Shown here piece after piece: positions 1 to 64,000 of a DNA stretch of 64,000 bases. The first letter of the stretch is position 1. Each line of letters begins with the position of its first letter. The stretch is taken from contig REEC01000133.1 of assembly GCA_007695285.1 (NCBI GenBank), forward strand, positions 58,076 to 122,075. Direction: 5' to 3'. The notes beneath the pieces were generated by a model, which made no database searches, had not been told where the DNA came from, and saw only the letters and a list, made by a program, of their open reading frames with translations. This DNA is from Spirochaetaceae bacterium. Lineage in GTDB: Bacteria > Spirochaetota > Spirochaetia > DSM-27196 > PXBQ01. Position numbers and translations under genes: made by a program.

Positions 1-1478
1 GGTGTTCGTCGATAAAAATCTTCGATCCTGAGGTACATGTGCCGGAGATCCTCGATCGCGATTTTGAGGCGCTGGTGCGTCCGCACGATCCCGACGTAGT
101 TCCACATCGTGCTCTTGATCGAGAGCCAGTCCTGTGCGATCAACGCAGGATCTTCATTCTCCACGTATCCGGTCGGGATCCAGTCCCTGACCGACGTGAG
201 CATCGGAAACGCGATCGTTACGCCGCGGCTCATCTGATCCACGATGTCGTTTGCAGCCTCGTATCCCCAGAGCAGGCCCTCGAGAAGCGACGTCGACGCG
301 AGCCGGTTCGCACCGTGCAGTCCGGTACACGAGACCTCACCGACCGCGTACAGGCCCGACAAGGTCGTTCTCCCACACCGGTCGACGAGAACACCTCCGC
401 AGAAGTAATGCGCGGCCGGAACGACCGGAACCGGATCCTTCTTGATATCGATACCGGCCGCGAGGCACGTCGCATAGATCGTCGGGAACCTGATCGCCGG
501 ATCCTCGTCGATGTAGTTTGCGACATCGAGCAACACGTGGTCTTCTCCGTTTTCGATCATTTCGTCCCAGATCGCGATCGTCACCTCGTCGCGACCGGCA
601 AGGTCGCGTAGCTCGGGGTTGTACCGCTGCATGAACTGTTCGCCGCGCAGGTTTCGCAGGCGCGCGCCCTCACCGCGCAACGCCTCCGAGAGCAGAAACC
701 GTTTCTCGCCCGGGATATACAATGTCGTCGGATGAAACTGGATGTACTCCATGTTTATCACGTCAACACCCGCGCGTTTCGCCATCACGACACCGTCACC
801 GACGGTTCCTTTCTCGTTTGTCGAGTGCAGGAAAATGTCGGCGAGTCCCCCTGTCGCGAGCACCGTGCGTTGAGCGAGGATCGTGACGACTTCTTTCTTT
901 TCTTCGCAGTAGACGTACGCCCCCGCGCATCGGTCTTCGAGCAGGTACCGCGCCTGCAGATCCGTCGAGTGATGGCGCAGCGTGATCACGTCGATCGCGG
1001 TCGCGCCGGTTATGATCTCGACGTTTTCCATCGAGCGAAGCACCGCCATGAGCGCGAGCTGAATTTCACGGCCGGTATTGTCGGCGGAGTACAGGATCCG
1101 GTTCACCGAGTGCGCGCCCTCGCGCGTCAAATCGAGTTCGCCTTTGTCGCCGTTTCGTGCAAACGCGACTTTCGCGACGTCTATGAGGATCTCACGGACG
1201 ACGCGCGGTCCGTTCGCCGCCAAAAACTCGACTGCCGCTCGGTTGTTGAGTCCACGCCCGGCTCGCATGACGTCATCGACGAGCAACTCCGGCGAGTCAT
1301 CGTGCCCCGTGTACACGATGCCACCTTGAGCCCAGTACGTGTTCGTCGTATTGGGATCCGACCTCTTGCTCAACAGGCAGACCTTGAGTCCGGCCCGCGC
1401 CGCGACGTACGCGCACGTAGCCCCCGCGATTCCACTTCCAATCACAAGGCACTCGGTTTCTTTGTAGTTATCGGCCAC
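1..1478 (-). CDS. nadB: L-aspartate oxidase NadB (3' end cut by window edge)
   Basis: The ORF track lists only antisense shadows here because the gene starts with GTG and runs off the window. Reading the minus strand from GTG at 1478 gives an open frame of 492 codons to base 1. It begins MADNYKETECLVIGSGIAG, an FAD-binding dinucleotide motif, and later shows TNTYWAQGGI, the flavoprotein motif EALRGEGARLRN and GANRLASTSLLEGLLWG, all diagnostic of L-aspartate oxidase. The enzyme oxidises L-aspartate to iminoaspartate for quinolinate synthesis in the cytoplasm. The nadC stop and this start abut (TAAGTG), so the two are one transcript. Family members are about 510-540 residues, so only the last few tens of residues are missing. 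Quinolinate synthase nadA is not in the window and may lie beyond the left edge. Confidence 0.95.
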   Translation of the reverse strand, partial: MADNYKETECLVIGSGIAGATCAYVAARAGLKVCLLSKRSDPNTTNTYWAQGGIVYTGHDDSPELLVDDVMRAGRGLNNRAAVEFLAANGPRVVREILIDVAKVAFARNGDKGELDLTREGAHSVNRILYSADNTGREIQLALMAVLRSMENVEIITGATAIDVITLRHHSTDLQARYLLEDRCAGAYVYCEEKKEVVTILAQRTVLATGGLADIFLHSTNEKGTVGDGVVMAKRAGVDVINMEYIQFHPTTLYIPGEKRFLLSEALRGEGARLRNLRGEQFMQRYNPELRDLAGRDEVTIAIWDEMIENGEDHVLLDVANYIDEDPAIRFPTIYATCLAAGIDIKKDPVPVVPAAHYFCGGVLVDRCGRTTLSGLYAVGEVSCTGLHGANRLASTSLLEGLLWGYEAANDIVDQMSRGVTIAFPMLTSVRDWIPTGYVENEDPALIAQDWLSIKSTMWNYVGIVRTHQRLKIAIEDLRHMYLRIEDFYRRT

Positions 1479-2351
1479 TTATTCGCCCTTTTTCGCCACG
1501 CGTCCGAGAGTCAGCGAGATGTCGAGCGCACTCACCGAGTGCGTGATATCGCCGACCGAAATGAACCCGACTCCGGTCGCCGCGACGCGTGCGACGGTCT
1601 CGAGCGTGATCCCGCCCGACGCTTCGAGCGGCACTCTACCGGCGACAAGATCAACCGCTTCGCGCATACGATCGAGCGGAAAGTTGTCGAGCATAATACG
1701 GTCAACGTCGAGATCGAGCGCGGTTCTTACGTCGTCGAGCGTCCGCGCCTCGACCTCGATCGGTACGCCGGGATACGCGGTGCGTACCTTCGCGACGGCA
1801 TTCACGATTGAACCTTCCCGATCGATGTGGTTGTCCTTGATCAGCGCCATGTCCCAGAGCCCCATTCGATGGTTCACCGCACCGCCGACGAGAACCGCGT
1901 ACTTGTCGAGCAATCGGTGCCCCGGGGCGGTCTTCCTCGTGTCGAGTATCCGCGCGCGGGTTCCTGACACTGCCGTGACATACTCCGCGGTTTTTGTCGC
2001 GATCCCGGACATGCGCTGGAGGAAGTTGAGCGCGACACGCTCGCCGCGCAGAACCGAGCAGACGGGACCGTCGACGTGCCCGATCACGTTTCCGGCGACG
2101 ACACGGTCGCCGTCCCGGCGCACGAAGTCGCATTTGACCGTCGGGTCGAGACGCGAAAAAACCCTGACCGCAACGTCGCAACCCGCAAGAACGCCCGGTG
2201 CTTTCGCGGTAAACGTCGCGCGCATCGAGTCGTCGCGCGTAAAAATCGAGTTCGACGTGACGTCGACGCCGTCCTCGTCGAGTGCGAGTTGGATGATCCG
2301 CTTCACCAGCTCATCGGTGTCCGGGGCTCGGATCGGTTCATGTAAGCTCAT
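1479..2351 (-). CDS. nadC: Nicotinate-nucleotide pyrophosphorylase (carboxylating), quinolinate phosphoribosyltransferase
   Basis: This 290-residue protein has the usual length for the family and carries its landmarks: LNFLQRMSGIAT near residue 111, DTRKTAPGHR near 137, KDNHI near 171 and the C-terminal LEASGGITLETV barrel segment. It converts quinolinate and PRPP to nicotinate mononucleotide, CO2 and PPi, the step after NadB and NadA in de novo NAD synthesis. It is first in the operon with nadB. No SD sequence precedes the ATG. A promoter-like pair lies so close upstream that transcription would begin at or next to the start codon, and a 15-bp dyad covers the same spot. Confidence 0.97.
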   Translation of the reverse strand: MSLHEPIRAPDTDELVKRIIQLALDEDGVDVTSNSIFTRDDSMRATFTAKAPGVLAGCDVAVRVFSRLDPTVKCDFVRRDGDRVVAGNVIGHVDGPVCSVLRGERVALNFLQRMSGIATKTAEYVTAVSGTRARILDTRKTAPGHRLLDKYAVLVGGAVNHRMGLWDMALIKDNHIDREGSIVNAVAKVRTAYPGVPIEVEARTLDDVRTALDLDVDRIMLDNFPLDRMREAVDLVAGRVPLEASGGITLETVARVAATGVGFISVGDITHSVSALDISLTLGRVAKKGE

Positions 2352-2361
2352 ACGGTATGAG
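2347..2361. promoter_or_regulatory. Inverted repeat over the nadC start (candidate operator)
   Basis: The plus strand reads CTCATACGGTATGAG, a perfect 7-bp inverted repeat around one central base. It covers the nadC start codon and abuts the proposed -10 box. A repressor bound here would block transcription initiation. The cognate protein is unknown, and a regulator of NAD synthesis (NiaR or NrtR type) is only a guess. Confidence 0.4.
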
Positions 2362-2388
2362 TATGTCCACGGGAGGCTCGGCGGTCAA
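2360..2388 (-). promoter_or_regulatory. Probable sigma-70-type promoter of nadC-nadB
   Basis: On the minus strand TTGACC (-35) is followed after 17 bp by CATACT (-10). Only 8 bases separate the -10 box from the ATG, which predicts an mRNA with almost no leader. Confidence 0.45.
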
Positions 2389-2431
2389 GAACTCCCTATG
2401 GCGCGCTGCCGTTTCGCGGCTGTCCGGTCGG

Positions 2432-3586
2432 TTACCGTGCCCAGTCCAGCCCGGACTCGGCAAAACTCTGATCGGCGGCGTGCGCGCGCGCGATCCCGTC
2501 CTCTATTCCGCGAACGACCGTGTCGTACCCATCGCCGTCAAGGAAGTCCGGCGCGATTTCACGAACGGGTGCGACGCGAAACAGCTCCTCGATACAGAAC
2601 GTATGCGCGTGCGCGGCGGTGATTGGGCAGCTCGGCGCCCGGCCGTCGATGATCGCACGGATCGCATCGGTGTACGACAAGGTGTGCGCGTTCTCGGTCC
2701 CGTTAGAAAACTCGTCGATCACGGTACCACCACGGCGGACCGTCGTCATGCCCCAGCCCGCGTCGCTCCGATACACCCAGTCGTACACGGCCTCTTCACA
2801 CTCGACGGTCAGAGCGGGTTCGGTCGGTATCCGTGCCGCGTGCGTCGCCCAGAACTCAAGCTCCGCACCGGCATCGGTCGTGACGCGTATGAACTGCGTG
2901 TCGGCAGATCCGATCGGCTTCGCGCGGAAGTTCTCCCCCGCGACTCTCCCGGGTACGCCCGGCCCCGCAACACCCGCGATGAACAACATGTTCATGACGA
3001 AGTGAGCGAGCGCATTTTGGAGAGGAGAGTCGTACACGACGCGACCGTTACACTCAAGCGCGCCGGCCCACTCATTTCTCCGGTAGTACGCCTCTCCTCT
3101 CGGCCAGACGCCGAACCCCTTCGCGCGCACGAGCGCGCCGTACTTGCCGGACCTTACGTCCGAGGCGATCCGTTGAATGCTCTCGGAGGCGATGTTCTGG
3201 AACCCGATCGAGAGAAAACCGGGGGACCCCTCAGCGGCAGCGATCATCCGGTCGACCTCAGCAAGAGACCCGGCGGCGGGTTTCTCGCACAGAACGTTGA
3301 AGCCGGCCGCGAGCGCGGCGACCGATATTTCCTCGTGAAACGGGATTCCGACCGGAACGCCGATCAACTCGAGTTTGTCTTTTTCCGCGGCGAACATTTC
3401 CTGATACGTGCGGTATACGCGAACCCCCGAGGTGCGTAGCTCCGCCTCGATCTGCTCTTCGCCGAGCCCCGGCGCGTACGGCACGCGGATCACAACGGCG
3501 ACAAGATGCGCATCGCACTCCGCGATGTAGCGACGGTGCGCCGCCGCGTACCCGCTCACGCCGATCAACCCAACTCGAATACTCAT
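2432..3586 (-). CDS. Gfo/Idh/MocA-family NAD(P)-dependent oxidoreductase
   Basis: This is a 384-residue protein. The N-terminal Rossmann fold starts VGLIGVSGYAAAH (a GxxGxxxxxH variant), and CEKPAAGSLAEVDRM near residue 115 is the hallmark EKP motif that places the catalytic lysine. The C-terminal part (about 130-330) fits the alpha/beta GFO_IDH_MocA_C domain. Members oxidise or reduce sugars, inositols or related polyols. Nothing in the sequence fixes the substrate. Its neighbours, NAD synthesis and a ParA-like ATPase, give no pathway clue. It ends 80 bp upstream of nadC and starts 3 bp beyond the end of the ParA-like gene, so it could be cotranscribed with that gene. Confidence 0.85.
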   Translation of the reverse strand: MSIRVGLIGVSGYAAAHRRYIAECDAHLVAVVIRVPYAPGLGEEQIEAELRTSGVRVYRTYQEMFAAEKDKLELIGVPVGIPFHEEISVAALAAGFNVLCEKPAAGSLAEVDRMIAAAEGSPGFLSIGFQNIASESIQRIASDVRSGKYGALVRAKGFGVWPRGEAYYRRNEWAGALECNGRVVYDSPLQNALAHFVMNMLFIAGVAGPGVPGRVAGENFRAKPIGSADTQFIRVTTDAGAELEFWATHAARIPTEPALTVECEEAVYDWVYRSDAGWGMTTVRRGGTVIDEFSNGTENAHTLSYTDAIRAIIDGRAPSCPITAAHAHTFCIEELFRVAPVREIAPDFLDGDGYDTVVRGIEDGIARAHAADQSFAESGLDWAR

Positions 3587-5229
3587 TTCTGCCTCACTAT
3601 TCGTGATAGACGGTCCGCACCGTCGCGCATCGCTGCCGACGCCGCGTTGAATGCAAACCCGACAAAAATGCCGAGTCCGCTGTTGACGGTGTCGTGAAGA
3701 AAGTTCGTCAGTAACTTCAGATACGCGTTCGCGTTCGTCTTTTTTTCCGCGTTCCGGAGGATGAGCGCGTTCAACCCGAACGTTTTGACGATTCTGCTCA
3801 ACTGGGTACGTACGACCGGAAATAATGCACGCACCATCGCGAAGTACCGTTGATGATACCGCTCGTCCCGTTCGACGAGCAGCCGGATCTGAGTCCGGGT
3901 GTCGCGCCTCGTACCGTTACGGGTCTTTCGGGTCGGGATGAAATCGGTCACGAGTGACGTGACGGCTTTTGACGACCCGAGTTTGAACAGCGCGTAGTAG
4001 AACATAAGAAGCCCGGCGAGATTCCGGTTCTCGGGCGTGGCGAGGTTCGGCGTCGCGGCGACGCGTCGCATCACACGTATCAACGCCGCGTCGAGATTCC
4101 GCGACGAGAACACGCTGCCTGCAGCAGAGAACATCCGTGACGTGTTCGCGCTTTTTTCGATGCTTTCCGTCAAAACGCGGTGCGCGACGGTCAAATCTCG
4201 GACGAACGGATCGACGTGAACCGCGTCGAGGTACGCGGTGATATCCGTACGTCCCGAGAGCGAGACGCGGACGGGTTTGCCCGACGCCGAACGCACGACG
4301 TCACCGATAAACGTCTCTATGCGCGCAACGTACTCCGCACTCGGCGCGACGTCCCTGTTCCTTCTGACGTAGAAACGGATCAGTTGCCGCAGGCGTTCGG
4401 ACACCGTCGGCGCGAACGCGATGTTCGCGAGCCGACGTTCGAGCAGAAGCTCGACGATTTCGCGCATCCGTGCTTGTACGTTCACCGTGTACGATACAGT
4501 CTGTTGCAAGAGGTCCAGCGCAGCGTCGTGAGGGATGAACGCGAGGTCGACGACTCGCGCACGTTCGGTCGCTGAGATCTTCAGGTCGTCGGAGACGTGG
4601 CGATTGTAGTTTCCGACGACGTCGCGCGTATCAAATCCGTGTTCGCCTGCCGGGACGTACTTATTGTGCCACAAGAATACCCTGAGCGTAGGGACGATCT
4701 CGAATGCGGCTTTGATGTACCCGCCCGACGACACGTGTGCGGTCGGCTCGGGATTCGTCACGACAAGAAGCGATGCAACCGAAGGAAGAAACGAAAGGTT
4801 CTCCTCGGCACCGATGCCGGCCGGAAGGTCGAGCAGGATTATGTCGTACCGATCGTCGATCTCGCGCGCAAACCTTCCGTACAGGCGTTCTCGCATCGCG
4901 TGCGACGCGCTCCCGTTTGTCTTCGCGTGAGGGAAAACGAGTTCAAGGTTCTTGAACACCGTTAAGACGTGATCCGAGAGTTGATCGTCGTCACGATCGA
5001 ACGTGGCTCGTACGCGACCGAGTTCGTTCTCGGAGATGTCGAGGATCACCGCGGTGTTCGACAACGGGTCTAGATCGATCAGCGCGACGCTCAGACCCGA
5101 ACGTGCGTACTGAATCGCGAGATTCACTGCTGTTGTCGACTTTCCGACGCCACCTTTGCCCGAACCGATCGCGACGGATTTTCGGCGGACGGACGTGGTA
5201 GCGACGGACGGTGCTTGAAGTTCGGACAT
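3583..5229 (-). CDS. MinD/ParA-like P-loop ATPase with long unknown C-terminal half
   Basis: The track ORF begins at 5391, but the first 54 residues are arginine/cysteine-rich and unlike a protein start. A TATAAT box lies 7 bp upstream of ATG 5229, so I start there (548 residues); ATG 5238 is the alternative. Residues about 15-270 form a deviant-Walker ATPase: GSGKGGVGKSTTAVNL, then ALIDLDPLSN, then DIILLDLPAGIG, as in MinD/FlhG/ParA proteins. Residues about 270-548 match no family I recognise. They are basic, contain ATPENRNLAGLLMFYYALFKLGSSKAV, and end with a hydrophobic patch (GLGIFVGFAFNAA) that could touch membrane. No ParB or FlhF partner is nearby. A role in positioning or partitioning is inference. 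Confidence 0.8.
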   Translation of the reverse strand: MSELQAPSVATTSVRRKSVAIGSGKGGVGKSTTAVNLAIQYARSGLSVALIDLDPLSNTAVILDISENELGRVRATFDRDDDQLSDHVLTVFKNLELVFPHAKTNGSASHAMRERLYGRFAREIDDRYDIILLDLPAGIGAEENLSFLPSVASLLVVTNPEPTAHVSSGGYIKAAFEIVPTLRVFLWHNKYVPAGEHGFDTRDVVGNYNRHVSDDLKISATERARVVDLAFIPHDAALDLLQQTVSYTVNVQARMREIVELLLERRLANIAFAPTVSERLRQLIRFYVRRNRDVAPSAEYVARIETFIGDVVRSASGKPVRVSLSGRTDITAYLDAVHVDPFVRDLTVAHRVLTESIEKSANTSRMFSAAGSVFSSRNLDAALIRVMRRVAATPNLATPENRNLAGLLMFYYALFKLGSSKAVTSLVTDFIPTRKTRNGTRRDTRTQIRLLVERDERYHQRYFAMVRALFPVVRTQLSRIVKTFGLNALILRNAEKKTNANAYLKLLTNFLHDTVNSGLGIFVGFAFNAASAAMRDGADRLSRIVRQK

Positions 5230-5236
5230 CGGGGCC

Positions 5237-5265
5237 ATTATATCGAACCGCATCCTGCCCGAAAA
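5237..5265 (-). promoter_or_regulatory. Candidate promoter of the ParA-like gene
   Basis: A perfect TATAAT (minus strand, 5242 to 5237) lies 7 bp before ATG 5229, with a weak TTTTCG 17 bp upstream as -35. The geometry predicts a leaderless transcript. Confidence 0.35.
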
Positions 5266-5313
5266 GCTGTAATCTCGATCCAGTTTTCTGCACGATATCA
5301 CGCGGTGTCGCGC

Positions 5314-5342
5314 TTGACACCCGCGGTTCAAGAGATTACAGT
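5314..5342 (+). promoter_or_regulatory. Promoter of the leu leader/leuA
   Basis: TTGACA (5314-5319, perfect -35), 17-bp spacer, TACAGT (5337-5342). It sits just ahead of the leader peptide, so the mRNA would begin near 5349. The same TTGACA/TACAGT pair recurs upstream of bpt in this window. Confidence 0.7.
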
Positions 5343-5360
5343 ATTTTCGGAATGCGTTGC

Positions 5361-5456
5361 ATGAACGATTTTTTACGCGCGACGGTGACACTCCTCCTCG
5401 GTCTACTCCTTAGCAACTTCGCAGGGGGTGCGTCGGAAGAGCCGAGCGCAATGTGA
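5361..5456 (+). CDS. leuL: leuA leader peptide (attenuation peptide)
   Basis: This short frame has 31 codons and reads MNDFLRATVTLLLGLLLSNF before a stop at 5454. Seven of 31 residues are leucine, six of them in a 7-residue run encoded CTC CTC CTC GGT CTA CTC CTT, with TTA earlier. It lies between a strong promoter and an intrinsic terminator that precedes leuA, the arrangement of classical leucine attenuators: scarce Leu-tRNA stalls the ribosome on the run and favours read-through into leuA. The track ORF starting at 5211 begins upstream of the promoter and is not the real unit. An in-frame ATG at 5352 would add three residues. No clear SD is visible. Function is inferred from layout. Confidence 0.7.
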   Translation: MNDFLRATVTLLLGLLLSNFAGGASEEPSAM

Positions 5457-5474
5457 ACCGACCCGAACGGTTCG

Positions 5475-5517
5475 AAAGCCCGCTGCAGAGGATCCCTCTC
5501 CAGCGGGCTTTTTTTTT
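5475..5517 (+). terminator. Intrinsic terminator/attenuator in front of leuA
   Basis: An 11-bp stem AAAGCCCGCTG/CAGCGGGCTTT encloses a second stem AGAGG/CCTCT with an ATC loop, and runs into a T tract (5509-5517). It lies after the leader-peptide stop and before leuA. The stretch GTCGG inside the leader can pair with CCGAC at its end and may form part of the alternative fold. Confidence 0.8.
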
Positions 5518-5536
5518 CGGGAAAATGGAGGAACGT

Positions 5537-7243
5537 ATGGCTAAGTACAAACCGTTTCCAACGGTCAACCTTCCGGATCGCACGTGGCCGGACAAAACGA
5601 TCGATCACGCACCGATGTGGTGCAGCGTCGATCTTCGAGACGGCAATCAGGCGCTCGCGGTCCCGATGAGCATCGCCGCGAAGGTCGATATGTTCAAACT
5701 ACTCGTCGAGATCGGGTTCAAAGAAATCGAGGTCGGATTTCCGGCTGCGTCGGAGATCGAATTCGGTTTCATCCGCAAACTCGTCGAAGAGAATCTGATC
5801 CCCGACGACGTGTATATCCAGGTCCTCACGCAGGCGCGCGATCCTCTGATCGAGAAGACGTTTGAGAGCATCAAGGGCGCAAAGAACGTCATCATGCATC
5901 TCTACAACTCGACGTCGACGCTGCAGCGACGCGTCACTTTCAACCTTGGACGCGAAGAGATCAAAGCGATCGCGGTGAACGGAGCAAAAACGTGCCGGCG
6001 GCTCGCGGACGATATCGCGCGCGACTTCCCCGAGACGCACCTCCGGTTTGAGTACTCCCCCGAGAGCTTCTCCGACACCGAGCCGGAGTACGCGGTCGAA
6101 GTGTGCGCCGCGGTGATGGACGCGTGGCAGCCGAGTTCGAACGACCCGATGATTCTGAATCTGCCGGCGACCGTCGAGTGGACGACTCCGAACGTGTACG
6201 CCGACCAGATCGAGTTCTTCTGCCGAAAAATCCCGAATCGTTCCTCCGCGATTATCTCGGTCCATACGCACAACGACCGGGGTACCGGCGCCGCCGCGAC
6301 CGAACTCGGGCTTCTCGCGGGGGCAGATCGCGTCGAAGGCACCCTGTTCGGCAACGGCGAGCGCACCGGGAACCTCGATCTCGTCACTGTTGCTTTGAAT
6401 CTCTTCAGTCACGGGATCGAACCGAACTTGAACCTCTCGAACGTACCGGAGATTCGCGACGCGTACGAGCGACTCACGGGCATGACCGTGCACGAGAGGC
6501 ATCCGTACGCGGGCGACCTCGTCTTCACGGCGTTCTCCGGATCGCACCAGGACGCTATCAAAAAAGGCATGGATCTCAGGCGGACCGAGAAACCCGACTC
6601 TGAAATTCCGTGGGCGGTGCCTTACTTGCTGATCGATCCTCAGGACATCGGCCGTACGTACGAAGCGATCATCCGGATCAACAGCCAGAGCGGCAAGGGC
6701 GGAGTCGCTTATGTGCTGTCGCGTGAGTTCGGAATCGATCTCCCAAAACCGATGCATCCCGAGTTTGGCACAATCGTCAACGCGGTCGCGGATAAGAGAG
6801 GACGGGAGCTCGATAAGGACGAGATCATGCAGATCTTCGCGGAGACGTATACGCACTCTACGAAGCCGCTTTCGATCACCGAGATCACGACCGAAGCACA
6901 CGAAGATGGGAAGCACCGTATCGAGTGCCGCGCGCATATCTCGTACGAAGACGAAACGATGGACATTCGCGGCGAAGGGAACGGGCCGATTGATGCTCTC
7001 GTTCACGCGATGCTCGGTGCCGGACTCGCGCCCTTCACGGTGACAGACTTCAAGGAGCAGGCGGTCGGAACGGGCTCCGAGACCGAGGCGATCGCGTATC
7101 TTCAGATTCGAACCGACGACGGCCGCACTGTATGGGGCGCCGGGCGAAACACCGACATCACGCTTGCGGGGCTCAAAGGCGTCGTGAGCGCGTACAATCG
7201 GGCGTTCGCGCACGTGGAAGAAAAAAGCGCTTCCCGAGCGTAG
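5537..7243 (+). CDS. leuA: 2-isopropylmalate synthase (LeuA type 2)
   Basis: The track start at 5453 would translate the terminator. ATG 5537 has a perfect GGAGG five bases upstream and gives 568 residues. The protein condenses acetyl-CoA with 2-oxoisovalerate, the committed step of leucine synthesis. Landmarks are SVDLRDGNQALAVPMS near residue 30 (catalytic/metal-binding start of the HMGL-like barrel), HTHNDRGTGAA near 245 and GNGERTGN just after. The C-terminal LeuA regulatory domain occupies about 430-568. Length and N-terminus (KPFPTVNLPDRTWP) match the actinobacterial-type LeuA2 form, which is feedback-inhibited by leucine. Expression is probably set by the upstream attenuator. leuBCD and ilv genes are not in the window. 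The gene converges on the thioredoxin-like gene with a 22-bp gap. Confidence 0.97.
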   Translation: MAKYKPFPTVNLPDRTWPDKTIDHAPMWCSVDLRDGNQALAVPMSIAAKVDMFKLLVEIGFKEIEVGFPAASEIEFGFIRKLVEENLIPDDVYIQVLTQARDPLIEKTFESIKGAKNVIMHLYNSTSTLQRRVTFNLGREEIKAIAVNGAKTCRRLADDIARDFPETHLRFEYSPESFSDTEPEYAVEVCAAVMDAWQPSSNDPMILNLPATVEWTTPNVYADQIEFFCRKIPNRSSAIISVHTHNDRGTGAAATELGLLAGADRVEGTLFGNGERTGNLDLVTVALNLFSHGIEPNLNLSNVPEIRDAYERLTGMTVHERHPYAGDLVFTAFSGSHQDAIKKGMDLRRTEKPDSEIPWAVPYLLIDPQDIGRTYEAIIRINSQSGKGGVAYVLSREFGIDLPKPMHPEFGTIVNAVADKRGRELDKDEIMQIFAETYTHSTKPLSITEITTEAHEDGKHRIECRAHISYEDETMDIRGEGNGPIDALVHAMLGAGLAPFTVTDFKEQAVGTGSETEAIAYLQIRTDDGRTVWGAGRNTDITLAGLKGVVSAYNRAFAHVEEKSASRA

Positions 7244-7265
7244 CGCGCGGTCGGATCGGTCGCGG

Positions 7266-7640
7266 TTACTCCGAGATTCCGAACCTCTCGAGGAAAGCCG
7301 CGGCCGACACTCCGTTCGAGTCACCGATAAACTCACCGTTTTTGTAGTAGCGAATGTACGGGATGTTTCGGTTTCCGAGAGTAGTCTCTTTGAACGCCAT
7401 GAATTCTTTCCGGTACGGGACCGTGTTGTAGATGATCCGATACACGACGACATCGTTTCCGGAAGGTTTCCCTTTCTTCTCCCACGATTCGGTCCAGACC
7501 TTCATGCGAATCCAGTCCGGACACCAGTCTTGCGTCATGACGACCGCGACGTTCTCGGCCTCGGCGGCGACCTCACGGAACTCACCACACTCGATCGCTC
7601 TTCGTGCCTGCTCTTCGGTCAATTCTTTGTTGTACAGCAT
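7266..7640 (-). CDS. Thioredoxin-like protein with single-cysteine WCPDW motif
   Basis: This 124-residue cytoplasmic protein has thioredoxin-fold signs: a VAVVMTQDWCPDW segment at the usual active-site position and NIPYIRYYKNGEFIGDSNG, which supplies the cis-proline loop and the following strand. The active site is CPDW, so the resolving cysteine of a CxxC is missing. A dithiol oxidoreductase reaction is therefore unlikely, and a monothiol or non-catalytic role fits better. The ATG directly follows the stop of the phosphatase gene (TAAATG), with its SD GGGAGGA inside that gene, so the two are translationally linked. Confidence 0.7.
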   Translation of the reverse strand: MLYNKELTEEQARRAIECGEFREVAAEAENVAVVMTQDWCPDWIRMKVWTESWEKKGKPSGNDVVVYRIIYNTVPYRKEFMAFKETTLGNRNIPYIRYYKNGEFIGDSNGVSAAAFLERFGISE

Positions 7641-8579
7641 TTATCCTCCCGACGGCGTCCACGTCCAGTGGGAGTCGGTCAGACGCGACTCACCACGCCA
7701 CGTGTACGCAGCCAAAAAACCACCGGCAGCGACCGAGTAATCCGTTATGCACACGACGCGCGACTGCACGCTCGGTCGTTCAGCGTGGAGCCAGTAATGG
7801 CCCAAAAAGACCGGCACCTCCCCCGCGTAACCGGGAATCCGCGCAAGCGCCGAGTTCGGGACCGGAATATCGGCCGAACTCGCGACGGTGCCGGGAGGAA
7901 ACGCGAGCTCACGGTACGTCGTCGGCATCGGCGGTTGCCACCACGCGACGCGCGTAGCGCTCCGGCTGTGTCCGTCCTTGTCGAGAAAAGTCACACCTTC
8001 GGGCAGATGGACCTCAACGCCTTTCAAGAGCGTCTCGACCGCCCGGAACTCGTCGCTGCCGGGTGTCACGCTTCGTTCGAGGAACTCGTCCGTCATCGTG
8101 CCGTCGCGAGATACGATCCGGATCGCGTCTTCATCCCACGCGGCGTGCACCACGCGGACACCGCCGATTTCCAGGAACAACGGCAATGTTCGGAACCATC
8201 GCAGATACTCTCGCAGCGACGCGCGGTCGTTCCGGAACTGAAACAGCGTATCAAGGTGTTGGTAAAGGTGCGTGTCCGAGCGCGTACGCAGCCACCGCGG
8301 ACCGTTTGCGGTCTCACGGCGCGTATGAAAACACAGCGCGTTGTACTCGTGATTGCCGATGACCGCGGTTGCGGCGCCCGCGTCGACCATGCGCCGTACG
8401 ATCTCGAGGGTTCCCGGAATATCAGGGCCACGATCGATGAAATCACCGACAAAGACCGCGTGGCGTCCGGTCTCGGCGGACCGATACGCGCCGTTTCGTT
8501 TCTCGTATCCGAGAAGCCGCAAGAGATCCACAAGATGCTGCGCGTGCCCATGTATATCGCCGATGACGTCCAGTACCAT
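7641..8579 (-). CDS. PrpE-like metallophosphatase (Ser/Thr or bis(5'-nucleosyl) phosphatase superfamily)
   Basis: The signature metal-binding motifs of calcineurin-like phosphatases appear in order: DVIGDIHGH at residues 4-12, VFVGDFIDRGPD near 42 and AVIGNHEYN near 74, with later histidines in VVHAAWDE and FLGHYWLH. Residues up to about 310 fit the PrpE/bis(5'-nucleosyl)-tetraphosphatase subgroup, but the substrate cannot be told. The track ORF starts with TTG at 8615. I prefer ATG 8579 because it places GDIHGH at the family's usual distance from the N-terminus; ATG 8612 is possible. It is cotranscribed with the thioredoxin-like gene. Confidence 0.8.
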   Translation of the reverse strand: MVLDVIGDIHGHAQHLVDLLRLLGYEKRNGAYRSAETGRHAVFVGDFIDRGPDIPGTLEIVRRMVDAGAATAVIGNHEYNALCFHTRRETANGPRWLRTRSDTHLYQHLDTLFQFRNDRASLREYLRWFRTLPLFLEIGGVRVVHAAWDEDAIRIVSRDGTMTDEFLERSVTPGSDEFRAVETLLKGVEVHLPEGVTFLDKDGHSRSATRVAWWQPPMPTTYRELAFPPGTVASSADIPVPNSALARIPGYAGEVPVFLGHYWLHAERPSVQSRVVCITDYSVAAGGFLAAYTWRGESRLTDSHWTWTPSGG

Positions 8580-8644
8580 CGGGATGAATATACGCGAGGA
8601 CGCGAACGACATCAACTAACACGTTCCCGGGCGTACCAAAAAAA

Positions 8645-8701
8645 AGGCCGGCCACCCGGCGGCGGGCAAAAAAAAGCCCCAACGACGTGCGAAGGGGCTA
8701 A
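8645..8701 (-). terminator. Tandem intrinsic terminators ending the arabinose-oligosaccharide operon
   Basis: On the minus strand the stem AGCCCC/GGGGCT (loop about 13 nt) runs into seven or more T. About 20 bases further a second hairpin GCCGG-GTGG-CCGGC runs into eight T. Both lie after the GH51 gene and before the phosphatase gene, so they close the transporter/arabinofuranosidase transcript. Confidence 0.75.
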
Positions 8702-8824
8702 ATCCTAAAATGGTGGCTCACAAAAAGCTGTAGGTGCAGTGAGAATATACATCATTTTGCCGAAAAAGCTAAGTGAAAAACGCGAACTCGAGCAATTCTT
8801 GCTTCTCTCTTTGGTCGCGGCCGC

Positions 8825-10306
8825 CTACGCGATCTCCAACACGACTACCGACATCCTCGGTACCGTTATATCGACACCGGATTCGCCGACGACGGCCTGG
8901 TCGAACTTTTTCGGCCCGACGGCCTCGGGCGCGTCGAAAGTGTTGTGAGCGTTCATCGTGGTTCCGGTCAGGATTCTGCCGGAGACCGAACTGCACGAAC
9001 GCCCGTGCACGTCGAGAGTCGCCGCGATATCGCGATGAGGGTTCAGGTTGCTCATCGATACGTGCAACTTTCCGGCATCGTCAATCGACGCGGAGCAGCT
9101 CAACGCGGGGATTTCGGTGCCGTCGTGCGCGTACGTTTCACTCACGAGATCGACCGGTACCAAAGTAGCGTCGTGGTGCACGGTGTACATCTCGTATACG
9201 TGGTACGTCGGCGTCAAGAGCATTCGCTCCTTGTCGGTCAGTATCATCGCCTGAAGGACGTTGATCGTTTGCGCGATGTTCGCCATCCGAATACGATCTG
9301 CGTGTCGGTTAAAAATATCGAGCGATGTTGCGGCGACGAGCGCGTCGCGCATCGTGTTCTGTTGGTACAGGAAGCCCGGGTTGGTGCCGGGTTCTACGGC
9401 AAACCATGTTCCCCACTCATCGACGATCAGCGCGACGCGTTTTTCGGGGTCGTAGACGTCCATGATCGTCGAGTGACGGTTGACCAGTTCTTCGATGAAC
9501 AAACCCTTCCTGAGGATGTCGATCCAGTCGCTCTCGTCAAACTCGGTCGCCTGTCCGGTGCGTTTTCGGTCGGGGCCACGAACCGACGTGTAGTAGTGAA
9601 GAGCGAGGCCGTCCATCTGGTCGGCGGCTTTCTTCATCAGCACGTCGGTCCAGTGCTCGTCGTCACCGCTCGGACCACACGCGATGCGATACAGGTTCTT
9701 GCCTTCGAAGTTTCGGCAGTACAACGCGTACCGTCGGTACTCGTCGGCGTAGTACTCGGGGGTCATTCGGCCGCCGCATCCCCAGTTTTCGTTCCCGACG
9801 CCCCAGTACGTCACCCCCCACGGCTCGTCTCTGCCGTTCTCACGGCGGAGACGCGACATCGGGCTATCACCGCCGAAGTTCAGGTATTCGACCCACTGGG
9901 CCATCTCGAGAACGGTGCCGCTCCCGACATTTCCGCAGATGTACGGTTCACACGCCAGTTGCCGGCATAACTCGAGGAACTCGTGTGTACCGAAGTGATT
10001 GTTCTCGGTCACGCCGCCCCAGTGCGTATTCACCATCGACGGGCGCTTCTCCTTCGGTCCAATCCCGTCCATCCAGTGGTACTCGTCGGCGAAACACCCA
10101 CCGGGCCACCGGAGCACGGGTACCTTGATCCGCTTGAGCGCCGACACCACGTCGTTTCGGATGCCGTTTGTGTTCGGAATTGCCGATTCGGTTCCGACCC
10201 AGACGCCTTCGTAGATGCATCGCCCCAAATGTTCGGCGAAATGCCCATAGATGTTCCGGTCGATCTTCGTCCGGGCCAGTCCAACATCGAGCGTAGCTTT
10301 GTTCAC
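8825..10306 (-). CDS. Alpha-L-arabinofuranosidase, glycoside hydrolase family 51
   Basis: GTG 10306 is chosen because GAGGAG lies seven bases upstream; the longer frame from 10372 overlaps the preceding gene and starts with arginine-rich noise. The 493-residue product begins [30 protein letters not shown]. It carries the GH51 acid/base glutamate in GVGNENWG (about Glu173) and the nucleophile in VDEWGTW (about Glu297), with a C-terminal beta domain. There is no signal peptide, so it acts in the cytoplasm on imported arabino-oligosaccharides, releasing L-arabinose. It is the last gene of the operon with the Opp-type transporter, 46 bp after it, and is followed by tandem terminators. Arabinose isomerase and kinase are not in the window. 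Confidence 0.93.
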
Positions 10307-10352
10307 GTTCTGACTCCTCATTGGCGTATCGGATAGACGCCGGTGGCGCCTC

Positions 10353-11348
10353 TTACTCAGACTCCTGCTCATACAGGTGGCACTTCACGACACGCCCCGC
10401 GGTCGTGACGTCCGGCGGTTCGACCTTGCGACACTTGTCCATGACGTTGGGGCACCGGCCCGCAAACTTGCATCCGATCCGTCCGTACTCGCGGACCTCG
10501 GTCGTCGAGAGCGCGACGCTCTTCGCCCACGCGCCTTTTACCTCGGGAATCGGCTGCGGGACCGACTCTTTGAGGATACGCGTATACGGGTGCTTCGGAT
10601 CGCCGAGCACGTTGTCGACGGTTCCGGTCTCGACTATCTGTCCACGAAGCATGATCGCGATGCGGTCGCTGATATAGTACGCGGTCGCGAGGTCGTGGGT
10701 TATGTAGAGAACGCTGACGTTCTCTTCGTCGCGGAGACGTTTGAACACGTTGACGATCGCCATCCTCAGCGATGCGTCGACCATCGACACGGGTTCGTCG
10801 GCGATGATGAGTTTCGGCCGCGGTATCAACGCGCGTGCGACAGAGACTCTTTGTATCTGCCCACCCGAGAGCTCGTGGGGATACCGCAGATTCACCTCCT
10901 CGAACGAAAGTCCGACGAGTTTGAGCGCATCGTCGACAACCGGCTCGGCCTGTTTTCTGTTTGATGCGATACCGAAGTTCAACGCGGTCTCGATGAGGTA
11001 CTCGGCGACGCGCCGCAGCGGATTAAACGTATCGAACGGATTCTGGAACACGGGCTGAACCTCGCTCATGAACCTCATTGTCCCACGGCGTCCGCGGATC
11101 CGTGTCGTGTCCGAGCCCTCGTAGAGAATCTTCCCCTCGGTGACAGGGAAGTCGCGTAGAATCAGACGCGCTACGGTCGTCTTCCCACTTCCGCTCTCTC
11201 CGGCAAGCGTGAAGACCTCCGGTCTGTCGCTCCGAAGCTGAAAACCGACCTTGTTCACCGCGGTGAGTTTCTCGCCGGTCAAGGCTCCTCCGATATGGAA
11301 AACCTTCGAGATTGAGTCCAGTTCCAAAAGGCGCGCGTCGGTGCTCAT
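10353..11348 (-). CDS. ABC transporter ATP-binding protein (OppF/DppF type)
   Basis: The track ORF from 11471 overlaps the previous gene. ATG 11348 overlaps that gene's stop as ATGA and gives 331 residues starting [21 protein letters not shown]. Walker A is [10 protein letters not shown], the ABC signature is [15 protein letters not shown], Walker B is LIIADEPVS and the H-loop is YITHD. The C-terminal oligopeptide/oligosaccharide extension holds [12 protein letters not shown] and a Cys cluster ([13 protein letters not shown]). It is one of two ATPase subunits energising the transporter encoded here. Peptide-family (TC 3.A.1.5) importers also carry oligosaccharides, which suits the adjacent arabinofuranosidase. 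Confidence 0.93.
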
Positions 11349-12340
11349 GCTTCCTCCCTCTCGCCCACCAAGTGGCACGCGGCCCGATGCAATGTATCGA
11401 GCTGTATCATACTCGGCACGACGCGCCGACAGATCTCCTTGGCCATCGGACAGCGGGGATGAAAGCGACATCCTGACGGTGGACTCGCAAGATTCGGAGG
11501 AGCGCCGGGGAGCGCCGACCGTGTTCCCTTGTCGCCGATGACCGGGAGGGAGGCGATCAGGTGTTGCGTGTACGGATGTTGCGGAGCGCCGAAGATCACC
11601 TCGGTGGGACCTTCTTCGACGATCGTACCCGCGTACATGATCGCGACGCGGTCCGCGACGTTTGCGTGCACAGCCATGTCGTGCGTCACGAGCAGGACGG
11701 TGTTGCTGCTCTCCGCCTGGATGTCCTTCAAGAGTTGGAGAACACCACGCTGGACTACGACGTCGAGAGCCGTCGTGGGCTCATCGGCGATGATGAGGCT
11801 TGGCCGGAAGATTGTTGCGAGCGCGATTGCGATCCGCTGCTTCATCCCTCCGGATAACTGATGCGGGTACGCCTGCAGAATGTCGGGAGGGAGCCCGAGT
11901 TTCTTCAAGTGTTCACGACACAATGCCTCGAATTTCCGTTTGTCGTCGATACCCTGGTGCGTGTCGACCACGTGACGGAAGATGCGCCGGACTCTTCGAA
12001 CCGGATTCAAGATGCTCATCGAACCTTGCATGACGTACGAGATCTCTTTCCACCGGATTTCGCGGCGCATGACTTCCGGCGCCACCGATGCGATGTCGAC
12101 ATCACGACCGTCAAAAGTGTACGTCATGGTTCCGCCTTCGATTCGCAGAGGCGGTTTGATCGAGCCCGAGATGACCTTGATCAGCGTCGTCTTGCCGCAA
12201 CTCGATTCTCCGGCGATCCCGTATATCTCGTTTTTTTGCAGCTCAAAGCTCACGTCGTCGACCGCCCGGACGGTGCGCGAAATACCGTACGCTTCGGTCC
12301 GATAGTACGCGCGCAGGTTTTTGACACTCAATAAAGGCAT
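11345..12340 (-). CDS. ABC transporter ATP-binding protein (OppD/DppD type)
   Basis: This is a 331-residue ATPase with Walker [11 protein letters not shown] near residue 42, signature [14 protein letters not shown], Walker [13 protein letters not shown] and switch LLVTHDM. The C-terminal oligo_HPY domain contains [12 protein letters not shown] and a [14 protein letters not shown] cysteine motif. It pairs with the downstream OppF-type protein as the heterodimeric ATPase of the importer. The start lies six bases from the end of the OppC-type permease gene, and the stop overlaps the next gene by four bases. Confidence 0.93.
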
Positions 12341-12346
12341 ACCGGT

Positions 12347-13204
12347 TCAGCCCCCTATCCGGCGGAGTCGTGTTCTCGGATCGATGTACTCATTTACACT
12401 CTGTGAAAGCAAGTACAACCCAAGGAACATCACGACGGCGACGAGAACCGGAGCCATCAGCCACCACCATATCCCGGCTACCATAGCCTGGTGCGCGTTC
12501 GCCCAGTAGATTGTCGTTCCGACCGTCGGTAGCGTGACGTTGGAGAGGCCGAGAACGCCGAGAGTCACCTCCATCCCGATCGACCAGATCATATTGTTGA
12601 TCGTCGTCGCGAACACGATCGGGAGCACGAACGGTAGATGTTCAAAAATCGTGATGTGGAAATCTTTCGCGCCGCAGTACTGGGCCGTCCGCGTGAACGA
12701 ACGTTCCTTGAGGCTCAAGACCTGCGATCGAATCAGCCGCGCGTCCCACGGCCAACCGAATAGCCCCATCAGAAAACCGAGTCCGGTTAAGCCTAAACGG
12801 CCACGAAACAGGAAACTCATCAGGATAAGGAGAGGAAGCACCGGCATCACGACAAAACTGTCGTTCACGGACATCAATACACGGTCGACGTATCCTCCTC
12901 GGTATCCCGCGGTCAATCCGACGAAAATCGCGATGACGCGGGAAACGGCCGCGGTTATCAGCCCGAGGTAGAGCGAGTTTCTCACGGCAAACGTCATCCA
13001 CCAGAACACGTCCTGCCCGCGCGAGTTTGTGCCGAACGGATACTGGAAGCTCGGCGCTCTGTCGAGTGGAACCTGGAACGTTCGTCCGGGATCGTGAGGG
13101 GACACGTATGACATCGCCGACATGATGAGCGTGGCGAGCAGGAAAACAAACGCAAAGCGAAATCGACCGTCGTATCGCAGCAAATCCCGTATTACTTTGA
13201 GCAT
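12347..13204 (-). CDS. ABC transporter permease (OppC/DppC type)
   Basis: About 285 residues with six predicted membrane spans. The N-terminal OppC_N segment is [23 protein letters not shown], followed by the periplasmic [31 protein letters not shown] block typical of OppC proteins (PLGTDxxGRD-like). The EAA-type cytoplasmic loop ([24 protein letters not shown]) contacts the ATPases. The track begins at GTG 13207; the ATG next to it is more likely. It is the inner-membrane channel subunit, encoded between the OppB-type permease and the ATPases. Confidence 0.92.
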
Positions 13205-13212
13205 CACTCCCC

Positions 13213-14223
13213 CTATTGGTGTCGCACGCGGGGATCAAAGAGCGGATAGATCAGATCGAGTATCAGAACCGCGGTCGCGACCCCAACGATCGAAAAGATC
13301 GCAATCCCCATAATCAAGCTGTAGTCGTTAGCAAGGACAGCCTGGTACGTAAGCATCCCCATACCCGGGTACACAAACACGACTTCCATGATGAGCGCTC
13401 CGCTGAAGATCATTCCGAGATTGAGCGCAAGCCCCGTGACTTGAGGAAGAAGCGCATTCGGCATGATATAGCCGTACAGGATTTTCCGTTGCGGCAGCCC
13501 GGTGACTTCCGCGTAGACAACGTAATCCTCGGAAATGATATTGGACGTCAATGACTTCATTCCGATGAACCACGCGCCCATGCCGACCGTCACGAGGCTC
13601 AATGCCGGCAGAGTCGAGTGTCTGAGAATCGTCTGGACCGCCCAAATACTCAACTCGATTCGCCGCCCGACCGGGTACGCACCGCCGGCAGGGAATATCG
13701 GGAAGAAGTACGCAAAGACGATCAAAAAAATCACCGCGACAATGTAGTACGGAATCGGGCGAACGGCCTGGCTCGCGACGTCGATAACCTTCATGATGCC
13801 GCTTTTCTCGTAGTAGCTCGCGTACGCGCCGAGAATGTTGCCGATGACCCACGATATCATAACCGCTGTAATGAGCAGACCGAGGGTCCACGGCAGCGCT
13901 CTCGCGATGAGCGAGATAACGGGCGTCGGGAAACGCGACAACGACGGGCCGAGATCTCCCTGGAACATGCGAGCCCAGAACGCGAAGTACTGCTCCATCG
14001 GGCTACCGCGAAGCCCGTACATGTCCGTGAGCGCGTCGCGCATATGCGCGATCGCTTCGGGACCGAAGTGTGCGCCGCTGACCATGATCTCCGCAACTTG
14101 CCGTTCGACCGGGTCGCTCGGAGATAATCGAGGGATAATATACGTTATCGTGACGCCGAGAAAGATCACGACCAAGTACTGGCCGAGTCGTGGCAAGAGA
14201 TACCGTAAGACGAAATTGCGCAT
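13213..14223 (-). CDS. ABC transporter permease (OppB/DppB type)
   Basis: This 336-residue membrane protein opens with [29 protein letters not shown], the OppB N-terminal span, and has five further spans. The EAA loop is [31 protein letters not shown] 14223 follows GGGGGAG; the TTG one codon earlier is the tracker's choice. With the OppC-type subunit it forms the translocation pore. Its 8-bp spacing to that gene and the shared SD style show one operon. Confidence 0.92.
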
Positions 14224-14251
14224 CAACTCCCCCTGAAATCGGAATCACGAC

Positions 14252-14279
14252 GGCTCCCCGCGGACGACCGCGGGGAGCC
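14252..14279 (-). promoter_or_regulatory. Stable stem-loop between binding-protein and permease genes
   Basis: A perfect 12-bp GC-rich stem, GGCTCCCCGCGG/CCGCGGGGAGCC with a four-base loop, lies in the 85-bp gap after the solute-binding-protein gene. No T tract follows, so it is not a complete terminator. Such stems commonly protect the upstream message and let the binding protein be made in excess over the permease. Confidence 0.65.
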
Positions 14280-14308
14280 CGGAACTTCAACTCGTTACGG
14301 CCTTCGTA

Positions 14309-16243
14309 TTACTGCCGGCGTTGGCGAATCATCGGGAACATGTACCGCGAGTTCGCCCAGTTCGACACCGGGTTGGCGTACGGGTTGTCGGCGGTCGGGA
14401 AGCCTTCCCAGTACGTCTCGTCAACTACCGAGAACACATTGTACGACATGACCGGAATGATCGGCATTTCGTGGACCGCGAGTCTCACAAAGTCGCGACC
14501 GAGCTCAACACCGATCGGATCGTCAAAGTCGGTAGACTGGATCGCCTCGATGATTCGGTCGAGCTCCGGGTGCAACCAGCGCATTCGGTTTCGCGCGACC
14601 GCGAGTTCTCCCGTCGGCCGGTAGAAATCCGAGTGCCACGACTCGAGGAAGAAGAACAGGTCCGGATGTCCCCCCCACGTCTCGATGACCCAGCTGTAGT
14701 CGACGTCGAACTCGCCGAGCGGCATCAATCGCGATCGCGTCGGGTTGTCGCGAATGTCAAGTGTCGCGTCGATTCCGAACTCCCGCCAGTTCTCGACGAT
14801 CATGCTCGCCCCGCGCGCCATGATCGGACGCGTCTCGCCTTCCGAAAGAAGCGCGAGTCGGAACGGCTGTCCGTTCGGAAGCAGCCACATTCCCTGCGCG
14901 TTGCGCCGGAATCCGTTCTGGAGGAGCAGCTTCTCGGCGGCGTCGAGGTCGTACCGCCACCAACCCGCACCGATCGCCGCGCGAATCTCGTCTCGATTGG
15001 TCGGCACGAGATCTCCGAGCGACTGCCGGGCTTCTTCGGCGATTCTGAAAGCAACGTCGGGATCGTACGGCCGGTACGGTTGCCCGTCGATCGTGAGCGT
15101 GTAATCGCGCAGCCACTGTTCGAGAGGTTCGAAGTAGTGTTCGGGATGCATACCGGTCGGTGGAATGTGGATCGCCGAGATCGTCGCCGCACCACGGTAC
15201 GACGCGAGTGAAACACGAACGATGTCGATCGCGAGAGTCATTGCCCACCGTACTTCCCGGTTGTTGAACGGTTCCTTCTCAAGGTTGAAGACGACGGACG
15301 GAAGAGTCGGGTCCGGATGCGCCCACGGGAACGAGTCGAACCAGCCGCGCGACGTCGGATTTGTTCGCGCGAGCGTGATCATGCCTTCAGGGGTGATGTC
15401 GTGTATGACGTCGAGTTCGGCGTTCTGCATCGACATAACCTTCATGTCGCTCGGTCCGGGCGCGGTGTACATTGCAAAACGCGGACCGGGCATTCCGAAG
15501 CGGCCGAGCGAGGTGCGTTCCCAGTCCTCTCGCCGTTCCCAGAGATACCACGTTCCGTCAGGGTCGAAGTCGCGCAGTACGTACGAGCTCAAGCTCACCG
15601 GCGGGTTGAATTTGAACGCCAACGGATCGGCTTGGCGCTCGAAAATGTGCTTCGGCATGATGAAACACGCGCTCCATCGTACAGTGAACAACCCGTGAAA
15701 GCGCGAGTTCGGCCGGGTCAGGTTGAACACGACGGTGTAGTTATCGGGCTTCTCCATGCTCGCGACGTACTCGCGGAACTGCCCGGTGAACGCCATTCCC
15801 GGGGTGTCCTTCTGGACCTGAACGGTGTAGATCACATCGTCTGCGGTGAACTCAACTCCGTCGCTCCAGTACAAACCTTGCCGAAGTTTCACGGTCATCT
15901 TCGTGAAGTCGTCGTTGTAGATCGGCCGTTCCGACGCGAGAGAGTTGTCCCATACGCCGTCGATACCGGCGTCCGGATCGATGTACCACAGCGCGTCGAG
16001 CGAAAGCTGCTGCAACCCGGTCGATGCGCTCTGCATGCCCGGTCGCCATCGGTTAAAGTCGTCCGCCGGAACGACACGCCCGGTCGGGTTCTCGAGAATG
16101 ATCGTCTCGTTCCGCGGCACACCGGGAGCGACTTCGACTACCGCGACTTTTGTTGCCTCTTTCTTCCCGGTTGCGAACACCGAGACGGCGCCAAAAACCA
16201 ACAACACGATCAGCGGAAGAACCGCTATTCGTTTACGGGCCAT
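14309..16243 (-). CDS. Family 5 extracellular solute-binding protein (oligosaccharide/oligopeptide)
   Basis: ATG 16243 has GGAGG five bases upstream; the longer track start at 16378 crosses the promoter. The 644-residue product begins MARKRIAVLPLIVLLVFGAVSVFATGKKEA, a signal peptide with probable cleavage after VFA and no lipobox cysteine. Family 5 features include TVKLRQGLYWSDGVEFTADDVIYTVQ near 110, LDVIHDITPEGM, and FNNREVRWAMTLAIDIVRV near 320. It captures the substrate in the periplasm for the permease. The linked GH51 enzyme and AraR-like regulator suggest arabino-oligosaccharides. It is the first and probably most abundant product of the operon. Confidence 0.92.
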   Translation of the reverse strand: MARKRIAVLPLIVLLVFGAVSVFATGKKEATKVAVVEVAPGVPRNETIILENPTGRVVPADDFNRWRPGMQSASTGLQQLSLDALWYIDPDAGIDGVWDNSLASERPIYNDDFTKMTVKLRQGLYWSDGVEFTADDVIYTVQVQKDTPGMAFTGQFREYVASMEKPDNYTVVFNLTRPNSRFHGLFTVRWSACFIMPKHIFERQADPLAFKFNPPVSLSSYVLRDFDPDGTWYLWERREDWERTSLGRFGMPGPRFAMYTAPGPSDMKVMSMQNAELDVIHDITPEGMITLARTNPTSRGWFDSFPWAHPDPTLPSVVFNLEKEPFNNREVRWAMTLAIDIVRVSLASYRGAATISAIHIPPTGMHPEHYFEPLEQWLRDYTLTIDGQPYRPYDPDVAFRIAEEARQSLGDLVPTNRDEIRAAIGAGWWRYDLDAAEKLLLQNGFRRNAQGMWLLPNGQPFRLALLSEGETRPIMARGASMIVENWREFGIDATLDIRDNPTRSRLMPLGEFDVDYSWVIETWGGHPDLFFFLESWHSDFYRPTGELAVARNRMRWLHPELDRIIEAIQSTDFDDPIGVELGRDFVRLAVHEMPIIPVMSYNVFSVVDETYWEGFPTADNPYANPVSNWANSRYMFPMIRQRRQ

Positions 16244-16357
16244 ACGGGCCTCCTTTTTTCCGGACCGCGCACCGGTAGGCCGCGCTCCGATTAGATGATT
16301 TTGTGCGGCGCACCTACTCGAAGAAGGCAAGAAAATCATTGTGCACGGCACTGATTC

Positions 16358-16385
16358 ATGATACCATACAAATACCAATTGTCAA
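16358..16385 (-). promoter_or_regulatory. Promoter and candidate operator of the transporter/arabinofuranosidase operon
   Basis: On the minus strand TTGACA, 16-bp spacer, TATCAT. The spacer and -10 contain the direct repeat GGTAT-TTGTAT-GGTAT, a plausible binding site for the divergently encoded GntR/LacI-hybrid regulator. The leader before the binding-protein gene is about 110 nt. Confidence 0.55.
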
Positions 16386-16429
16386 CCAAAATTTTTCTGT
16401 TGGAGCCTATTTGGGTAGAAATTGGAAAG

Positions 16430-16458
16430 TTGACGCAGGGGACGCATCGGATTACTAT
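16430..16458 (+). promoter_or_regulatory. Promoter of the AraR-like regulator gene
   Basis: TTGACG, 17-bp spacer, TACTAT, ending 26 bp before the ATG, which is served by GAGG five bases upstream. It is back to back with the operon promoter about 45 bp away, so one bound regulator could control both directions. Confidence 0.5.
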
Positions 16459-16484
16459 TTCGGCGTGAATGCCACGAGGACGAC

Positions 16485-17561
16485 ATGAAGGATCACGGCA
16501 CAAATAATGACGCGGGTATGCCGACACGGCAGCTCGTGCGCGACGAGATCACGCTCAAGCTACGCCGAATAATCGAAGAACAACGCGGCAACAGGCCGGT
16601 CAAGATCGCCGCCGAACGCGTGCTTGCAGAGTCGCTCGACGTGAGCCGGTTGAGTCTGCGCGCGGCGATCAAGGGTCTCGTGCACGAGGGATTACTGATC
16701 CAGAAACAAGGTAGCGGTACGTTCATCGTGCCGAAGACCCGAATCGATGCAATTCACCTCTTTGTCGCTCCGGACATCAAGCCGAAAGACCCGTTCTACC
16801 AGGAGTTCTTCGCGACGTTTTCGCACTTTCTCGCGACGCAGTCGATTCGCCTGGAAGTAGTCACGACCGACCAGACCGAGCTCAACGGCGCCGAGACACC
16901 GCTGATCCTTGTCGGACTCGCGCCGCAAGCGATCGTGATCGACCTCAAAAAACGGTACCACCATATCGTCTCGGTTCAGAGTTACCCGGATTCTCTCGAC
17001 ATCACGCAAGTCTTTTTCGACGACTACCGAATCGGGCAACACGCGGGGCAGATCCTGCAGGCTCACAAGCACGAGCGACTCGTTCACCTCTGCGGCCCAA
17101 ACGCGTATCCGTCGGCCGCCGAGCGTCGGCGTGGGTTCATCGACAGCCTCAAGCACGAAGGCGTCGCCGCCGAGGTGATTGAAGGCAAGATGAACTGGAG
17201 CACCGGGTACGAGATGGGCGATGAGGTATTCTCGTTGATCCGCGGCAGTTACGGGGCGACCGCGGTATTCGCGGCCAACGACTGGATGGCACTCGGTCTG
17301 CTGCGCCGATTGACCGAGAAAGGCGTCGCGATCCCCGACGAGCTATCGGTGATCGGATGCGACGACATCCACCTCGCGACCGAGATCGAACCGCACCTCT
17401 CGACTTTTCGGTGGGACATGGATTTCCTCGTCAGCGAGCTATTCCAGGTACTCAACTCGCTGGTTTACTCCGATACACATCCACATAAACGCGTCCTGCT
17501 CCCGGCCGAGTTCATCAAGAGGGATTCGCTCGTCGCCCACACGGAGGCTACCGATGAATGA
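16485..17561 (+). CDS. GntR/LacI hybrid transcriptional regulator (AraR-like)
   Basis: This 358-residue protein has two domains. Residues about 14-82 are a GntR winged helix (RDEITLKLRRIIEEQ, AERVLAESLDVSRLSLRAAIKGL, GLLIQKQGSGTFI). Residues about 88-355 are a LacI/periplasmic-binding-like sensor (FFDDYRIGQHAG, CGPNAYPSAAERRRGF, AANDWMALGLLRRL, ELSVIGCDDI). That combination is the hallmark of AraR, the arabinose repressor of Bacillus. It is divergent from the transporter/GH51 operon and overlaps the SDR gene by eight bases, so it probably controls both, with a pentose or uronate as effector. The effector is inferred. Confidence 0.87.
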   Translation: MKDHGTNNDAGMPTRQLVRDEITLKLRRIIEEQRGNRPVKIAAERVLAESLDVSRLSLRAAIKGLVHEGLLIQKQGSGTFIVPKTRIDAIHLFVAPDIKPKDPFYQEFFATFSHFLATQSIRLEVVTTDQTELNGAETPLILVGLAPQAIVIDLKKRYHHIVSVQSYPDSLDITQVFFDDYRIGQHAGQILQAHKHERLVHLCGPNAYPSAAERRRGFIDSLKHEGVAAEVIEGKMNWSTGYEMGDEVFSLIRGSYGATAVFAANDWMALGLLRRLTEKGVAIPDELSVIGCDDIHLATEIEPHLSTFRWDMDFLVSELFQVLNSLVYSDTHPHKRVLLPAEFIKRDSLVAHTEATDE

Positions 17562-18453
17562 AAAAGATCTCGTTGTACCCGAGTCCGTCGACGTCCACTC
17601 GATGTTCGCTATCGCCGGAAAAACGGTCGCCGTAACCGGTGCGGGCGGCGCGTTGTGCGGCCGGATGTCGGTCGCTCTGGCGTCGCTCGGCGCGCGCATC
17701 GCGGTTCTCGACCGCGACTACGATGCCGCCGTGCGAACCGCGGAAAACTCACGGAACGCCGCGGCAGCGTCGGGACTAGGCGGCGACGCGGCCGCGTTCG
17801 TGTGCGACGTTCTCGATGAAGAGTCGCTCATTCAAGCGCGCGAGGCGGTCACGACACAGTTCGGGCCGGTCGACGCGCTCGTGAACGGTGCGGGAGGGAA
17901 TCACCCGAAGGCGAGCACGCAGAATTCGTTTCTCGATCGCCAGGCTTACACCGCGGGAACCGACCGTGGTCTTTTCGACGTCGAGTTCGACGACTTTCGC
18001 AAAACGTTCGACCCGAACTTTTTCGGCACGTTTCTCCCGACGCAGGTCTTTGCGGGAGCGATGGTCGAGCGCGGATCGGGCGCGGTCGTGAACATCTCGT
18101 CGATGACCGCGATCCGGCCGCTCACAAAGGTCGGCGCGTACGGCGCGGCGAAGGCCGCCGTGAGCAACTTCACCGCGTGGCTCGCGGTACACCTCGCGCA
18201 GACCGGCGTGCGCGTCAACGCGATCGCTCCGGGGTTCTTCATGACCGAGCAACTACGCTTCCTGCACGTCGATCAACAAACCGGCGAGCTCACCGCCCGT
18301 GCCGAGGCGACGATCGCGGGCACTCCGATGGGTCGGTACGGCTACCCCGATGACCTTCTCGGCACGCTCGTATGGCTGATCTCGGACGCCTCGCGGTTTG
18401 TGACCGGCACCGTCATCCCGGTCGACGGCGGGTTTTCGGTGTATTCGTTGTAG
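17554..18453 (+). CDS. SDR-family D-mannonate (fructuronate) oxidoreductase-like protein
   Basis: This 299-residue short-chain dehydrogenase has the NAD(P) site TGAGGALCGRM near 29, NGAGGNHPKAST near 110, catalytic SSM...Y-x-x-x-K (NISSMTAIRPLTKVGAYGAAKAAVSNF) and the C-terminal VTGTVIPVDGGFSVYSL. The NHPKA loop, the LRFL-type insertion after APGFFMTEQ and the PVDGGFSVYS tail recall the Bacillus YjmF/UxuB-type D-mannonate oxidoreductases, which act in glucuronate breakdown. That specificity rests on remembered resemblance. Its start overlaps the end of the AraR-like gene, so uronate and arabinose use would be co-regulated, as expected for arabinoglucuronoxylan side chains. Confidence 0.75.
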   Translation: MNEKDLVVPESVDVHSMFAIAGKTVAVTGAGGALCGRMSVALASLGARIAVLDRDYDAAVRTAENSRNAAAASGLGGDAAAFVCDVLDEESLIQAREAVTTQFGPVDALVNGAGGNHPKASTQNSFLDRQAYTAGTDRGLFDVEFDDFRKTFDPNFFGTFLPTQVFAGAMVERGSGAVVNISSMTAIRPLTKVGAYGAAKAAVSNFTAWLAVHLAQTGVRVNAIAPGFFMTEQLRFLHVDQQTGELTARAEATIAGTPMGRYGYPDDLLGTLVWLISDASRFVTGTVIPVDGGFSVYSL

Positions 18454-18505
18454 TTTCGGACGGCGTGAACACGGGTGTAGAAAACCGTTCAGCTTCGTCG
18501 TGACG

Positions 18506-18910
18506 TTAACGGATGTTCAGTTCGAGTCGCTTACCGTACGCGCGGGCGACTTTTTCGAGCGTTTTCACCGTCGGGTTACCGGCCAGCGGGTTTTCGAGTC
18601 TTTGGTACGCTTGGTACGTGATTCCCATACGTGCGGCGATTTCCGCTTGGGGCGTAGGTCCGCGAAGGTCTCGAAGTTGTATCGCAGTCTCGATGTGCGC
18701 GGCGACCGGGATCGCATGGCCATCGGTGAAAACCGGAGACGGCGGCAGGATTCCCCGCGCGACGTCGGAGGCAAGCGCCGCGTTCAACGCATCCTGCGCC
18801 ATGTAAAGCGCTTCTTCTTTGTCGCGACCGTAGGTCATGATGTTCGGTAAGTCGGGAAACTCGACGGTGAACGCGCCGTCTTCTTCAATCAACGTGCAAT
18901 TGTACGTCAT
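18506..18910 (-). CDS. hicB: HicB-family antitoxin
   Basis: This 134-residue protein starts with the HicB partial RNase-H-like fold (MTYNCTLIEEDGAFTVEFPDLPNIMTYGRDKEEAL...ALNAAL) and ends with an HTH of the Xre type (TPQAEIAARMGITYQAYQRLENPLAGNPTVKTLEKVARAYG, residues about 86-128). The fold neutralises HicA, and the HTH represses the operon. It lies six bases downstream of hicA on the same strand, with GGGAGGTGAGGTGAA as a strong SD. It converges on the SDR gene with a 52-bp gap that holds no obvious terminator. Confidence 0.9.
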   Translation of the reverse strand: MTYNCTLIEEDGAFTVEFPDLPNIMTYGRDKEEALYMAQDALNAALASDVARGILPPSPVFTDGHAIPVAAHIETAIQLRDLRGPTPQAEIAARMGITYQAYQRLENPLAGNPTVKTLEKVARAYGKRLELNIR

Positions 18911-18916
18911 TTCACC

Positions 18917-19108
18917 TCACCTCCCGGGCGATTCGATACCGGCTTGTTTGAGAATTCTCTGGGCAAGGTTACCAAGATCCGTGTTGCCGTGAACAGGCAC
19001 AGGCACCGATCGGAGGTTTTCCTTGACCATGACATGGTGTGACCCGGTAGTCCTGTCGAGAATCCATCCATTCTTCCGCATGATGCGTACAACGTCCTTA
19101 CCCGTCAT
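18917..19108 (-). CDS. hicA: HicA-family mRNA interferase toxin
   Basis: The track ORF starts at 19324, but its first 72 residues are arginine-rich and span the promoter. ATG 19108 gives 63 residues: MTGKDVVRIMRKNGWILDRT, then GSHHVMVKE with the catalytic histidine, then VPVHGNTDLGNLAQRILKQAG. This is the complete double-stranded-RNA-binding-like HicA fold, a ribosome-independent RNase. It is the first gene of the hicAB operon. A TATACT box lies five bases before the ATG, so the message is likely leaderless. Confidence 0.9.
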   Translation of the reverse strand: MTGKDVVRIMRKNGWILDRTTGSHHVMVKENLRSVPVPVHGNTDLGNLAQRILKQAGIESPGR

Positions 19109-19113
19109 ACGGA

Positions 19114-19142
19114 AGTATACAATGTATAAGTTGTATCGGCAA
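19114..19142 (-). promoter_or_regulatory. hicAB promoter with overlapping palindromic operator
   Basis: On the minus strand TTGCCG, 17-bp spacer, TATACT. The sequence TATACAATGTATA (19116-19128) is a perfect 6-bp inverted repeat around one base and overlaps the -10 box, the expected position for autorepression by the HicB HTH domain. Confidence 0.65.
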
Positions 19143-19227
19143 CACCAGTCGCGTCGAGAATCACGGACACTCGAACGCATTCGCGACCGTAAACCCCAAC
19201 ACCCCGGTACGTCGGGGGCCCGTTCTC

Positions 19228-19908
19228 CTACGCCGATCGCGCGCCGGCGCCGAACGGTGGCAACGGGTCGGTGAGTTCGGGATCGGGATCGTCCTCGGGG
19301 CGGCTTATTTGTGGCGCGACGCACGATGCCGGCGCCTCATCGCGCGCGTACCCGCGGGCGATCAGGATCCGATGGAGTTCGCTCCGAACCGCGCGGTCGA
19401 TCGGTGACTGTGTCGCGAGCGTCGCGGAGAGCCCGTCGATCCGGGCCTGAACGTCGCCCACAGTCGGCGGCATCGCGATTTGAGATGCGCCGCGGACAGG
19501 CAGCACACGGCTTCCGGCGAACGACTGAGGGACCGGCATGTGTTCGCACAGCCGGTAGACCGGCGTCCGCGCCTTGTCGGTCACCGACGCGTATCCAAAC
19601 GCGCGGCAGACGAGTGGTCTCACTTCGTAGATCGTGCAGTGGTACTCGCTCGACGCGTCGTAGAACGGACACGGAGGTCCGGCGTCGATTCCGTCAGGGT
19701 CCCGATTCAGAATCGCCTCGAGCCGCGGATGGCGCGTCTCGATGAGGTGGAGCGCGATGAGTTGAGCCTCCGCCCCGCTGCACGGCGGCACGGTCACGGC
19801 GCAGCACCGGCCGCAGCCGGTCGGGCACGACACGCCCACTTTCGCCGCCCACCGTACAGCCTGACGATCGAACCGCGCGTACATCGTGCGGATAGTAGTG
19901 TTTGCCAC
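19228..19908 (-). CDS. YkgJ-family cysteine-cluster (Zn/Fe-chelating) protein
   Basis: This 226-residue protein uses a GTG start preceded by GGGGGAG. The N-terminal SCPTGCGRCCAVTVPPC gives the CxxxCxxCC cluster of the family. Further cysteines follow in GPPCPFYD, YHCTIYEVRPLVCRAFG and LCEHMP. The motif CxxYxxRPxxCRxFG is standard for YkgJ proteins, which are thought to bind zinc or an iron-sulfur centre. The C-terminal 90 residues are variable and end in a proline/aspartate-rich tail. No partner gene points to a pathway. Confidence 0.82.
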   Translation of the reverse strand: MANTTIRTMYARFDRQAVRWAAKVGVSCPTGCGRCCAVTVPPCSGAEAQLIALHLIETRHPRLEAILNRDPDGIDAGPPCPFYDASSEYHCTIYEVRPLVCRAFGYASVTDKARTPVYRLCEHMPVPQSFAGSRVLPVRGASQIAMPPTVGDVQARIDGLSATLATQSPIDRAVRSELHRILIARGYARDEAPASCVAPQISRPEDDPDPELTDPLPPFGAGARSA

Positions 19909-20006
19909 GGTCTCCCCCGGCCGGGACGAACCGCGGCGCGAGCGCGATCATATCCGGAGCCGGCGCCTCGCGTCAACCGATCGGCTCATCGATCGGTTCA
20001 TCGAGG

Positions 20007-20423
20007 TCATGCAGTGAAGACGTTCTCGATCTGCTCTTTGCCGGGCAGGCGATAGATTTCGAAATCGGAATCAATGCTGATTATCCTCCGGATCGCGGTC
20101 TTTTCCGCCGCGACAACCAAAGTCGCGTCCGCGAAATCCATCGGTAGTTCGCTGTATTTGGTTGTTAGCTCGACGATCCGGGAGATATCGTGTTGCGTTA
20201 TCGTGTGTAGAATGACTCCCGCATTCATGACCCACTCGAGAAAATGAACGTGAACCTTGACGTTGAAATCGAGCATGTGAGTAACTTCCGTCAAAACGGC
20301 GGTCGTCGTCACGAACTTGAACTTGCCGTCCCTCACAAACTCTTTGACCGGCAGGTGGTACCTGTCATCCTTATCGAACAACGCAATGAGTGGTCCTGCA
20401 TCAATGAGCACGGAGTTTGGCAT
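20007..20423 (-). CDS. PIN-domain toxin (VapC-like RNase)
   Basis: This 138-residue protein contains the PIN acidic residues: Asp in SVLIDAGPLIALF (about 8), Glu in AVLTEVTH (about 46), Asp in LPMDFADATLV (near 95-98) and Asp in IISIDSDFEIYR near 117. PIN toxins cleave RNA, often initiator tRNA or rRNA. Its start lies 23 bases inside the end of the CopG-type antitoxin gene, which couples their translation. Length and order (antitoxin first) fit a complete type II toxin-antitoxin module. Confidence 0.88.
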   Translation of the reverse strand: MPNSVLIDAGPLIALFDKDDRYHLPVKEFVRDGKFKFVTTTAVLTEVTHMLDFNVKVHVHFLEWVMNAGVILHTITQHDISRIVELTTKYSELPMDFADATLVVAAEKTAIRRIISIDSDFEIYRLPGKEQIENVFTA

Positions 20424-20652
20424 CGATCTTCTCTTTCAATCGGGTTTTGTACGTCGTCGATAGCGTCCCGTCGCCGCTTCCATAGAGTCCGAAAAATGGT
20501 TCCCCGAGTTCGTAGGAGTCTTTTCGGGATTCCTCCTGGTCGAAAAAACGTTCGAGCGCCATCCGGATTAGTTCGGTCTTTGATTTCTGTCTCCGGCGGG
20601 CCATACTTTCGAGTTTTTGTTCAATCTCTTTTGGTAACCGTACAGACGTCAT
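20401..20652 (-). CDS. Ribbon-helix-helix (CopG-type) antitoxin
   Basis: This 83-residue protein starts MTSVRLPKEIEQKLESMARRRQKSKTELIRMALERFF, a complete ribbon-helix-helix DNA-binding domain. The C-terminal half (SYELGEPFFGLYGSGDGTLS...KTRLKEKIDAKL) resembles the toxin-wrapping tails of such antitoxins. SD GGAGG precedes the ATG. A 9-bp perfect inverted repeat just upstream is the likely autoregulatory operator. It is paired with the overlapping PIN toxin gene. Confidence 0.88.
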   Translation of the reverse strand: MTSVRLPKEIEQKLESMARRRQKSKTELIRMALERFFDQEESRKDSYELGEPFFGLYGSGDGTLSTTYKTRLKEKIDAKLRAH

Positions 20653-20662
20653 CCCAACCTCC

Positions 20663-20685
20663 GCGTATTACAAATAGTAATACGC
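20663..20685. promoter_or_regulatory. Inverted-repeat operator of the CopG/PIN module
   Basis: GCGTATTAC-AAATA-GTAATACGC is a perfect 9-bp inverted repeat with a 5-bp centre, ending 11 bp before the antitoxin ATG. Size and place suit binding of two RHH dimers in autorepression. Confidence 0.65.
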
Positions 20686-20759
20686 AGACCACGCGATGTC
20701 AACGTCTCGCGCTCATTCCCGTATGATCTCTTGTGCTGGACTGTCTACCTGCTCCACAT

Positions 20760-20779
20760 ACGGCGGTTGGTACCGCCGT
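20760..20779. other. Small stem-loop downstream of the DUF1828 gene
   Basis: ACGGCGG-TTGGTA-CCGCCGT forms a perfect 7-bp stem 42 bp after the DUF1828 stop (minus strand). No T run follows on either strand, so it is at best a weak terminator or an RNA 3'-end stabiliser. Confidence 0.35.
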
Positions 20780-20820
20780 CATTACCGATCACCAAGGTCT
20801 GATGTGCGAAAAAACACCTT

Positions 20821-21597
20821 CTACGCGGACACTAACGCGTCAGCGAACTCGTCAGGCTGAGACCAACGGGTGACCGTAGAGAGCTGCTCGGCCAGGCGGA
20901 AGTCTTCATCACTCCAAACGTCAGCGGTGTCGTCAAAGAGTGAGACGAAGCGCATAGCCTCGGGGCCGGCGACAAGATGGTTGAGATCATAAAACGCGGT
21001 GTGAACCTGCGAGACCACCGAGCGTGCTGCCGATCTACTGCCTGTGCTGAGCACGTAGACGAGAGAACTCCTCTGAACTGTCCGGACATGAAAATCCGGA
21101 GTCCAGATGCGACCGGACCTGCCGGTCAATTTCTCTCCGCGCTCAAAGCCGAACTCGCGTTCTACGAGGAAGTCGGAAACCTCGTCGGTAACTGATTCGA
21201 CTGAACGAGTACGAAATGTGAACCAGACGTCGGACACCCTCAACGCTGCCTGTGCAACTCGGGTGACGACAACCGGGAGCTCTTCGCGCGTATGACACCG
21301 AGCCATCAACATCCCTCGGTAGAACTCGACTCCGTGGGTAAGGCACGCGTCGTCGATCAATGCCTTCTGCTTTGGAGAGCGCCGCGGCGCGAGCGTTTGA
21401 CTACGCAGCCAGCGCGTCGTCTCGGCCAAATCGGTTACCAGAATCAACTCGTCCTGGGGCTTGCAGAAGACATCAATGTTGTCGCCATCCGGGTACAGGT
21501 ACGGAGTACGGATGCGGATGAACTCCCCGTGATCTTCACACTGGAGAAGAGCCTCAATCCCACTACGCAGGGCCCCACACATGTCGGCCGCGTTCAT
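20821..21597 (-). CDS. DUF1828/DUF1829-type protein
   Basis: This is a 258-residue protein. The N-terminal half (about 1-115) carries the DUF1828 pattern: HGEFIRIRTPYLYPDGDNIDVFCKPQDELILVTDLAETTRWL, then KALIDDACLTHGVEF. The C-terminal half (WFTFRTRSVESVTDEVSDFLVE...VYVLSTGSRSAAR) resembles the DUF1829 part that often follows it. The biochemical role is unknown. It overlaps the DUF6978-like gene by four bases, so the two form a co-translated pair, and it sits beside two toxin-antitoxin modules. A toxin-antitoxin or phage-defence role is possible but unproven. Confidence 0.7.
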   Translation of the reverse strand: MNAADMCGALRSGIEALLQCEDHGEFIRIRTPYLYPDGDNIDVFCKPQDELILVTDLAETTRWLRSQTLAPRRSPKQKALIDDACLTHGVEFYRGMLMARCHTREELPVVVTRVAQAALRVSDVWFTFRTRSVESVTDEVSDFLVEREFGFERGEKLTGRSGRIWTPDFHVRTVQRSSLVYVLSTGSRSAARSVVSQVHTAFYDLNHLVAGPEAMRFVSLFDDTADVWSDEDFRLAEQLSTVTRWSQPDEFADALVSA

Positions 21598-22046
21598 AGA
21601 AAAAACTCCTCCTGCGTCGTCGGCGAGTGAAGTATACCATTGTGTGTAAGCCTCGCCTCAAGACAAAATTGCTTCCACACTCCAGTAATATCGTCGACCG
21701 AGGCAGTGATATCCGACGGCACGTATGCCTCCTTGTCGCGAAACTGTTCGGTCCATCGGTGCTTGTGAGTCTCGCCGACTTGGTCACACTGTGGATTGTG
21801 ATGATCCTTCCCGATGTCCAGTCCGTAGACACGCCCCACGGTCTTGAGGATCAGAACAAATGAGAAGGCCGGGATGAGAGGATTGTGGCTGCCCCGGATA
21901 AACAAAGGCCAACCGGGCTCGGATTGTACCTCGATCCGAAATTCCCGGCACGGCGAGTGGTCCTCGTCCTCCACCCATGCGATATCGCCGTCAAATCGTT
22001 TGGTCGGATCGTCCAAGATTGCCTGAAACTCGGTATTTGTTAGCAT
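21594..22046 (-). CDS. DUF6978-like protein, partner of the DUF1828 gene
   Basis: The track start GTG 22055 is replaced by ATG 22046, which has GGAG eight bases upstream. The 150-residue product starts MLTNTEFQAILDDPTKRF, as in proteins usually placed in DUF6978. It is rich in His and Trp (GKDHHNPQCDQVGETHKHRWTEQF), a segment that might coordinate metal. No catalytic family is recognised. The four-base overlap with the DUF1828 gene and the common occurrence of such pairs on mobile or defence regions suggest they act together. Confidence 0.55.
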   Translation of the reverse strand: MLTNTEFQAILDDPTKRFDGDIAWVEDEDHSPCREFRIEVQSEPGWPLFIRGSHNPLIPAFSFVLILKTVGRVYGLDIGKDHHNPQCDQVGETHKHRWTEQFRDKEAYVPSDITASVDDITGVWKQFCLEARLTHNGILHSPTTQEEFFL

Positions 22047-22197
22047 CCATAGCACTCCGTCTCAGACACACCCAAACTGATCAAGCGGAAAAGCTTTGCT
22101 GTCCCGCAGCCTAGTATCGGCCGCGAATGCCCTCAGCGTCAACACGGATCCAAGATCCGTATCGCACCTTCGATTGAACTTCGTGCGTTTCTCCGAT

Positions 22198-23562
22198 TCA
22201 CCCACGAACCGCGAGTCGCGCGTCGGTGCGGAAGCTGTGCGTGAGCATCACGATAACCGCGAAGGCACCGACCACGATCGCGAGTGGATCGGCGGCGACG
22301 ATCCCGATCGTGCCGACCGTCCGCACCGCGGCAAACATGATCAACAGCCCGACCGCAGGGCGGAGCAATGCGATGACGAGAGCGCGTCGCGGTGCGCCGA
22401 TCGCCTGGTAGAAGGCCGCTCCGATAAAGTAAGTGGGGAAAACCAGCAGCGCGATCGCGTTGACGCGCATGAACGGAACGCCAATCGCGATGACCTCGGG
22501 GTCCGAGGTGAAGACCCGGAAAATCGGCGCGGGAAAGAGCATCATGAAGCCCATGCCGATCCACGTGATCACGCTCGAGATTCCGATAGAGAGCCGGACC
22601 GACTGCCTCACGCGCAGCGGATTCTCCGCACCGAAGTTATAACCCGCGATCGGAGGCAGCGCCTGCGCGACACCCATCGCCGGCATCGCCATGATCAGGA
22701 TCGTGCGGAACACGACACCGAAAGCCGAAACCGCGAGAGCTCCGGCGAGCGCGACGATGAGGTTGTTGCGGATCACCTGCAGGACGCCGGAGCTGAGCTG
22801 CCGCATGAGCCCGGAGAAACCGATCGCGAGCGTCTCGCGCAGGATGTCGAGTCGCGGGCGAAGCGAGGCAGGCGTCAGCCGCACCACCCCTTTTCCGCGC
22901 ACGAAGTACGCGACACTGAACACGGTCGTCAGCATGTGACCGAAGAGCGTGGCAAGCGCCGCGCCGCCGACCCCCCATCCGAAGACGAAAATGAAGATCG
23001 GGTCGAGCATGATGTTGAGCAATACACCGGAGGTAAGCGCGACCATCGCGAAGCGGGCACGGCCCTCGCCACGGATCAGGTAGTTCGCGGCGAAGTTGAA
23101 AATCAGAAACGGTTCCGAGAGCACGATGATGCGCGCGTACTCGTAGGTCGGTTGCACGAGTTCACCCGAGGCGCCGAGGATCCGCACGAGAGGAGTGACG
23201 AACGACGCACCGAGGATGCCGACGATGAGCCCGATGAAAGCAGAGGAGCTGAGCGCGGTGCCGGTCGCCGCGCGGGCGTGAGCATTCTCTCCGGCGCCGA
23301 GCGAGCGTGACACGACCGACGCGGCCCCTATCCCAACGAGGTTTCCGAACGACATCACGATCACACGGAACGGAAAGAGCAGCGACACCGCGCCTATCGC
23401 GATTGGACCCACCCCCTGCCCGACAAAAATGGTGTCCACGAGGTTGTACGCCGAGTTGACGAGCAACGCGACCGAGCCCGGAATCGCGATCCGCGCGAGC
23501 AGCCTACCCATCGGCATCGTGCCCAAAAAATCCGCCTTGCCGGGCTCGAGTTTTTCGATCAT
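22198..23562 (-). CDS. MATE-family multidrug efflux transporter
   Basis: This 454-residue protein has about twelve membrane spans in two MatE repeats. The first has PGSVALLVNSAYNLVDTIFVGQGVG near 28, the second FSGLMRQLSSGVLQVIRNNLIVALAG near 245. Ends of paired helices carry the usual GxGxA and PxxGYNFGA (APPIAGYNFGAENP-like) segments. Members export cationic drugs or metabolites in exchange for Na+ or H+. The nearest neighbours give no clue to the substrate. It is probably transcribed alone. Confidence 0.93.
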   Translation of the reverse strand: MIEKLEPGKADFLGTMPMGRLLARIAIPGSVALLVNSAYNLVDTIFVGQGVGPIAIGAVSLLFPFRVIVMSFGNLVGIGAASVVSRSLGAGENAHARAATGTALSSSAFIGLIVGILGASFVTPLVRILGASGELVQPTYEYARIIVLSEPFLIFNFAANYLIRGEGRARFAMVALTSGVLLNIMLDPIFIFVFGWGVGGAALATLFGHMLTTVFSVAYFVRGKGVVRLTPASLRPRLDILRETLAIGFSGLMRQLSSGVLQVIRNNLIVALAGALAVSAFGVVFRTILIMAMPAMGVAQALPPIAGYNFGAENPLRVRQSVRLSIGISSVITWIGMGFMMLFPAPIFRVFTSDPEVIAIGVPFMRVNAIALLVFPTYFIGAAFYQAIGAPRRALVIALLRPAVGLLIMFAAVRTVGTIGIVAADPLAIVVGAFAVIVMLTHSFRTDARLAVRG

Positions 23563-23640
23563 GGTTTCCTACGATGACAAGTTCGGGCGGCAGGGTCAAC
23601 CGTTTAGACAATCCGAAACGCCTGAGCGCCCGCGGCCGGC

Positions 23641-24273
23641 CTACGCGGGGTGCGGGGTCCAGCGAGTGGGTTCGCGCGTGACGTGATCAAAAACCGCGGT
23701 GAACGACGAGTCGAGTGGGCTGCAAGCGTAGAAACCGATCGGCGCGTCGGCGGACGGCGTGCGTGGCGGATCTTCGTGGCCCATCTCGGCGCTGGTTTCG
23801 CCGAGCGCGGCGAGGTGGAAGATGCGCATCTGTGTGAACTCGGTGCCGGTGAGTGAGGACTCGATCAGAAAGTCCGGGCCCCGACGGCTGAGCCTGTACC
23901 AGATTTCGTCGCGGGACCGGATGTCGACGGTGGCCCAGTCGGAGTAGCCGTGGTTCGTGACGACGCTTCCGAGCCGGGAGAACGATGCGTCGTGATACTC
24001 GATCGACGCCTTGAACCAACAGTCGTCGCTGAGGTAGACCGCCACTCCACACTGGTCGAAGAGCGAGCGGTACTCGAAGCGGACGCGCACGGTGAGCGTG
24101 ATGTTGTCGATCTCGCTCCAAAGCAGCGCGTGCGCGTTGGTATTACGAAACCCGTAGTAGGTGCGCTGCCAGAAGTCGGTACCGGGTTCGGTCGTGATAC
24201 GGAGTTCGGTGCGGGTGACGGAGTGAACGGCCGGCTCGTTGAGCCAGACGGCGCGCGTCAGGTCGAGTTCCAT
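23641..24273 (-). CDS. DUF1349-domain protein (concanavalin-like fold)
   Basis: This 210-residue protein has no signal peptide. The pattern TEPGTDFWQRTYYGFRNTNAHALL...VRVRFEYRSLFDQCGVAVYLSDDCWFKASIEYHDASFSRLGSVVTNHGYSDWAT and PIGFYACSPLDSSFTAVFDHV matches DUF1349, a beta-sandwich family of concanavalin-like lectin/glucanase type. The fold often binds carbohydrate, but no catalytic activity is established. It is divergent from the secreted protease-like gene, with about 110 bp between the two starts. Confidence 0.85.
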   Translation of the reverse strand: MELDLTRAVWLNEPAVHSVTRTELRITTEPGTDFWQRTYYGFRNTNAHALLWSEIDNITLTVRVRFEYRSLFDQCGVAVYLSDDCWFKASIEYHDASFSRLGSVVTNHGYSDWATVDIRSRDEIWYRLSRRGPDFLIESSLTGTEFTQMRIFHLAALGETSAEMGHEDPPRTPSADAPIGFYACSPLDSSFTAVFDHVTREPTRWTPHPA

Positions 24274-24385
24274 TCCACGTATTGTACCAAAGCGCAGACC
24301 GGGCGGCTACCGTGCTGAGCTCAGGCGGCGCATAATGAAGAATGGTTTACGCATCGCGGATCAAGCGAGTACACTCCAGGTGATA

Positions 24386-25873
24386 ATGCAGTATCGATTC
24401 GCCTTCATCATCGCTATTTTCGGTGCCTTCGCTCTGCACGACGGTCTCTCGACTCCGGCCGTGTCGCTCCGCAGCAACAGCGGCACGCCGCCTGTACTGC
24501 AGCTTACCGTCTCCCCGCAGAACGGTGCGGTACGCACGGTCACGTTCGAAACCGCGGTCAGCGGCTTTCGTCTCGAACTCGGAACGGCGGAAGAGTTCGA
24601 GTTCACCGTCGTCCCGTTCGTCACGCCCGGCGTGTACGACGCGGTCCTGGAGCTGGACACTGAAAACGAAACCCACGTGTACGAGTACCGCATCGGTTTT
24701 GTGGACTTCGTCTGGGGGCGCGACAACTTTTCGTTCAGCAACGACGGGGAGCTTCCGACCGGCACCGAATCGTTTTCGGAAGTGTTCGGTCCGTGGGCCG
24801 GAATGCGCTTCCGCCCCCTCACCCCCGCCGAACAGGTCCTGCTCCTGCGATCCGGGTATTCTTTTTTCCGGACTACGGTCGGACGCTGCTACGCGTTCTC
24901 CGGCGGTGCGGTCCGCTATCTCGTGTATCCGGAGCTTTTGCCGCACATGTACGACAGTGTGTACGAGATACCGCGCCGGGACGTTGTGGTCCAGCGGCAG
25001 ATGGACCGGCTCCAGAACGATATCGTGTTCGAGTACTTCGTCGACCGCGGCGTCGATCTGTCGCAGCCACAGTCACGTTCCGCGCTTCTCGGGGAGATAG
25101 AGAGCATCATCGAACAGATCGCGTCGGGGCAACCCGTAGTCGTGAGCTACATCGCTCCAAAAAGGCATCATTCCCTGGTCGCGTATGGCTTCATCGAAGA
25201 CAAGAGCTCGGAGGAGCTCATCCTTCTCGTTGCGAACAACTGGAACGCCGAGCAGGACACGAACATGTACAGCGACGACGCGGAAAACCTTCGCGTCTTC
25301 CTCGCCCGCGACAGGAGTCCACCCTACGTCGAGTGGGTCGGTGTCCCGGTTCCGGAGTACCGATACGCCGAGCGGGTGATGGCCGTGGACGTGCGAAAAG
25401 AATACACGCACCGCGAGGAGTTGTTCGAGCTTCTGCTCGCGGAGCAAAGGGAAGAACTGATCTCTCGGCGGAACGAGACGCTGATCGTCGAAAACGCGGC
25501 GGAGACGCTACTCGTCGACTCATCAGGGAAGAAGTCCGGGTACGTAGACGGGGGCGTCCTGGACGAGATCCCCGGTGTCCGGTTGCTGCACTACGAAGGA
25601 AACCACATCTATTCCTTACCGCGAGAAACCGACGTCTCGTTCACGATCTCAGGGATGCCGGGTCGAGACGATGAGGAAACGCTCCGCCCGGCATCGCTTT
25701 TCTACCTCTCACCGCGAACGGAGCAAGACGACCTCGTCGCGATCCACCGGCGCCTGCGGTTCCCCGACGCGGGAGAGATCCACGGCGAGGTGGTCGGCGG
25801 GCTCGTTACACTTTTGGATTTCCCACCCTCAACGCAAAGCGAGGAGACTGTTACGAACCTTGTAAAAAAGTAG
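24386..25873 (+). CDS. Secreted papain/C39-like cysteine-protease-fold protein
   Basis: The track start is 24239; ATG 24386 has CCAGGTGA just upstream and exposes a signal peptide, MQYRFAFIIAIFGAFALHDG. The 495-residue product has an N-terminal beta-rich part (about 25-110), then a region with Cys168 in VGRCYAFSGGAVRYLV, His261/262 in KRHHSLVAYGF and Asn284/285 in VANNWN. That Cys-His-Asn order is the papain/C39-like triad. The rest (about 320-495) is unrecognised. It is probably exported and may cleave peptides, though the family call rests on these three motifs. The last eight codons lie in a 24-nt sequence repeated at the right edge of the window, so the native C-terminus may have been altered. 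Confidence 0.55.
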   Translation: MQYRFAFIIAIFGAFALHDGLSTPAVSLRSNSGTPPVLQLTVSPQNGAVRTVTFETAVSGFRLELGTAEEFEFTVVPFVTPGVYDAVLELDTENETHVYEYRIGFVDFVWGRDNFSFSNDGELPTGTESFSEVFGPWAGMRFRPLTPAEQVLLLRSGYSFFRTTVGRCYAFSGGAVRYLVYPELLPHMYDSVYEIPRRDVVVQRQMDRLQNDIVFEYFVDRGVDLSQPQSRSALLGEIESIIEQIASGQPVVVSYIAPKRHHSLVAYGFIEDKSSEELILLVANNWNAEQDTNMYSDDAENLRVFLARDRSPPYVEWVGVPVPEYRYAERVMAVDVRKEYTHREELFELLLAEQREELISRRNETLIVENAAETLLVDSSGKKSGYVDGGVLDEIPGVRLLHYEGNHIYSLPRETDVSFTISGMPGRDDEETLRPASLFYLSPRTEQDDLVAIHRRLRFPDAGEIHGEVVGGLVTLLDFPPSTQSEETVTNLVKK

Positions 25874-25888
25874 ATCTATTTCCGGGAA
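25846..25888. repeat. Dispersed repeat, copy 1
   Basis: Twenty-four bases from 25846 (beginning GACTGTTACGAACCTTGT and ending in six A) are identical to 63959-63982. A further ATTTCCG is shared about 10 bases later in both. In this copy the sequence covers the last codons and stop of the protease-like gene. Confidence 0.75.
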
Positions 25889-25912
25889 TCCGCGGCGCTC
25901 GTGAAGCAAGGA

Positions 25913-25955
25913 GGAAAAGCCGTAGGTAGTAGAGAGTAACAGCATCTGCTTTTCC
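25913..25955. other. Stem-loop in the gap between the protease-like gene and tRNA-Gly
   Basis: GGAAAAGC (25913-25920) pairs perfectly with GCTTTTCC (25948-25955) across a 27-nt loop. The 123-bp gap 25874-25996 holds no credible reading frame. The stem could be an RNA 3' end or a degenerate repeat; I see nothing decisive. Confidence 0.3.
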
Positions 25956-25996
25956 GTCCGCTATCACTCGTGAGGAGGCTTACCAGTGCGGAAAAG

Positions 25997-26067
25997 AGCG
26001 GGCGAAGGGAGTCGAACCCTCGTCACGAGCTTGGGAAGCTCGGGTAATGCCGTTATACGACGCCCGC
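25997..26067 (-). tRNA. tRNA-Gly (anticodon CCC)
   Basis: The minus strand folds as a 71-nt cloverleaf: acceptor GCGGGCG/CGCCCGC, anticodon stem CGAGC/GCTCG around loop TTCCCAA (anticodon CCC), T-arm GAGGG-TTCGACT-CCCTT, discriminator T. The 3' CCA is not encoded. It reads GGG codons. Confidence 0.95.
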
Positions 26068-26077
26068 GTTAATGTCG

Positions 26078-26107
26078 ATGGTATCTCTTCACCGTACCGA
26101 CTGTCAA
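26078..26107 (-). promoter_or_regulatory. Promoter of tRNA-Gly
   Basis: TTGACA, 18-bp spacer, TACCAT on the minus strand, 10 bp before the mature tRNA. The -35 box overlaps the last codons of the PASTA gene, so the tRNA may also receive read-through from that operon. Confidence 0.5.
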
Positions 26108-27126
26108 GGTACCGGGACCGTGAAGCGGAGGACTTCGGTGTCGAAACGGTACAGGATGAGGTCGGTCGCGGGGCGCGCGACGTACGGGAGCGCGATTGGG
26201 CCGCCGGGGTGACGCATCTCGAAGAGCGTTGAACGGTCTCCGCCTGGGGCGACCGCGTCGAGGCGCAGATCGACCGGAACCGGGTAGTCCGGAAGCGTGC
26301 GCTCGAACACGCCGAAGACGTGTTCCTCGGGAATTTCGGCGGGTGGAGCCATCGTGAACGTGAGCCGCGTGCCGGGAGCGACCATCGTGCCGGGTTCGGG
26401 TTCCTGCGAGATCACGATACCCGGCCGGCGGTCGGCACGCGGTGAGAGGATCTGGAACACAAACGGCGTATTTGCGCGCGCGAGAAGCGTGATCGCTTCG
26501 GTGTATGGTAACCCCGTGTACGCGGGCAGAGAGATGCGGGGAACGTCTTGCCCGCGACTCACGACGAGTTTCAGGTCGGTCGGACCGGACAGCTCGAATC
26601 CGCTCGGGGGATCCTGTTCGAGCACCGTCCCTGCCGGTTCATCGTCAAAGACGTACATGACGTCGGCGATTCTGAGAAGCGGATCGAATCGCGAATACGT
26701 CGTCTGGAGCTCAATCTGGACGTCATCGAGTGTCCGGCCGACGAAAGACCCGACGTGGCTCACGACCGCGCCCTCCGATACGACCAACACGATTCGCCGA
26801 CCGGCGCGCACGACGGTTCCCGGAGCCGGCGACTGGTCGATAACCTGCCCTTTTGACGCGGGATCGCCGGTAAACCGCAACTGGACGCGCGGGTATAACT
26901 CACGCTCCTGTAGCGATACAAGCGCCTCGAGCGCGTCGACGTTTCGCACGTCGGGAACAAGGGTCTGTTCGGCGCCGCGCAGCGAGATCAGGAAAGTCGT
27001 CAATCCCGCGAGAAACATCAAAAGCGCGATACCGATAAAAGAAAACACGACTATACGAAAGTATCGGGCTTCCGGTTGGTCGGAATCGCCGCTGGTGTAT
27101 CTCCGCCGTCTCATCATCGAAATCAT
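26104..27126 (-). CDS. PASTA-domain membrane protein
   Basis: This is a 340-residue protein with a short basic cytoplasmic start, one membrane span (FRIVVFSFIGIALLMFLAGLTTFLISL, about 23-49) and then about three PASTA repeats: VPDVRN...VIDQSPAPGTVVRAGRRIVLVVS, then VGRTLDDVQIELQ...VLEQDPPSGFELS, then ISLPAYTGLPYTEAITLL...VISQEPEPGTMVAPGTRLTFTM. PASTA repeats bind peptidoglycan fragments or beta-lactams, usually on PknB kinases or PBPs. Here no kinase or transpeptidase domain is attached. The start overlaps the fmt stop by four bases (ATGA). A role in sensing or anchoring at the cell wall is inference. Confidence 0.88.
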   Translation of the reverse strand: MISMMRRRRYTSGDSDQPEARYFRIVVFSFIGIALLMFLAGLTTFLISLRGAEQTLVPDVRNVDALEALVSLQERELYPRVQLRFTGDPASKGQVIDQSPAPGTVVRAGRRIVLVVSEGAVVSHVGSFVGRTLDDVQIELQTTYSRFDPLLRIADVMYVFDDEPAGTVLEQDPPSGFELSGPTDLKLVVSRGQDVPRISLPAYTGLPYTEAITLLARANTPFVFQILSPRADRRPGIVISQEPEPGTMVAPGTRLTFTMAPPAEIPEEHVFGVFERTLPDYPVPVDLRLDAVAPGGDRSTLFEMRHPGGPIALPYVARPATDLILYRFDTEVLRFTVPVP

Positions 27127-28073
27127 TCATTCCTCCGCAATTCCGACCCAAGTCTCGAACCGATGAACCCGGGCGTACCGTTCAGAAAAACATTCCCGGT
27201 CAAAGGTTTTCGTGAGGCGAGCTGGAGTTCCCGTACCGCGAGTAAGCCGCTCCCCGTTTGTACCAAAATTCCCGAATCGTTGTCCATACCCGTCACGACC
27301 CCGGGTTCGGCGCCCGAGTTAGAATCAGGAAGCGCGCGCGCGGCGCGGATCGTGAGATCGACTCCCGAAAACGTTGTTCGCGCGCGCGGCCACGGGTCGT
27401 ACGCTCGCACCATCCGGTCTATCTCGACCGCGCCGCGACTCCAGTCGATGACGCCGTCGTCCTTCCGGATGAGCCGGCAGTACGTCGCCTTTGATTCGTC
27501 CTGGGGTTCGAGCTCCGCCGTGCCGTTTTCGATCATAGCGACCGCGCGCGCGACGAGAGGCGCTCCGCGTTCGGCCGCGAGTGTCGTCAAGGTTCGCGTC
27601 GTTTCGGTGCCGAGAAGCGGTACGCGTTCCTGCACCACGATATCGCCCACGTCCATTTTTTCGGCGAGCATCTGGACCGTAAGTCCCGTCTCGTCGTCTC
27701 CCGCGAGGATCGCGGCCGGGATCGGCGCCGGGCCGCGGTGCCGCGGCAGTAACGACGGATGAAGGTTCACGCCGCCTCGCGGAAAAAGACCGAGAAACCG
27801 TGGGCCGAATATTCGGCCGTACGCGACACAGACAAGGAGCTCCGCGCGCAGCTCCGTGACGTCACGACGTGCCTGCGCATCGAGTCGCTCGGGCTTATAC
27901 GTCGGGATCCCACGTTTCTCAGCGATCTCGGCGATCGGGCTCGGCGAAACCCGCCGCCCGCGACCTGAGGATCGATCCGGAGCGGTCAGGACGCCGACGA
28001 CGTCGAAACGATCGGAGAGAAGTTCCAGCGTCGGTGCGCCGATTTCCGGTGTGCCCGCGAACAGAATTCGCAT
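27123..28073 (-). CDS. fmt: Methionyl-tRNA formyltransferase
   Basis: This 316-residue protein opens MRILFAGTPEIGAPTLELL and has the formyltransferase catalytic segment FPRGGVNLHPSLLPRHRGPAPIPAAILAGDDETGLTVQ (Asn and His near 106-110, Asp near 140). The C-terminal OB-fold (about 205-300) binds the initiator tRNA. It formylates Met-tRNAfMet with 10-formyl-THF. Its ATG overlaps the def stop (TGATG). The def-fmt order is the common bacterial pairing for making and removing the formyl group. Confidence 0.97.
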   Translation of the reverse strand: MRILFAGTPEIGAPTLELLSDRFDVVGVLTAPDRSSGRGRRVSPSPIAEIAEKRGIPTYKPERLDAQARRDVTELRAELLVCVAYGRIFGPRFLGLFPRGGVNLHPSLLPRHRGPAPIPAAILAGDDETGLTVQMLAEKMDVGDIVVQERVPLLGTETTRTLTTLAAERGAPLVARAVAMIENGTAELEPQDESKATYCRLIRKDDGVIDWSRGAVEIDRMVRAYDPWPRARTTFSGVDLTIRAARALPDSNSGAEPGVVTGMDNDSGILVQTGSGLLAVRELQLASRKPLTGNVFLNGTPGFIGSRLGSELRRNE

Positions 28074-28576
28074 CAGGAGTTTGCGCGTTCGCGCAGATCC
28101 TCGCGCGAGTATGTCTCAAGGAGCCGTTCGGTTTCGTCCTGCGCGAGGTGATCGAGGAAAAGAACGCCGTTGAGATGGTCGTACTCGTGCAGGATAACTC
28201 GCGCGAGAATGCCGTCGGCGTCGATAGTGAACGGACGTCCGCGTTCGTTCCACGCCTGCACCTTGAGCGCGGACGCACGAACGACGTCGGCGTAGATGCC
28301 GGGGATGCTGAGGCACCCTTCCTCGAGCGGTCGCGTTTCGGGGGATGTCTCGATAATCTGCGGGTTTATGAAGACACGCGGCTTGTCGCGTTCAACGTGC
28401 GTCACAAAAATCCGCATCAGACGTCCGACTTGAACGCCCGCGAGGCCGATGCCCTTCGCCTTGTGCATCGTCTCGATCATCTGTTTGGCAAACGTCTTGA
28501 GCTCGTCGTCGATCTCGCGTACGGGTTCTGATTTCTTGTACAGCAACTCATCCGGATAGAAACATAGCGAAAGCAT
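28073..28576 (-). CDS. def: Peptide deformylase
   Basis: ATG 28576 is chosen because GGGGAG lies three bases upstream; the track start at 28639 crosses the promoter. The 167-residue enzyme has all three motifs: GIGLAGVQVG, EEGCLSIPG with the metal cysteine, and HEYDHLNG supplying two histidines and the catalytic glutamate. It removes formyl from nascent N-termini. It is the first gene of the def-fmt-PASTA operon. Confidence 0.97.
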   Translation of the reverse strand: MLSLCFYPDELLYKKSEPVREIDDELKTFAKQMIETMHKAKGIGLAGVQVGRLMRIFVTHVERDKPRVFINPQIIETSPETRPLEEGCLSIPGIYADVVRASALKVQAWNERGRPFTIDADGILARVILHEYDHLNGVLFLDHLAQDETERLLETYSREDLRERANS

Positions 28577-28617
28577 GAACTCCCCTTGTCGGTGGTTCGG
28601 GTCGTGAACCGTGGTTA

Positions 28618-28647
28618 ATAATACTGATAACCGGTGCAAAAACTCAA
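28618..28647 (-). promoter_or_regulatory. Promoter of def-fmt-PASTA
   Basis: TTGAGT, 18-bp spacer, TATTAT on the minus strand, about 40 bp before the def ATG. A small stem GGTTC/GAACC lies in the leader. Confidence 0.5.
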
Positions 28648-28685
28648 GCTCGGATCGATATATACGTTCGGCGCGAAGCTCATCT

Positions 28686-30650
28686 TCACAGGAGCGAAAC
28701 GGGGTCGATGTCGAGTTCGAGATAAACGCCGCGGTTCTTTCGTCCGTCGCGAACGGCCGCCGTCACGGCACGGTGAGCTCGACGGAAAAATCGCGTCTTG
28801 ACAATCACATGATACCGGAAATTGCCCGCGATGTTTGCGATCGGACACTCGGCGGGTCCGAGAATCTCGCTTCCTCCGTCGTCGGCGTCGGCTCCGAGCG
28901 CCCGGGCGACGGCTTTGGCGTACTCGTCCGCGGCCGCCTCGACTTCCTCCCGGTTGCGGCCCCGAGCGACGACTCTCATGAGGCGCGAGAATGGAGGGAA
29001 CCCGAGCTGCTCACGGACCGCGAGCTCCTCGCGGTAGAATCCCTCGAGATCACCGGCAACCGCGCGCTTTATCGCCGGGTGCTCGGGTCGCATCGTCTGC
29101 ACGATTACCCGCCCGTCGGGTGCAAACCTTCCGGCGCGTCCGGCAACCTGGACGATCAACGAGAATGTGCGCTCGGCGGACCGGAAGTCCGGCAATGTGA
29201 GACCGGAATCCGCCAACACGATTCCGACCAGACGTACCCCCGGGAAGTTTAGCCCCTTCGCGACCATCTGCGTCCCGAGCAGGATATCGATCTCGTGATC
29301 GCGGAATGCCGTGATCGTTCTCTCGAGTACACCCTTTTTCTTCACGGCGTCGGTGTCGAGCCGCGCGACGGTCAGCTCGGGGAAAAGCCGCGCGACGTCC
29401 TCCTCTATCCTCTCGGTACCGAACCCTCCGTACCCGACGTCGAGCGATCCGCACTCGGGACAGACGGCGATCGGTCGCGTCGTGTACCCACAGTAGTGGC
29501 ACACGAGAGTATCGCGGTTTTTGTGGTACGTGAGGGCAACCGAACACCGCGTGCATCGGTGCTCGTATCCACAGCTGCGGCAGTGGAAGAAGTACGCAAA
29601 CCCGCGCCGATTCAGGAAGAGGATCGTCTGGCGGCCCGCCGCGTGTGTCGCTCGGATCTCATCGCTCAAGCGCCGCGAGATCGGAGAGCTCTCGTTCCGG
29701 ATATCGACAACCTCTATCGCAGGCATCGATCCTCCCGATACGCGATGTGGTAGATCGAGCCGCGTCAGTCTGCCGGTGTTCATGAGGTGCCACGCCTCGA
29801 CCGACGGCGTCGCGCTGCCCATCACGAGCGCCGCGTTCTGCTCGGCGCACCTCTTCATCGCCACCTGCCGGGCGTGGTACCTCGGGGTTGAGCCGGACTT
29901 GTACGACCCCTCGTGTTCCTCGTCGATCACGACGAGTCCCAGATCGGCGATCGGCGCGAAAACCGCGCTCCGCGCTCCGATCACGAATCGAGCCTCGCCG
30001 GCGATGATCCGACGCCACTCCCCGAGTCTCTGCGACGGCGTGAGCCGCGAGTGCAGGACGGCGGTTTCACCGGCGAATCTGATACTGATCGCTGCGACAA
30101 GCTGGTGCGTCAGCGCGATCTCGGGCACGAGGTAGATGACGCCGCGGCCGGACTCGATCGTCGCGCGCGCGGCGCGCAGAAAGACCTCGGTCTTGCCGGA
30201 ACCCGTAACTCCATGCAGATAAAAAAGACCGGAACCCGCGGCAATTAGCGCCGCGACCGCGTTTTTTTGCTCCGGAGACAACTCGGGCTCCTCAGCCGGA
30301 ACCTCGTCGGCGATCGGGAGTTCGGGAATCGGGCTTTCGCGCCGGCCGCCCGGGATCATCGCGGCGAGGCTCTCGCCGAGCGAACAGTCGTAGCGCTCGG
30401 ACAGCCACGCGGCGAGTTCGAGGTAATCGGGACCAAAGACCGGGCCGCCGTCGATGACGCGCGTAATCGTCTTGAGCGGACCGACTCCCAGGGGTGGCCG
30501 TTCGGGGTTTTCCACAACGTACCCCGCGAGGCTTCGCCGTCCGAGCGACGCGACGACGCGCGTGCCGACCGGACACGGCTCACCCGCCGGTGCGATGTAG
30601 GTCAACGCCGGTAGCGGCACGTTGAAAGCGATCGAGACGTACGAGGTCAT
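28686..30650 (-). CDS. priA: Primosomal replication-restart helicase PriA
   Basis: This 654-residue superfamily 2 helicase shows an N-terminal 3'-DNA-binding domain (1-100), Walker A HGVTGSGKT (147-154), DEEH box (243-246), and eight zinc cysteines in CRSCGYEHRCTRC and CHYCGYTTRPIAVCPECG near 375-420. Motifs VI (QVAGRAGR) and the C-terminal domain follow. It reloads the replisome at stalled forks. It starts eight bases after the stop of the uracil-DNA-glycosylase gene, which places two DNA-maintenance genes in one transcript. Length is slightly shorter than E. coli PriA (732). Confidence 0.97.
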   Translation of the reverse strand: MTSYVSIAFNVPLPALTYIAPAGEPCPVGTRVVASLGRRSLAGYVVENPERPPLGVGPLKTITRVIDGGPVFGPDYLELAAWLSERYDCSLGESLAAMIPGGRRESPIPELPIADEVPAEEPELSPEQKNAVAALIAAGSGLFYLHGVTGSGKTEVFLRAARATIESGRGVIYLVPEIALTHQLVAAISIRFAGETAVLHSRLTPSQRLGEWRRIIAGEARFVIGARSAVFAPIADLGLVVIDEEHEGSYKSGSTPRYHARQVAMKRCAEQNAALVMGSATPSVEAWHLMNTGRLTRLDLPHRVSGGSMPAIEVVDIRNESSPISRRLSDEIRATHAAGRQTILFLNRRGFAYFFHCRSCGYEHRCTRCSVALTYHKNRDTLVCHYCGYTTRPIAVCPECGSLDVGYGGFGTERIEEDVARLFPELTVARLDTDAVKKKGVLERTITAFRDHEIDILLGTQMVAKGLNFPGVRLVGIVLADSGLTLPDFRSAERTFSLIVQVAGRAGRFAPDGRVIVQTMRPEHPAIKRAVAGDLEGFYREELAVREQLGFPPFSRLMRVVARGRNREEVEAAADEYAKAVARALGADADDGGSEILGPAECPIANIAGNFRYHVIVKTRFFRRAHRAVTAAVRDGRKNRGVYLELDIDPVSLL

Positions 30651-30657
30651 CCGGTAC

Positions 30658-31425
30658 TCAGGAATCGACAGCTTCGCGCAGAAGTTTCAGGTCCTCCCAC
30701 ACGGGCCGCCGCCACTCGGGATTCCGGAGCACGCCGCTCGGGTGGTACGTCACTATCAGCGGACGGCCGTGGTACCGATACACCGTTCCACGCAGACGTC
30801 CGATCCCGTCGGGCCGCCCGGTCAGGAACCCGGCCGCGAACCGTCCGACCGCGAGAAGCGCGCGCGGATTCACGAGTTCGATCTGTCGCGCGAGGTACGG
30901 CGTACACGTTTCGATTTCCTCGGGCACCGGGTCCCTGTTGTTCGGGGGCCGACACTTCACGATGTTCGCGATGTACGCGTTGGTATCGCGCGAGAGCTCG
31001 ATCGCCTCGAGCCATTTATCGAGGTACCTCCCCGCGGCTCCGACGAACGGAAGGCCCTGCGCGTCTTCCTCGGCGCCTGGCCCTTCGCCGACGACCATCA
31101 CCAACGGGTCGAGCGCGCCGATGCCGGGAACCGCATTCTTCCGTGCCGCACCGAGTGCACACGCGCGGCACGCGGTGATCTCTTCGATCAACCGCGCGAG
31201 CGCCTCGGCGCGCTCGGCCCCGGTCAGGACTGTGGGCGGCGCGGTTTCGGCGGACGACTGCGCGGCGGCGGACCGTTCCGCCTCGATCGAGGACGCACGG
31301 GTTGCCGAATCTCCGAACTGGGCTACCTGAGCCTCGTCGGCGCGCTCGCGGCGGCGACCCGCGACGACGAAGTCCTCAAGCGTGTCGAGAACTGAAAGCA
31401 GATCGTGAGAATTCGTGTTCGACAT
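30658..31425 (-). CDS. Uracil-DNA glycosylase, family 4 (Fe-S type)
   Basis: The track start 31506 lies deep inside truA. ATG 31425 with AAGGTG seven bases upstream gives 255 residues. The catalytic core starts near residue 75: CRACALGAARKNAVPGIG, then VMVVGEGPGAEEDAQGLPFVGAAG (motif A), ANIVKCRPPNNRDPVPEEIETC (two more cluster cysteines) and YHPSGVLRNP (motif B histidine). The four cysteines ligate a 4Fe-4S cluster. It excises uracil from DNA. The 70-residue N-terminal extension is low-complexity. The start overlaps truA by 50 bases, unusually long; a start within the extension is possible. Confidence 0.9.
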   Translation of the reverse strand: MSNTNSHDLLSVLDTLEDFVVAGRRRERADEAQVAQFGDSATRASSIEAERSAAAQSSAETAPPTVLTGAERAEALARLIEEITACRACALGAARKNAVPGIGALDPLVMVVGEGPGAEEDAQGLPFVGAAGRYLDKWLEAIELSRDTNAYIANIVKCRPPNNRDPVPEEIETCTPYLARQIELVNPRALLAVGRFAAGFLTGRPDGIGRLRGTVYRYHGRPLIVTYHPSGVLRNPEWRRPVWEDLKLLREAVDS

Positions 31426-32158
31426 CGTAACACACCTTATGGAGAAATAGGCCGTGCGCCGGAGCGGTCGTGCCGGATGCCGACCTGTCGCGCATTTCGA
31501 GAGCATCGCGCAGCGGAACCCGATTCGGCCCGTTCGCGAGCAGAGAACCGACGATCGAGCGGACCATCTTCCAGAGGAAGCCGTCGGCCGCGATCGAGAA
31601 TACTATCATCGCGCGTCGAACCGCAAACGAGGCCGAGTACACGGTGCGCATCGTCGATCCGTTTCCGTCGGCCGCCGACGCGAACGTCGCAAAATCGTGC
31701 TCGCCGATCAGACACGCGGCCTCACGGTTCAGTCGGTCGATGTTCGGCGCTATCGAGACACGGTGCGCGTACAGGCGACCGCACGGCGGCGCGGACCTCC
31801 CGACGTTGATGAAGTACTTGTACATTCGCATCCGCGCGTCGTACCGCGCGTGAAACTCCGCGGGCACCTCGGCGCTCTCGATGACGCGAACGTCGGACGG
31901 GAGAATCGAGTTGAGCACGGTCGCGAAACGATCCCCTGGAATCGAGTCGATATCGGTCACGAAGTTCGCGCATTGACCGGTTGCGTGCACACCCGCGTCG
32001 GTTCGCCCCGCTCCGCAGATGGGGACCGGGTGACGATGGTGAGCCGCAAGAGCGTCCTGGATGACCGTCTGTACCGACCGGCCCTTGGTCTGCTCCTGCC
32101 AGCCGCAGAAGTTGGTGCCGTCGTACGACACGACGACGCGGATATTACGGAGACTCAT
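31376..32158 (-). CDS. truA: tRNA pseudouridine(38-40) synthase TruA
   Basis: ATG 32158 has GGAG seven bases upstream and gives 260 residues. It starts MSLRNIRVVVSYDGTNFCGWQ, carries the catalytic aspartate in GAGRTDAGVHATGQ near 50, then FHARYDARMRMYKYFI and FLWKMVRSIVGSLL. It modifies the anticodon stem of many tRNAs. The start overlaps the DUF2225 gene by 14 bases. The C-terminus is extended by about 15 residues relative to the compact core. Confidence 0.95.
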   Translation of the reverse strand: MSLRNIRVVVSYDGTNFCGWQEQTKGRSVQTVIQDALAAHHRHPVPICGAGRTDAGVHATGQCANFVTDIDSIPGDRFATVLNSILPSDVRVIESAEVPAEFHARYDARMRMYKYFINVGRSAPPCGRLYAHRVSIAPNIDRLNREAACLIGEHDFATFASAADGNGSTMRTVYSASFAVRRAMIVFSIAADGFLWKMVRSIVGSLLANGPNRVPLRDALEMRDRSASGTTAPAHGLFLHKVCYDVEHEFSRSAFSSRHA

Positions 32159-33026
32159 CGCCCGACTCCGGGTCGATGTTCTCGTCACCGAGTTCGCGTG
32201 AAATCTGCTCGTACACCTCACGCGCATTGTCGAGGATCGCCGTCGGTTTGTCTTTCGACGCGCGCCCCATCCCGAAAATCCGCGCGACCGTGCGCTTCGC
32301 GCGGGTCAAAGCTTCGCGCCGTTTTTCGTTGTCCTTCCGTGGGCCGTACTTGAACTCGAGTAGCCCCGTGAGGTACAGGACGCCGTCGTACCCGTAGTTC
32401 TTGTCGAGATCGGGGCCCAAATGCCCCGCGGAACCGAGATTTTCCGTACCTGATTGCTCGTTCCTGATCGATAGATCGTAGAAAAACCGAGCTTTCCGGT
32501 AACACAGACTCGCGAGATAGTCGTAATTCTCGTTCGGCTCTTTCTGATGAAGATCGTTACAGATCCACGCGGCACGCAGCGCGCATAACCCCTGCTTGAA
32601 GCTCGGCGCGAACTCTTTCGGAAAGTGATCGTAACACATCATCGCGAGGAAGTACGCCGCGGCTCCCGCCTTGAGCCCACGAGCCTCGGTAAACACGAGC
32701 GACGGGAAAACCGGCGCAACCGACTCGATCCGCGCCTGCGACTCGGCTTGAAGCTTCGGCCGAACCGACTCCGGAACACCGTCAAAGTCACCCGAGAGCA
32801 CCGCGTAGTAACACGTCGGGCAGACGGTGACCGCGTAGACTAATGGATGAACTTCGCCGTACTTTTTCGACGGCTCGTAGTTTCGCCGAAGTTCATCGGT
32901 GAGCGAACCGGCGATCAGTCTGCCACGACCGGTCCTCAACTCTTCGCGGTAGATCTTGCTCTCGCAGACAGGACACTCGATTGGGGACTTCTGAAAAAAA
33001 GTCAAAGACCCGCCGGCATCACTCAT
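32145..33026 (-). CDS. DUF2225-domain protein
   Basis: This 293-residue cytoplasmic protein has two CxxC pairs, SPIECPVCESKIYREELRTGRGRLIAG near 18 and VCPTCYYAVLSGDF near 69, typical of DUF2225 and suggesting a bound zinc. An alpha-helical region (about 110-240) contains LCALRAAWICNDLHQ and LASLCYRKARFFYDLSI, which looks like TPR-type helices. The function is not known. In spirochaetes the gene commonly sits near acpS and truA, as here, and it overlaps both neighbours. Confidence 0.82.
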   Translation of the reverse strand: MSDAGGSLTFFQKSPIECPVCESKIYREELRTGRGRLIAGSLTDELRRNYEPSKKYGEVHPLVYAVTVCPTCYYAVLSGDFDGVPESVRPKLQAESQARIESVAPVFPSLVFTEARGLKAGAAAYFLAMMCYDHFPKEFAPSFKQGLCALRAAWICNDLHQKEPNENYDYLASLCYRKARFFYDLSIRNEQSGTENLGSAGHLGPDLDKNYGYDGVLYLTGLLEFKYGPRKDNEKRREALTRAKRTVARIFGMGRASKDKPTAILDNAREVYEQISRELGDENIDPESGDESP

Positions 33027-33399
33027 CGGCCACCTCGATTACCACGAACGCGATCGCGGTCTCTCCCTCGTGCGTCAACGAGAGATGGATGCGTCCGCCA
33101 CGGATACGAACGAACGCTTCACGCGCCGCACCGTACAGTACGATTCCAGGTTTGCCACGTTCGTCGTTTGTGACGCAGATCTCGTCGAGTCGCATATCGC
33201 GCATGCCGGAACCCAGGGCCTTTCCGAAGGCCTCCTTCGCGGCGAACCTCGCGGCGAGCGACTCGGCCGCACCGATACCGCGAGATCTGAGTGCGGCGAT
33301 CTCGTCGCGATGGAAAAAACGCTCGAGAAGCGTGCTCCGCCCGAGCCACGACGAGATGCGACCTATCCGCACCACATCGACGCCTATTCCGGCAATCAT
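33019..33399 (-). CDS. acpS: Holo-[acyl-carrier-protein] synthase
   Basis: A 126-residue protein with IAGIGVDVVRIGRI (Asp of the magnesium site), RFFHRDEIAALRS, AARFAAKEAFGKALGSG (the catalytic Glu/Lys helix) and IHLSLTHEGETAIAFVV. It moves 4'-phosphopantetheine from CoA to ACP. ATG 33399 overlaps the cdaR stop (TGATG). GTG one codon earlier is the tracker's choice. Confidence 0.95.
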   Translation of the reverse strand: MIAGIGVDVVRIGRISSWLGRSTLLERFFHRDEIAALRSRGIGAAESLAARFAAKEAFGKALGSGMRDMRLDEICVTNDERGKPGIVLYGAAREAFVRIRGGRIHLSLTHEGETAIAFVVIEVADE

Positions 33400-34367
33400 C
33401 ACGGACCGGCCTCGTCGCCGACGACGAGGTCAATTTCGGTCGGCTCGAATCGCAACACGGCGAAACCCGGAGGAACATCAGGCCGCGTCGGCAACGTGTA
33501 CGTGCCGGGACCGTCGACACCCTGCGCGTCGATGATGAGCTGAACATCGGTCGACTGATAACGCTCTATGTCGAGTTCGCGCGCCTGAACGCGAACAGAG
33601 CCGGCCGGAAGCGGCGCGAGCACGATCAAGTCAGGGTCCAGATCGAGCACGACGATCTCGACGGAGTCAAACGTCGCGAGCGCGATACGCTCGTCGATCT
33701 GTGCGCGGAACTCGACGGTATCGCCGCCCCGGAACGCAACGAAAGGATCCGGGTTCACGAGAGACACGCGCGTAGTGAACTCCTCGGTTCGCGACGACAT
33801 ATCTACCTGTTCGGTCTTTACGGCCGTGATAAACTCAACGCGCGAGCGTGGCCCGTCGATCTCGATACTCGGCGGCGTCACGCGAGTCGAAGCGATCTCG
33901 TACCCGGCCGGTGGAACTCCGAATAGAACCGGCTCGACCGGTACGCGGCGCACCAACCGACGTTCGAGCGCCACCTCGATCTCGAGAGGTTCGACGCGAA
34001 TCTCGAGGTGGTTTTCCTCGAGTGCTCCACCCGTTCGTGCGATATTCACGGTCGCGCGGTGAACCCCGTCGGACCGATACGGTGACAGGTCGACGAATGC
34101 CTCGACATCGGTGTCGGACACACGATCGATCGCATCGGGCTCTCCACGAACGACGACGCGCACTTTCTCGGTGTGTGCAGCGGCCGGCACGTACTCTTCG
34201 TTCAACACGACCGAGAGCGGAACCGTGATCGATCGCTCTTCGAGCCGTGCGAAGCTGTTGAACACCGTGAGCAGCACGGCGACGGTGACCGAGAGTACTT
34301 TCGCGGGCCAGTTATCAAGTACACGTGCGAGGACCGATCTACTCTTCAAACGCAACCGCCCCTTCAT
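33399..34367 (-). CDS. cdaR: CdaR/YbbR-domain protein, partner of diadenylate cyclase
   Basis: The track ORF from 34625 covers cdaA in another frame. ATG 34367 gives 322 residues with an N-terminal anchor (NWPAKVLSVTVAVLLTVFNSFA, about 16-37) and then extracytoplasmic YbbR repeats with patterns such as VPLSVVLNEEYVPA, RVVVRGEPDAIDRV and PVEPVLFGVPPAGYEIASTRVTPPSIEIDGP. CdaR binds and modulates CdaA in characterised systems. The 29-base overlap with cdaA and the shared operon support the same pairing. No clear SD is seen, so translation may rely on coupling to cdaA. Confidence 0.85.
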   Translation of the reverse strand: MKGRLRLKSRSVLARVLDNWPAKVLSVTVAVLLTVFNSFARLEERSITVPLSVVLNEEYVPAAAHTEKVRVVVRGEPDAIDRVSDTDVEAFVDLSPYRSDGVHRATVNIARTGGALEENHLEIRVEPLEIEVALERRLVRRVPVEPVLFGVPPAGYEIASTRVTPPSIEIDGPRSRVEFITAVKTEQVDMSSRTEEFTTRVSLVNPDPFVAFRGGDTVEFRAQIDERIALATFDSVEIVVLDLDPDLIVLAPLPAGSVRVQARELDIERYQSTDVQLIIDAQGVDGPGTYTLPTRPDVPPGFAVLRFEPTEIDLVVGDEAGP

Positions 34368-35151
34368 CGGCGACGAGTTCGTCCTCGTCGTCGACATCGA
34401 GCTGCTCCGCAAGCGTCCGACGGACGTCCTCGAGCACAAGATCGTAAAAAAGGTTGCCGTCGTACGCAAGCGAGATCGCACCGGTCTCCTCGGATACGAC
34501 GAGAACGACCGCATCGCTTTCCTCGACGAGCCCGAGCGCGGCACGATGCCGCGTTCCGAAACTCCTGCGAACGTCGAGCTGCTCGGATAACGGCAGAAAA
34601 CACCCGGCCGAGACGAGCCGCCCATCCTCGACGATCACCGCGCCGTCGTGCAGCGCGGTATCGTGCGAAAAGATCGTCAATAACAGCGGTGAGGAGATCT
34701 CGCCGTTGATTCGGGTACCCGTCTCTATGATGTTTTTCTGTCCGACTCGACGCACAAACACGATCAGCGCACCGCGTTTGCGGTACGCGAGAACCTCGGC
34801 CGCCGAGACGATCGCGTCGAGTGGAAACGCCTCGCGCCCCTGCGAGAACTTGAGAAATCGGCCCTGCCCGATCCGCGTAAAAATCTTCCGGAGTTCGGGC
34901 TGAAAAATAATCGCGATTCCGATGACGAGACTCGGCGCGAGCAAATTGAGGATCCAGACGAACGTGCGAAGATTCAGAAAGTACGCGACCGCGTACATCG
35001 AGACGATCAACACCGCACCCTTCACGAGCTGAATCGCTCGCGTCTGGACCAGGATCTGATAACCCTTATAGATCACGACGCTTAGGAGCAAGACGTCGAG
35101 AGCGGGCAAAATGACTTCCCGGAAGACCCAGATATTCTGGAAAAGATTCAT
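34339..35151 (-). CDS. cdaA: Diadenylate cyclase CdaA
   Basis: This 270-residue protein has three N-terminal membrane spans (about 15-85), then a DAC domain with ALHDGAVIVEDGRL (DGA motif, 169-171) and SFGTRHRAALGLVEESDAV (RHR motif, 201-203), the two motifs that bind and join two ATP into c-di-AMP. c-di-AMP controls potassium and osmolyte balance and cell-wall homeostasis. It is co-translated with folP (ATGA overlap) and cdaR. An acidic tail (VDDEDELVADEGAVAFEE) ends the protein. Confidence 0.96.
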   Translation of the reverse strand: MNLFQNIWVFREVILPALDVLLLSVVIYKGYQILVQTRAIQLVKGAVLIVSMYAVAYFLNLRTFVWILNLLAPSLVIGIAIIFQPELRKIFTRIGQGRFLKFSQGREAFPLDAIVSAAEVLAYRKRGALIVFVRRVGQKNIIETGTRINGEISSPLLLTIFSHDTALHDGAVIVEDGRLVSAGCFLPLSEQLDVRRSFGTRHRAALGLVEESDAVVLVVSEETGAISLAYDGNLFYDLVLEDVRRTLAEQLDVDDEDELVADEGAVAFEE

Positions 35152-36017
35152 CGAGCCGGCTCCTCGGGCACCGCGACCGCCCGATACGCCGCCACAACCC
35201 GGATCGCGTCGACGGTGTCGCGTACGTCGTGAACCCTGAGGATCTCGGCGCCGCTGAGCGCGGCGATCGTGTGCGCCGCTATCGTCGCGGCCCTGCGCTC
35301 TTCGGCCGCCGGCGATCCTCCGATTAACGCTCCGAGGAACGACTTACGCGAGAGTCCGACAACGACAGGATACCCGAGCCGGCGAAAGTCACCGATACCC
35401 GCGAGAATCGCGACATTGTCATCGACGGTTTTTCCGAATCCAATCCCCGGATCGATCACGATCCGGTCGGCAGCGACCCCTGCCTCGAGCGCTGCATCGA
35501 CACGCGCCACGAGTTCCGCGGATATCTCACCGATCGTGTCGGCGTACACGGGATTGCTCTGCATCGTCTTGGGGTTGCCGCGCATATGCATGAGAATGAC
35601 CGGAACGCGTCGTTCGACGACGAGCGCCATGAGGTCAGGATCATCCCGAAGCGCCGAAATGTCGTTCACGATGTCGGCACCCGCGTCGAGGGCACCTTCC
35701 GCGACTGCGAATTTCCGTGTGTCGATCGAGATCGGGATGTCGAACTCCGAGCGAATCGCGCGAATCACCGGCACGACGCGAGACAACTCCTCCCCCGCCT
35801 CGACGTACTCGCTTCCCGGACGGCTCGATTCGCCGCCGATATCGAGCACGTCGGCACCGTCGGACACCATCGCGCGCGCGGCTCGGACCGCATTCTCGAC
35901 ACCGAGCGATCGGCTCGAGGTAAAAAAAGAGTCCGGCGTACAGTTTATGATACCCATTACGACAGGAGAGAACCCGAGAGGTAGCGCACGCTCGCGCGGG
36001 AGGGGAAGAATCTTCAT
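35148..36017 (-). CDS. folP: Dihydropteroate synthase
   Basis: This 289-residue enzyme has signature VVMGIINCTPDSFF near 20, DGADVLDIGGESSRPGSEYV near 53, PISIDTRKFAVAEGALDAGADIVNDISAL near 95, and RIVIDPGIGFGKT and VGLSRKSF further on. It joins p-aminobenzoate to dihydropterin pyrophosphate in folate synthesis. It leads the run folP-cdaA-cdaR-acpS. Other folate genes are not in the window. Confidence 0.97.
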   Translation of the reverse strand: MKILPLPRERALPLGFSPVVMGIINCTPDSFFTSSRSLGVENAVRAARAMVSDGADVLDIGGESSRPGSEYVEAGEELSRVVPVIRAIRSEFDIPISIDTRKFAVAEGALDAGADIVNDISALRDDPDLMALVVERRVPVILMHMRGNPKTMQSNPVYADTIGEISAELVARVDAALEAGVAADRIVIDPGIGFGKTVDDNVAILAGIGDFRRLGYPVVVGLSRKSFLGALIGGSPAAEERRAATIAAHTIAALSGAEILRVHDVRDTVDAIRVVAAYRAVAVPEEPAR

Positions 36018-36062
36018 GTCGGCCTGCTGTCTCGAAAAAGTTTTCGCACCGTACCGTCGTGC

Positions 36063-36091
36063 ACTATATCATACACGACGGATTGGTTCAA
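36063..36091 (-). promoter_or_regulatory. Promoter of the folP-cdaA-cdaR-acpS run
   Basis: TTGAAC, 17-bp spacer, TATAGT on the minus strand, about 45 bp before the folP ATG. Confidence 0.6.
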
Positions 36092-36184
36092 CGCGGCGGC
36101 TATCGTTTTGATCGGGGCGCGCCGAAAGCGGCCTTATTTTGCCTTGAAAATGGGAACCATTCTCACAAACCGATAAAAACCGAC

Positions 36185-36283
36185 CTATTTCTTGCCCTTT
36201 TTCTTGTGACGATTCTTTCTGAGTTTCTTCTTTCTCTTATGCGTCGATATCTTTTTTCGCTTTCTCTTACGTCCACACGGCAC
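36185..36283 (-). CDS. AURKAIP1/COX24-domain mini-protein (32 aa)
   Basis: This gene is too short for the ORF track. A GTG at 36283 with AAGGAG nine bases upstream opens 32 codons reading MPCGRKRKRKKISTHKRKKK followed by LRKNRHKKKGKK. Twenty of 32 residues are Lys or Arg. The pattern KKISTHKRKKKLRKNRHKK matches the bacterial AURKAIP1/COX24 C-terminal domain, related to the mitochondrial small-subunit ribosomal protein mS38, so ribosome or rRNA binding is likely. A near-consensus promoter lies about 70 bp upstream. It occupies the only gap over 300 bp in this stretch (36018-36404). Confidence 0.8.
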   Translation of the reverse strand: MPCGRKRKRKKISTHKRKKKLRKNRHKKKGKK

Positions 36284-36355
36284 GTTATGCCACTCCTTGT
36301 TTGATCTACGTTTGATCCCACGTCAATCTAAATCCGATACGTAAAATGAGCCCGT

Positions 36356-36384
36356 ATTATGCCGGAACCCGGTTGCGATGTCAA
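36356..36384 (-). promoter_or_regulatory. Strong promoter of the COX24-domain mini-gene
   Basis: TTGACA, 17-bp spacer, CATAAT on the minus strand: eleven of twelve positions match the sigma-70 consensus. The predicted start is near 36349, giving a leader of about 65 nt. Confidence 0.7.
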
Positions 36385-36404
36385 CGGGGTTTCGAGAGAC
36401 AACA

Positions 36405-37382
36405 TCACGGCGACGCGAAGACGCGAGAAGCATCGACCAGGTTGACGATCCGGTCGGTGTCGTCCGGATCAACGGTGACGATGCCGGGAAGGCGCGTGAA
36501 AAACGTCCGCTGGCGCTTCGCGTACCGACGAGAGTTTCGCGCGATCGTCTGTTTTATCACCGGAACCAGCTGGGCGCGTTCGGCCGGCGGCGTTTCGAAG
36601 TAAGACGCATCAAAAAACTCACGATACCCGATACCGCGCATCGCCGGAAACTCGGCGCGACACCCCGAGCCGAACAGTCGTTCGAGCTCATCGACAAGAC
36701 CTGCCTCGAACATCGCGCCGACGCGCGCGTCGATACGGCGGTACAGCTCCGACCTCTCCCGGTCGAGGTACACGAGAGTCCAATCGAACTCTGCACGGGG
36801 ACGATCGGGACGGTGAAAAGACGACAGTGGGCGCCCCGTCGCGATCGAGACCTCGAGCGCGCGCGTGGTGCGGTACACGTCGTTCACGGCGATCCGGTGC
36901 GCGGAGACAGGGTCACGACGGGCAAGCTCTTCGTGCGCGCCGGCAGCACCGTTCCGGGCGATGAACTCCGCGACGTGTTTTCGGACGTCGGGGTCCGCGG
37001 GCGGAGTCGCCGGCAAACCACACACAAGAGTCCGAAAGTAGAACGCGGTGCCGCCGGACACGATCGGTATTCGACCACGCGCGTGAACGTCGGCGATGAC
37101 ACTCTCCGCGCGTTCGACGAACTCCGCGACGTCGAACGTCTCATGAGGATCCTTGATGTCTATGAGATGATGCGGAACCGCCGCGCGCTCAGCTGCGCCC
37201 GGCTTCGCGGTACCGATATCGAGGCCACGATATACCTGCATCGAGTCCGCGACGATCACCTCGGCCACACCCGGGAAGAGCTCCGTCACGAGCGAGGTCT
37301 TGCCGACCCCGGTCGCGCCGCAGAGGCAGACGACGCGAGCAACCGCCTTACTGCTCGATTTGGTACTCGACTTTCCCGTCAA
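36405..37382 (-). CDS. miaA: tRNA dimethylallyltransferase
   Basis: This 325-residue enzyme has P-loop LCGATGVGKTSLVTEL near 20, VADSMQVYRGLDIGTAKP near 44, VPHHLIDIKDPHETFDVAEF near 68, IPIVSGGTAFYFRTLV near 104, and the tRNA-contacting AKRQRTFFTRL near 295. It adds dimethylallyl to A37 of tRNAs reading UNN codons. Its start overlaps the rpoZ end by 35 bases, so translation is coupled. Confidence 0.96.
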   Translation of the reverse strand: MTGKSSTKSSSKAVARVVCLCGATGVGKTSLVTELFPGVAEVIVADSMQVYRGLDIGTAKPGAAERAAVPHHLIDIKDPHETFDVAEFVERAESVIADVHARGRIPIVSGGTAFYFRTLVCGLPATPPADPDVRKHVAEFIARNGAAGAHEELARRDPVSAHRIAVNDVYRTTRALEVSIATGRPLSSFHRPDRPRAEFDWTLVYLDRERSELYRRIDARVGAMFEAGLVDELERLFGSGCRAEFPAMRGIGYREFFDASYFETPPAERAQLVPVIKQTIARNSRRYAKRQRTFFTRLPGIVTVDPDDTDRIVNLVDASRVFASP

Positions 37383-37539
37383 GGATCTGTCTTATCGCGG
37401 TCGAAACAACCTTGACCTCGTCGGCCTCGAGCTCCTCGTCTCCGGTCATCGTGATCTGGAACGCTCTGCGAATCGTCGCGCACGTGAGTTCGTACACGTT
37501 ACAGTCGATATCTTCGAGTTTATTGATCGGAATTGACAA
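37348..37539 (-). CDS. rpoZ: RNA polymerase omega subunit (spirochaete type)
   Basis: The 63-residue product uses a TTG start with GGGAG seven bases upstream. The sequence SIPINKLEDIDCNVYELTCATIRRAFQITM and EADEVKVVSTAIRQILDGKVEYQIEQ matches the short spirochaetal omega, with the conserved helix that clamps the beta-prime C-terminus. It helps assemble RNA polymerase. It is the first gene before miaA. Confidence 0.85.
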   Translation of the reverse strand: MSIPINKLEDIDCNVYELTCATIRRAFQITMTGDEELEADEVKVVSTAIRQILDGKVEYQIEQ

Positions 37540-37577
37540 TTATGTTCTCCCAGCGCGGTAATTTCACACGCTGTTGC

Positions 37578-37606
37578 AATTTACACGGAATACGCGCGCG
37601 TGTAAA
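37578..37606 (-). promoter_or_regulatory. Promoter of rpoZ-miaA
   Basis: TTTACA, 17-bp spacer, TAAATT on the minus strand. The outer bases also form the inverted repeat TTTACAC/GTGTAAA. Confidence 0.5.
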
Positions 37607-37736
37607 GCATCGCCGATCCGCAAACGCGGGGGACACCCTTTTCACGCACGGGCATTCTTAGTATTTTAACATCGACACGATACGTATTGGATCACACCCA
37701 CATTCATTCCATGTCTGTGCGAGAAGGAGAGCGACG

Positions 37737-38681
37737 ATGGTAGAGGTTCGCGGCATAACCAAACGATACGGGCCGCACGTTGCGGTTAACGACGTCGGTT
37801 TTTCGATCGGCAAGGGTGAGATCGTCGGGTTTCTCGGGCCGAACGGCGCGGGAAAGTCCACGACGATGAATATCCTGACCGGGTATCTTTCGACGACCGA
37901 GGGGGAGGTCACGATCGACGGGATGCCGATCCTCGAGTATCCCGAAGATATCAAGCGCAAACTCGGGTACCTGCCGGAAAACCCGCCGCTGTACGTCGAC
38001 ATGACGGTCACCGAGTATCTGAAGTTCGTCGCTCAAATCAAAGGTGTCGCGAAAAAGACCGTGCCGTCGCGCATCGCCGAGGTTCTCGAAACCGTCAAAA
38101 TTACCGACGTGCGAAAGCGGCTCGTGAAGAACCTCTCGAAAGGGTACAAACAACGCGTCGGCCTCGCGCAGGCATTGATCGGTGATCCGGAGATCCTGAT
38201 CTTCGACGAACCGACATCCGGGCTCGATCCGAAACAGATCATCGAGATCCGCGACCTCATCCGTAAACTCGGAGAGAACCATACGGTCATCTTGAGCTCG
38301 CACATTCTGCACGAGGTAAGCGCGATCTGTCGACGCGTCATGATCATGAACCTCGGCCGGATCGTCGCCGACGGGAATCCGGATACGCTCGCGATTCAAC
38401 ACTCACCGACCGGGCAGCTCATCGTCACGGTTCTCGGCGAGGGCGAGAAGGCGCGCGCGACTCTCGCGGACGTCGCGGGGGTCACGCGGGTGACCGATCG
38501 GGCGACCGACGAGCCGGGTGCAGTCGAGTTTGTGCTCGACACCGATGGGGACGTCCGTCCGAAGGTGTTCGAGGCGATGAGCGCCGCGAAGCTCACGTTG
38601 ATCCAGATGCGCGTGAACACGATGAGTCTCGAGGAGTTATTCCTGCAACTGACAAGTGGCGAACAGGAGGTGCCGGCATGA
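37737..38681 (+). CDS. ABC transporter ATP-binding protein (GldA-like)
   Basis: This 314-residue ATPase has Walker A GFLGPNGAGKSTTMNIL near 37, Q-loop GYLPENPPLY, signature LSKGYKQRVGLAQAL near 138, Walker B ILIFDEPTSGLDP and H-loop ILSSHIL. The C-terminal 90 residues form the extension common in exporters of the GldA/NatA group. SD AAGGAGAG precedes the ATG. It heads a four-gene operon with a permease, a GldG-like and a DUF4340 protein, the cassette known from gliding bacteria but widespread in non-gliders. Confidence 0.92.
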   Translation: MVEVRGITKRYGPHVAVNDVGFSIGKGEIVGFLGPNGAGKSTTMNILTGYLSTTEGEVTIDGMPILEYPEDIKRKLGYLPENPPLYVDMTVTEYLKFVAQIKGVAKKTVPSRIAEVLETVKITDVRKRLVKNLSKGYKQRVGLAQALIGDPEILIFDEPTSGLDPKQIIEIRDLIRKLGENHTVILSSHILHEVSAICRRVMIMNLGRIVADGNPDTLAIQHSPTGQLIVTVLGEGEKARATLADVAGVTRVTDRATDEPGAVEFVLDTDGDVRPKVFEAMSAAKLTLIQMRVNTMSLEELFLQLTSGEQEVPA

Positions 38682-39541
38682 TCGCCGTATTCAAACGTGA
38701 GCTCAAGAGTTACTTCTTGACCCCACTCGGGTATACATTCATGGGTTTGTTTCTCCTGATCGCAGGATTTTTCTTCTCGTACGGCAACCTGTTGCCGCGG
38801 AGCCCACGGTACGCGCAGTTCTTCGGGAACATCCTGTTCATCTACCTCATCGCGGTTCCCCTGTTGACGATGCGGTTGCTCTCCGATGAGCGTCGTCTCA
38901 AGACGGATCAGCTGCTGCTCACGAGCCCGATCAAGGTTTCAGGCATCGTGCTCGGAAAGTATCTCGCCGCGTTTTCGGTCTTCGGGATCACGCTCGCGGT
39001 GACGGTACTGTACGCGGTGATCGTCGGAATTCACGGCGATCTCGCGGTGGCCGAGACGATCGGCGCGTATCTCGGGTTTATGCTGCTCGGCTCGTGTTTC
39101 ATCTCGGTCGGCACGTTTATCTCGGCGGTGACCGAGAACCAGGTGACGAGCGCGTTCTTCACGTTTTTTGCATTGCTTTTCATCTGGCTCATCGACCTTG
39201 TGCGGCAGATCGTACCGATGGACCTGACCTCGGGTTTGATTTTTGCCGCGGTCGTCGTCGTCGCGATTACGGTGTACTTCTACCTGAACACGAGGAATCT
39301 CATCGTAGCGGCCGCGGCGCTGGTGATCGGAGCCGGAGCGATCACGGCGACGTTTTTCCTGAGTCGGAGCTTCTTCCTCGGGATAATGTCCGACGTGCTC
39401 GACTGGCTCTCGCTTCTCGCGCGATTCGGATCGTTCAGCCTCGGAATCCTCGAGTTTTCGACCGTCGTATACTACGTAAGTTTCACGACCGTGTTTCTCT
39501 ACCTCACCGTACAGGTGATAGAAAAACGGCGCTGGGCGTAA
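38678..39541 (+). CDS. ABC transporter permease (GldF-like)
   Basis: This 287-residue membrane protein has about six spans. The N-terminus FKRELKSYFLTPLGYTFMGLFLLIAGFFFSY, LLTMRLLSDERRLKTDQLLLTSPIKVSGIVLGKYLAA and the later GSCFISVGTFISAVTENQVTSAFF fit the ABC-2 permease family (GldF/NosY-like). The LLSDERR-x-TDQLLLTSP loop is the usual ATPase contact. It overlaps the ATPase gene by four bases (ATGA). Confidence 0.92.
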   Translation: MIAVFKRELKSYFLTPLGYTFMGLFLLIAGFFFSYGNLLPRSPRYAQFFGNILFIYLIAVPLLTMRLLSDERRLKTDQLLLTSPIKVSGIVLGKYLAAFSVFGITLAVTVLYAVIVGIHGDLAVAETIGAYLGFMLLGSCFISVGTFISAVTENQVTSAFFTFFALLFIWLIDLVRQIVPMDLTSGLIFAAVVVVAITVYFYLNTRNLIVAAAALVIGAGAITATFFLSRSFFLGIMSDVLDWLSLLARFGSFSLGILEFSTVVYYVSFTTVFLYLTVQVIEKRRWA

Positions 39542-39551
39542 GGAGAGAGAC

Positions 39552-40997
39552 ATGAAAGACTTTGGAGCAATGATACGCCGATCGTTCCGCAACCAACACG
39601 TGAAACACGGTGGTTTTGCCTCGCTCATCACGTTCGCGGTCATCGTCGGAATAGTGATCGTCAACCTCATCGTGCAACAATTGCCGTGGCGTTTCGATAT
39701 GTCGGAGTCGCAGCTGTTCACGCTTTCGGATCAGACACGCGAGATTCTCGCTCAACTCGACGATAATGTCACGATCTACGTGCTCGCGGCACGGCGCGAC
39801 CCGCAGCCGATGGTGATTCAGACATTGCGCGAGTACGAGAACGCGTCTCCGCGTGTCCGGATCCAGATTCTCGATATCGACGAGAATCCCGCGTTTGCGC
39901 AGCGCTACGATACCGACGGTACCGGTGTTCGGAACGGCTCGGTGATCGTCGAAAGCGGCGACGTCTTCCGGAAGATCCCGCAGGTTGACCTGTTCAGCAT
40001 CTCACGGCGCGACCCGAACAATCCGCAGGTCATGGGCCTCGACATCGAACGCCGGATCACGAACGCGTTAATTTTCGTCGGAACCGGGTACGAACCGGTG
40101 ATTTACGAGCTGACCGGGCGCGGACAGCGCGCGTTAGCGCAGTTCAACCTGAACGAGTACTTCCGCAGTGAAAACTACCAGGTCCGAAGCGTCGACCTGA
40201 TTCAAACCGGCGAGATACCGCCGGACGCGAACGTCGTCGTGATGACCGCTCCCCGGACCGACATCAGCGAAGGCGAAGCCGACGCGATCCGCGCGTACCT
40301 GCGGGACGGCGGCCGTGCGTTGTTCATGGTCGATTTCCGGACCGGCGGAGGGCAGTTCCCTGTCCTGAACTCGGTGCTCGCGGACTTCGGCGTCGAGTTC
40401 GTCTCGGGCATCGTGCTCGAGGACGACCAGAACCGACAGGCGTTCCGTCCGTTCGACATCATCCCCGAGATGATCCAGCACGACATCGTCTCGCCGCTGA
40501 TCACGGGGCAAATGAACACGATCATCCCCGAGGCTCAAGCGGTTCGCCGAACCGAGCTCGCGCGAAGGACGGTGACGTTTGAACCGCTTCTGCGCTCGTC
40601 GAGTTCCTCGCGCCTGCGCGTCGATCTCGCCGCCGAGACGAGCTCCCGGCTCTCGAGCGACCAAACTGGGCCACACACGCTCGCGGCCGCCGTGTGGGAG
40701 CGCGATGACCAGGGACGGCCGACCACAAAGCTCGTCGTCGTCTCGAGTGCGCGGTTCCTCGATCAAGTTTTCCCGTACGGCGTGATCCCCGGCAACGTCG
40801 ACTTTTTCATGAACAGTCTCGCGTGGCTTCGCGACCGGGGTGACACCGCGTCGATCCGCCCAAAATCGCTGATCACGTTCCCGATGCAACTCACCGCGAT
40901 GCAGACTCTCGTGTACTCGTTGATCGTAGTGATCATCATCCCGGTCCTGATCCTCGCGGCCGGGTTCGTCGTATGGCTGAGGAGACGACACCTGTGA
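39552..40997 (+). CDS. GldG-family ABC-associated protein
   Basis: This is a 481-residue protein. An N-terminal span (FASLITFAVIVGIVIVNLIVQQL, about 24-46) is followed by a large extracytoplasmic region with RFDMSESQLFTLSDQTREILAQLDDNVTIYVLAAR, typical of GldG/ABC_transp_aux, and a GATase-like Rossmann part (NVVVMTAPRTDISEGEADAIRAYLRDGGRALFMVDF). A C-terminal span (LVYSLIVVIIIPVLILAAGFVVWL) and RRR end the protein. Its function is unresolved; it may form the periplasmic face of the exporter. SD AGGAGAGAG precedes the ATG. Confidence 0.88.
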   Translation: MKDFGAMIRRSFRNQHVKHGGFASLITFAVIVGIVIVNLIVQQLPWRFDMSESQLFTLSDQTREILAQLDDNVTIYVLAARRDPQPMVIQTLREYENASPRVRIQILDIDENPAFAQRYDTDGTGVRNGSVIVESGDVFRKIPQVDLFSISRRDPNNPQVMGLDIERRITNALIFVGTGYEPVIYELTGRGQRALAQFNLNEYFRSENYQVRSVDLIQTGEIPPDANVVVMTAPRTDISEGEADAIRAYLRDGGRALFMVDFRTGGGQFPVLNSVLADFGVEFVSGIVLEDDQNRQAFRPFDIIPEMIQHDIVSPLITGQMNTIIPEAQAVRRTELARRTVTFEPLLRSSSSSRLRVDLAAETSSRLSSDQTGPHTLAAAVWERDDQGRPTTKLVVVSSARFLDQVFPYGVIPGNVDFFMNSLAWLRDRGDTASIRPKSLITFPMQLTAMQTLVYSLIVVIIIPVLILAAGFVVWLRRRHL

Positions 40998-42364
40998 AAA
41001 GACCGGTTAAGTTGGGTATCGCCGGCCTTGCGCTCGTCGTACTGGTCGGCACGTATATTGTGGTGCAAAACCTCCCGGGTCCACAAGCGCCCGAGAGTCC
41101 CGCGTGGGAGCCGCCCGAGATCGTGAACCTGACCGATTTCGATCAGGATGTTCAGACGATTCGGCTCATCGGCGGTGAGGACACGATTACGATCTCGCGC
41201 GATGAAGAGCGCGTGTGGCGCGTTCAGTATCCGCACGATGTCCGCTGGCTGCGGCACCAGGTGAGTCGTCCTGGGAATACGTTCCCGCTGATTAGCGCCG
41301 AACGCCGGCTCGAAGATCCCGATGACCTTTCGGTGTACGGACTCACGGAACCAAAACGGATCGTCGAGGCGACGTTCGAAGACGGCACGGTCGCGCGCGT
41401 CCTGATCGGCGCCGAGACGCCGTCGAGAACAGGGTATTACGCGATGAGAGAAGGTGACGAAGACGTCTACGTCATCGGCCGGTTCAACGCGACGAGCTTT
41501 CTGGCTACGTACAACGATCTTCGGGACCGAAATCTTCCCGACGTCGATACCGAGGACATTCACTACCTCGAGCTCAATCCGCCGCCTCCCGGTGAGAGGA
41601 TCATCGTGCGCCGCGTAACCGACGATGACGACCGGACGACGCTTTTATTCTCGATGTATCAGATCACGAGCCCGTTCCGCATGGCTCACGCGATCGACGG
41701 CGAAAGCTTTCAGGAGCTACTCGACTCGATGCCGGCGATGTTCGCGGAGAGGTTTGTCGACGACCGACCGTCCGATTACGCTCAGTACGGGCTCGGGCCC
41801 GCGGCGCCGACCGTTCGCCTCAGGGACTCGGAGACTGATCTGACCGTTGTGTTCGGCAATCGTGCGTCCGACTCCACGTACTACGCGCGGATCGTCGGCC
41901 GGCCGGAAGTCTTCACGCTTCGCACCGATCTTTCGTTTTTCGATACCGATCCGTTCACGATCGTCTCGAAGTTCGCTCTGATCCTCTCGATCGACAAGGT
42001 CGACCGGTTCGTCGTCGAAACCCCCGACGAGCGATTCGTCGCGCGGGTCGAGCGCACCGACGACCCCGACGCGGACGAGACGTTCTATCTGAACGACCGT
42101 GTCATTGAGGACAAGCTTTTCAGGGAGTTCTATCAGAAGTCGATCGGACTGCTCGCGGACGGGCGCAACAGGAATCCTGAGCCAGGAGAGCCGGAAGTCA
42201 CGGTTACATACCACTTGACGGATTTCGAACAACCGTTCAGACTGGAGCTCGTTCCGCATACACGGGGATTCTATGCTGCGTATCGAGACGGCCGTTCGGA
42301 CTTTCTGGTCTCGGACGTGCAAGTCGATCGGTTGATCGCCGGCGCTCGATCGCTCTTGGAGTAA
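40994..42364 (+). CDS. DUF4340-domain protein
   Basis: I start at GTG 40994: it overlaps the previous stop as GTGA and has GAGGAG nine bases upstream; ATG 40973 is the alternative. The 456-residue product has one N-terminal span (LGIAGLALVVLVGTYIVVQNL) and a beta-rich extracytoplasmic region with DF-type repeats such as TDFDQDVQTIRLIGGEDTITISRDEERVWRV, LEDPDDLSVYGLTEPKRIVEATFEDGTVARVLIGAETPSRTGYYA and a second DUF4340-like stretch (YGLGPAAPTVRLRDSETDLTVVFGNRASDSTYYARI). It is the constant companion of GldG-like proteins; the molecular role is unknown. Confidence 0.87.
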   Translation: MKRPVKLGIAGLALVVLVGTYIVVQNLPGPQAPESPAWEPPEIVNLTDFDQDVQTIRLIGGEDTITISRDEERVWRVQYPHDVRWLRHQVSRPGNTFPLISAERRLEDPDDLSVYGLTEPKRIVEATFEDGTVARVLIGAETPSRTGYYAMREGDEDVYVIGRFNATSFLATYNDLRDRNLPDVDTEDIHYLELNPPPPGERIIVRRVTDDDDRTTLLFSMYQITSPFRMAHAIDGESFQELLDSMPAMFAERFVDDRPSDYAQYGLGPAAPTVRLRDSETDLTVVFGNRASDSTYYARIVGRPEVFTLRTDLSFFDTDPFTIVSKFALILSIDKVDRFVVETPDERFVARVERTDDPDADETFYLNDRVIEDKLFREFYQKSIGLLADGRNRNPEPGEPEVTVTYHLTDFEQPFRLELVPHTRGFYAAYRDGRSDFLVSDVQVDRLIAGARSLLE

Positions 42365-42389
42365 CCGAAAAAAAATACCGAGGCACGAC

Positions 42390-42590
42390 ATGATTCAAGA
42401 TGCTCTTGTGGTCACGCTCGTAGGAATGACCATGGTTTTCGTGTTCCTCGCGATTCTCGTCCTTGCGTTGCGACTGCTCGCACTCGCAACGCAACACCTC
42501 GCGCCCAGTCCTTCGGCGTCGGGGGACCAGGAAATCGCGACAGCGGTCGCTGCGGCCGTACTCCACACACGAAAAAGAGGAAATAACTAG
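42390..42590 (+). CDS. oadG: Sodium-pumping decarboxylase gamma subunit (OadG family)
   Basis: This 66-residue protein has one membrane span near the N-terminus (ALVVTLVGMTMVFVFLAILVLALRLLALA) and a polar alanine-rich tail ending HTRKRGNN. This is the small membrane anchor that holds the alpha subunit on the beta channel. SD is weak. It precedes oadA by one base after its stop. Confidence 0.88.
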   Translation: MIQDALVVTLVGMTMVFVFLAILVLALRLLALATQHLAPSPSASGDQEIATAVAAAVLHTRKRGNN

Positions 42591-42591
42591 G

Positions 42592-44400
42592 ATGAAAAAG
42601 ATCCATTTCATGAACACCGCGTTCCGTGACGGCTTTCAGTCGTTCTTCGGCGCACGGGTTTTTACCAAGGATTTCCTGCCGGCCGTTGAAGCCGCGCGGG
42701 AAGCGGGCATTCTGCACTTCGAAGCAGGCGGAGGTGCACGATTTCAGTCGTTGTACTTCTACTGCAACGAGGACGCGTTCGAGATGACCGACGCGTTTCG
42801 AGCCGCAGCCGGGCCCGACGCGGACCTCCAGACGCTCGCTCGCGGAATCAACGTCGTCGGGCTCGATTCACAACCGCGGGACATCATCAAGCTGCACGCG
42901 GAGCTCTTCAAGAAGCACGGCATCTCGACGATCCGTAACTTCGACGCGCTCAACGACGTTGATAACCTCACGTTCAGCGGACAGTGCATCGTCGACGCGG
43001 GCCTCCGACACGAGGTGTGCGTCACGATGATGGAACTGCCACCCGGCGTCGAAGGAGCGCACACCGCGCCGTACTACGTCGGCGTGCTCAAAGGCATCCT
43101 GAAGGCCGAGATACCGTTTCAGTCGGTGTGTTTCAAAGACGCCTCGGGAACTTCGGTTCCGCGGAAGGTGCACGAGACGATCAAAGAAGCGCGGAAACTG
43201 CTCGGCGACGATACGCACATCACGTTCCACACGCACGAAACCGCCGGAACGAGCGTCGCCTCTTATATCGCGGCGATCGAGGCCGGGGCCGATCAGATTG
43301 ACCTCTCGATGGCTCCGGTTTCCGGTGGTACGGCACAGCCCGACATCATCACGATGTGGCACGCGCTGCGCGGAACCGAGTACGATCTCGACGTCGACAT
43401 CAAAAAAGTCATGCACGCCGAAGAGGTTTTCTCCGAATGCATGAAGGAGTACTTCTTCCCTCCCGAGGCGATCGCGGTCGAACCGCTGATCCCGTTCAGC
43501 CCGATGCCGGGTGGAGCGTTGACGGCGAACACGCAGATGATGCGCGACAACGGTATTCTCGACCGCTACCCCGAGGTCGCGCGCGCGATGGGCGAAGCGG
43601 TCGCGCGTGGCGGTTTCGGAACTTCGGTAACACCGGTCTCGCAGTTCTACTTCCAACAGGCGTTCAACAACGTGATGGTCGGACCATGGAAGAAAATCGC
43701 CGAAGGCTACGGTAAAATGGTGCTTGGCTACTTTGGTAAAACACCGTACGAACCGGACGAAGAAATCGTGAAGATCGCCGAGGAGCAACTCGGCCTGCCG
43801 AGAACGACCGAAAGCCCACTCGAGATTAACGAGCGCGATCCATCCAAGGGAGCCGATGCCGCGAGAAAGGTTCTCGAGACCGAGTCAATCGAGATCACCG
43901 ACGAGAACATCTTCATTGCCGCGGCGTGCAAGGAAAAGGGCATCTCGTTTCTGAAAGGCGAGGCCCGAACGAACGTCAGGAAGAAGAAACCCGGTGAGTC
44001 CGACAAACAGTCTGACGCAGAACCTTCATCGTCTTCGGGATCATCAAGCACCGTGACGGTAACCGTCGGTTCGCACACGTTCGACGTCGAGGTCCACGAC
44101 GGCCGCGCGATCGTATCGGGAAAAGAGTACCCGTACTCGATCGGCGAAGCGCGCGACACCGAACCCGCGCCGTCGACCGGCAACACGATAACGATCGACG
44201 CCCCGATGCCGGGCCTCGTGCTCCGCCTGGCAGTAAAAGCGGGCGACGCGGTCAAGAAAGGCGACGAAATCGTAATCCTCGAGGCGATGAAGATGGAGAC
44301 ACCGGTCACCGCACCCGAAGCCGGTACGGTCGAAAAAATATCGATCTCCACCGGTGATCAAGTAACGGCCGGCCAGACGCTCATGACGATCAAGGGGTGA
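42592..44400 (+). CDS. oadA: Oxaloacetate decarboxylase alpha subunit, carboxyltransferase fused to biotin carrier
   Basis: ATG 42592 follows the oadG stop; the track start at 42463 is inside oadG. The 602-residue protein begins with a carboxyltransferase barrel (FMNTAFRDGFQSFFGARVFTKDFLPA; metal histidines in FHTHETAGT), a conserved carboxylase domain (about 300-450), a Ser/Lys-rich flexible linker (about 465-490) and a biotinyl domain with EAMKMETP, biotinylated at about Lys567. Most OAD alphas start with xxDTTLRDG; NTAFRDG is a mild variant. It moves CO2 from oxaloacetate, or a related substrate, to biotin. Confidence 0.93.
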   Translation: MKKIHFMNTAFRDGFQSFFGARVFTKDFLPAVEAAREAGILHFEAGGGARFQSLYFYCNEDAFEMTDAFRAAAGPDADLQTLARGINVVGLDSQPRDIIKLHAELFKKHGISTIRNFDALNDVDNLTFSGQCIVDAGLRHEVCVTMMELPPGVEGAHTAPYYVGVLKGILKAEIPFQSVCFKDASGTSVPRKVHETIKEARKLLGDDTHITFHTHETAGTSVASYIAAIEAGADQIDLSMAPVSGGTAQPDIITMWHALRGTEYDLDVDIKKVMHAEEVFSECMKEYFFPPEAIAVEPLIPFSPMPGGALTANTQMMRDNGILDRYPEVARAMGEAVARGGFGTSVTPVSQFYFQQAFNNVMVGPWKKIAEGYGKMVLGYFGKTPYEPDEEIVKIAEEQLGLPRTTESPLEINERDPSKGADAARKVLETESIEITDENIFIAAACKEKGISFLKGEARTNVRKKKPGESDKQSDAEPSSSSGSSSTVTVTVGSHTFDVEVHDGRAIVSGKEYPYSIGEARDTEPAPSTGNTITIDAPMPGLVLRLAVKAGDAVKKGDEIVILEAMKMETPVTAPEAGTVEKISISTGDQVTAGQTLMTIKG

Positions 44401-44403
44401 GCA

Positions 44404-45600
44404 ATGGACATCCGCCAAGCTCTCGTAACCGTTTGGGAAACAACCGGCGTATCGGCGTTCTCGGTCGGTCAGATCACGATGATCCTGATCGGCTGCGTTC
44501 TCATATTTCTCGCTATCCGAAAACAGTTTGAACCGCTTCTCCTTCTGCCGATCGGATTTGGCGGAATCCTCGCGAACGTGCCACTCTCCGGAATCACCGA
44601 GACGACGCGGCTCGTTCTGAACCCCGAGACGATGGAGATCGTCGAGGAGTTCGGGGGCTTTCTCGGCCAGATTTACGGATTCGGCATCGCGTCGGGATTA
44701 TTTCCGCTCCTGATCTTCATCGGCGTCGGAGCGCTCACGGATTTTGGTCCACTGATCGCGAATCCACGCACGGCTTTGCTCGGCGCCGCCGCGCAGTTCG
44801 GAATCTTCTCGACGCTGATCGGCGCCGTCATGCTCTCGAAGTACGCGGGTTTCAACTTTTCGGTTTCCGACGCGGCGGCGATCGGGATCATCGGCGGCGC
44901 CGACGGTCCGACGGCGATATTCCTCGCGAGTCGGCTTTCCCCTCGCTTGCTCGGCCCGATTGCGGTCGCGGCGTACTCGTACATGGCGCTCGTGCCGATA
45001 ATTCAGCCTCCGGTCATGCGTCTCTTCACGTCAAAAGAAGAGCGTCGGATCAAGATGCAGCAGCTTCGGCCGGTCTCGAAGACCGAGCGGATCCTCTTTC
45101 CGCTGGTCGTCGTCGGGATCTGTGTTCTGCTGCTGCCGAGCGCGACGCCGCTGATCGGCGCGCTCATGTTCGGCAATCTTATCAAGGAGTGCGGCGTCAC
45201 TGATCGGATCGCGAAGGCCGCCCAGAACGAGCTTATCAACCTCGTCACGATCCTGCTCGGCCTCGCCGTCGGCGCGCAGCTACGGGCCGATCAGTTTCTC
45301 CAGGTTGAAACACTGGCGATCGTCGTTCTCGGCCTGGTCGCGTTCACGCTTGGAACCGCGTCGGGGCTGCTGCTCGCGAAGTTTATGAACCTCTTCCTCA
45401 AACAGAAGTTGAACCCGTTGATCGGCGCCGCGGGCGTCTCGGCGGTACCGATGGCCGCGCGCGTCGCGAACAAGGTCGGCAAGGAAGAGAACCCCGACAA
45501 CTACCTGCTGATGCACGCGATGGGGCCGAACGTCGCAGGCGTGATCGGATCCGCGGTAGCCGCGGGTATTCTGCTCGCAATAGTGCCGCTCATCGTGTAG
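44404..45600 (+). CDS. oadB: Sodium-translocating decarboxylase beta subunit (OadB)
   Basis: This 398-residue protein has about nine spans. Diagnostic segments are LLLPIGFGGILANVPLSG near 55, IGVGALTDFGPLIANPRTALLGAAAQFGIF near 110 with the aspartate of the sodium path, GIIGGADGPTAIFLASRLSP near 160, and GVSAVPMAARVANKVGKEENPDNYLLMHAMGPNVAGVIGSAVAAG near 345. It decarboxylates carboxybiotin and exports Na+. With oadG and oadA it gives the cell a sodium motive force from fermentation. The operon ends at a strong hairpin. Confidence 0.97.
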   Translation: MDIRQALVTVWETTGVSAFSVGQITMILIGCVLIFLAIRKQFEPLLLLPIGFGGILANVPLSGITETTRLVLNPETMEIVEEFGGFLGQIYGFGIASGLFPLLIFIGVGALTDFGPLIANPRTALLGAAAQFGIFSTLIGAVMLSKYAGFNFSVSDAAAIGIIGGADGPTAIFLASRLSPRLLGPIAVAAYSYMALVPIIQPPVMRLFTSKEERRIKMQQLRPVSKTERILFPLVVVGICVLLLPSATPLIGALMFGNLIKECGVTDRIAKAAQNELINLVTILLGLAVGAQLRADQFLQVETLAIVVLGLVAFTLGTASGLLLAKFMNLFLKQKLNPLIGAAGVSAVPMAARVANKVGKEENPDNYLLMHAMGPNVAGVIGSAVAAGILLAIVPLIV

Positions 45601-45644
45601 TTCGACCCGCGTTCGGAGCTGAAACGACCTGAATTGAAACAAAC

Positions 45645-45682
45645 AACCCCGATCGATCTCACGAGTCGATCGGGGTTTTCTT
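45645..45682 (+). terminator. Intrinsic terminator shared by oadB and the convergent kinase gene
   Basis: AACCCCGATCGA pairs perfectly with TCGATCGGGGTT across a nine-base loop and is followed by TTCTTTTTC on the plus strand. On the minus strand the hairpin overlaps the last codons and stop of the kinase-like gene, so it may serve both directions, less efficiently on that side. Confidence 0.75.
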
Positions 45683-46201
45683 TTTCTCGATGGCGTCGAC
45701 GATAAGATCCGCGATCGCCTCCGGCCCCCGATCCTCGGTATCGATCACGAGGTCGACGAACGCGAACGCGTCGTTGTCTATGCCGTACAACCGCATGTAG
45801 CGCTCGCGGTCGCGTTTGTCACGCTCTCGCGTCTCGGCGATCACGTCGTCGAGGTTTCCACCTTCGCGCCTCACGATTCTTTCGGCTCGAACTCGTTCGG
45901 ACGCGGTCAGGTACACTTTGAGGTCCGCGTCGTCGAGAAGCCACACAGCCAGACGTGATCCGAGCACGCAGTCGCCTTCCCGTGCGAGCTCGACCTGTCG
46001 GGTGTCGACGTACCGGTCCCAACTCGGATCCGTCTCTGCAAGATGCCTGAGTTCTTCGAAGGCCATTCCTTTCTCTTCGGCAACCGTTCGAAACGTGAAA
46101 TTGATCAACCTCACGCCGAGCTTCTCGGCGACCATTCGCGATACTGTCGAGTTTCCGCAGCCACTTTTTCCGGATATCGCTATGCGCACATGGTTGCTCA
46201 C
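45659..46201 (-). CDS. Cytidylate-kinase-like protein (archaeal-type Cmk family)
   Basis: GTG 46201 is preceded by AAGGA at seven bases; GTG 46222, which overlaps the yicC stop, would add seven residues. The 180-residue product has P-loop IAISGKSGCGNSTVSRMVAEKLG and the LID-like RDKRDRERYMRLYGID that marks the short cytidylate kinase family. It also has YVDTRQVELAREGDCVLGSRLAVWLL. It probably phosphorylates CMP/dCMP. Spirochaetes often carry such a short paralogue besides canonical cmk. Confidence 0.82.
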   Translation of the reverse strand: MSNHVRIAISGKSGCGNSTVSRMVAEKLGVRLINFTFRTVAEEKGMAFEELRHLAETDPSWDRYVDTRQVELAREGDCVLGSRLAVWLLDDADLKVYLTASERVRAERIVRREGGNLDDVIAETRERDKRDRERYMRLYGIDNDAFAFVDLVIDTEDRGPEAIADLIVDAIEKKKTPIDS

Positions 46202-46218
46202 GGGGTATTCCTTCGTTC

Positions 46219-47085
46219 TCACTCGATATTTCTGGTCTGTTCGCGAATGTTCTCGATCGCTTCCTTCACGTCGACGACGTGACGGTTGATCCCGTAGAGT
46301 ACACTTTTTGACCCTGTCGTGTTAATCTCACGGTTCAATTCCTGACAGATGAAGTCGAACCGCTTGCCGATCGGTCCGTCTTCGGTCATCGCCGCTTTGA
46401 ACGCGTCGATATGGCCGCGCAGCCGAACGACCTCCTCGTTGATCGAGTGCTTCACGAGCAGCGACGCGACCTCCGCGAGCATTCGGTCTTCGTCGACCCG
46501 GTCGCCGAGAACCTCCGCGAATCGCGCGCGAACCGTTCGTTTGATCCCGTCCTCGATCTGCTCGTGCAGCTGTTCGATCGACAGAACCGCCGATTCGATA
46601 ATCGCGATCTGAGCGGTGAGGTCGCGGCTGAGCTCCTCCCCCTCCGTGAGGCGGACCGCCTCAAATCGGGCGAACACCTCGTGTAAAAGTTCTTCGGTAA
46701 CACGCCACGCCGCGTCGACGTTCTTTTTCCGGTCGACCGTGAGAACCCCGTCGAACCGCAAGAGATTCTCAAGCGTGATGTCTCGCCCCAGTCCCGCGAT
46801 CGACGCGATCTCGCGCAACGCGGCCGCGTACGCCGCCACGCTCTCGCGGTCGACCGAAATCACCGTATCCCCGGCGGTCTCACGTATCCTCACGGTTATA
46901 TCGAGTTTCCCACGATGCACACGCTCGGAAGCAAACGCTCTGATTCTCGGCTCGAACGCCGAGTACTGCTGCGACGTCAAGACGTTGAGGTCGAGATACC
47001 GATTGTTGTACGACTTAAACTCGACAGTTACGTGATACCCGTCTTTTTCACGCTCTCCGGACGCAAACCCGGTCATGCTTTTCAC
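46219..47085 (-). CDS. yicC: YicC-family endoribonuclease-type protein
   Basis: This 288-residue protein has the full YicC_N pattern MKSMTGFASGEREKDGYHVTVEFKSYNNRYLDLNVLTSQQYSAFEPRIRAFASERVHRGKLDITVRI and the C-terminal DUF1732 stretch HIDAFKAAMTEDGPIGKRFDFICQELNREINTTGSKS. E. coli YicC has been described as an RNase acting on small RNA. It overlaps murC by four bases. Confidence 0.95.
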   Translation of the reverse strand: MKSMTGFASGEREKDGYHVTVEFKSYNNRYLDLNVLTSQQYSAFEPRIRAFASERVHRGKLDITVRIRETAGDTVISVDRESVAAYAAALREIASIAGLGRDITLENLLRFDGVLTVDRKKNVDAAWRVTEELLHEVFARFEAVRLTEGEELSRDLTAQIAIIESAVLSIEQLHEQIEDGIKRTVRARFAEVLGDRVDEDRMLAEVASLLVKHSINEEVVRLRGHIDAFKAAMTEDGPIGKRFDFICQELNREINTTGSKSVLYGINRHVVDVKEAIENIREQTRNIE

Positions 47086-48563
47086 GCCGTGCCCCCGGAT
47101 TTCCCCGCCTGCTCACCGGTCAGCCGCTCGAGCACGGCGCGGCCGAGACGCCAGTTATCACCCGCACCCATCGTGACAAACACGTCGCCGGGCTCGAGCA
47201 GGCCACAGACGAACTCCGCGGCATCGAGCGGTTCCTCGAAGTACTCGAGCCGGGAAACGTTCGGTCGTACGACGTCGGCAAGGTCGACACCCGAGATCGA
47301 TCCCGTGAACGTCTCGCGCGCCGAAGCGTATATCTTGTGAACGATGACGACGTCGGCCGCCGAAAACGCTTCGGCAAACTGCGCCAATAACCGCGCGGTG
47401 CGCGTGAACGTATGCGCCATGAAGTCAACGATGAGCCGTTTCGGCGTGTAAAACTCCTTGATTCCGCCGAGCGTCGCGGCAATCTCGGTCGGGTGGTGCC
47501 CGTAGTCGTCGAGAATCGTGATACCGTCGACGCATCCGATCACCTCGGACCGACGACGGGTCCCGGTATACGACTCGAGCCCGGCTCGCACGTCACGCGC
47601 GAAACCCGGCGGCGACGACCCCGAAGCGACGACCTCTGTCGCAGCGACGATTTCGGTCACTGCCGCGACCGCGGCCGCGGCGTTGAGCACATTATGCCGC
47701 CCCGGGATCCGCAACGTATAGGGATCACGATCGTCGCCGAGAGTAAAACTCCACGCGCCGTCGGCGAGTGACTCGTTCGCGATCCGGTACGGGCCGCTCG
47801 CGTCGAAGCCGTACCGGATGATTCGGATGTCCGGGCGAGATGACGCGACACGAGCGAGCACGTCGCGGACACCGGCGTCGTCCTCGCACGCGATGAGCCG
47901 GCCGCCGGCCGGGAGCCGCGATGCGTACTCGACGAATGCGTCGCGCACATCGTCGTAGTCGCGGTAGTAATCGAGATGATCGGCCTCGACGTTCGTGATC
48001 ACGATGATCGACGGATGGAACGAGAGAAAATGCCGGCGGTACTCGCACGTCTCGGCGGCGAAGAACGAATCGCCGCGGATCAGAACCGATCCACCACCGA
48101 ATACCGGCACGCCCGACCCGACGAGAACGGCGCCGTCGAGACCCGCCGAGTTCACGATCGAACCGAGCATCGCGGTCGTCGTCGTCTTTCCATGCACGCC
48201 GGTTACGCCACACGAGAATCGCCCGGCCGAGAATTCGCCGAGCGCCTCGGTATACGAAAGCGTCGGGATTCCGCGACGAACAGCCTCGGTGATCTCGGGA
48301 TGAGTCGCCGGATCGTACGCCGATGAGAAGACCACGACCGAAGCCGCCGACGGTACGTTTTCCGCGGAAAACCCTTCGGTGTACCGAATACCACGTTTAT
48401 CGAGTATTGCGTCGGTGTAAAACTTCTCGGCCGTGTCGCTGCCCGTGACACGCGCACCGCGCGCGTGCAGCAGCTCAGCGAACGCCGCCAATCCCGTACC
48501 TTTTATCCCGACGAGGTGCACGCGAACGTCGCGAAGATCGACCGGCAGAATTTTTTCACTCAT
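47082..48563 (-). CDS. murC: UDP-N-acetylmuramate--L-alanine ligase
   Basis: This 493-residue Mur ligase has an N-terminal Rossmann domain (VHLVGIKGTGLAAFAELLHARGARVTGSDTAE), ATP site GVTGVHGKTTTTAMLGSI near 118, ITNVEADHLDYYRDYDDV near 190, and the C-terminal TILDDYGHHPTEIAATLGGIKEFY with the catalytic DDYGHHP. It adds the first peptide-stem residue of peptidoglycan. The closely related Mpl would be an alternative; the DDYGHHPTEI and MGAGDNWRLG segments fit MurC. No other mur genes are adjacent. Confidence 0.93.
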   Translation of the reverse strand: MSEKILPVDLRDVRVHLVGIKGTGLAAFAELLHARGARVTGSDTAEKFYTDAILDKRGIRYTEGFSAENVPSAASVVVFSSAYDPATHPEITEAVRRGIPTLSYTEALGEFSAGRFSCGVTGVHGKTTTTAMLGSIVNSAGLDGAVLVGSGVPVFGGGSVLIRGDSFFAAETCEYRRHFLSFHPSIIVITNVEADHLDYYRDYDDVRDAFVEYASRLPAGGRLIACEDDAGVRDVLARVASSRPDIRIIRYGFDASGPYRIANESLADGAWSFTLGDDRDPYTLRIPGRHNVLNAAAAVAAVTEIVAATEVVASGSSPPGFARDVRAGLESYTGTRRRSEVIGCVDGITILDDYGHHPTEIAATLGGIKEFYTPKRLIVDFMAHTFTRTARLLAQFAEAFSAADVVIVHKIYASARETFTGSISGVDLADVVRPNVSRLEYFEEPLDAAEFVCGLLEPGDVFVTMGAGDNWRLGRAVLERLTGEQAGKSGGTA

Positions 48564-48621
48564 CGCGACATCGTATTCGAAGAATCACGGTTTTTCAACG
48601 TGCACTCGGGACACCGGCGAC

Positions 48622-49149
48622 TCAGGTCTTGAGCGCTGCGTAACTCTCGGCGAGCAGCTCGGCGGTCAACAAGCGGTCTGCGTCCATCAAGAGCACGATC
48701 CGATCCGGCATCCGCGCGAGTCCCGCCAAAATCGTCGAATCGGCCAAGTCACCGAACCGTGGGGCCGGTTCGATCGCGTCGTTCCCGATGTCAAGGACGC
48801 CGACAACCGAATCGGCAAGCGCCGTGAGCGAAATCTGCTCGCCCCCGCACCGCGTGTTGATCACGATCAAACGAGTCTCGTCGGTGTGTTCGACCGCCTC
48901 GAGCCCCAAGCGAGAGCGAAGATCCATGACGGGCAACACGCGACCGCGCAGGTTAATGACGCCGAGCAGGAAATCCGGGGTACGGGGAACGCGCGCGATC
49001 GTCGTGAACTCGAGAACCTCCTCGACGCGCACGACCTCAACCGCGTACGCCTCGTCGCCGAGTAGAAAAACAAGGTACTTCGTCGCGTCGGCGTCTTCGG
49101 AATCGTTACTCACCGCCGACATACCGACGCTCTCGGCTCGTTCGCTCAC
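48622..49149 (-). CDS. cheW: Chemotaxis coupling protein CheW
   Basis: This 175-residue protein uses a GTG start after GGAAGGAA. The CheW fold starts at about residue 23: TKYLVFLLGDEAYAVEVVRVEEVLEFTTIARVPRTPDFLLGVINLRGRVLPVMDLRSRLGL, with the NLRGxxxPVxDLR signature. It couples chemoreceptors to CheA. No cheA or receptor gene is adjacent. A 20-residue variable N-terminal tail is present. Confidence 0.95.
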   Translation of the reverse strand: MSERAESVGMSAVSNDSEDADATKYLVFLLGDEAYAVEVVRVEEVLEFTTIARVPRTPDFLLGVINLRGRVLPVMDLRSRLGLEAVEHTDETRLIVINTRCGGEQISLTALADSVVGVLDIGNDAIEPAPRFGDLADSTILAGLARMPDRIVLLMDADRLLTAELLAESYAALKT

Positions 49150-49189
49150 CGTATTCCTTCCTTTTATTCAGGACGATTTTCTGTTCTGC

Positions 49190-49218
49190 AGTATACCGGA
49201 TTTCTCACCATACGTCAC
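49190..49218 (-). promoter_or_regulatory. Promoter of cheW
   Basis: GTGACG, 17-bp spacer, TATACT on the minus strand, about 40 bp before the GTG start. Confidence 0.5.
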
Positions 49219-49324
49219 GATGTCGGCACTGCTGAGCTGCGTGCTCCGTGCAAATTCCCTTGTTCCGGAAAAAAGTGTAGATTACCCGAATCAGTGTTCA
49301 TTAAGATAATCGAGGAGGAAAGCC

Positions 49325-49600
49325 ATGGAGTGGAAAGCAAGCCACATACTCGTCAAGGATCGTGCGCTAGCCGAGCGACTTCTGCGGGAGTTGAAGCAGG
49401 GAGCGTCGTTCGAGGGGCTCGCGCGTCAGCACTCGACGTGTCCGAGCAAGTCGTCGGGCGGGGACCTGGGATGGTTCGGCACCGGCAAAATGGTTCCCGC
49501 GTTTGAGTCGGCCGTGAAGAAAATCGGCGTCGGCTCGATGAGCGACGTCGTCTCGACGCAGTTCGGTTACCATATCGTCAAAAAAACCGGCCAACGATAA
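49325..49600 (+). CDS. Parvulin-type peptidyl-prolyl isomerase
   Basis: This compact 91-residue parvulin without signal peptide reads MEWKASHILVKDRALAERLLRELKQGASFEGLARQHSTCPSKSSGGDLGWFGTGKMVPAFESAVKKIGVGSMSDVVSTQFGYHIVKKT. It has the HILVK start, GGDLGWF, MVPAFE and the active-site H of QFGYHIV. It is cytoplasmic and resembles E. coli PpiC (93 residues). SD GAGGAGGAAAG precedes the ATG. Confidence 0.95.
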   Translation: MEWKASHILVKDRALAERLLRELKQGASFEGLARQHSTCPSKSSGGDLGWFGTGKMVPAFESAVKKIGVGSMSDVVSTQFGYHIVKKTGQR

Positions 49601-49650
49601 GCACGTGACCGGATCGGCTTCTGCCTTAATGGGCGTACCGGTGTGGCGGT

Positions 49651-50373
49651 CTACCACCAGCCGGTCGCCGTCGCGACCGCACCAACCGCGAGCAGACACG
49701 CGGTTTCGGTGCGGATCGTTCGCTCGCCCATTCGGACCCGAGTGCACCGAGTCCGCGCGATGAGGTTTTCCTCCTTTTCCGAAAATCCCCGCTCGGGACC
49801 AAGGACGACAGCGACTTCCGAAGAGCCGCGTAACTCCGCGAGAACGTCGCGAGGACGAGCCGGACCGTCCGGCGAAAACACAACGACCGAATCACCGGAA
49901 ACCGCGGCGATCGCGCGTTCGAGCGACCACAGCCGAGAGACCGACGGAAAAACGGTGGTACCGGCCTGTTCCGCTCCCAATAGGAGCGCTTCATCGAGTG
50001 ACCCGTCGGACCAAATCGAGCTTTCGAGATAAGATTTCTCGGAGAGCTCTCCGCGAAAAACAAGAATTCTCGATACCCCGAGAGTCGCAAGATCCTTCAC
50101 GAGACGTCGCAGGACGATTGGCCGGGGGTGCCCGACGACCACCGTGAGAGGGAGCAGCGGCTGCGCGGGCGAGTCATCGCCGTCCCAATCGAGCACGATC
50201 CGTTCGGGCTCGACCGTCGTTACTCGCGCGCTCGTCACCGCGCCGCCGACGATTCCGACCGCGACGCGGTCTCCCGGAACGATGCGCAAGACCGACACGA
50301 GGTGTTGGAAACGGCGATCGTCGCGAAGCAGCGTCCGCCGCTCCTCGTCGGACCGGAAAAGAACGAGATTCAC
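49651..50373 (-). CDS. rsmE: 16S rRNA (uracil(1498)-N3)-methyltransferase RsmE
   Basis: This 240-residue protein has the RsmE layout: an N-terminal PUA-like part with HLVSVLRIVPGDRVAVGI, and a SPOUT knot with VVLGPERGFSEKEENLI, RMGERTIRTETACLLAVG. LxxRILRTETA is the usual C-terminal motif. It methylates U1498 of 16S rRNA. Its start overlaps the end of the mutarotase-like gene by four bases. Confidence 0.93.
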   Translation of the reverse strand: MNLVLFRSDEERRTLLRDDRRFQHLVSVLRIVPGDRVAVGIVGGAVTSARVTTVEPERIVLDWDGDDSPAQPLLPLTVVVGHPRPIVLRRLVKDLATLGVSRILVFRGELSEKSYLESSIWSDGSLDEALLLGAEQAGTTVFPSVSRLWSLERAIAAVSGDSVVVFSPDGPARPRDVLAELRGSSEVAVVLGPERGFSEKEENLIARTRCTRVRMGERTIRTETACLLAVGAVATATGWW

Positions 50374-51521
50374 AGAACTCCGGTGAAGACAAAATCCGAT
50401 CGCACGGGCGCCTCCGCGGTTTTCCCGCTCTCCGAGACAAATCGTGCGACACCGTTCGTGAACGTAGCCGACGCCACGCGATCAAATCCGGCGGGTGTCC
50501 GGACCACCCCTTGAACGTACGGGACGACCGTGGACTTCTTCTTGTGGAGCGATACCGTCGTCGGTACACCGTTCTCGTTGAGCGCGTTTTTTTTGCTCGA
50601 CGGTCCCAAACCTTCTGTGAAAAACGCGCAGACATCCTCGATGCCGATACAGCACGTACGAGCATTCCACGGCGTCTGATATCGCCCATGGTTCTCCATC
50701 CAGATCACCGTCAGAGGCAGAAGCGCGGGGTTCCGAAGTCCAAACCAGAGAAACCCTTCGTCCAGGAAAACCGCTGCGCTCCACGAAGGCTGGTTCTTTC
50801 GCGCCTTTGCCGCGACAGCGATGATATCGACAAATCCCCTGCGGTTTGGGAACACCGTGCAGTCGGTTGACGGCTCGGACTTCCAGTTTGTCGGGACTTT
50901 TTTCAACGACGAGAACTTCACACCCGCCGGGAGCGCGTGGTACTCGCCGCTCTCGTACGGTGGCCCGACACCGGGATCGGTCATCCCAAACGCAATAGGT
51001 CCGGTCGAGACTGCGAGCGCTCCGGAGTTTTCGCCGGCGCGAAGCGTCGCGTGATGCCCGAGTGTCATCTGTCCGCCCATGCCGGAGATCTCGTGCCGCG
51101 AGTACACGACGTTCTCGCCTTCGACGATCTCGAGTGTCTTGGTCACCGTGCCGGGCCGGGCTCTGTTCGCGATCTTCATCGTGAGCCGCGAAATGCCTCC
51201 CTCGCGAGTGATATCGACACCATCCCACTCGCGCCCCGCAGGCTCGCCGTGCACCGCGTACGTTTCGCCACGAACGGTTCCGGCCTTGCCAAACGGCATA
51301 CAGAAGAAATCACCACGGAGAGGGACAAGAACCGGCTCATCGATTCGGAGCGCTTCATCCTGCCACGGGCTTATGTAGTACGGGTCGATCGGCGCCTTCG
51401 ACGCGCGGTCGAACGTGACCGGTGCCATCATCCCACCCCGACGAGTCACTGCCACGGAGACGTCGGAGTTCTCTAGGACAAAAGACTCTTGTGACCGTAT
51501 CATCCTTACGTTCGGTGTCAT
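50370..51521 (-). CDS. Conserved protein of galactose-mutarotase-like fold, function unknown
   Basis: ATG 51521 has CAGGAG six bases upstream; the track start 51905 crosses the divergent gene. The 383-residue product is cytoplasmic and beta-rich. Stretches such as VLENSDVSVAVTRRGGMMAPVTF near 15, PLRGDFFCMPFG, HGEPAGREWDGVDI and SRHEISGMGGQMTLGHHATL resemble aldose-1-epimerase-like sugar-binding sandwiches, with paired histidines where the catalytic site would be. I do not recognise a named family. It is divergent from the lyxose/mannose isomerase operon, which suggests a role in sugar handling. Confidence 0.6.
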   Translation of the reverse strand: MTPNVRMIRSQESFVLENSDVSVAVTRRGGMMAPVTFDRASKAPIDPYYISPWQDEALRIDEPVLVPLRGDFFCMPFGKAGTVRGETYAVHGEPAGREWDGVDITREGGISRLTMKIANRARPGTVTKTLEIVEGENVVYSRHEISGMGGQMTLGHHATLRAGENSGALAVSTGPIAFGMTDPGVGPPYESGEYHALPAGVKFSSLKKVPTNWKSEPSTDCTVFPNRRGFVDIIAVAAKARKNQPSWSAAVFLDEGFLWFGLRNPALLPLTVIWMENHGRYQTPWNARTCCIGIEDVCAFFTEGLGPSSKKNALNENGVPTTVSLHKKKSTVVPYVQGVVRTPAGFDRVASATFTNGVARFVSESGKTAEAPVRSDFVFTGVL

Positions 51522-51593
51522 CGTGTTCTCCTGAGGCTTTTCCCAATGATACCGTTTTTCGTGCTTGGATTGCCAGTGCAAACGGAGCGCGTA

Positions 51594-51622
51594 TTGAGAG
51601 AAGATCCAGCGCCCGGTATAAT
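51594..51622 (+). promoter_or_regulatory. Promoter of the isomerase-kinase-dehydrogenase operon
   Basis: TTGAGA, 17-bp spacer, TATAAT, 17 bp before the isomerase ATG, which has GGGAG six bases upstream. Confidence 0.65.
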
Positions 51623-51639
51623 CCCGTCGGGAGTCAACA

Positions 51640-52308
51640 ATGAAACGAAGTGAAATCAACGAATGGTTGACACACGCGGTCGCATTCTTGGCGGAGATGA
51701 AGTTCAAACTGCCGCCGTGGGCGTACTGGAGCCCGGAACGGTGGAGTTCGGCGGACGAAGACCTGAGCGAGATCACCGAGAACATGCTCGGGTGGGACGT
51801 CACGGATTTCGGAAGTGGACGGTTCTTCGATCGCGGACTGTTACTGTTCACGATACGGAACGGCAACGTGAGCGCGGGAGGCAAAACGTACGCCGAGAAA
51901 ATCATGCTCGTTCGCGAAGGGCAGGAGACGCCGTATCACTTTCACTGGAAGAAGACTGAGGACATTATCAACCGCGGCGGCGGGAATCTCGTGCTCGAGT
52001 TGAGGCACTCGCGCGACGACGGTGAGTTTTCCGACGAACCCGTGGACGTCGTAATCGACGGGATAACACGGCGCGTCGAGAGCGGTGGTCAGGTCGTGTT
52101 GACGCCCGGCGAGAGCATCACTTTGTACCCGGGCTTGTACCATCGCTTCTTCGCCGAAGGCGCGCCGGTTTTGACCGGCGAGGTCAGCACGGTCAACGAT
52201 GATCGTACGGATAATCGGTTTTTCGAGCAGGCGGGGCGTTATCCGTCCGTCGACGAGGACGAGAGTCCGGTGCACCTCCTGGTTTCCGACTATGCCCAAT
52301 ACGTTTAG
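51640..52308 (+). CDS. D-lyxose/D-mannose isomerase family protein
   Basis: This 222-residue cupin protein begins MKRSEINEWLTHAVAFLAEMKFKLPPWAYW, a family hallmark. The metal site includes TPYHFHWKKTEDIINRGGGNLVLEL (two His, one Glu) and YPGLYHRFFAEG (third His). Characterised relatives interconvert D-lyxose/D-xylulose and D-mannose/D-fructose. It is the first gene of the sugar operon and would feed a ketose to the kinase downstream. Confidence 0.87.
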   Translation: MKRSEINEWLTHAVAFLAEMKFKLPPWAYWSPERWSSADEDLSEITENMLGWDVTDFGSGRFFDRGLLLFTIRNGNVSAGGKTYAEKIMLVREGQETPYHFHWKKTEDIINRGGGNLVLELRHSRDDGEFSDEPVDVVIDGITRRVESGGQVVLTPGESITLYPGLYHRFFAEGAPVLTGEVSTVNDDRTDNRFFEQAGRYPSVDEDESPVHLLVSDYAQYV

Positions 52309-52335
52309 GCAGAAAATTTCGCGCCGGAGAGATCG

Positions 52336-53514
52336 ATGAGAATTCACGCGGTCGGATGCTCGCTGATCGATTATCTGTACACGGATGTCTCGTTCGTCTC
52401 ACCCGAGATCGCGCGGTTGCTCTCGCGGAGCGCCGGCGACGGTGGGCTCGTCCCGGGGTTACTCGTGTTCGCCTCGGAGTTTGAGCGTTTCACAGGCCGC
52501 AAGACCGACGAACTCCTGCGCGAAATCCTTGGCGAACCGGACGCCGTTAACCTCGGTGGCCCCGCGATCGTCGCGCTGATTCACGCGGCACAGCTCACCG
52601 CAGGATCCGGAGTGACGGCGCGCTTCTTCGGCGAAATCGGTGAGGATGCCACCGGCGATACGGTACTCGATATCGTCGGAAGAACACCGGTCGCCGTCGA
52701 CGATTACCGTCGCACAACCGGCGTCTCGCCGTACACGTACGTGCTGTCCGATCCGCGTTACGACCGAGGCCGTGGCGAGCGGATGTTCATCAACAACATC
52801 GGCGCCGCGTGGAACACGACATACGACTCGATCCCGGACGCCTTTTACGACGCTGAGATCGTCGTGTTCGGCGGGACGGCGTTGGTCCCGCGAATCCACG
52901 AAGACCTCGGCCTTATGTTGAGGCGTGCGCGCGACAACGGCGCGATCACCGTCGTGACTACCGTGTACGATTTTCTGAATCAAAACGCGCACCCCGAGAA
53001 GCCGTGGCCGCTTGGCGATGACTCGGCGTATTCCTTGATCGATGTGCTCATAGCTGATCGGGAGGAGGCGGTGCGAATTTCCGGGACGAACTCCGCACCG
53101 GATGCGGTCGAGTTCTTCATCGACAACGGCGTCGGGGCCGTGATCGTGACGCAAGGCGCGGATCCGTCGCTCGCCGCCGCGGCCCGCCGGCCGTTCGCTC
53201 GCCTCAAACCGACGTGGTACCCGGTTTCAGAGCGCGTGTGCGAAGATCTCGCGAAGGGGGTGTGTCGCGGTGGCGACACGACCGGGTGTGGCGACAACTT
53301 CGCGGGCGGCGTTATCGGTTCGCTCGCGGAACAGGCGGTCCACGGCAAGACACCTGATCTCGCGGAAGCGGTCGCTTGGGGCACGGTCTCAGGCGGATAC
53401 GCGTGCTACTACGCGGGGGGAACGCTGCTCGAGTCGCGCCCGGGAGAAAAAATGGAGGCGGTCATGCGCCTGTTCCAGGACTACGCCTTGCAGGCATCGG
53501 GGGACAGAACGTGA
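52336..53514 (+). CDS. PfkB-family carbohydrate kinase
   Basis: This 392-residue protein has features of the ribokinase/PfkB family: AVNLGGPAIVALIHAAQL near 77 (substrate side), ARFFGEIGEDATGDTVLD near 101, and the catalytic GDTTGCGDNFAGGVIGSL near 318 with the anion-hole and base Asp. It is longer than typical family members (about 310), with inserts near 35-60 and 270-300. The sugar is unknown; a ketose such as fructose or xylulose would fit the neighbouring isomerase. The stop overlaps the dehydrogenase start (GTGA). Confidence 0.87.
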   Translation: MRIHAVGCSLIDYLYTDVSFVSPEIARLLSRSAGDGGLVPGLLVFASEFERFTGRKTDELLREILGEPDAVNLGGPAIVALIHAAQLTAGSGVTARFFGEIGEDATGDTVLDIVGRTPVAVDDYRRTTGVSPYTYVLSDPRYDRGRGERMFINNIGAAWNTTYDSIPDAFYDAEIVVFGGTALVPRIHEDLGLMLRRARDNGAITVVTTVYDFLNQNAHPEKPWPLGDDSAYSLIDVLIADREEAVRISGTNSAPDAVEFFIDNGVGAVIVTQGADPSLAAAARRPFARLKPTWYPVSERVCEDLAKGVCRGGDTTGCGDNFAGGVIGSLAEQAVHGKTPDLAEAVAWGTVSGGYACYYAGGTLLESRPGEKMEAVMRLFQDYALQASGDRT

Positions 53515-54680
53515 AGCTCGTGATTTTTGGCGGCGGCAACATCGGCCGATCGTTCATCGGCCAGTTGTTCGCAAACGCGGGATTCGAGGTTGTGTTCATC
53601 GACGTCGATCGAACTGTCGTCGAGGCTCTGAACGAACGGCGTTCGTACGACGTGATCGTGAAAGAGACCGGCGAGCCGGACCGGTCGATCCGCGTCAAAA
53701 ACGTGCGCGCGGTCCACGCACACGATGAGGACGCCGTCGCACGTGAACTCGCGTCGACGACGATCGCGGCGACGGCGGTCGGGAAATCGGCGCTTTCGCA
53801 CGTCGCGCGGACGATCGCTCGTAGCATCGCTCACCGTGAATCGCCGCTCGATCTCATTCTGGCGGAGAACGATCGCAACGCGAGATCGACGGTCGTTGAC
53901 GCAGTGAGACAAACGGCGGGAAGCCACGCGCTCGCGCTCCTAGGTATCGTGGAAACGAGTATCGGGAAGATGGTTCCGATCATGCCTGCGGACGTCAGAA
54001 ACGCTGACCCGCTGCTCGTTTTCGCCGAGGCATACAACAGACTCATCGTCGATCGGTCGGGTTTCATTAACGGCGTGCCGGACGTCAGCGGAATCGATGC
54101 GGTCAATAACATCCGCGCGTACGTCGACCGGAAGCTCTACGTGCACAACCTCGGCCACGCGGCAGCCGCGTATCTCGGGAACCGGATTGCGCCCGAGACA
54201 CGCGCACTCGCCGATGTCCTTCGGCTCGATGAGGTGCAATCTACGACGGCACGCGCGATGTCCGAGGCGGCCGACGCGATCTGCTCGGAGTACCCGGCCG
54301 ATCTGTCGCGCGAAGCGCTCACCGATCATATTGAGGATCTGTTACGACGATTCGCGAACGCCGCACTCGGTGACACGGTGTACCGCGTCGGCCGGGACGT
54401 ACCCCGCAAGATAGCGAAGTCGGACCGCATAACCGGCGCCGCTCTCCTGTGCGCGCGTCACGGCAAGCCGTTTGAGGCGATCACCGGTGTTTTTCACGCG
54501 GCGCTTGCCTTCGGCGCGTGCGACGACGACGGCAACGCGTACGCCGGCGACGAGCAGTTTCGGTCGGTCGCGGTGCCGAGAGGAGCGGAGTACGTCGTGC
54601 GAGAGGTCATCGGGCTGTCCGCGAGCGACCACATAGAAAGCACCGTCGCGAAACGTTTTCTTGGGTACGCCCGACCGTAG
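53511..54680 (+). CDS. Mannitol-1-phosphate 5-dehydrogenase-like protein
   Basis: GTG 53511 forms a GTGA overlap with the kinase stop; the track start 53376 lies inside that gene. The 389-residue product begins MKLVIFGGGNIGRSFIGQLFANAGFEVVFIDVD, the MtlD-type Rossmann fold, and has DLILAENDRNAR near 117, ETSIGKMVPIMP near 146 and a C-terminal domain with YVDRKLYVHNLGHAAAAYLG, where Lys and His are catalytic in this family. It would reduce fructose-6-P to mannitol-1-P or act on a related polyol/uronate. Substrate is inferred from fold only. Confidence 0.83.
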   Translation: MKLVIFGGGNIGRSFIGQLFANAGFEVVFIDVDRTVVEALNERRSYDVIVKETGEPDRSIRVKNVRAVHAHDEDAVARELASTTIAATAVGKSALSHVARTIARSIAHRESPLDLILAENDRNARSTVVDAVRQTAGSHALALLGIVETSIGKMVPIMPADVRNADPLLVFAEAYNRLIVDRSGFINGVPDVSGIDAVNNIRAYVDRKLYVHNLGHAAAAYLGNRIAPETRALADVLRLDEVQSTTARAMSEAADAICSEYPADLSREALTDHIEDLLRRFANAALGDTVYRVGRDVPRKIAKSDRITGAALLCARHGKPFEAITGVFHAALAFGACDDDGNAYAGDEQFRSVAVPRGAEYVVREVIGLSASDHIESTVAKRFLGYARP

Positions 54681-54710
54681 GGTGAGTTAGATCAAATCAA
54701 TTGAAGGGTA

Positions 54711-54739
54711 TTGATTTTTCGATCGATTCCGTTTATAGT
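54711..54739 (+). promoter_or_regulatory. Promoter of the DUF4914 gene
   Basis: TTGATT, 17-bp spacer, TATAGT. The ATG at 54793 is about 48 nt downstream of the predicted start and preceded by GATGGAGG. Confidence 0.6.
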
Positions 54740-54792
54740 GATCGCCTACGTCACATTCACAGAAGCACGTAAATCTCAGAGATGGAGGACAG

Positions 54793-56667
54793 ATGAGTCA
54801 CGACATACTCTCAAAGTTAAAACTGCACGGAGACCTCGCGGACCTGCTCGCAAACGTCGAAATGATCGTGCCCGAGAGCCGGGAACACCTGCTAGAAATA
54901 ACGTTCATGGGCAACGAAAACGATCATGTCGAGGTCGCGTACGAGGTCGCCGGCAAAGGTTTTTTTGTCGAAGTCAACGTAGCGCGGTGCAAGAACGGAG
55001 CGGCGGTAAACTACACCGAAGAGTACATGAGGCGCCGCGACCCCGAAGCGATGGTGATCGCCGACGACGGACCGACCGACAAAACGCGGTATCTCGACCG
55101 GTACGGCAAAGAGTTCACCGATACGCGTGCGGAGACGTTCGCGTGGCTCAAGGACCAGAAAAAACTCATCGTGTTGCCTTTCATGTCCGGCGACAAGGAA
55201 AAAGGCTATCCGACCGTTCTCGTCGCGCCGGCGAACGCCGGTTTTTTCGTGACGGGTCTCGCCGATCTCCAGGGGTTTATCCCGGCCGGCGAACTCGCGG
55301 CGGGATTTGAGCCGGTCGCGGCGATATACCTCGCTCCGCCGTTCCGACATACGCACTTCAACGGCAAACAGGTCGTCGTGCACAACCGCCTCGAAAACAT
55401 GCACGAGCTGTTCTCGTATAACCTCTACCCGGGTCCAAGCGCGAAAAAAGGCGTGTACGGTATTTTACTCTCGATCGGCGAGAAAGAAGGCTGGACGACG
55501 CTTCACTCGTCGGCGGTTCGGCTCATCACGCCGTACGACAACCACTACGTCATCATGCACGAAGGTGCGTCGGGTGGCGGCAAGAGCGAAATGACCCAAC
55601 CGATCCACCGCGAGCCCGACGGACGCGTCGTGATGGCGACCAACACGATCACCGACGAAAAAATCATGATCGAGCTTCCGGATACATGTATCCTTCAACC
55701 GGTGACCGACGACATGGCTCTCGCGCACCCGAAACTCCAGAATACCAGCGGAAAACTCGTGATCGAGGACGCCGAGGCAGGATGGTTCCTGCGCGTCGAT
55801 CACCTCAAGACGTACGGCACCGAGCCGTTTCTTGAGAAGCTCACGATTAACCCTCCCGAACCGCTCATTTTCCTGAACATCGACGGGAAGGTCGACTCGA
55901 CGCTCTTGATCTGGGAACACACGATGGACGCGCCCGGGAAACCGTGCCCGAACCCACGCGTGATTATGCCGCGCCACTTCATCGAAGATACGGTCAATGA
56001 ACCGGTCGAGGTCGACGTTCGCAGCTTCGGCGTCCGAACGCCGCCGAGCACGGCCAAAAAGCCGAACTACGGCGTTATCGGCATGATTCACATTCTGCCT
56101 CCGGCCTTGGGCTGGCTCTGGAGACTCGTCGCACCGCGCGGTCACTCGAACCCGAGCATCGTTACGACCGAGGGGCTCTCGAGCGAAGGCGTCGGGTCGT
56201 ACTGGCCGTTTGCAACCGGAAAGATGGTGACGCAGGCGAACCTGCTGCTCGAGTTGATCCAGAATACTCCTCGTACCCGCTACGTCCTGATGCCGAATCA
56301 GTACATCGGCGCGTACCACGTCGGCTTCAAGCCCGAGTGGATCGTACGCGAGTACATCGCGCGCAGGGGAAGCGTCCAGTTCCGCCCGGACCAGGTATCG
56401 GCCTCACGCTGCCCGATTCTCGGGCTCTCGCCGAACTCGCTCCGGGTCAGCGGTCAAGAGATTCCGAAAGGATTACTGCACGTCGAGGATCAAGTCGAGG
56501 TCGGCCCGGAAGGGTACGACGCGGGCGCAAAAATCCTCGTCGACTTCTTCCAACAGGAACTCAAACAGTTCTACACGCCGGAGTTGATGCCCCTCGGCAA
56601 AAAGATCATCGATATCTGTATGAGCAACGGAACGGTCGAGGACTATCAGGCGGTTCTCGACTTATAG
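54793..56667 (+). CDS. DUF4914 protein, PEP-carboxykinase-like P-loop domain
   Basis: This 624-residue cytoplasmic protein has at residues 258-265 the motif GASGGGKS inside VIMHEGASGGGKSEMTQP, which resembles the kinase-1a loop of PEP carboxykinase (GLSGTGKT) and HPr kinase. A histidine-rich stretch PPFRHTHFNGKQVVVHNR lies near 183, and DLEDAEAGWFLRVDHLKTYG-like and PLIFLNIDGKVDS segments follow. The family is DUF4914, of unknown activity. A nucleotide-dependent phosphotransfer or carboxykinase reaction is inferred from the loop. It has its own promoter and terminator, so it is a free-standing unit that is probably well expressed. Confidence 0.75.
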   Translation: MSHDILSKLKLHGDLADLLANVEMIVPESREHLLEITFMGNENDHVEVAYEVAGKGFFVEVNVARCKNGAAVNYTEEYMRRRDPEAMVIADDGPTDKTRYLDRYGKEFTDTRAETFAWLKDQKKLIVLPFMSGDKEKGYPTVLVAPANAGFFVTGLADLQGFIPAGELAAGFEPVAAIYLAPPFRHTHFNGKQVVVHNRLENMHELFSYNLYPGPSAKKGVYGILLSIGEKEGWTTLHSSAVRLITPYDNHYVIMHEGASGGGKSEMTQPIHREPDGRVVMATNTITDEKIMIELPDTCILQPVTDDMALAHPKLQNTSGKLVIEDAEAGWFLRVDHLKTYGTEPFLEKLTINPPEPLIFLNIDGKVDSTLLIWEHTMDAPGKPCPNPRVIMPRHFIEDTVNEPVEVDVRSFGVRTPPSTAKKPNYGVIGMIHILPPALGWLWRLVAPRGHSNPSIVTTEGLSSEGVGSYWPFATGKMVTQANLLLELIQNTPRTRYVLMPNQYIGAYHVGFKPEWIVREYIARRGSVQFRPDQVSASRCPILGLSPNSLRVSGQEIPKGLLHVEDQVEVGPEGYDAGAKILVDFFQQELKQFYTPELMPLGKKIIDICMSNGTVEDYQAVLDL

Positions 56668-56696
56668 ACTCACCAAAGCGATACCTTTGTATCAAC

Positions 56697-56722
56697 GGCG
56701 CCCCTCTCGGGGCGCCTTTTTT
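56697..56722 (+). terminator. Intrinsic terminator of the DUF4914 gene
   Basis: GGCGCCCC-TCTC-GGGGCGCC followed by six T: a perfect 8-bp GC stem with a four-base loop. Confidence 0.9.
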
Positions 56723-56818
56723 GCGCCGTGTCATTGTCTGTTATGTCTTTGTCTGCCGCACACATCGCCGCAACCGCGTCGGCTACGGTCGGAAACGGTG
56801 GGCAAGTGCGGGCCAAGA

Positions 56819-56848
56819 TTGACACCCGACCGTGCCCGGCGATACAGT
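56819..56848 (+). promoter_or_regulatory. Promoter of bpt
   Basis: TTGACA, 18-bp spacer, TACAGT. Only 12 bases separate the -10 box from the ATG, leaving a leader of about six bases with no SD. Both boxes equal those of the leuA promoter. Confidence 0.6.
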
Positions 56849-56860
56849 GGTTCTTACGCG

Positions 56861-57550
56861 ATGCGTGTCAACGTTTTTGAGATTAACCACGGTGATTGCC
56901 CGTATCTTCCCGACCGAGCGTGGGTAACCGATACCTTTCAGGTCCCGCGTATAGACGGGCGGTTATACGAGAATCTTCTGAGCCACGGCTGGAGAAGGAG
57001 CGGAAACACGTTCTACCGGAACGTTTGCCCGGGCTGCACCGCGTGTCTCCCGATCAGAATCCCAACGCACCGGTTCGTAGCGAGCAAGTCGCAACGCAGA
57101 GTCATCCGGCGCAACACCGACGTCGCGTGCACGCGACGCCGCACCGAGTTCACCGATGAGGCGTATGACCTTTACCGCGCATACTGCGACGCGCGCCACG
57201 GTCCCCACGATATCATCGGCCCCAAGCAGTTTGCGACGTTTCTCGTCGAATCGCCCGTTCGCGCGGAGATGATGGAGTACCGGGTCGCAGGGCGGCTGGT
57301 TGGAGTCGGTTGGATCGATCTTCTCGCCGACGGGATCTCGAGTGTATACTTTGTGTTTGATCCGGCCGAAAGCGGGCGCAGCCTCGGGACGTTTTCCGCG
57401 CTCACCGAGATCTCGCTCGCGCGCGATCTCGGCTTGCAGTGGGTCTATCTCGGTTTTTTCGTCGACGGCAGCAGAAAAATGGAGTATAAGGCTCGATTCC
57501 GCCCGCATCAGCTGCTCGTGAGCGACCGGTGGATCGAGCGGACCGAGTAA
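56861..57550 (+). CDS. bpt: Aspartate/glutamate leucyltransferase (Bpt/ATE1 family)
   Basis: The track start 56687 crosses the terminator and promoter; ATG 56861 gives 229 residues. The N-terminal ATE domain shows GDCPYLPDRAWVTDTFQV, YENLLSHGWRRSGNTFYRNVCPGCTACLPIRIPTHRFVASKSQRRVIRRNTDV, and the C-terminal part has SSVYFVFDPAESGRSLGTFSALTEISLARDLGLQWVYLGFFVDGSRKMEYKARFRPHQLL, all standard for the family. It transfers Leu to N-terminal Asp/Glu, marking proteins for ClpS/ClpAP. It converges on metY four bases away. Confidence 0.93.
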   Translation: MRVNVFEINHGDCPYLPDRAWVTDTFQVPRIDGRLYENLLSHGWRRSGNTFYRNVCPGCTACLPIRIPTHRFVASKSQRRVIRRNTDVACTRRRTEFTDEAYDLYRAYCDARHGPHDIIGPKQFATFLVESPVRAEMMEYRVAGRLVGVGWIDLLADGISSVYFVFDPAESGRSLGTFSALTEISLARDLGLQWVYLGFFVDGSRKMEYKARFRPHQLLVSDRWIERTE

Positions 57551-57554
57551 CGAG

Positions 57555-58835
57555 TTACGCCGTGCCGAGCGCCGAATCGATGTCGGCGATAATGTCGTCG
57601 ATGTGTTCGATGCCGATCGAGAGCCGCACCATCTCCGGAGGCAGCCCCGCGGCGCGCTGCTGATCCTCGTCGAGCTGGGAATGCGTCGTCGTCGCCGGAT
57701 GGATCGCGAGGCTTTTTGCGTCGCCGACGTTCGCGACGTGCGAGAAGAGCTCGAGCGAGTCGATAAATCGACGACCCGCGTCGCGTCCGCCCTTGATACC
57801 GAACACGACCATTCCTCCGAATCCGTTCTTCAGGTACTTCACCGCGTTTGCGTGCGTCGGGTGATCCGGCAGCCCCGGGTAGTTTGTCCACTCGACTTTG
57901 GGGTGGCGGCTCAGGTGTTCAGCGACGGCCTGCGCGTTTTGACTGTGGCGTTCCATCCTCAACGAGAGAGTTTCGAGCCCCTGCAGGAAGATCCACGCGT
58001 TATCGGGAGCGATCGCCGCGCCGAGATTCCGCAACGGGACCAGCCGCATTCGGAGAATGTACGCGAGCGGCGAGAGGTCGCCGAGATCGTGAGCGTACCG
58101 CAACCCGTGGTAGCTTCCGTCGGGCTCGTTCATCGTCGTGAACTTCGGGTCGGTCCAGTCGAACTTCCCGGAGTCGACGACGACGCCGCCGATCCCGGTT
58201 CCGTGCCCGCCCATCCACTTCGTCAGCGAGTCGACGACGATATCTGCTCCGAACTCGATCGTTCGGGCGAGGTACGGCGTCGTAAACGTCGCGTCGACGA
58301 TCAGCGGCACACGATGCGCGTGCGCGACGTCCGCGATCGCCCTGAAGTCCGGCACGCTCAACGCCGGGTTTCCGATCGACTCGACAAAAACCGCGCGTGT
58401 TTTTGGGTTTATCGCGGCTTCGATCGCCGGGAGATCGAGCGGATCGACGAACCGCACGGTGATCCCGTACTTCGGCAGGATGTCGTTGAACATCGTGAAT
58501 GTCCCACCGTACAGGTGCGCGCTCGAGACGATCTCGTCGCCGGCAACGGCGATGTTGATGATCGAGTAGAACACCGCCGCCGTACCGGACGCGAGCGCGA
58601 GCGCCGCGACGCCACCCTCGAGCGCGGCCACCCTCTCTTCGAGCACGTTCTGTGTCGGGTTTTGCAGCCGGGTGTAGATGTATCCGAGCTCCTTCAGCGC
58701 AAACAAGTTTGCCGCGTGGTCGGTGTTCTTGAAGTTGTACGCGGTCGTGCGGTGTACCGCCGGCGCCCGACTCGGGCTCCCGTCGTCGCTCAACCCGGCG
58801 TGCAAAGCCAGCGTCTCGAATTTATGCATACTCAT
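57555..58835 (-). CDS. metY: O-acetylhomoserine aminocarboxypropyltransferase (sulfhydrylase)
   Basis: This 426-residue Cys/Met-metabolism PLP enzyme starts KFETLALHAGLSDDGSPSRAPAVHRTTAYNF, has YTRLQNPTQNVLEERVAALEGG near 52, and the PLP lysine in ADIVVDSLTKWMGGHGTGIGGVVVDSG near 205. Length and the HGTGIGG segment distinguish MetY from MetB/MetC (about 380-400). It makes homocysteine from O-acetylhomoserine and sulfide. It is 15 bp downstream of cysK in the same direction, with SD GGAGGA. Confidence 0.95.
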   Translation of the reverse strand: MSMHKFETLALHAGLSDDGSPSRAPAVHRTTAYNFKNTDHAANLFALKELGYIYTRLQNPTQNVLEERVAALEGGVAALALASGTAAVFYSIINIAVAGDEIVSSAHLYGGTFTMFNDILPKYGITVRFVDPLDLPAIEAAINPKTRAVFVESIGNPALSVPDFRAIADVAHAHRVPLIVDATFTTPYLARTIEFGADIVVDSLTKWMGGHGTGIGGVVVDSGKFDWTDPKFTTMNEPDGSYHGLRYAHDLGDLSPLAYILRMRLVPLRNLGAAIAPDNAWIFLQGLETLSLRMERHSQNAQAVAEHLSRHPKVEWTNYPGLPDHPTHANAVKYLKNGFGGMVVFGIKGGRDAGRRFIDSLELFSHVANVGDAKSLAIHPATTTHSQLDEDQQRAAGLPPEMVRLSIGIEHIDDIIADIDSALGTA

Positions 58836-58850
58836 GATTCCTCCGTGAAG

Positions 58851-59792
58851 TTATTTTGTTTCTGCTGTTGATTCTTCGAATAGCCACGTGCTCAAGTACC
58901 GCTCCCCGGTGTCGCACACGATCGTCACGATCGTCTTTCCTTCGTTCTCGCTCTTCTTCGCCTCGTGAATCGCGGCCCAGACGTTCGCTCCCGCCGAAAC
59001 ACCGCACAGAATCCCTTCTTCGCGCGCAAGCGCGCGACTCATCGTCGTAGCGTCGTCGGCCGAGACCAGAACGATATCGTCGATAAGCGATCGATCGAGG
59101 ACCGCCGGAATAAACCCGGCACCGATGCCCTGAATCCGGTGCGGCCCGGGCTTTCCACCCGAAAGAACCGGGGACGCGTCGGGCTCGACCGCGACCGCGC
59201 GCACCGAAGGTTTCAGTTCCTTTAGCCGCTCGGCGACCCCGGTAATTGTTCCGCCGGTTCCGACCGCCGCGACAAAAACATCGACGGTGCCGTCGGTATC
59301 ACGCCAGATTTCCTCGGCCGTCGTCTCGCGGTGTACGCGCGGATTTGCCGCATTCTCGAACTGCCGCGCCATGTACGCTCCGGGAGTCTTCCTGACGATT
59401 TCTTCCGCCGCGGAAACCGCACCGGTCATACCTTCGTGCCCGGGCGTTAAAACCAGCTCCGCGCCGAGCGCCGAGAGCAGCCGCCTCCGTTCAAGACTCA
59501 TCGTGTCCGGCATCGTCAGGATCACGCGGTACCCTTTGACCGCACCCACGTACGCGAGCGCTATCCCGGTGTTGCCGCTCGTCGCCTCGACGATCACCGC
59601 CCCCGGTTTGATTCGACCTTCGCGCTCCGCGGTCTCGATCATCGCGAGTCCGATTCGGTCCTTTACGCTCGAAAGGGGGTTATGCGACTCGAGCTTCACG
59701 AGAACCGTCGCCGCGCACCCGGCGGCGACACGGTTCAGTCTGAGTAACGGGGTGTTCCCAATAAGATCGATAATCGTGTCGTGAACGCGCAT
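58851..59792 (-). CDS. cysK: Cysteine synthase A (O-acetylserine sulfhydrylase)
   Basis: This 313-residue PLP enzyme begins [22 protein letters not shown] and has Lys44 in [49 protein letters not shown] near 70, PLP-phosphate loop [15 protein letters not shown] near 175 and GISSGA-like [11 protein letters not shown] near 264. It makes cysteine from O-acetylserine and sulfide. Paired with metY it gives both sulfide-fixing routes. A direct repeat upstream may be the control site. Confidence 0.97.
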
Positions 59793-59834
59793 CTCTCTCC
59801 CTCGTACGCACGCGATCGGAGCCGTCGCGTAGCT

Positions 59835-59859
59835 TTGTTACTTAAATACATCTAGTTAC
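59835..59859. promoter_or_regulatory. Direct repeat upstream of cysK-metY (candidate regulatory site)
   Basis: GTTACTT occurs twice, 18 bp apart start to start, in an AT-rich stretch 43-67 bp before cysK. The spacing of nearly two helical turns suits a protein binding one face. The regulator is unknown. Confidence 0.4.
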
Positions 59860-59896
59860 TTGAGTTTATGATACGACAAAATTCACGTGCACGTCA

Positions 59897-59988
59897 AGAT
59901 AACTGCAACGAAGCCTGGTGAAAAAGGTCTAAATCGCGGCAGAACATCTGTTTCCCGGCCGTTTCACCAGGCTTCGTTGCAGTTAGAT
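59897..59988. mobile_element. MITE-like element with perfect 23-bp terminal inverted repeats
   Basis: Bases 59901-59923 (starting AACTGCAACGAAGCCTGGTG) are the exact reverse complement of 59962-59984. The 84-bp unit is flanked on both sides by AGAT (59897-59900 and 59985-59988), which looks like a 4-bp target-site duplication. The 38-bp interior has no reading frame. It lies between the parC stop and the cysK promoter. A non-autonomous transposon-derived element is the best reading; a long RNA hairpin with another role is the alternative. Confidence 0.65.
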
Positions 59989-59996
59989 CGCCTGGT

Positions 59997-62099
59997 TCAG
60001 CTACCTTTCGGCTTTTTTTTCGTCCGAGACGTCCCGGACGCGGAGGTTGGGCCGGGCTTCTGCTTTGTCGCGCGTTTCGGTGCCTTTTTTGGTGTGTCTT
60101 TCGCCGCACTTTTGGACGCGGTGTTGGATGTCGTCTTTGTCGTCGCGGCCTTTGGCTTTGTCTTGTTTGGCGAGGACGCCGCGGCGGCGCCGCCGGTTGG
60201 GGCGAAATTCCCCAAACGCGTCTCTTTCGTCGACAACCGCACGCCGGCCGCTTTGACATTCTTCACGAGGTACTCATCGACCACGAAACGCTCTTCGAGC
60301 ACGCGCAGCAACGGCTTCGGTTTGTACTTCACGACCGCGTCGACGTTCTCGCGCGTCGTGACCTTCAAAACGGAACATTTGTCGGGCACGATCGTGTACG
60401 CTTTGCCGAGGATGTACTGTTCGATCCGACACCGTTTCAGATACGGGAGCTTTTTCTCATTCAGGTACAGAACCGAGAACACTTTCTGCGACAGCGAGTC
60501 CTTGTCCGCGTGGCCACACGACAGCATTCCCGTATCGACAAAGAGCTTCTCGGGAGCATTGATCACCGAGTACACGCCGGACTTGCGCATCACGAGAATC
60601 CGGTCGTACGGCGAGACGGCGAACAACGCCTGTCCACTCGAAACACCGTACCCGAGGTACCCGGTATTCCCGTCGTACCGCAGAGTGAGATTGCGCTCGG
60701 CGACTTCCTTGACGTCGACACGGTCGAACGAGATGATCTCGGTCCGCCGCGAGTACGAACTCGCGTTCGACTCGATGATCCCTTCGAGAAAATCGACCGC
60801 GTACGTCTCGATGTTCGCGAGATACTCGCGGATCTGCTTCAGTCGCGCGCGAATCTCCTCCATCTCTTTTTTCGCCTTGTTGATATCGTACAGCGAAATC
60901 CGCCTGATCGGGATCTTCAGCAGCCGCTCGACGTCCTCGTCGGTGACCTTTCTGCGGATCTGATCCGCGAACGGCACAAACCCGTCGATCACCGCGGTTG
61001 TGACCGCGTCCTGCGTCTCTTGTTGCTCGATGTCCTTGTAAATCCGCTCTTCGACGAAGATCCGCTCGAGCGTACGCGCGTGAAGCCGATCGTTGAGCTC
61101 TCCCCTCTCGAACTCCAACTCGGCCGTGAGGATCTGCACGAGCCGGATCGCGTGATGGCGGATGACTTCCGAGACCGTCAGAGCGACCGGCGTGCGATCC
61201 TTGATAACGAGCAGATTCACCGCGACCGACTGCTCGCAGTCGGTGTACGCGTACAACGCGTCGACGACCTCGTTCGAGTACGTGCCGCGCGCGAGTTTGA
61301 TCTCGATCTCGACCTCGTCGGTCGTGAAGTCATTGATGCCCGCGATTTTGATGCGATTCTTCCGCGCCGCGTTCTCGATCGACGTGATCAGCGACTCTGT
61401 CGTCGATCCAAACGGGAGTTCGCGAACGACGATCCGTTTTGGATCGGACGTATCGAGCTTCGCGCGGACAAGGACTTTTCCGAGTCCGTCCTGATAGTCG
61501 GAGACGTCGACGAATCCGCCGGTCTGGAAGTCCGGGAACAATTGAAACGGTTCGCCCTTGATCGCCGACGCGACGGCCGAGAGCACCTCGACGAAGTTGT
61601 GCGGGAGGATCTTCGTCGACATTCCGACCGCGATGCCTTCGGCTCCGTGAACAAGAACCACGGGGATCTTTGCGGGGAATACAACCGGTTCTTTGTTCCG
61701 GCCGTCGTACGAGTCCTCGTACTCGGTGAGCTGCGGATTGTACAGCAGATCCTTCGCGAGCTTCGTGATTCGGCACTCGATGTACCGTGCGGCCGACGCC
61801 TCGTCGCCGGTATGGATGTTCCCGAAGTTGCCCTGTTTATCGATGAAGAGGTCTTTGTTCGCTATCACGACGAGAGCGGAGTAGATCGACGCATCGCCGT
61901 GTGGATGGTACTTCATGCAGTGCCCGACGACGTTCGCGACCTTGTGGAACTTTCCGTCGTCGAGTTCAAACAGCGAATGAAGAATACGCCGCTGGACCGG
62001 CTTCAACCCGTCGTCGAGGTGAGGGATCGCGCGGTCCTTGATCACGTACGACGCGTACTCCAGAAAGTTCTGGTTGAAGAGAGTGTTCACATACGCCAT
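59997..62099 (-). CDS. parC: DNA topoisomerase IV subunit A
   Basis: This 700-residue protein begins with YASYVIKDRAIPHLDDGLKPVQRRILHSLFELDDG and KYHPHGDASIYSALV. The catalytic tyrosine is Tyr106 in ASAARYIECRI. The breakage-reunion domain runs to about 440, followed by a shortened beta-propeller-like region (about 450-625). The last 70 residues are a basic low-complexity tail (KTKPKAATTKTTSNTASKSA...RTKKKPKGS) that could bind DNA nonspecifically. Lack of the GyrA box (QRRGGKG) supports ParC. ATG overlaps the parE stop (TGATG). It decatenates chromosomes. Confidence 0.93.
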   Translation of the reverse strand: MAYVNTLFNQNFLEYASYVIKDRAIPHLDDGLKPVQRRILHSLFELDDGKFHKVANVVGHCMKYHPHGDASIYSALVVIANKDLFIDKQGNFGNIHTGDEASAARYIECRITKLAKDLLYNPQLTEYEDSYDGRNKEPVVFPAKIPVVLVHGAEGIAVGMSTKILPHNFVEVLSAVASAIKGEPFQLFPDFQTGGFVDVSDYQDGLGKVLVRAKLDTSDPKRIVVRELPFGSTTESLITSIENAARKNRIKIAGINDFTTDEVEIEIKLARGTYSNEVVDALYAYTDCEQSVAVNLLVIKDRTPVALTVSEVIRHHAIRLVQILTAELEFERGELNDRLHARTLERIFVEERIYKDIEQQETQDAVTTAVIDGFVPFADQIRRKVTDEDVERLLKIPIRRISLYDINKAKKEMEEIRARLKQIREYLANIETYAVDFLEGIIESNASSYSRRTEIISFDRVDVKEVAERNLTLRYDGNTGYLGYGVSSGQALFAVSPYDRILVMRKSGVYSVINAPEKLFVDTGMLSCGHADKDSLSQKVFSVLYLNEKKLPYLKRCRIEQYILGKAYTIVPDKCSVLKVTTRENVDAVVKYKPKPLLRVLEERFVVDEYLVKNVKAAGVRLSTKETRLGNFAPTGGAAAASSPNKTKPKAATTKTTSNTASKSAAKDTPKKAPKRATKQKPGPTSASGTSRTKKKPKGS

Positions 62100-63892
62100 C
62101 AGATCAGATTCTCCATTATGAACGTCCGTCGCTCGGGAGTGTTCTTGCCCATGTAGAATCCAAGCGTTTCCTGGATCGCCTTGATCGACTTGACGTTTAC
62201 CGGCACCAGCCGAATGTCCTCGCCGATGAACTGCCCGAACTCCTTCGGAGATATTTCACCGAGCCCTTTGAACCGCGTCACCTCCGCGCCGGCGGTTATC
62301 CGAACCGACTCGTCGCGTTCTTTCACGTTGTAGCAGTAGTGGGTCGCCTTTTTGTTCCGCACGCGAAACAGCGGAGTTTCAAGAATGTATACGCGCCCCG
62401 CGACGACGAGTTCCTCGAAGAAGTTCAGAAAAAACGTCAGCAGAAGATTCCGGATGTGAAACCCGTCGTAGTCGGCGTCGGTCGCGATCACGATCCTGTC
62501 GTACCGCAACCCTTCGACGTCGTTCTCGATGCCGAGCGCCATCATCATGTTGAACAGCTCTTCGTTCTTGTAAATCTCCGCGCGCTTGCGCGCGTACATG
62601 TTCTGAGGCTTTCCGCGCAGCGAAAAAATCGCCTGAAGATAGACGTCGCGCGACGACACCATCGAGCCCGACGCGGACTGGCCTTCGGTGATGAAGATCG
62701 TCGAGTTTTCGCCCTTTTTCCCATCTTCGCAGTGGTACTTGCAGTCCTTGAGGTTCGGGATCTTGAGAGCGATTTTTTTCGCGGCTTCCTTGGCTTCCTT
62801 GCGAACGGCGTTCAGTTCCTTCCGGAGGTTCTCGTTATGCAGAATCTTCTGCTCGATCTTCTTGGCCGACGTCGCGTTCTTGTGCAGGAAATCAACGACT
62901 CCGGACTTCACCTCGGTGACGATCCACGCACGTATCTCGGTGTTGCCGAGCTTGTTCTTGGTCTGGCTCTCGAACACAGGGTTCTTGAGTTTCACCGCGA
63001 TCGCGCCGGCGATTCCTTCCCTGACGTCGAGCCCGGAGTAGTTCTTGCGGAAAAACTCGTTCACGCCTTTGAGAAATCCTTCTCGAAACGCGCTCAGATG
63101 GGTTCCGCCGTCGCTCGTGTACTGCCCGTTCACGAACGAAAAGTACGTCTCACCGTAGTTCTGCGTGTGCGAAAATGAAAACTCGATCTTCTCGCCGCGA
63201 TAATGCCCGATCCCGTACATCGTGTCGTCGCCGACCTCGGCGTACAAGAGATCCTGCAGACCGTTGGAGCTCTTGTACTTCACGCCGTCGAGCGTGAGCA
63301 CGAGCCCGGTGTTCAGGTACGCGTAGTTCCAGAGGCGCGCGTCGATGAACTCGCGGTTAAACGTGTACTCGCCGAAAATCTCGGGATCCGGGATAAACTC
63401 GATGAACGTTCCGTTCTTCTCGGTTGTTTTCCCTTCTTTTTTGTGGAGCAGGTTCCCCTGCGAGAACACCGCCTCAAAGCTCTTCTTGTCACGATACGCG
63501 ACGACGCGGAAGTGCGACGACAGTGCGTTCACGGCTTTTGTTCCGACACCGTTCAACCCGACCGAGAACTGGAACACGTCGTCGTTGTACTTCGCGCCGG
63601 TGTTGATCACCGAGACGCACTCGATCACCTTCCCGAGTGGAATCCCACGACCGTAATCCCTGACGGTGACGGTGTCCTCGGCGACCGTGATCTCGATCTT
63701 GTCGCCGTACCCCATGATGTACTCGTCGATGCTGTTATCGATGACTTCTTTCAGAAGGATGTAAATTCCGTCGTCGAGGTTGCTCCCGTCGCCGAGCCGG
63801 CCGATGTACATGCCGGTTCGCAACCGAATATGCTCGAGCGACGAAAGCGTCTTAATTTTGCTCTCGTCGTACACAGCGGAAGTCTTTGCCAT
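62099..63892 (-). CDS. parE: DNA topoisomerase IV subunit B
   Basis: This 597-residue protein has a GHKL ATPase with LLKEVIDNSIDEYIMGYGD near 45, VRDYGRGIPLG near 75 and SVGLNGVGTKAVNALS near 105. The transducer domain follows, then TOPRIM motifs IFITEGQSASGSMVSSRDVYLQAIFSLRGKPQN near 400 and VIATDADYDGFHIRNLLL near 470. It closes with GLGEISPKEFGQFIG. It powers strand passage by ParC. It is first in the parEC operon with SD GGGTGGGG. Confidence 0.95.
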   Translation of the reverse strand: MAKTSAVYDESKIKTLSSLEHIRLRTGMYIGRLGDGSNLDDGIYILLKEVIDNSIDEYIMGYGDKIEITVAEDTVTVRDYGRGIPLGKVIECVSVINTGAKYNDDVFQFSVGLNGVGTKAVNALSSHFRVVAYRDKKSFEAVFSQGNLLHKKEGKTTEKNGTFIEFIPDPEIFGEYTFNREFIDARLWNYAYLNTGLVLTLDGVKYKSSNGLQDLLYAEVGDDTMYGIGHYRGEKIEFSFSHTQNYGETYFSFVNGQYTSDGGTHLSAFREGFLKGVNEFFRKNYSGLDVREGIAGAIAVKLKNPVFESQTKNKLGNTEIRAWIVTEVKSGVVDFLHKNATSAKKIEQKILHNENLRKELNAVRKEAKEAAKKIALKIPNLKDCKYHCEDGKKGENSTIFITEGQSASGSMVSSRDVYLQAIFSLRGKPQNMYARKRAEIYKNEELFNMMMALGIENDVEGLRYDRIVIATDADYDGFHIRNLLLTFFLNFFEELVVAGRVYILETPLFRVRNKKATHYCYNVKERDESVRITAGAEVTRFKGLGEISPKEFGQFIGEDIRLVPVNVKSIKAIQETLGFYMGKNTPERRTFIMENLI

Positions 63893-63920
63893 GATACCCC
63901 ACCCAGTTTAATACGCCCGT

Positions 63921-63950
63921 AGTGTACCACAAATCCGGCGCACGGCGCAA
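63921..63950 (-). promoter_or_regulatory. Promoter of parE-parC
   Basis: TTGCGC, 18-bp spacer, TACACT on the minus strand, 28 bp before the parE ATG. Confidence 0.5.
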
Positions 63951-63958
63951 TTCTTCGG

Positions 63959-64000
63959 GACTGTTACGAACCTTGTAAAAAAAAGAGGTCAATTTCCGAG
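63959..64000. repeat. Dispersed repeat, copy 2 (cut by window edge)
   Basis: The 24 bases 63959-63982 equal 25846-25869, same orientation, and ATTTCCG follows in both. Here it is intergenic, upstream of the parE promoter. The element may extend beyond the window. Confidence 0.7.

Follow-up and report, generated by a model that had tools for sequence, protein, structure and literature searches.

A palindromic element between parC and cysK of a spirochaete as a probable miniature inverted-repeat transposable element

We analysed a 64,000-nucleotide stretch of a spirochaete contig (the window), in which an 84-bp palindrome between parC and cysK is very probably a miniature inverted-repeat transposable element (MITE), with the transposase of a partner insertion sequence (IS) acting in trans. 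This reading is supported by the many copies of the element in both orientations, by the match of its ends to those of full-length IS, by a transposase encoded in the same genome, and by the absence of the element from the locus orthologous to that of the copy in the sister species. The initial annotation had proposed a non-autonomous MITE on the strength of its inverted ends and a flanking AGAT duplication; dispersal in multiple copies, transposon-type ends, and the presence in relatives of a transposase gene between the same ends now support that proposal, while the AGAT duplication does not hold. What appeared as an isolated hairpin can now be assigned to a mobile family for which a candidate transposase has been identified.

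The palindrome and its genomic setting

The arms of the palindrome are complementary at 24/24 bases and lie 38 nt apart. With 59901-59984 taken as its limits, the element is 84 bp long and has perfect 23-bp ends, which bears out the geometry first described for it. It is short and lacks coding capacity, and its arms make up 46 of the 84 bp, more than half of the whole. A 20-base core of the arm occurs twice in the window, in both cases as one of the arms, where 0 occurrences are expected by chance, and the palindrome is far beyond chance. Features of the window, the copies of the element, and the related IS and transposases are collected in Table 1.

Table 1. Features in the window, copies of the 84-bp element in the window genome, and related insertion sequences and transposases
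Feature	Location	Strand	Description
parC (DNA gyrase/topoisomerase IV subunit A; GyrA/ParC type), upstream neighbour	59997..62099	-	stop at 59997
cysK-like PLP enzyme, downstream neighbour	58851..59792	-	start at 59792
Promoter-like site for cysK, TTGACG-18-TATCAT	59868..59897	-	10/12 matches
84-bp non-autonomous palindromic element (probable MITE)	59901..59984	.	one of 12 clear genome copies
Left terminal inverted repeat, TAACTGCAACGAAGCCTGGTGAAA	59900..59923	+	first T perhaps flank
Right terminal inverted repeat	59962..59985	-	exact reverse complement of left repeat
Interior, 38 nt	59924..59961	.	related to interiors of other copies once co-oriented
Left AGAT	59897..59900	.	most likely chance match, not target-site duplication
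Right AGAT	59985..59988	.	most likely chance match
Element copies	C23:12800; C31:6065; C80:4228; C84:1432 and 3441; C175:3943
Element copies	C193:17206 and 117976; C234:3695, 7764 and 10796; C258:5366		C193:117976 is the window copy
Full IS	G006:C4:42790-44156		1367 bp, single large ORF of 410 aa; ends 21/23 and 22/23 vs consensus
Full IS	G018:C436:5188-6568		1381 bp, single large ORF of 415 aa; two inverted ends
Own-genome transposase	C84		391 aa, intact; 57% identical to G006 transposase
Own-genome transposase	C142		399 aa; 40% identical to C84 protein

The element had been placed between the parC stop codon and the regulatory region of cysK, and this placement is correct, with both genes on the minus strand. 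For the promoter-like site of cysK, 0.1 occurrences are expected in shuffled sequence, and its good -35 box (from 59897) begins only 3 nt downstream of the element end. The window copy probably has little local effect other than to add a stable hairpin 3′ of parC and to border on the cysK promoter.

The RNA fold of this hairpin (-52.3 kcal/mol, z = -7.8), its position just past the parC stop, and the perfect stem of the window copy would suit a conserved structural RNA, or an element at the parC 3′ end that would act in termination or mRNA stability and be retained for its function at this site. We consider this highly unlikely, since 12 copies are dispersed beside unrelated genes in both orientations. 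The window element matches no Rfam family, and in the terminator search no T-run followed the hairpin, which was not called as an intrinsic terminator. Double-sided changes in the stem, at 4 cells against 2.2 expected, are equalled or exceeded in 57 of 500 shuffles. Neither compensatory changes beyond the control nor confinement to one conserved locus, the traits of a structural RNA, was found.

A dispersed family of fixed length

The window genome (G000) is a metagenome-assembled genome (MAG) of 4.4 Mb in 283 contigs. The initial annotation had called for a search for further copies here and in relatives, which yielded 12 clear copies of 83–85 bp in this genome, plus one degenerate copy (C267:1793), and a single copy in the sister species G001. 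A control search of the genome with the reversed pattern gave 0 copies. By covariance model, the 84-bp form is almost confined to the window genome, apart from the G001 copy, and an independent 84-bp derivative was found in G034. Across the copies the arms are nearly invariant and the interiors align once co-oriented, and by its interior the element lies one way in eight copies of the genome and the other way in four. The fixed length of 83–85 bp and the fixed end points point to recognition of the ends.

These data also bear on the possibility that transposition played no part and that what multiplied, through segmental duplication or recombination, was the immobile remnant of an ancient IS. 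Several copies do sit on a few small contigs, the C175 and C193 copies have most of their interior in common, and duplications are lacking. The flanks of the copies are nevertheless unrelated to one another, as are the neighbouring genes, and length and end points are held constant, so that multiplication without transposition is very improbable.

Five small contigs, C234, C84, C175, C31, and C80 (L097, L095, L248, L102, and L103), together 46 kb long, carry eight of the 12 copies, a distribution that insertion at random into 4.4 Mb would not produce. The tetranucleotide correlation of these contigs with the window is 0.90–0.96, compared to 0.96–0.98 for 5-kb pieces of the window itself. Possible sources of the copy-rich contigs are an accessory region and a second strain within the bin, for which contamination is 6.2%.

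Comparison with the sister species provides a view of mobility. The locus of the G001 copy (C520:610-692) has an orthologous place in the window genome that lacks the element; this place holds a gene missing from G001 and is therefore not a clean empty site. The G001 contig C517 begins inside parC, so it ends short of the parC-cysK site of the window copy, and a search of G001 for DNA orthologous to the surroundings of the C234 and C23 copies found none. One further site is occupied in both species: G000:C224:10794 (L089) is orthologous to G001:C231:1894-2152 (L080), the latter is an IS reduced to 259 bp by internal deletion, and the former has decayed further, to a remnant with a single end.

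The AGAT flanks

Target-site duplications are usual in MITEs, although not universal, and DDE transposases normally leave one. The AGAT on each side of the window copy had been read as such a duplication and as a signature of transposition. Identical adjacent 4-mers flank the window copy only (1/12), with 0/11 among the other copies, and the chance of at least one such pair among 12 copies is 4.6%. Apart from the window copy, flank identity and the longest words shared between flanks resemble those of mismatched flank pairs. We therefore rejected AGAT as a target-site duplication, and the pair is most likely a coincidence, though at this single copy it may be a true duplication. It follows that the 84-bp family leaves no detectable 4-bp duplication, and that the AGAT pair says little in favour of transposition. 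No consistent flanking duplication is present across the 12 copies; since duplications are not universal in MITEs, its absence lowers the MITE claim and does not exclude it. More generally, a 4-bp "duplication" seen at a single site carries little weight until the remaining copies have been checked.

Some full-length IS do carry longer flanking direct repeats, of 11 bp in L220 and 12 bp in L225 (both G002) and 8 bp in L073 (G018). These repeats are set 1–3 nt off the IS ends, and mismatched pairs never reach such length. Most copies of the same IS have no such direct repeats.

A full-length insertion sequence with matching ends

The motif of the arms recurs in other genomes of the order Spirochaetales, where near-identical ends bound an IS of ∼1.37 kb in several MAGs, each with a transposase of 410–415 aa. 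A transposase gene enclosed by the same ends, which the initial annotation had suggested seeking, is thus found in relatives (G006, G018, and G034), with ends at 20–23/23. The IS end in G034 is identical to the 84-bp consensus (23/23), and those in G006 and G018 agree with it at 20–22/23. The left arm of the window copy itself agrees with the G034 end at 21/23 and with the G006 ends at 19–20/23. The 84-bp derivative of G034 has further bases inside its left end in common with the full IS of that genome, as an internal deletion of the full IS would give. The traits of a MITE found for the window element are shortness and lack of coding capacity, terminal inverted repeats, dispersal in multiple copies, and ends in common with a transposase-bearing element.

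From this comparison, two 23-bp ends recognised by the transposase would flank the 38-bp non-coding interior, and a full-length IS with nearly the same ends would supply the enzyme that moves the 84-bp element in trans. The partner IS would span ∼1.35–1.40 kb and encode one transposase of ∼400 aa, whose N-terminus is predicted to form a zinc ribbon and a helix-turn-helix and whose catalytic domain would be RNase H-like. We infer that this transposase binds the arms to move the 84-bp unit, and that transposition brought the window copy to its present site.

Within the window genome, two members of the transposase family were found (Table 1). Upstream, the C84 IS (L095:163-1515) ends in an 84-bp palindrome where, judged from sequence, a plain inverted repeat would be expected. 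This copy may represent a MITE insertion at the IS end, or a palindromic form of the IS end itself. The downstream end of the C84 IS has diverged (18/23 vs consensus), so this IS may not be the mobiliser of the 84-bp family, and a better-matching IS may have been lost from, or remained unassembled in, this genome. The C142 locus (L096, G000:C142:94300-95800) is a second, diverged member of the family and sits downstream of a glutamine-synthetase-like gene; its ends read AACTGTTACGAACCTTGTAAAAA, and GGAACTGTTA is duplicated at the left one.

The transposase family

Of 41 genomes of the order, 25 contain members of the transposase family, and two complete genomes gave 12 and 14 matches to it. 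In a public collection it occurs in MAGs labelled Spirochaetales, Myxococcota, Deltaproteobacteria, Eisenbacteria, Krumholzibacteriia, and Planctomycetota. Transposases L258-L292, from several phyla, share an N-terminal FxPPFCPNPxC motif and have no Pfam or NCBIfam name. Against Pfam the transposase had no match above cut-off; against NCBIfam nothing exceeded the cut-off, with weak N-terminal matches to the ISL3 and IS1 models only. A plasmid collection contained no relative of the transposase, a sequence search of the PDB returned only chance matches to zinc fingers, and our literature search found nothing on this IS group in Spirochaetes.

Structure prediction from 19 sequences gave a mean pLDDT of 80 and a pTM of 0.82. 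Compared with the PDB, the predicted fold best matches the cores of retroviral integrase and MuA, and these matches are modest (best E 9e-4, TM 0.2–0.5). Nine aligned members all conserve Asp146, Asp234, and Asp282 (numbered as in the own-genome protein). The best reading is a predicted DDE-type transposase with these residues as a candidate catalytic triad.

The nature of this enzyme bears on whether the element could be a palindrome of the REP/REPIN type, spread by a tyrosine (Y1) RAYT transposase. Such palindromes would likewise be extragenic and free of duplications, and a transposase gene does adjoin one copy, at C84. The arms, however, match inverted repeats on both sides of the gene in the full IS, the adjacent enzyme, with its zinc ribbon and a predicted fold like that of integrases, is not a Y1 protein, and the transposases that adjoin the element or share its ends match no RAYT/Y1 family. 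We therefore give very little credence to a REP/REPIN origin. The AAC...GTT ends suggested an integron attC site; this identity was rejected for the window element, which is a perfect palindrome without extrahelical bases and has ends that match IS ends.

With the MITE reading preferred, it is conceivable, though we put it forward only tentatively, that the partner elements constitute an undescribed IS family, set apart here by Pfam and NCBIfam only. Its members would be ∼1.35–1.40 kb with a transposase of ∼400 aa, the FxPPFCPNPxC motif, an IS1/ISL3-like zinc ribbon, and a DDD-type integrase-like core. They would occur across Spirochaetota, Myxococcota, Eisenbacteria, and Planctomycetota and insert without a fixed-length duplication directly at the ends, some full copies having 8–12 bp repeats offset by 1–3 bases. 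If so, the 84-bp elements would be the first described MITEs of that family. The transposase group is widespread and unnamed in Pfam and NCBIfam, and pipelines relying on both probably miss the enzyme and its miniatures.

Comparison with known systems

The transposase N-terminus weakly matches the ISL3 model (E down to 5e-7) and the IS1 model (E down to 1e-4), and the partner, like IS1/IS1595 and ISL3 elements, is bounded by terminal inverted repeats, at ∼1.4 kb. The scores of 27 bits against a cut-off of 180 for ISL3 and 20 against 100 for IS1 place the partner transposase outside both families by NCBIfam cut-off, and the matches stop before the catalytic domain. The partner IS also lacks the consistent 8–9 bp duplication of IS1/IS1595 and ISL3.

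REP/REPIN sequences with their RAYT resemble the 84-bp family as many-copy extragenic palindromes without duplications. The enzyme here is instead predicted to be integrase-like, not Y1, and the arms are the true ends of a full IS.

A further close likeness is to the prokaryotic MITEs, of which MITEAba12, Correia elements, and RUP are reviewed examples (PMC10969869). The 84-bp family differs in lacking a recognisable fixed-length duplication and in having palindromic arms that exceed half of its length, while, like those MITEs, it is short, non-coding, multicopy, and extragenic, with terminal inverted repeats whose ends are those of a transposase-supplying IS.
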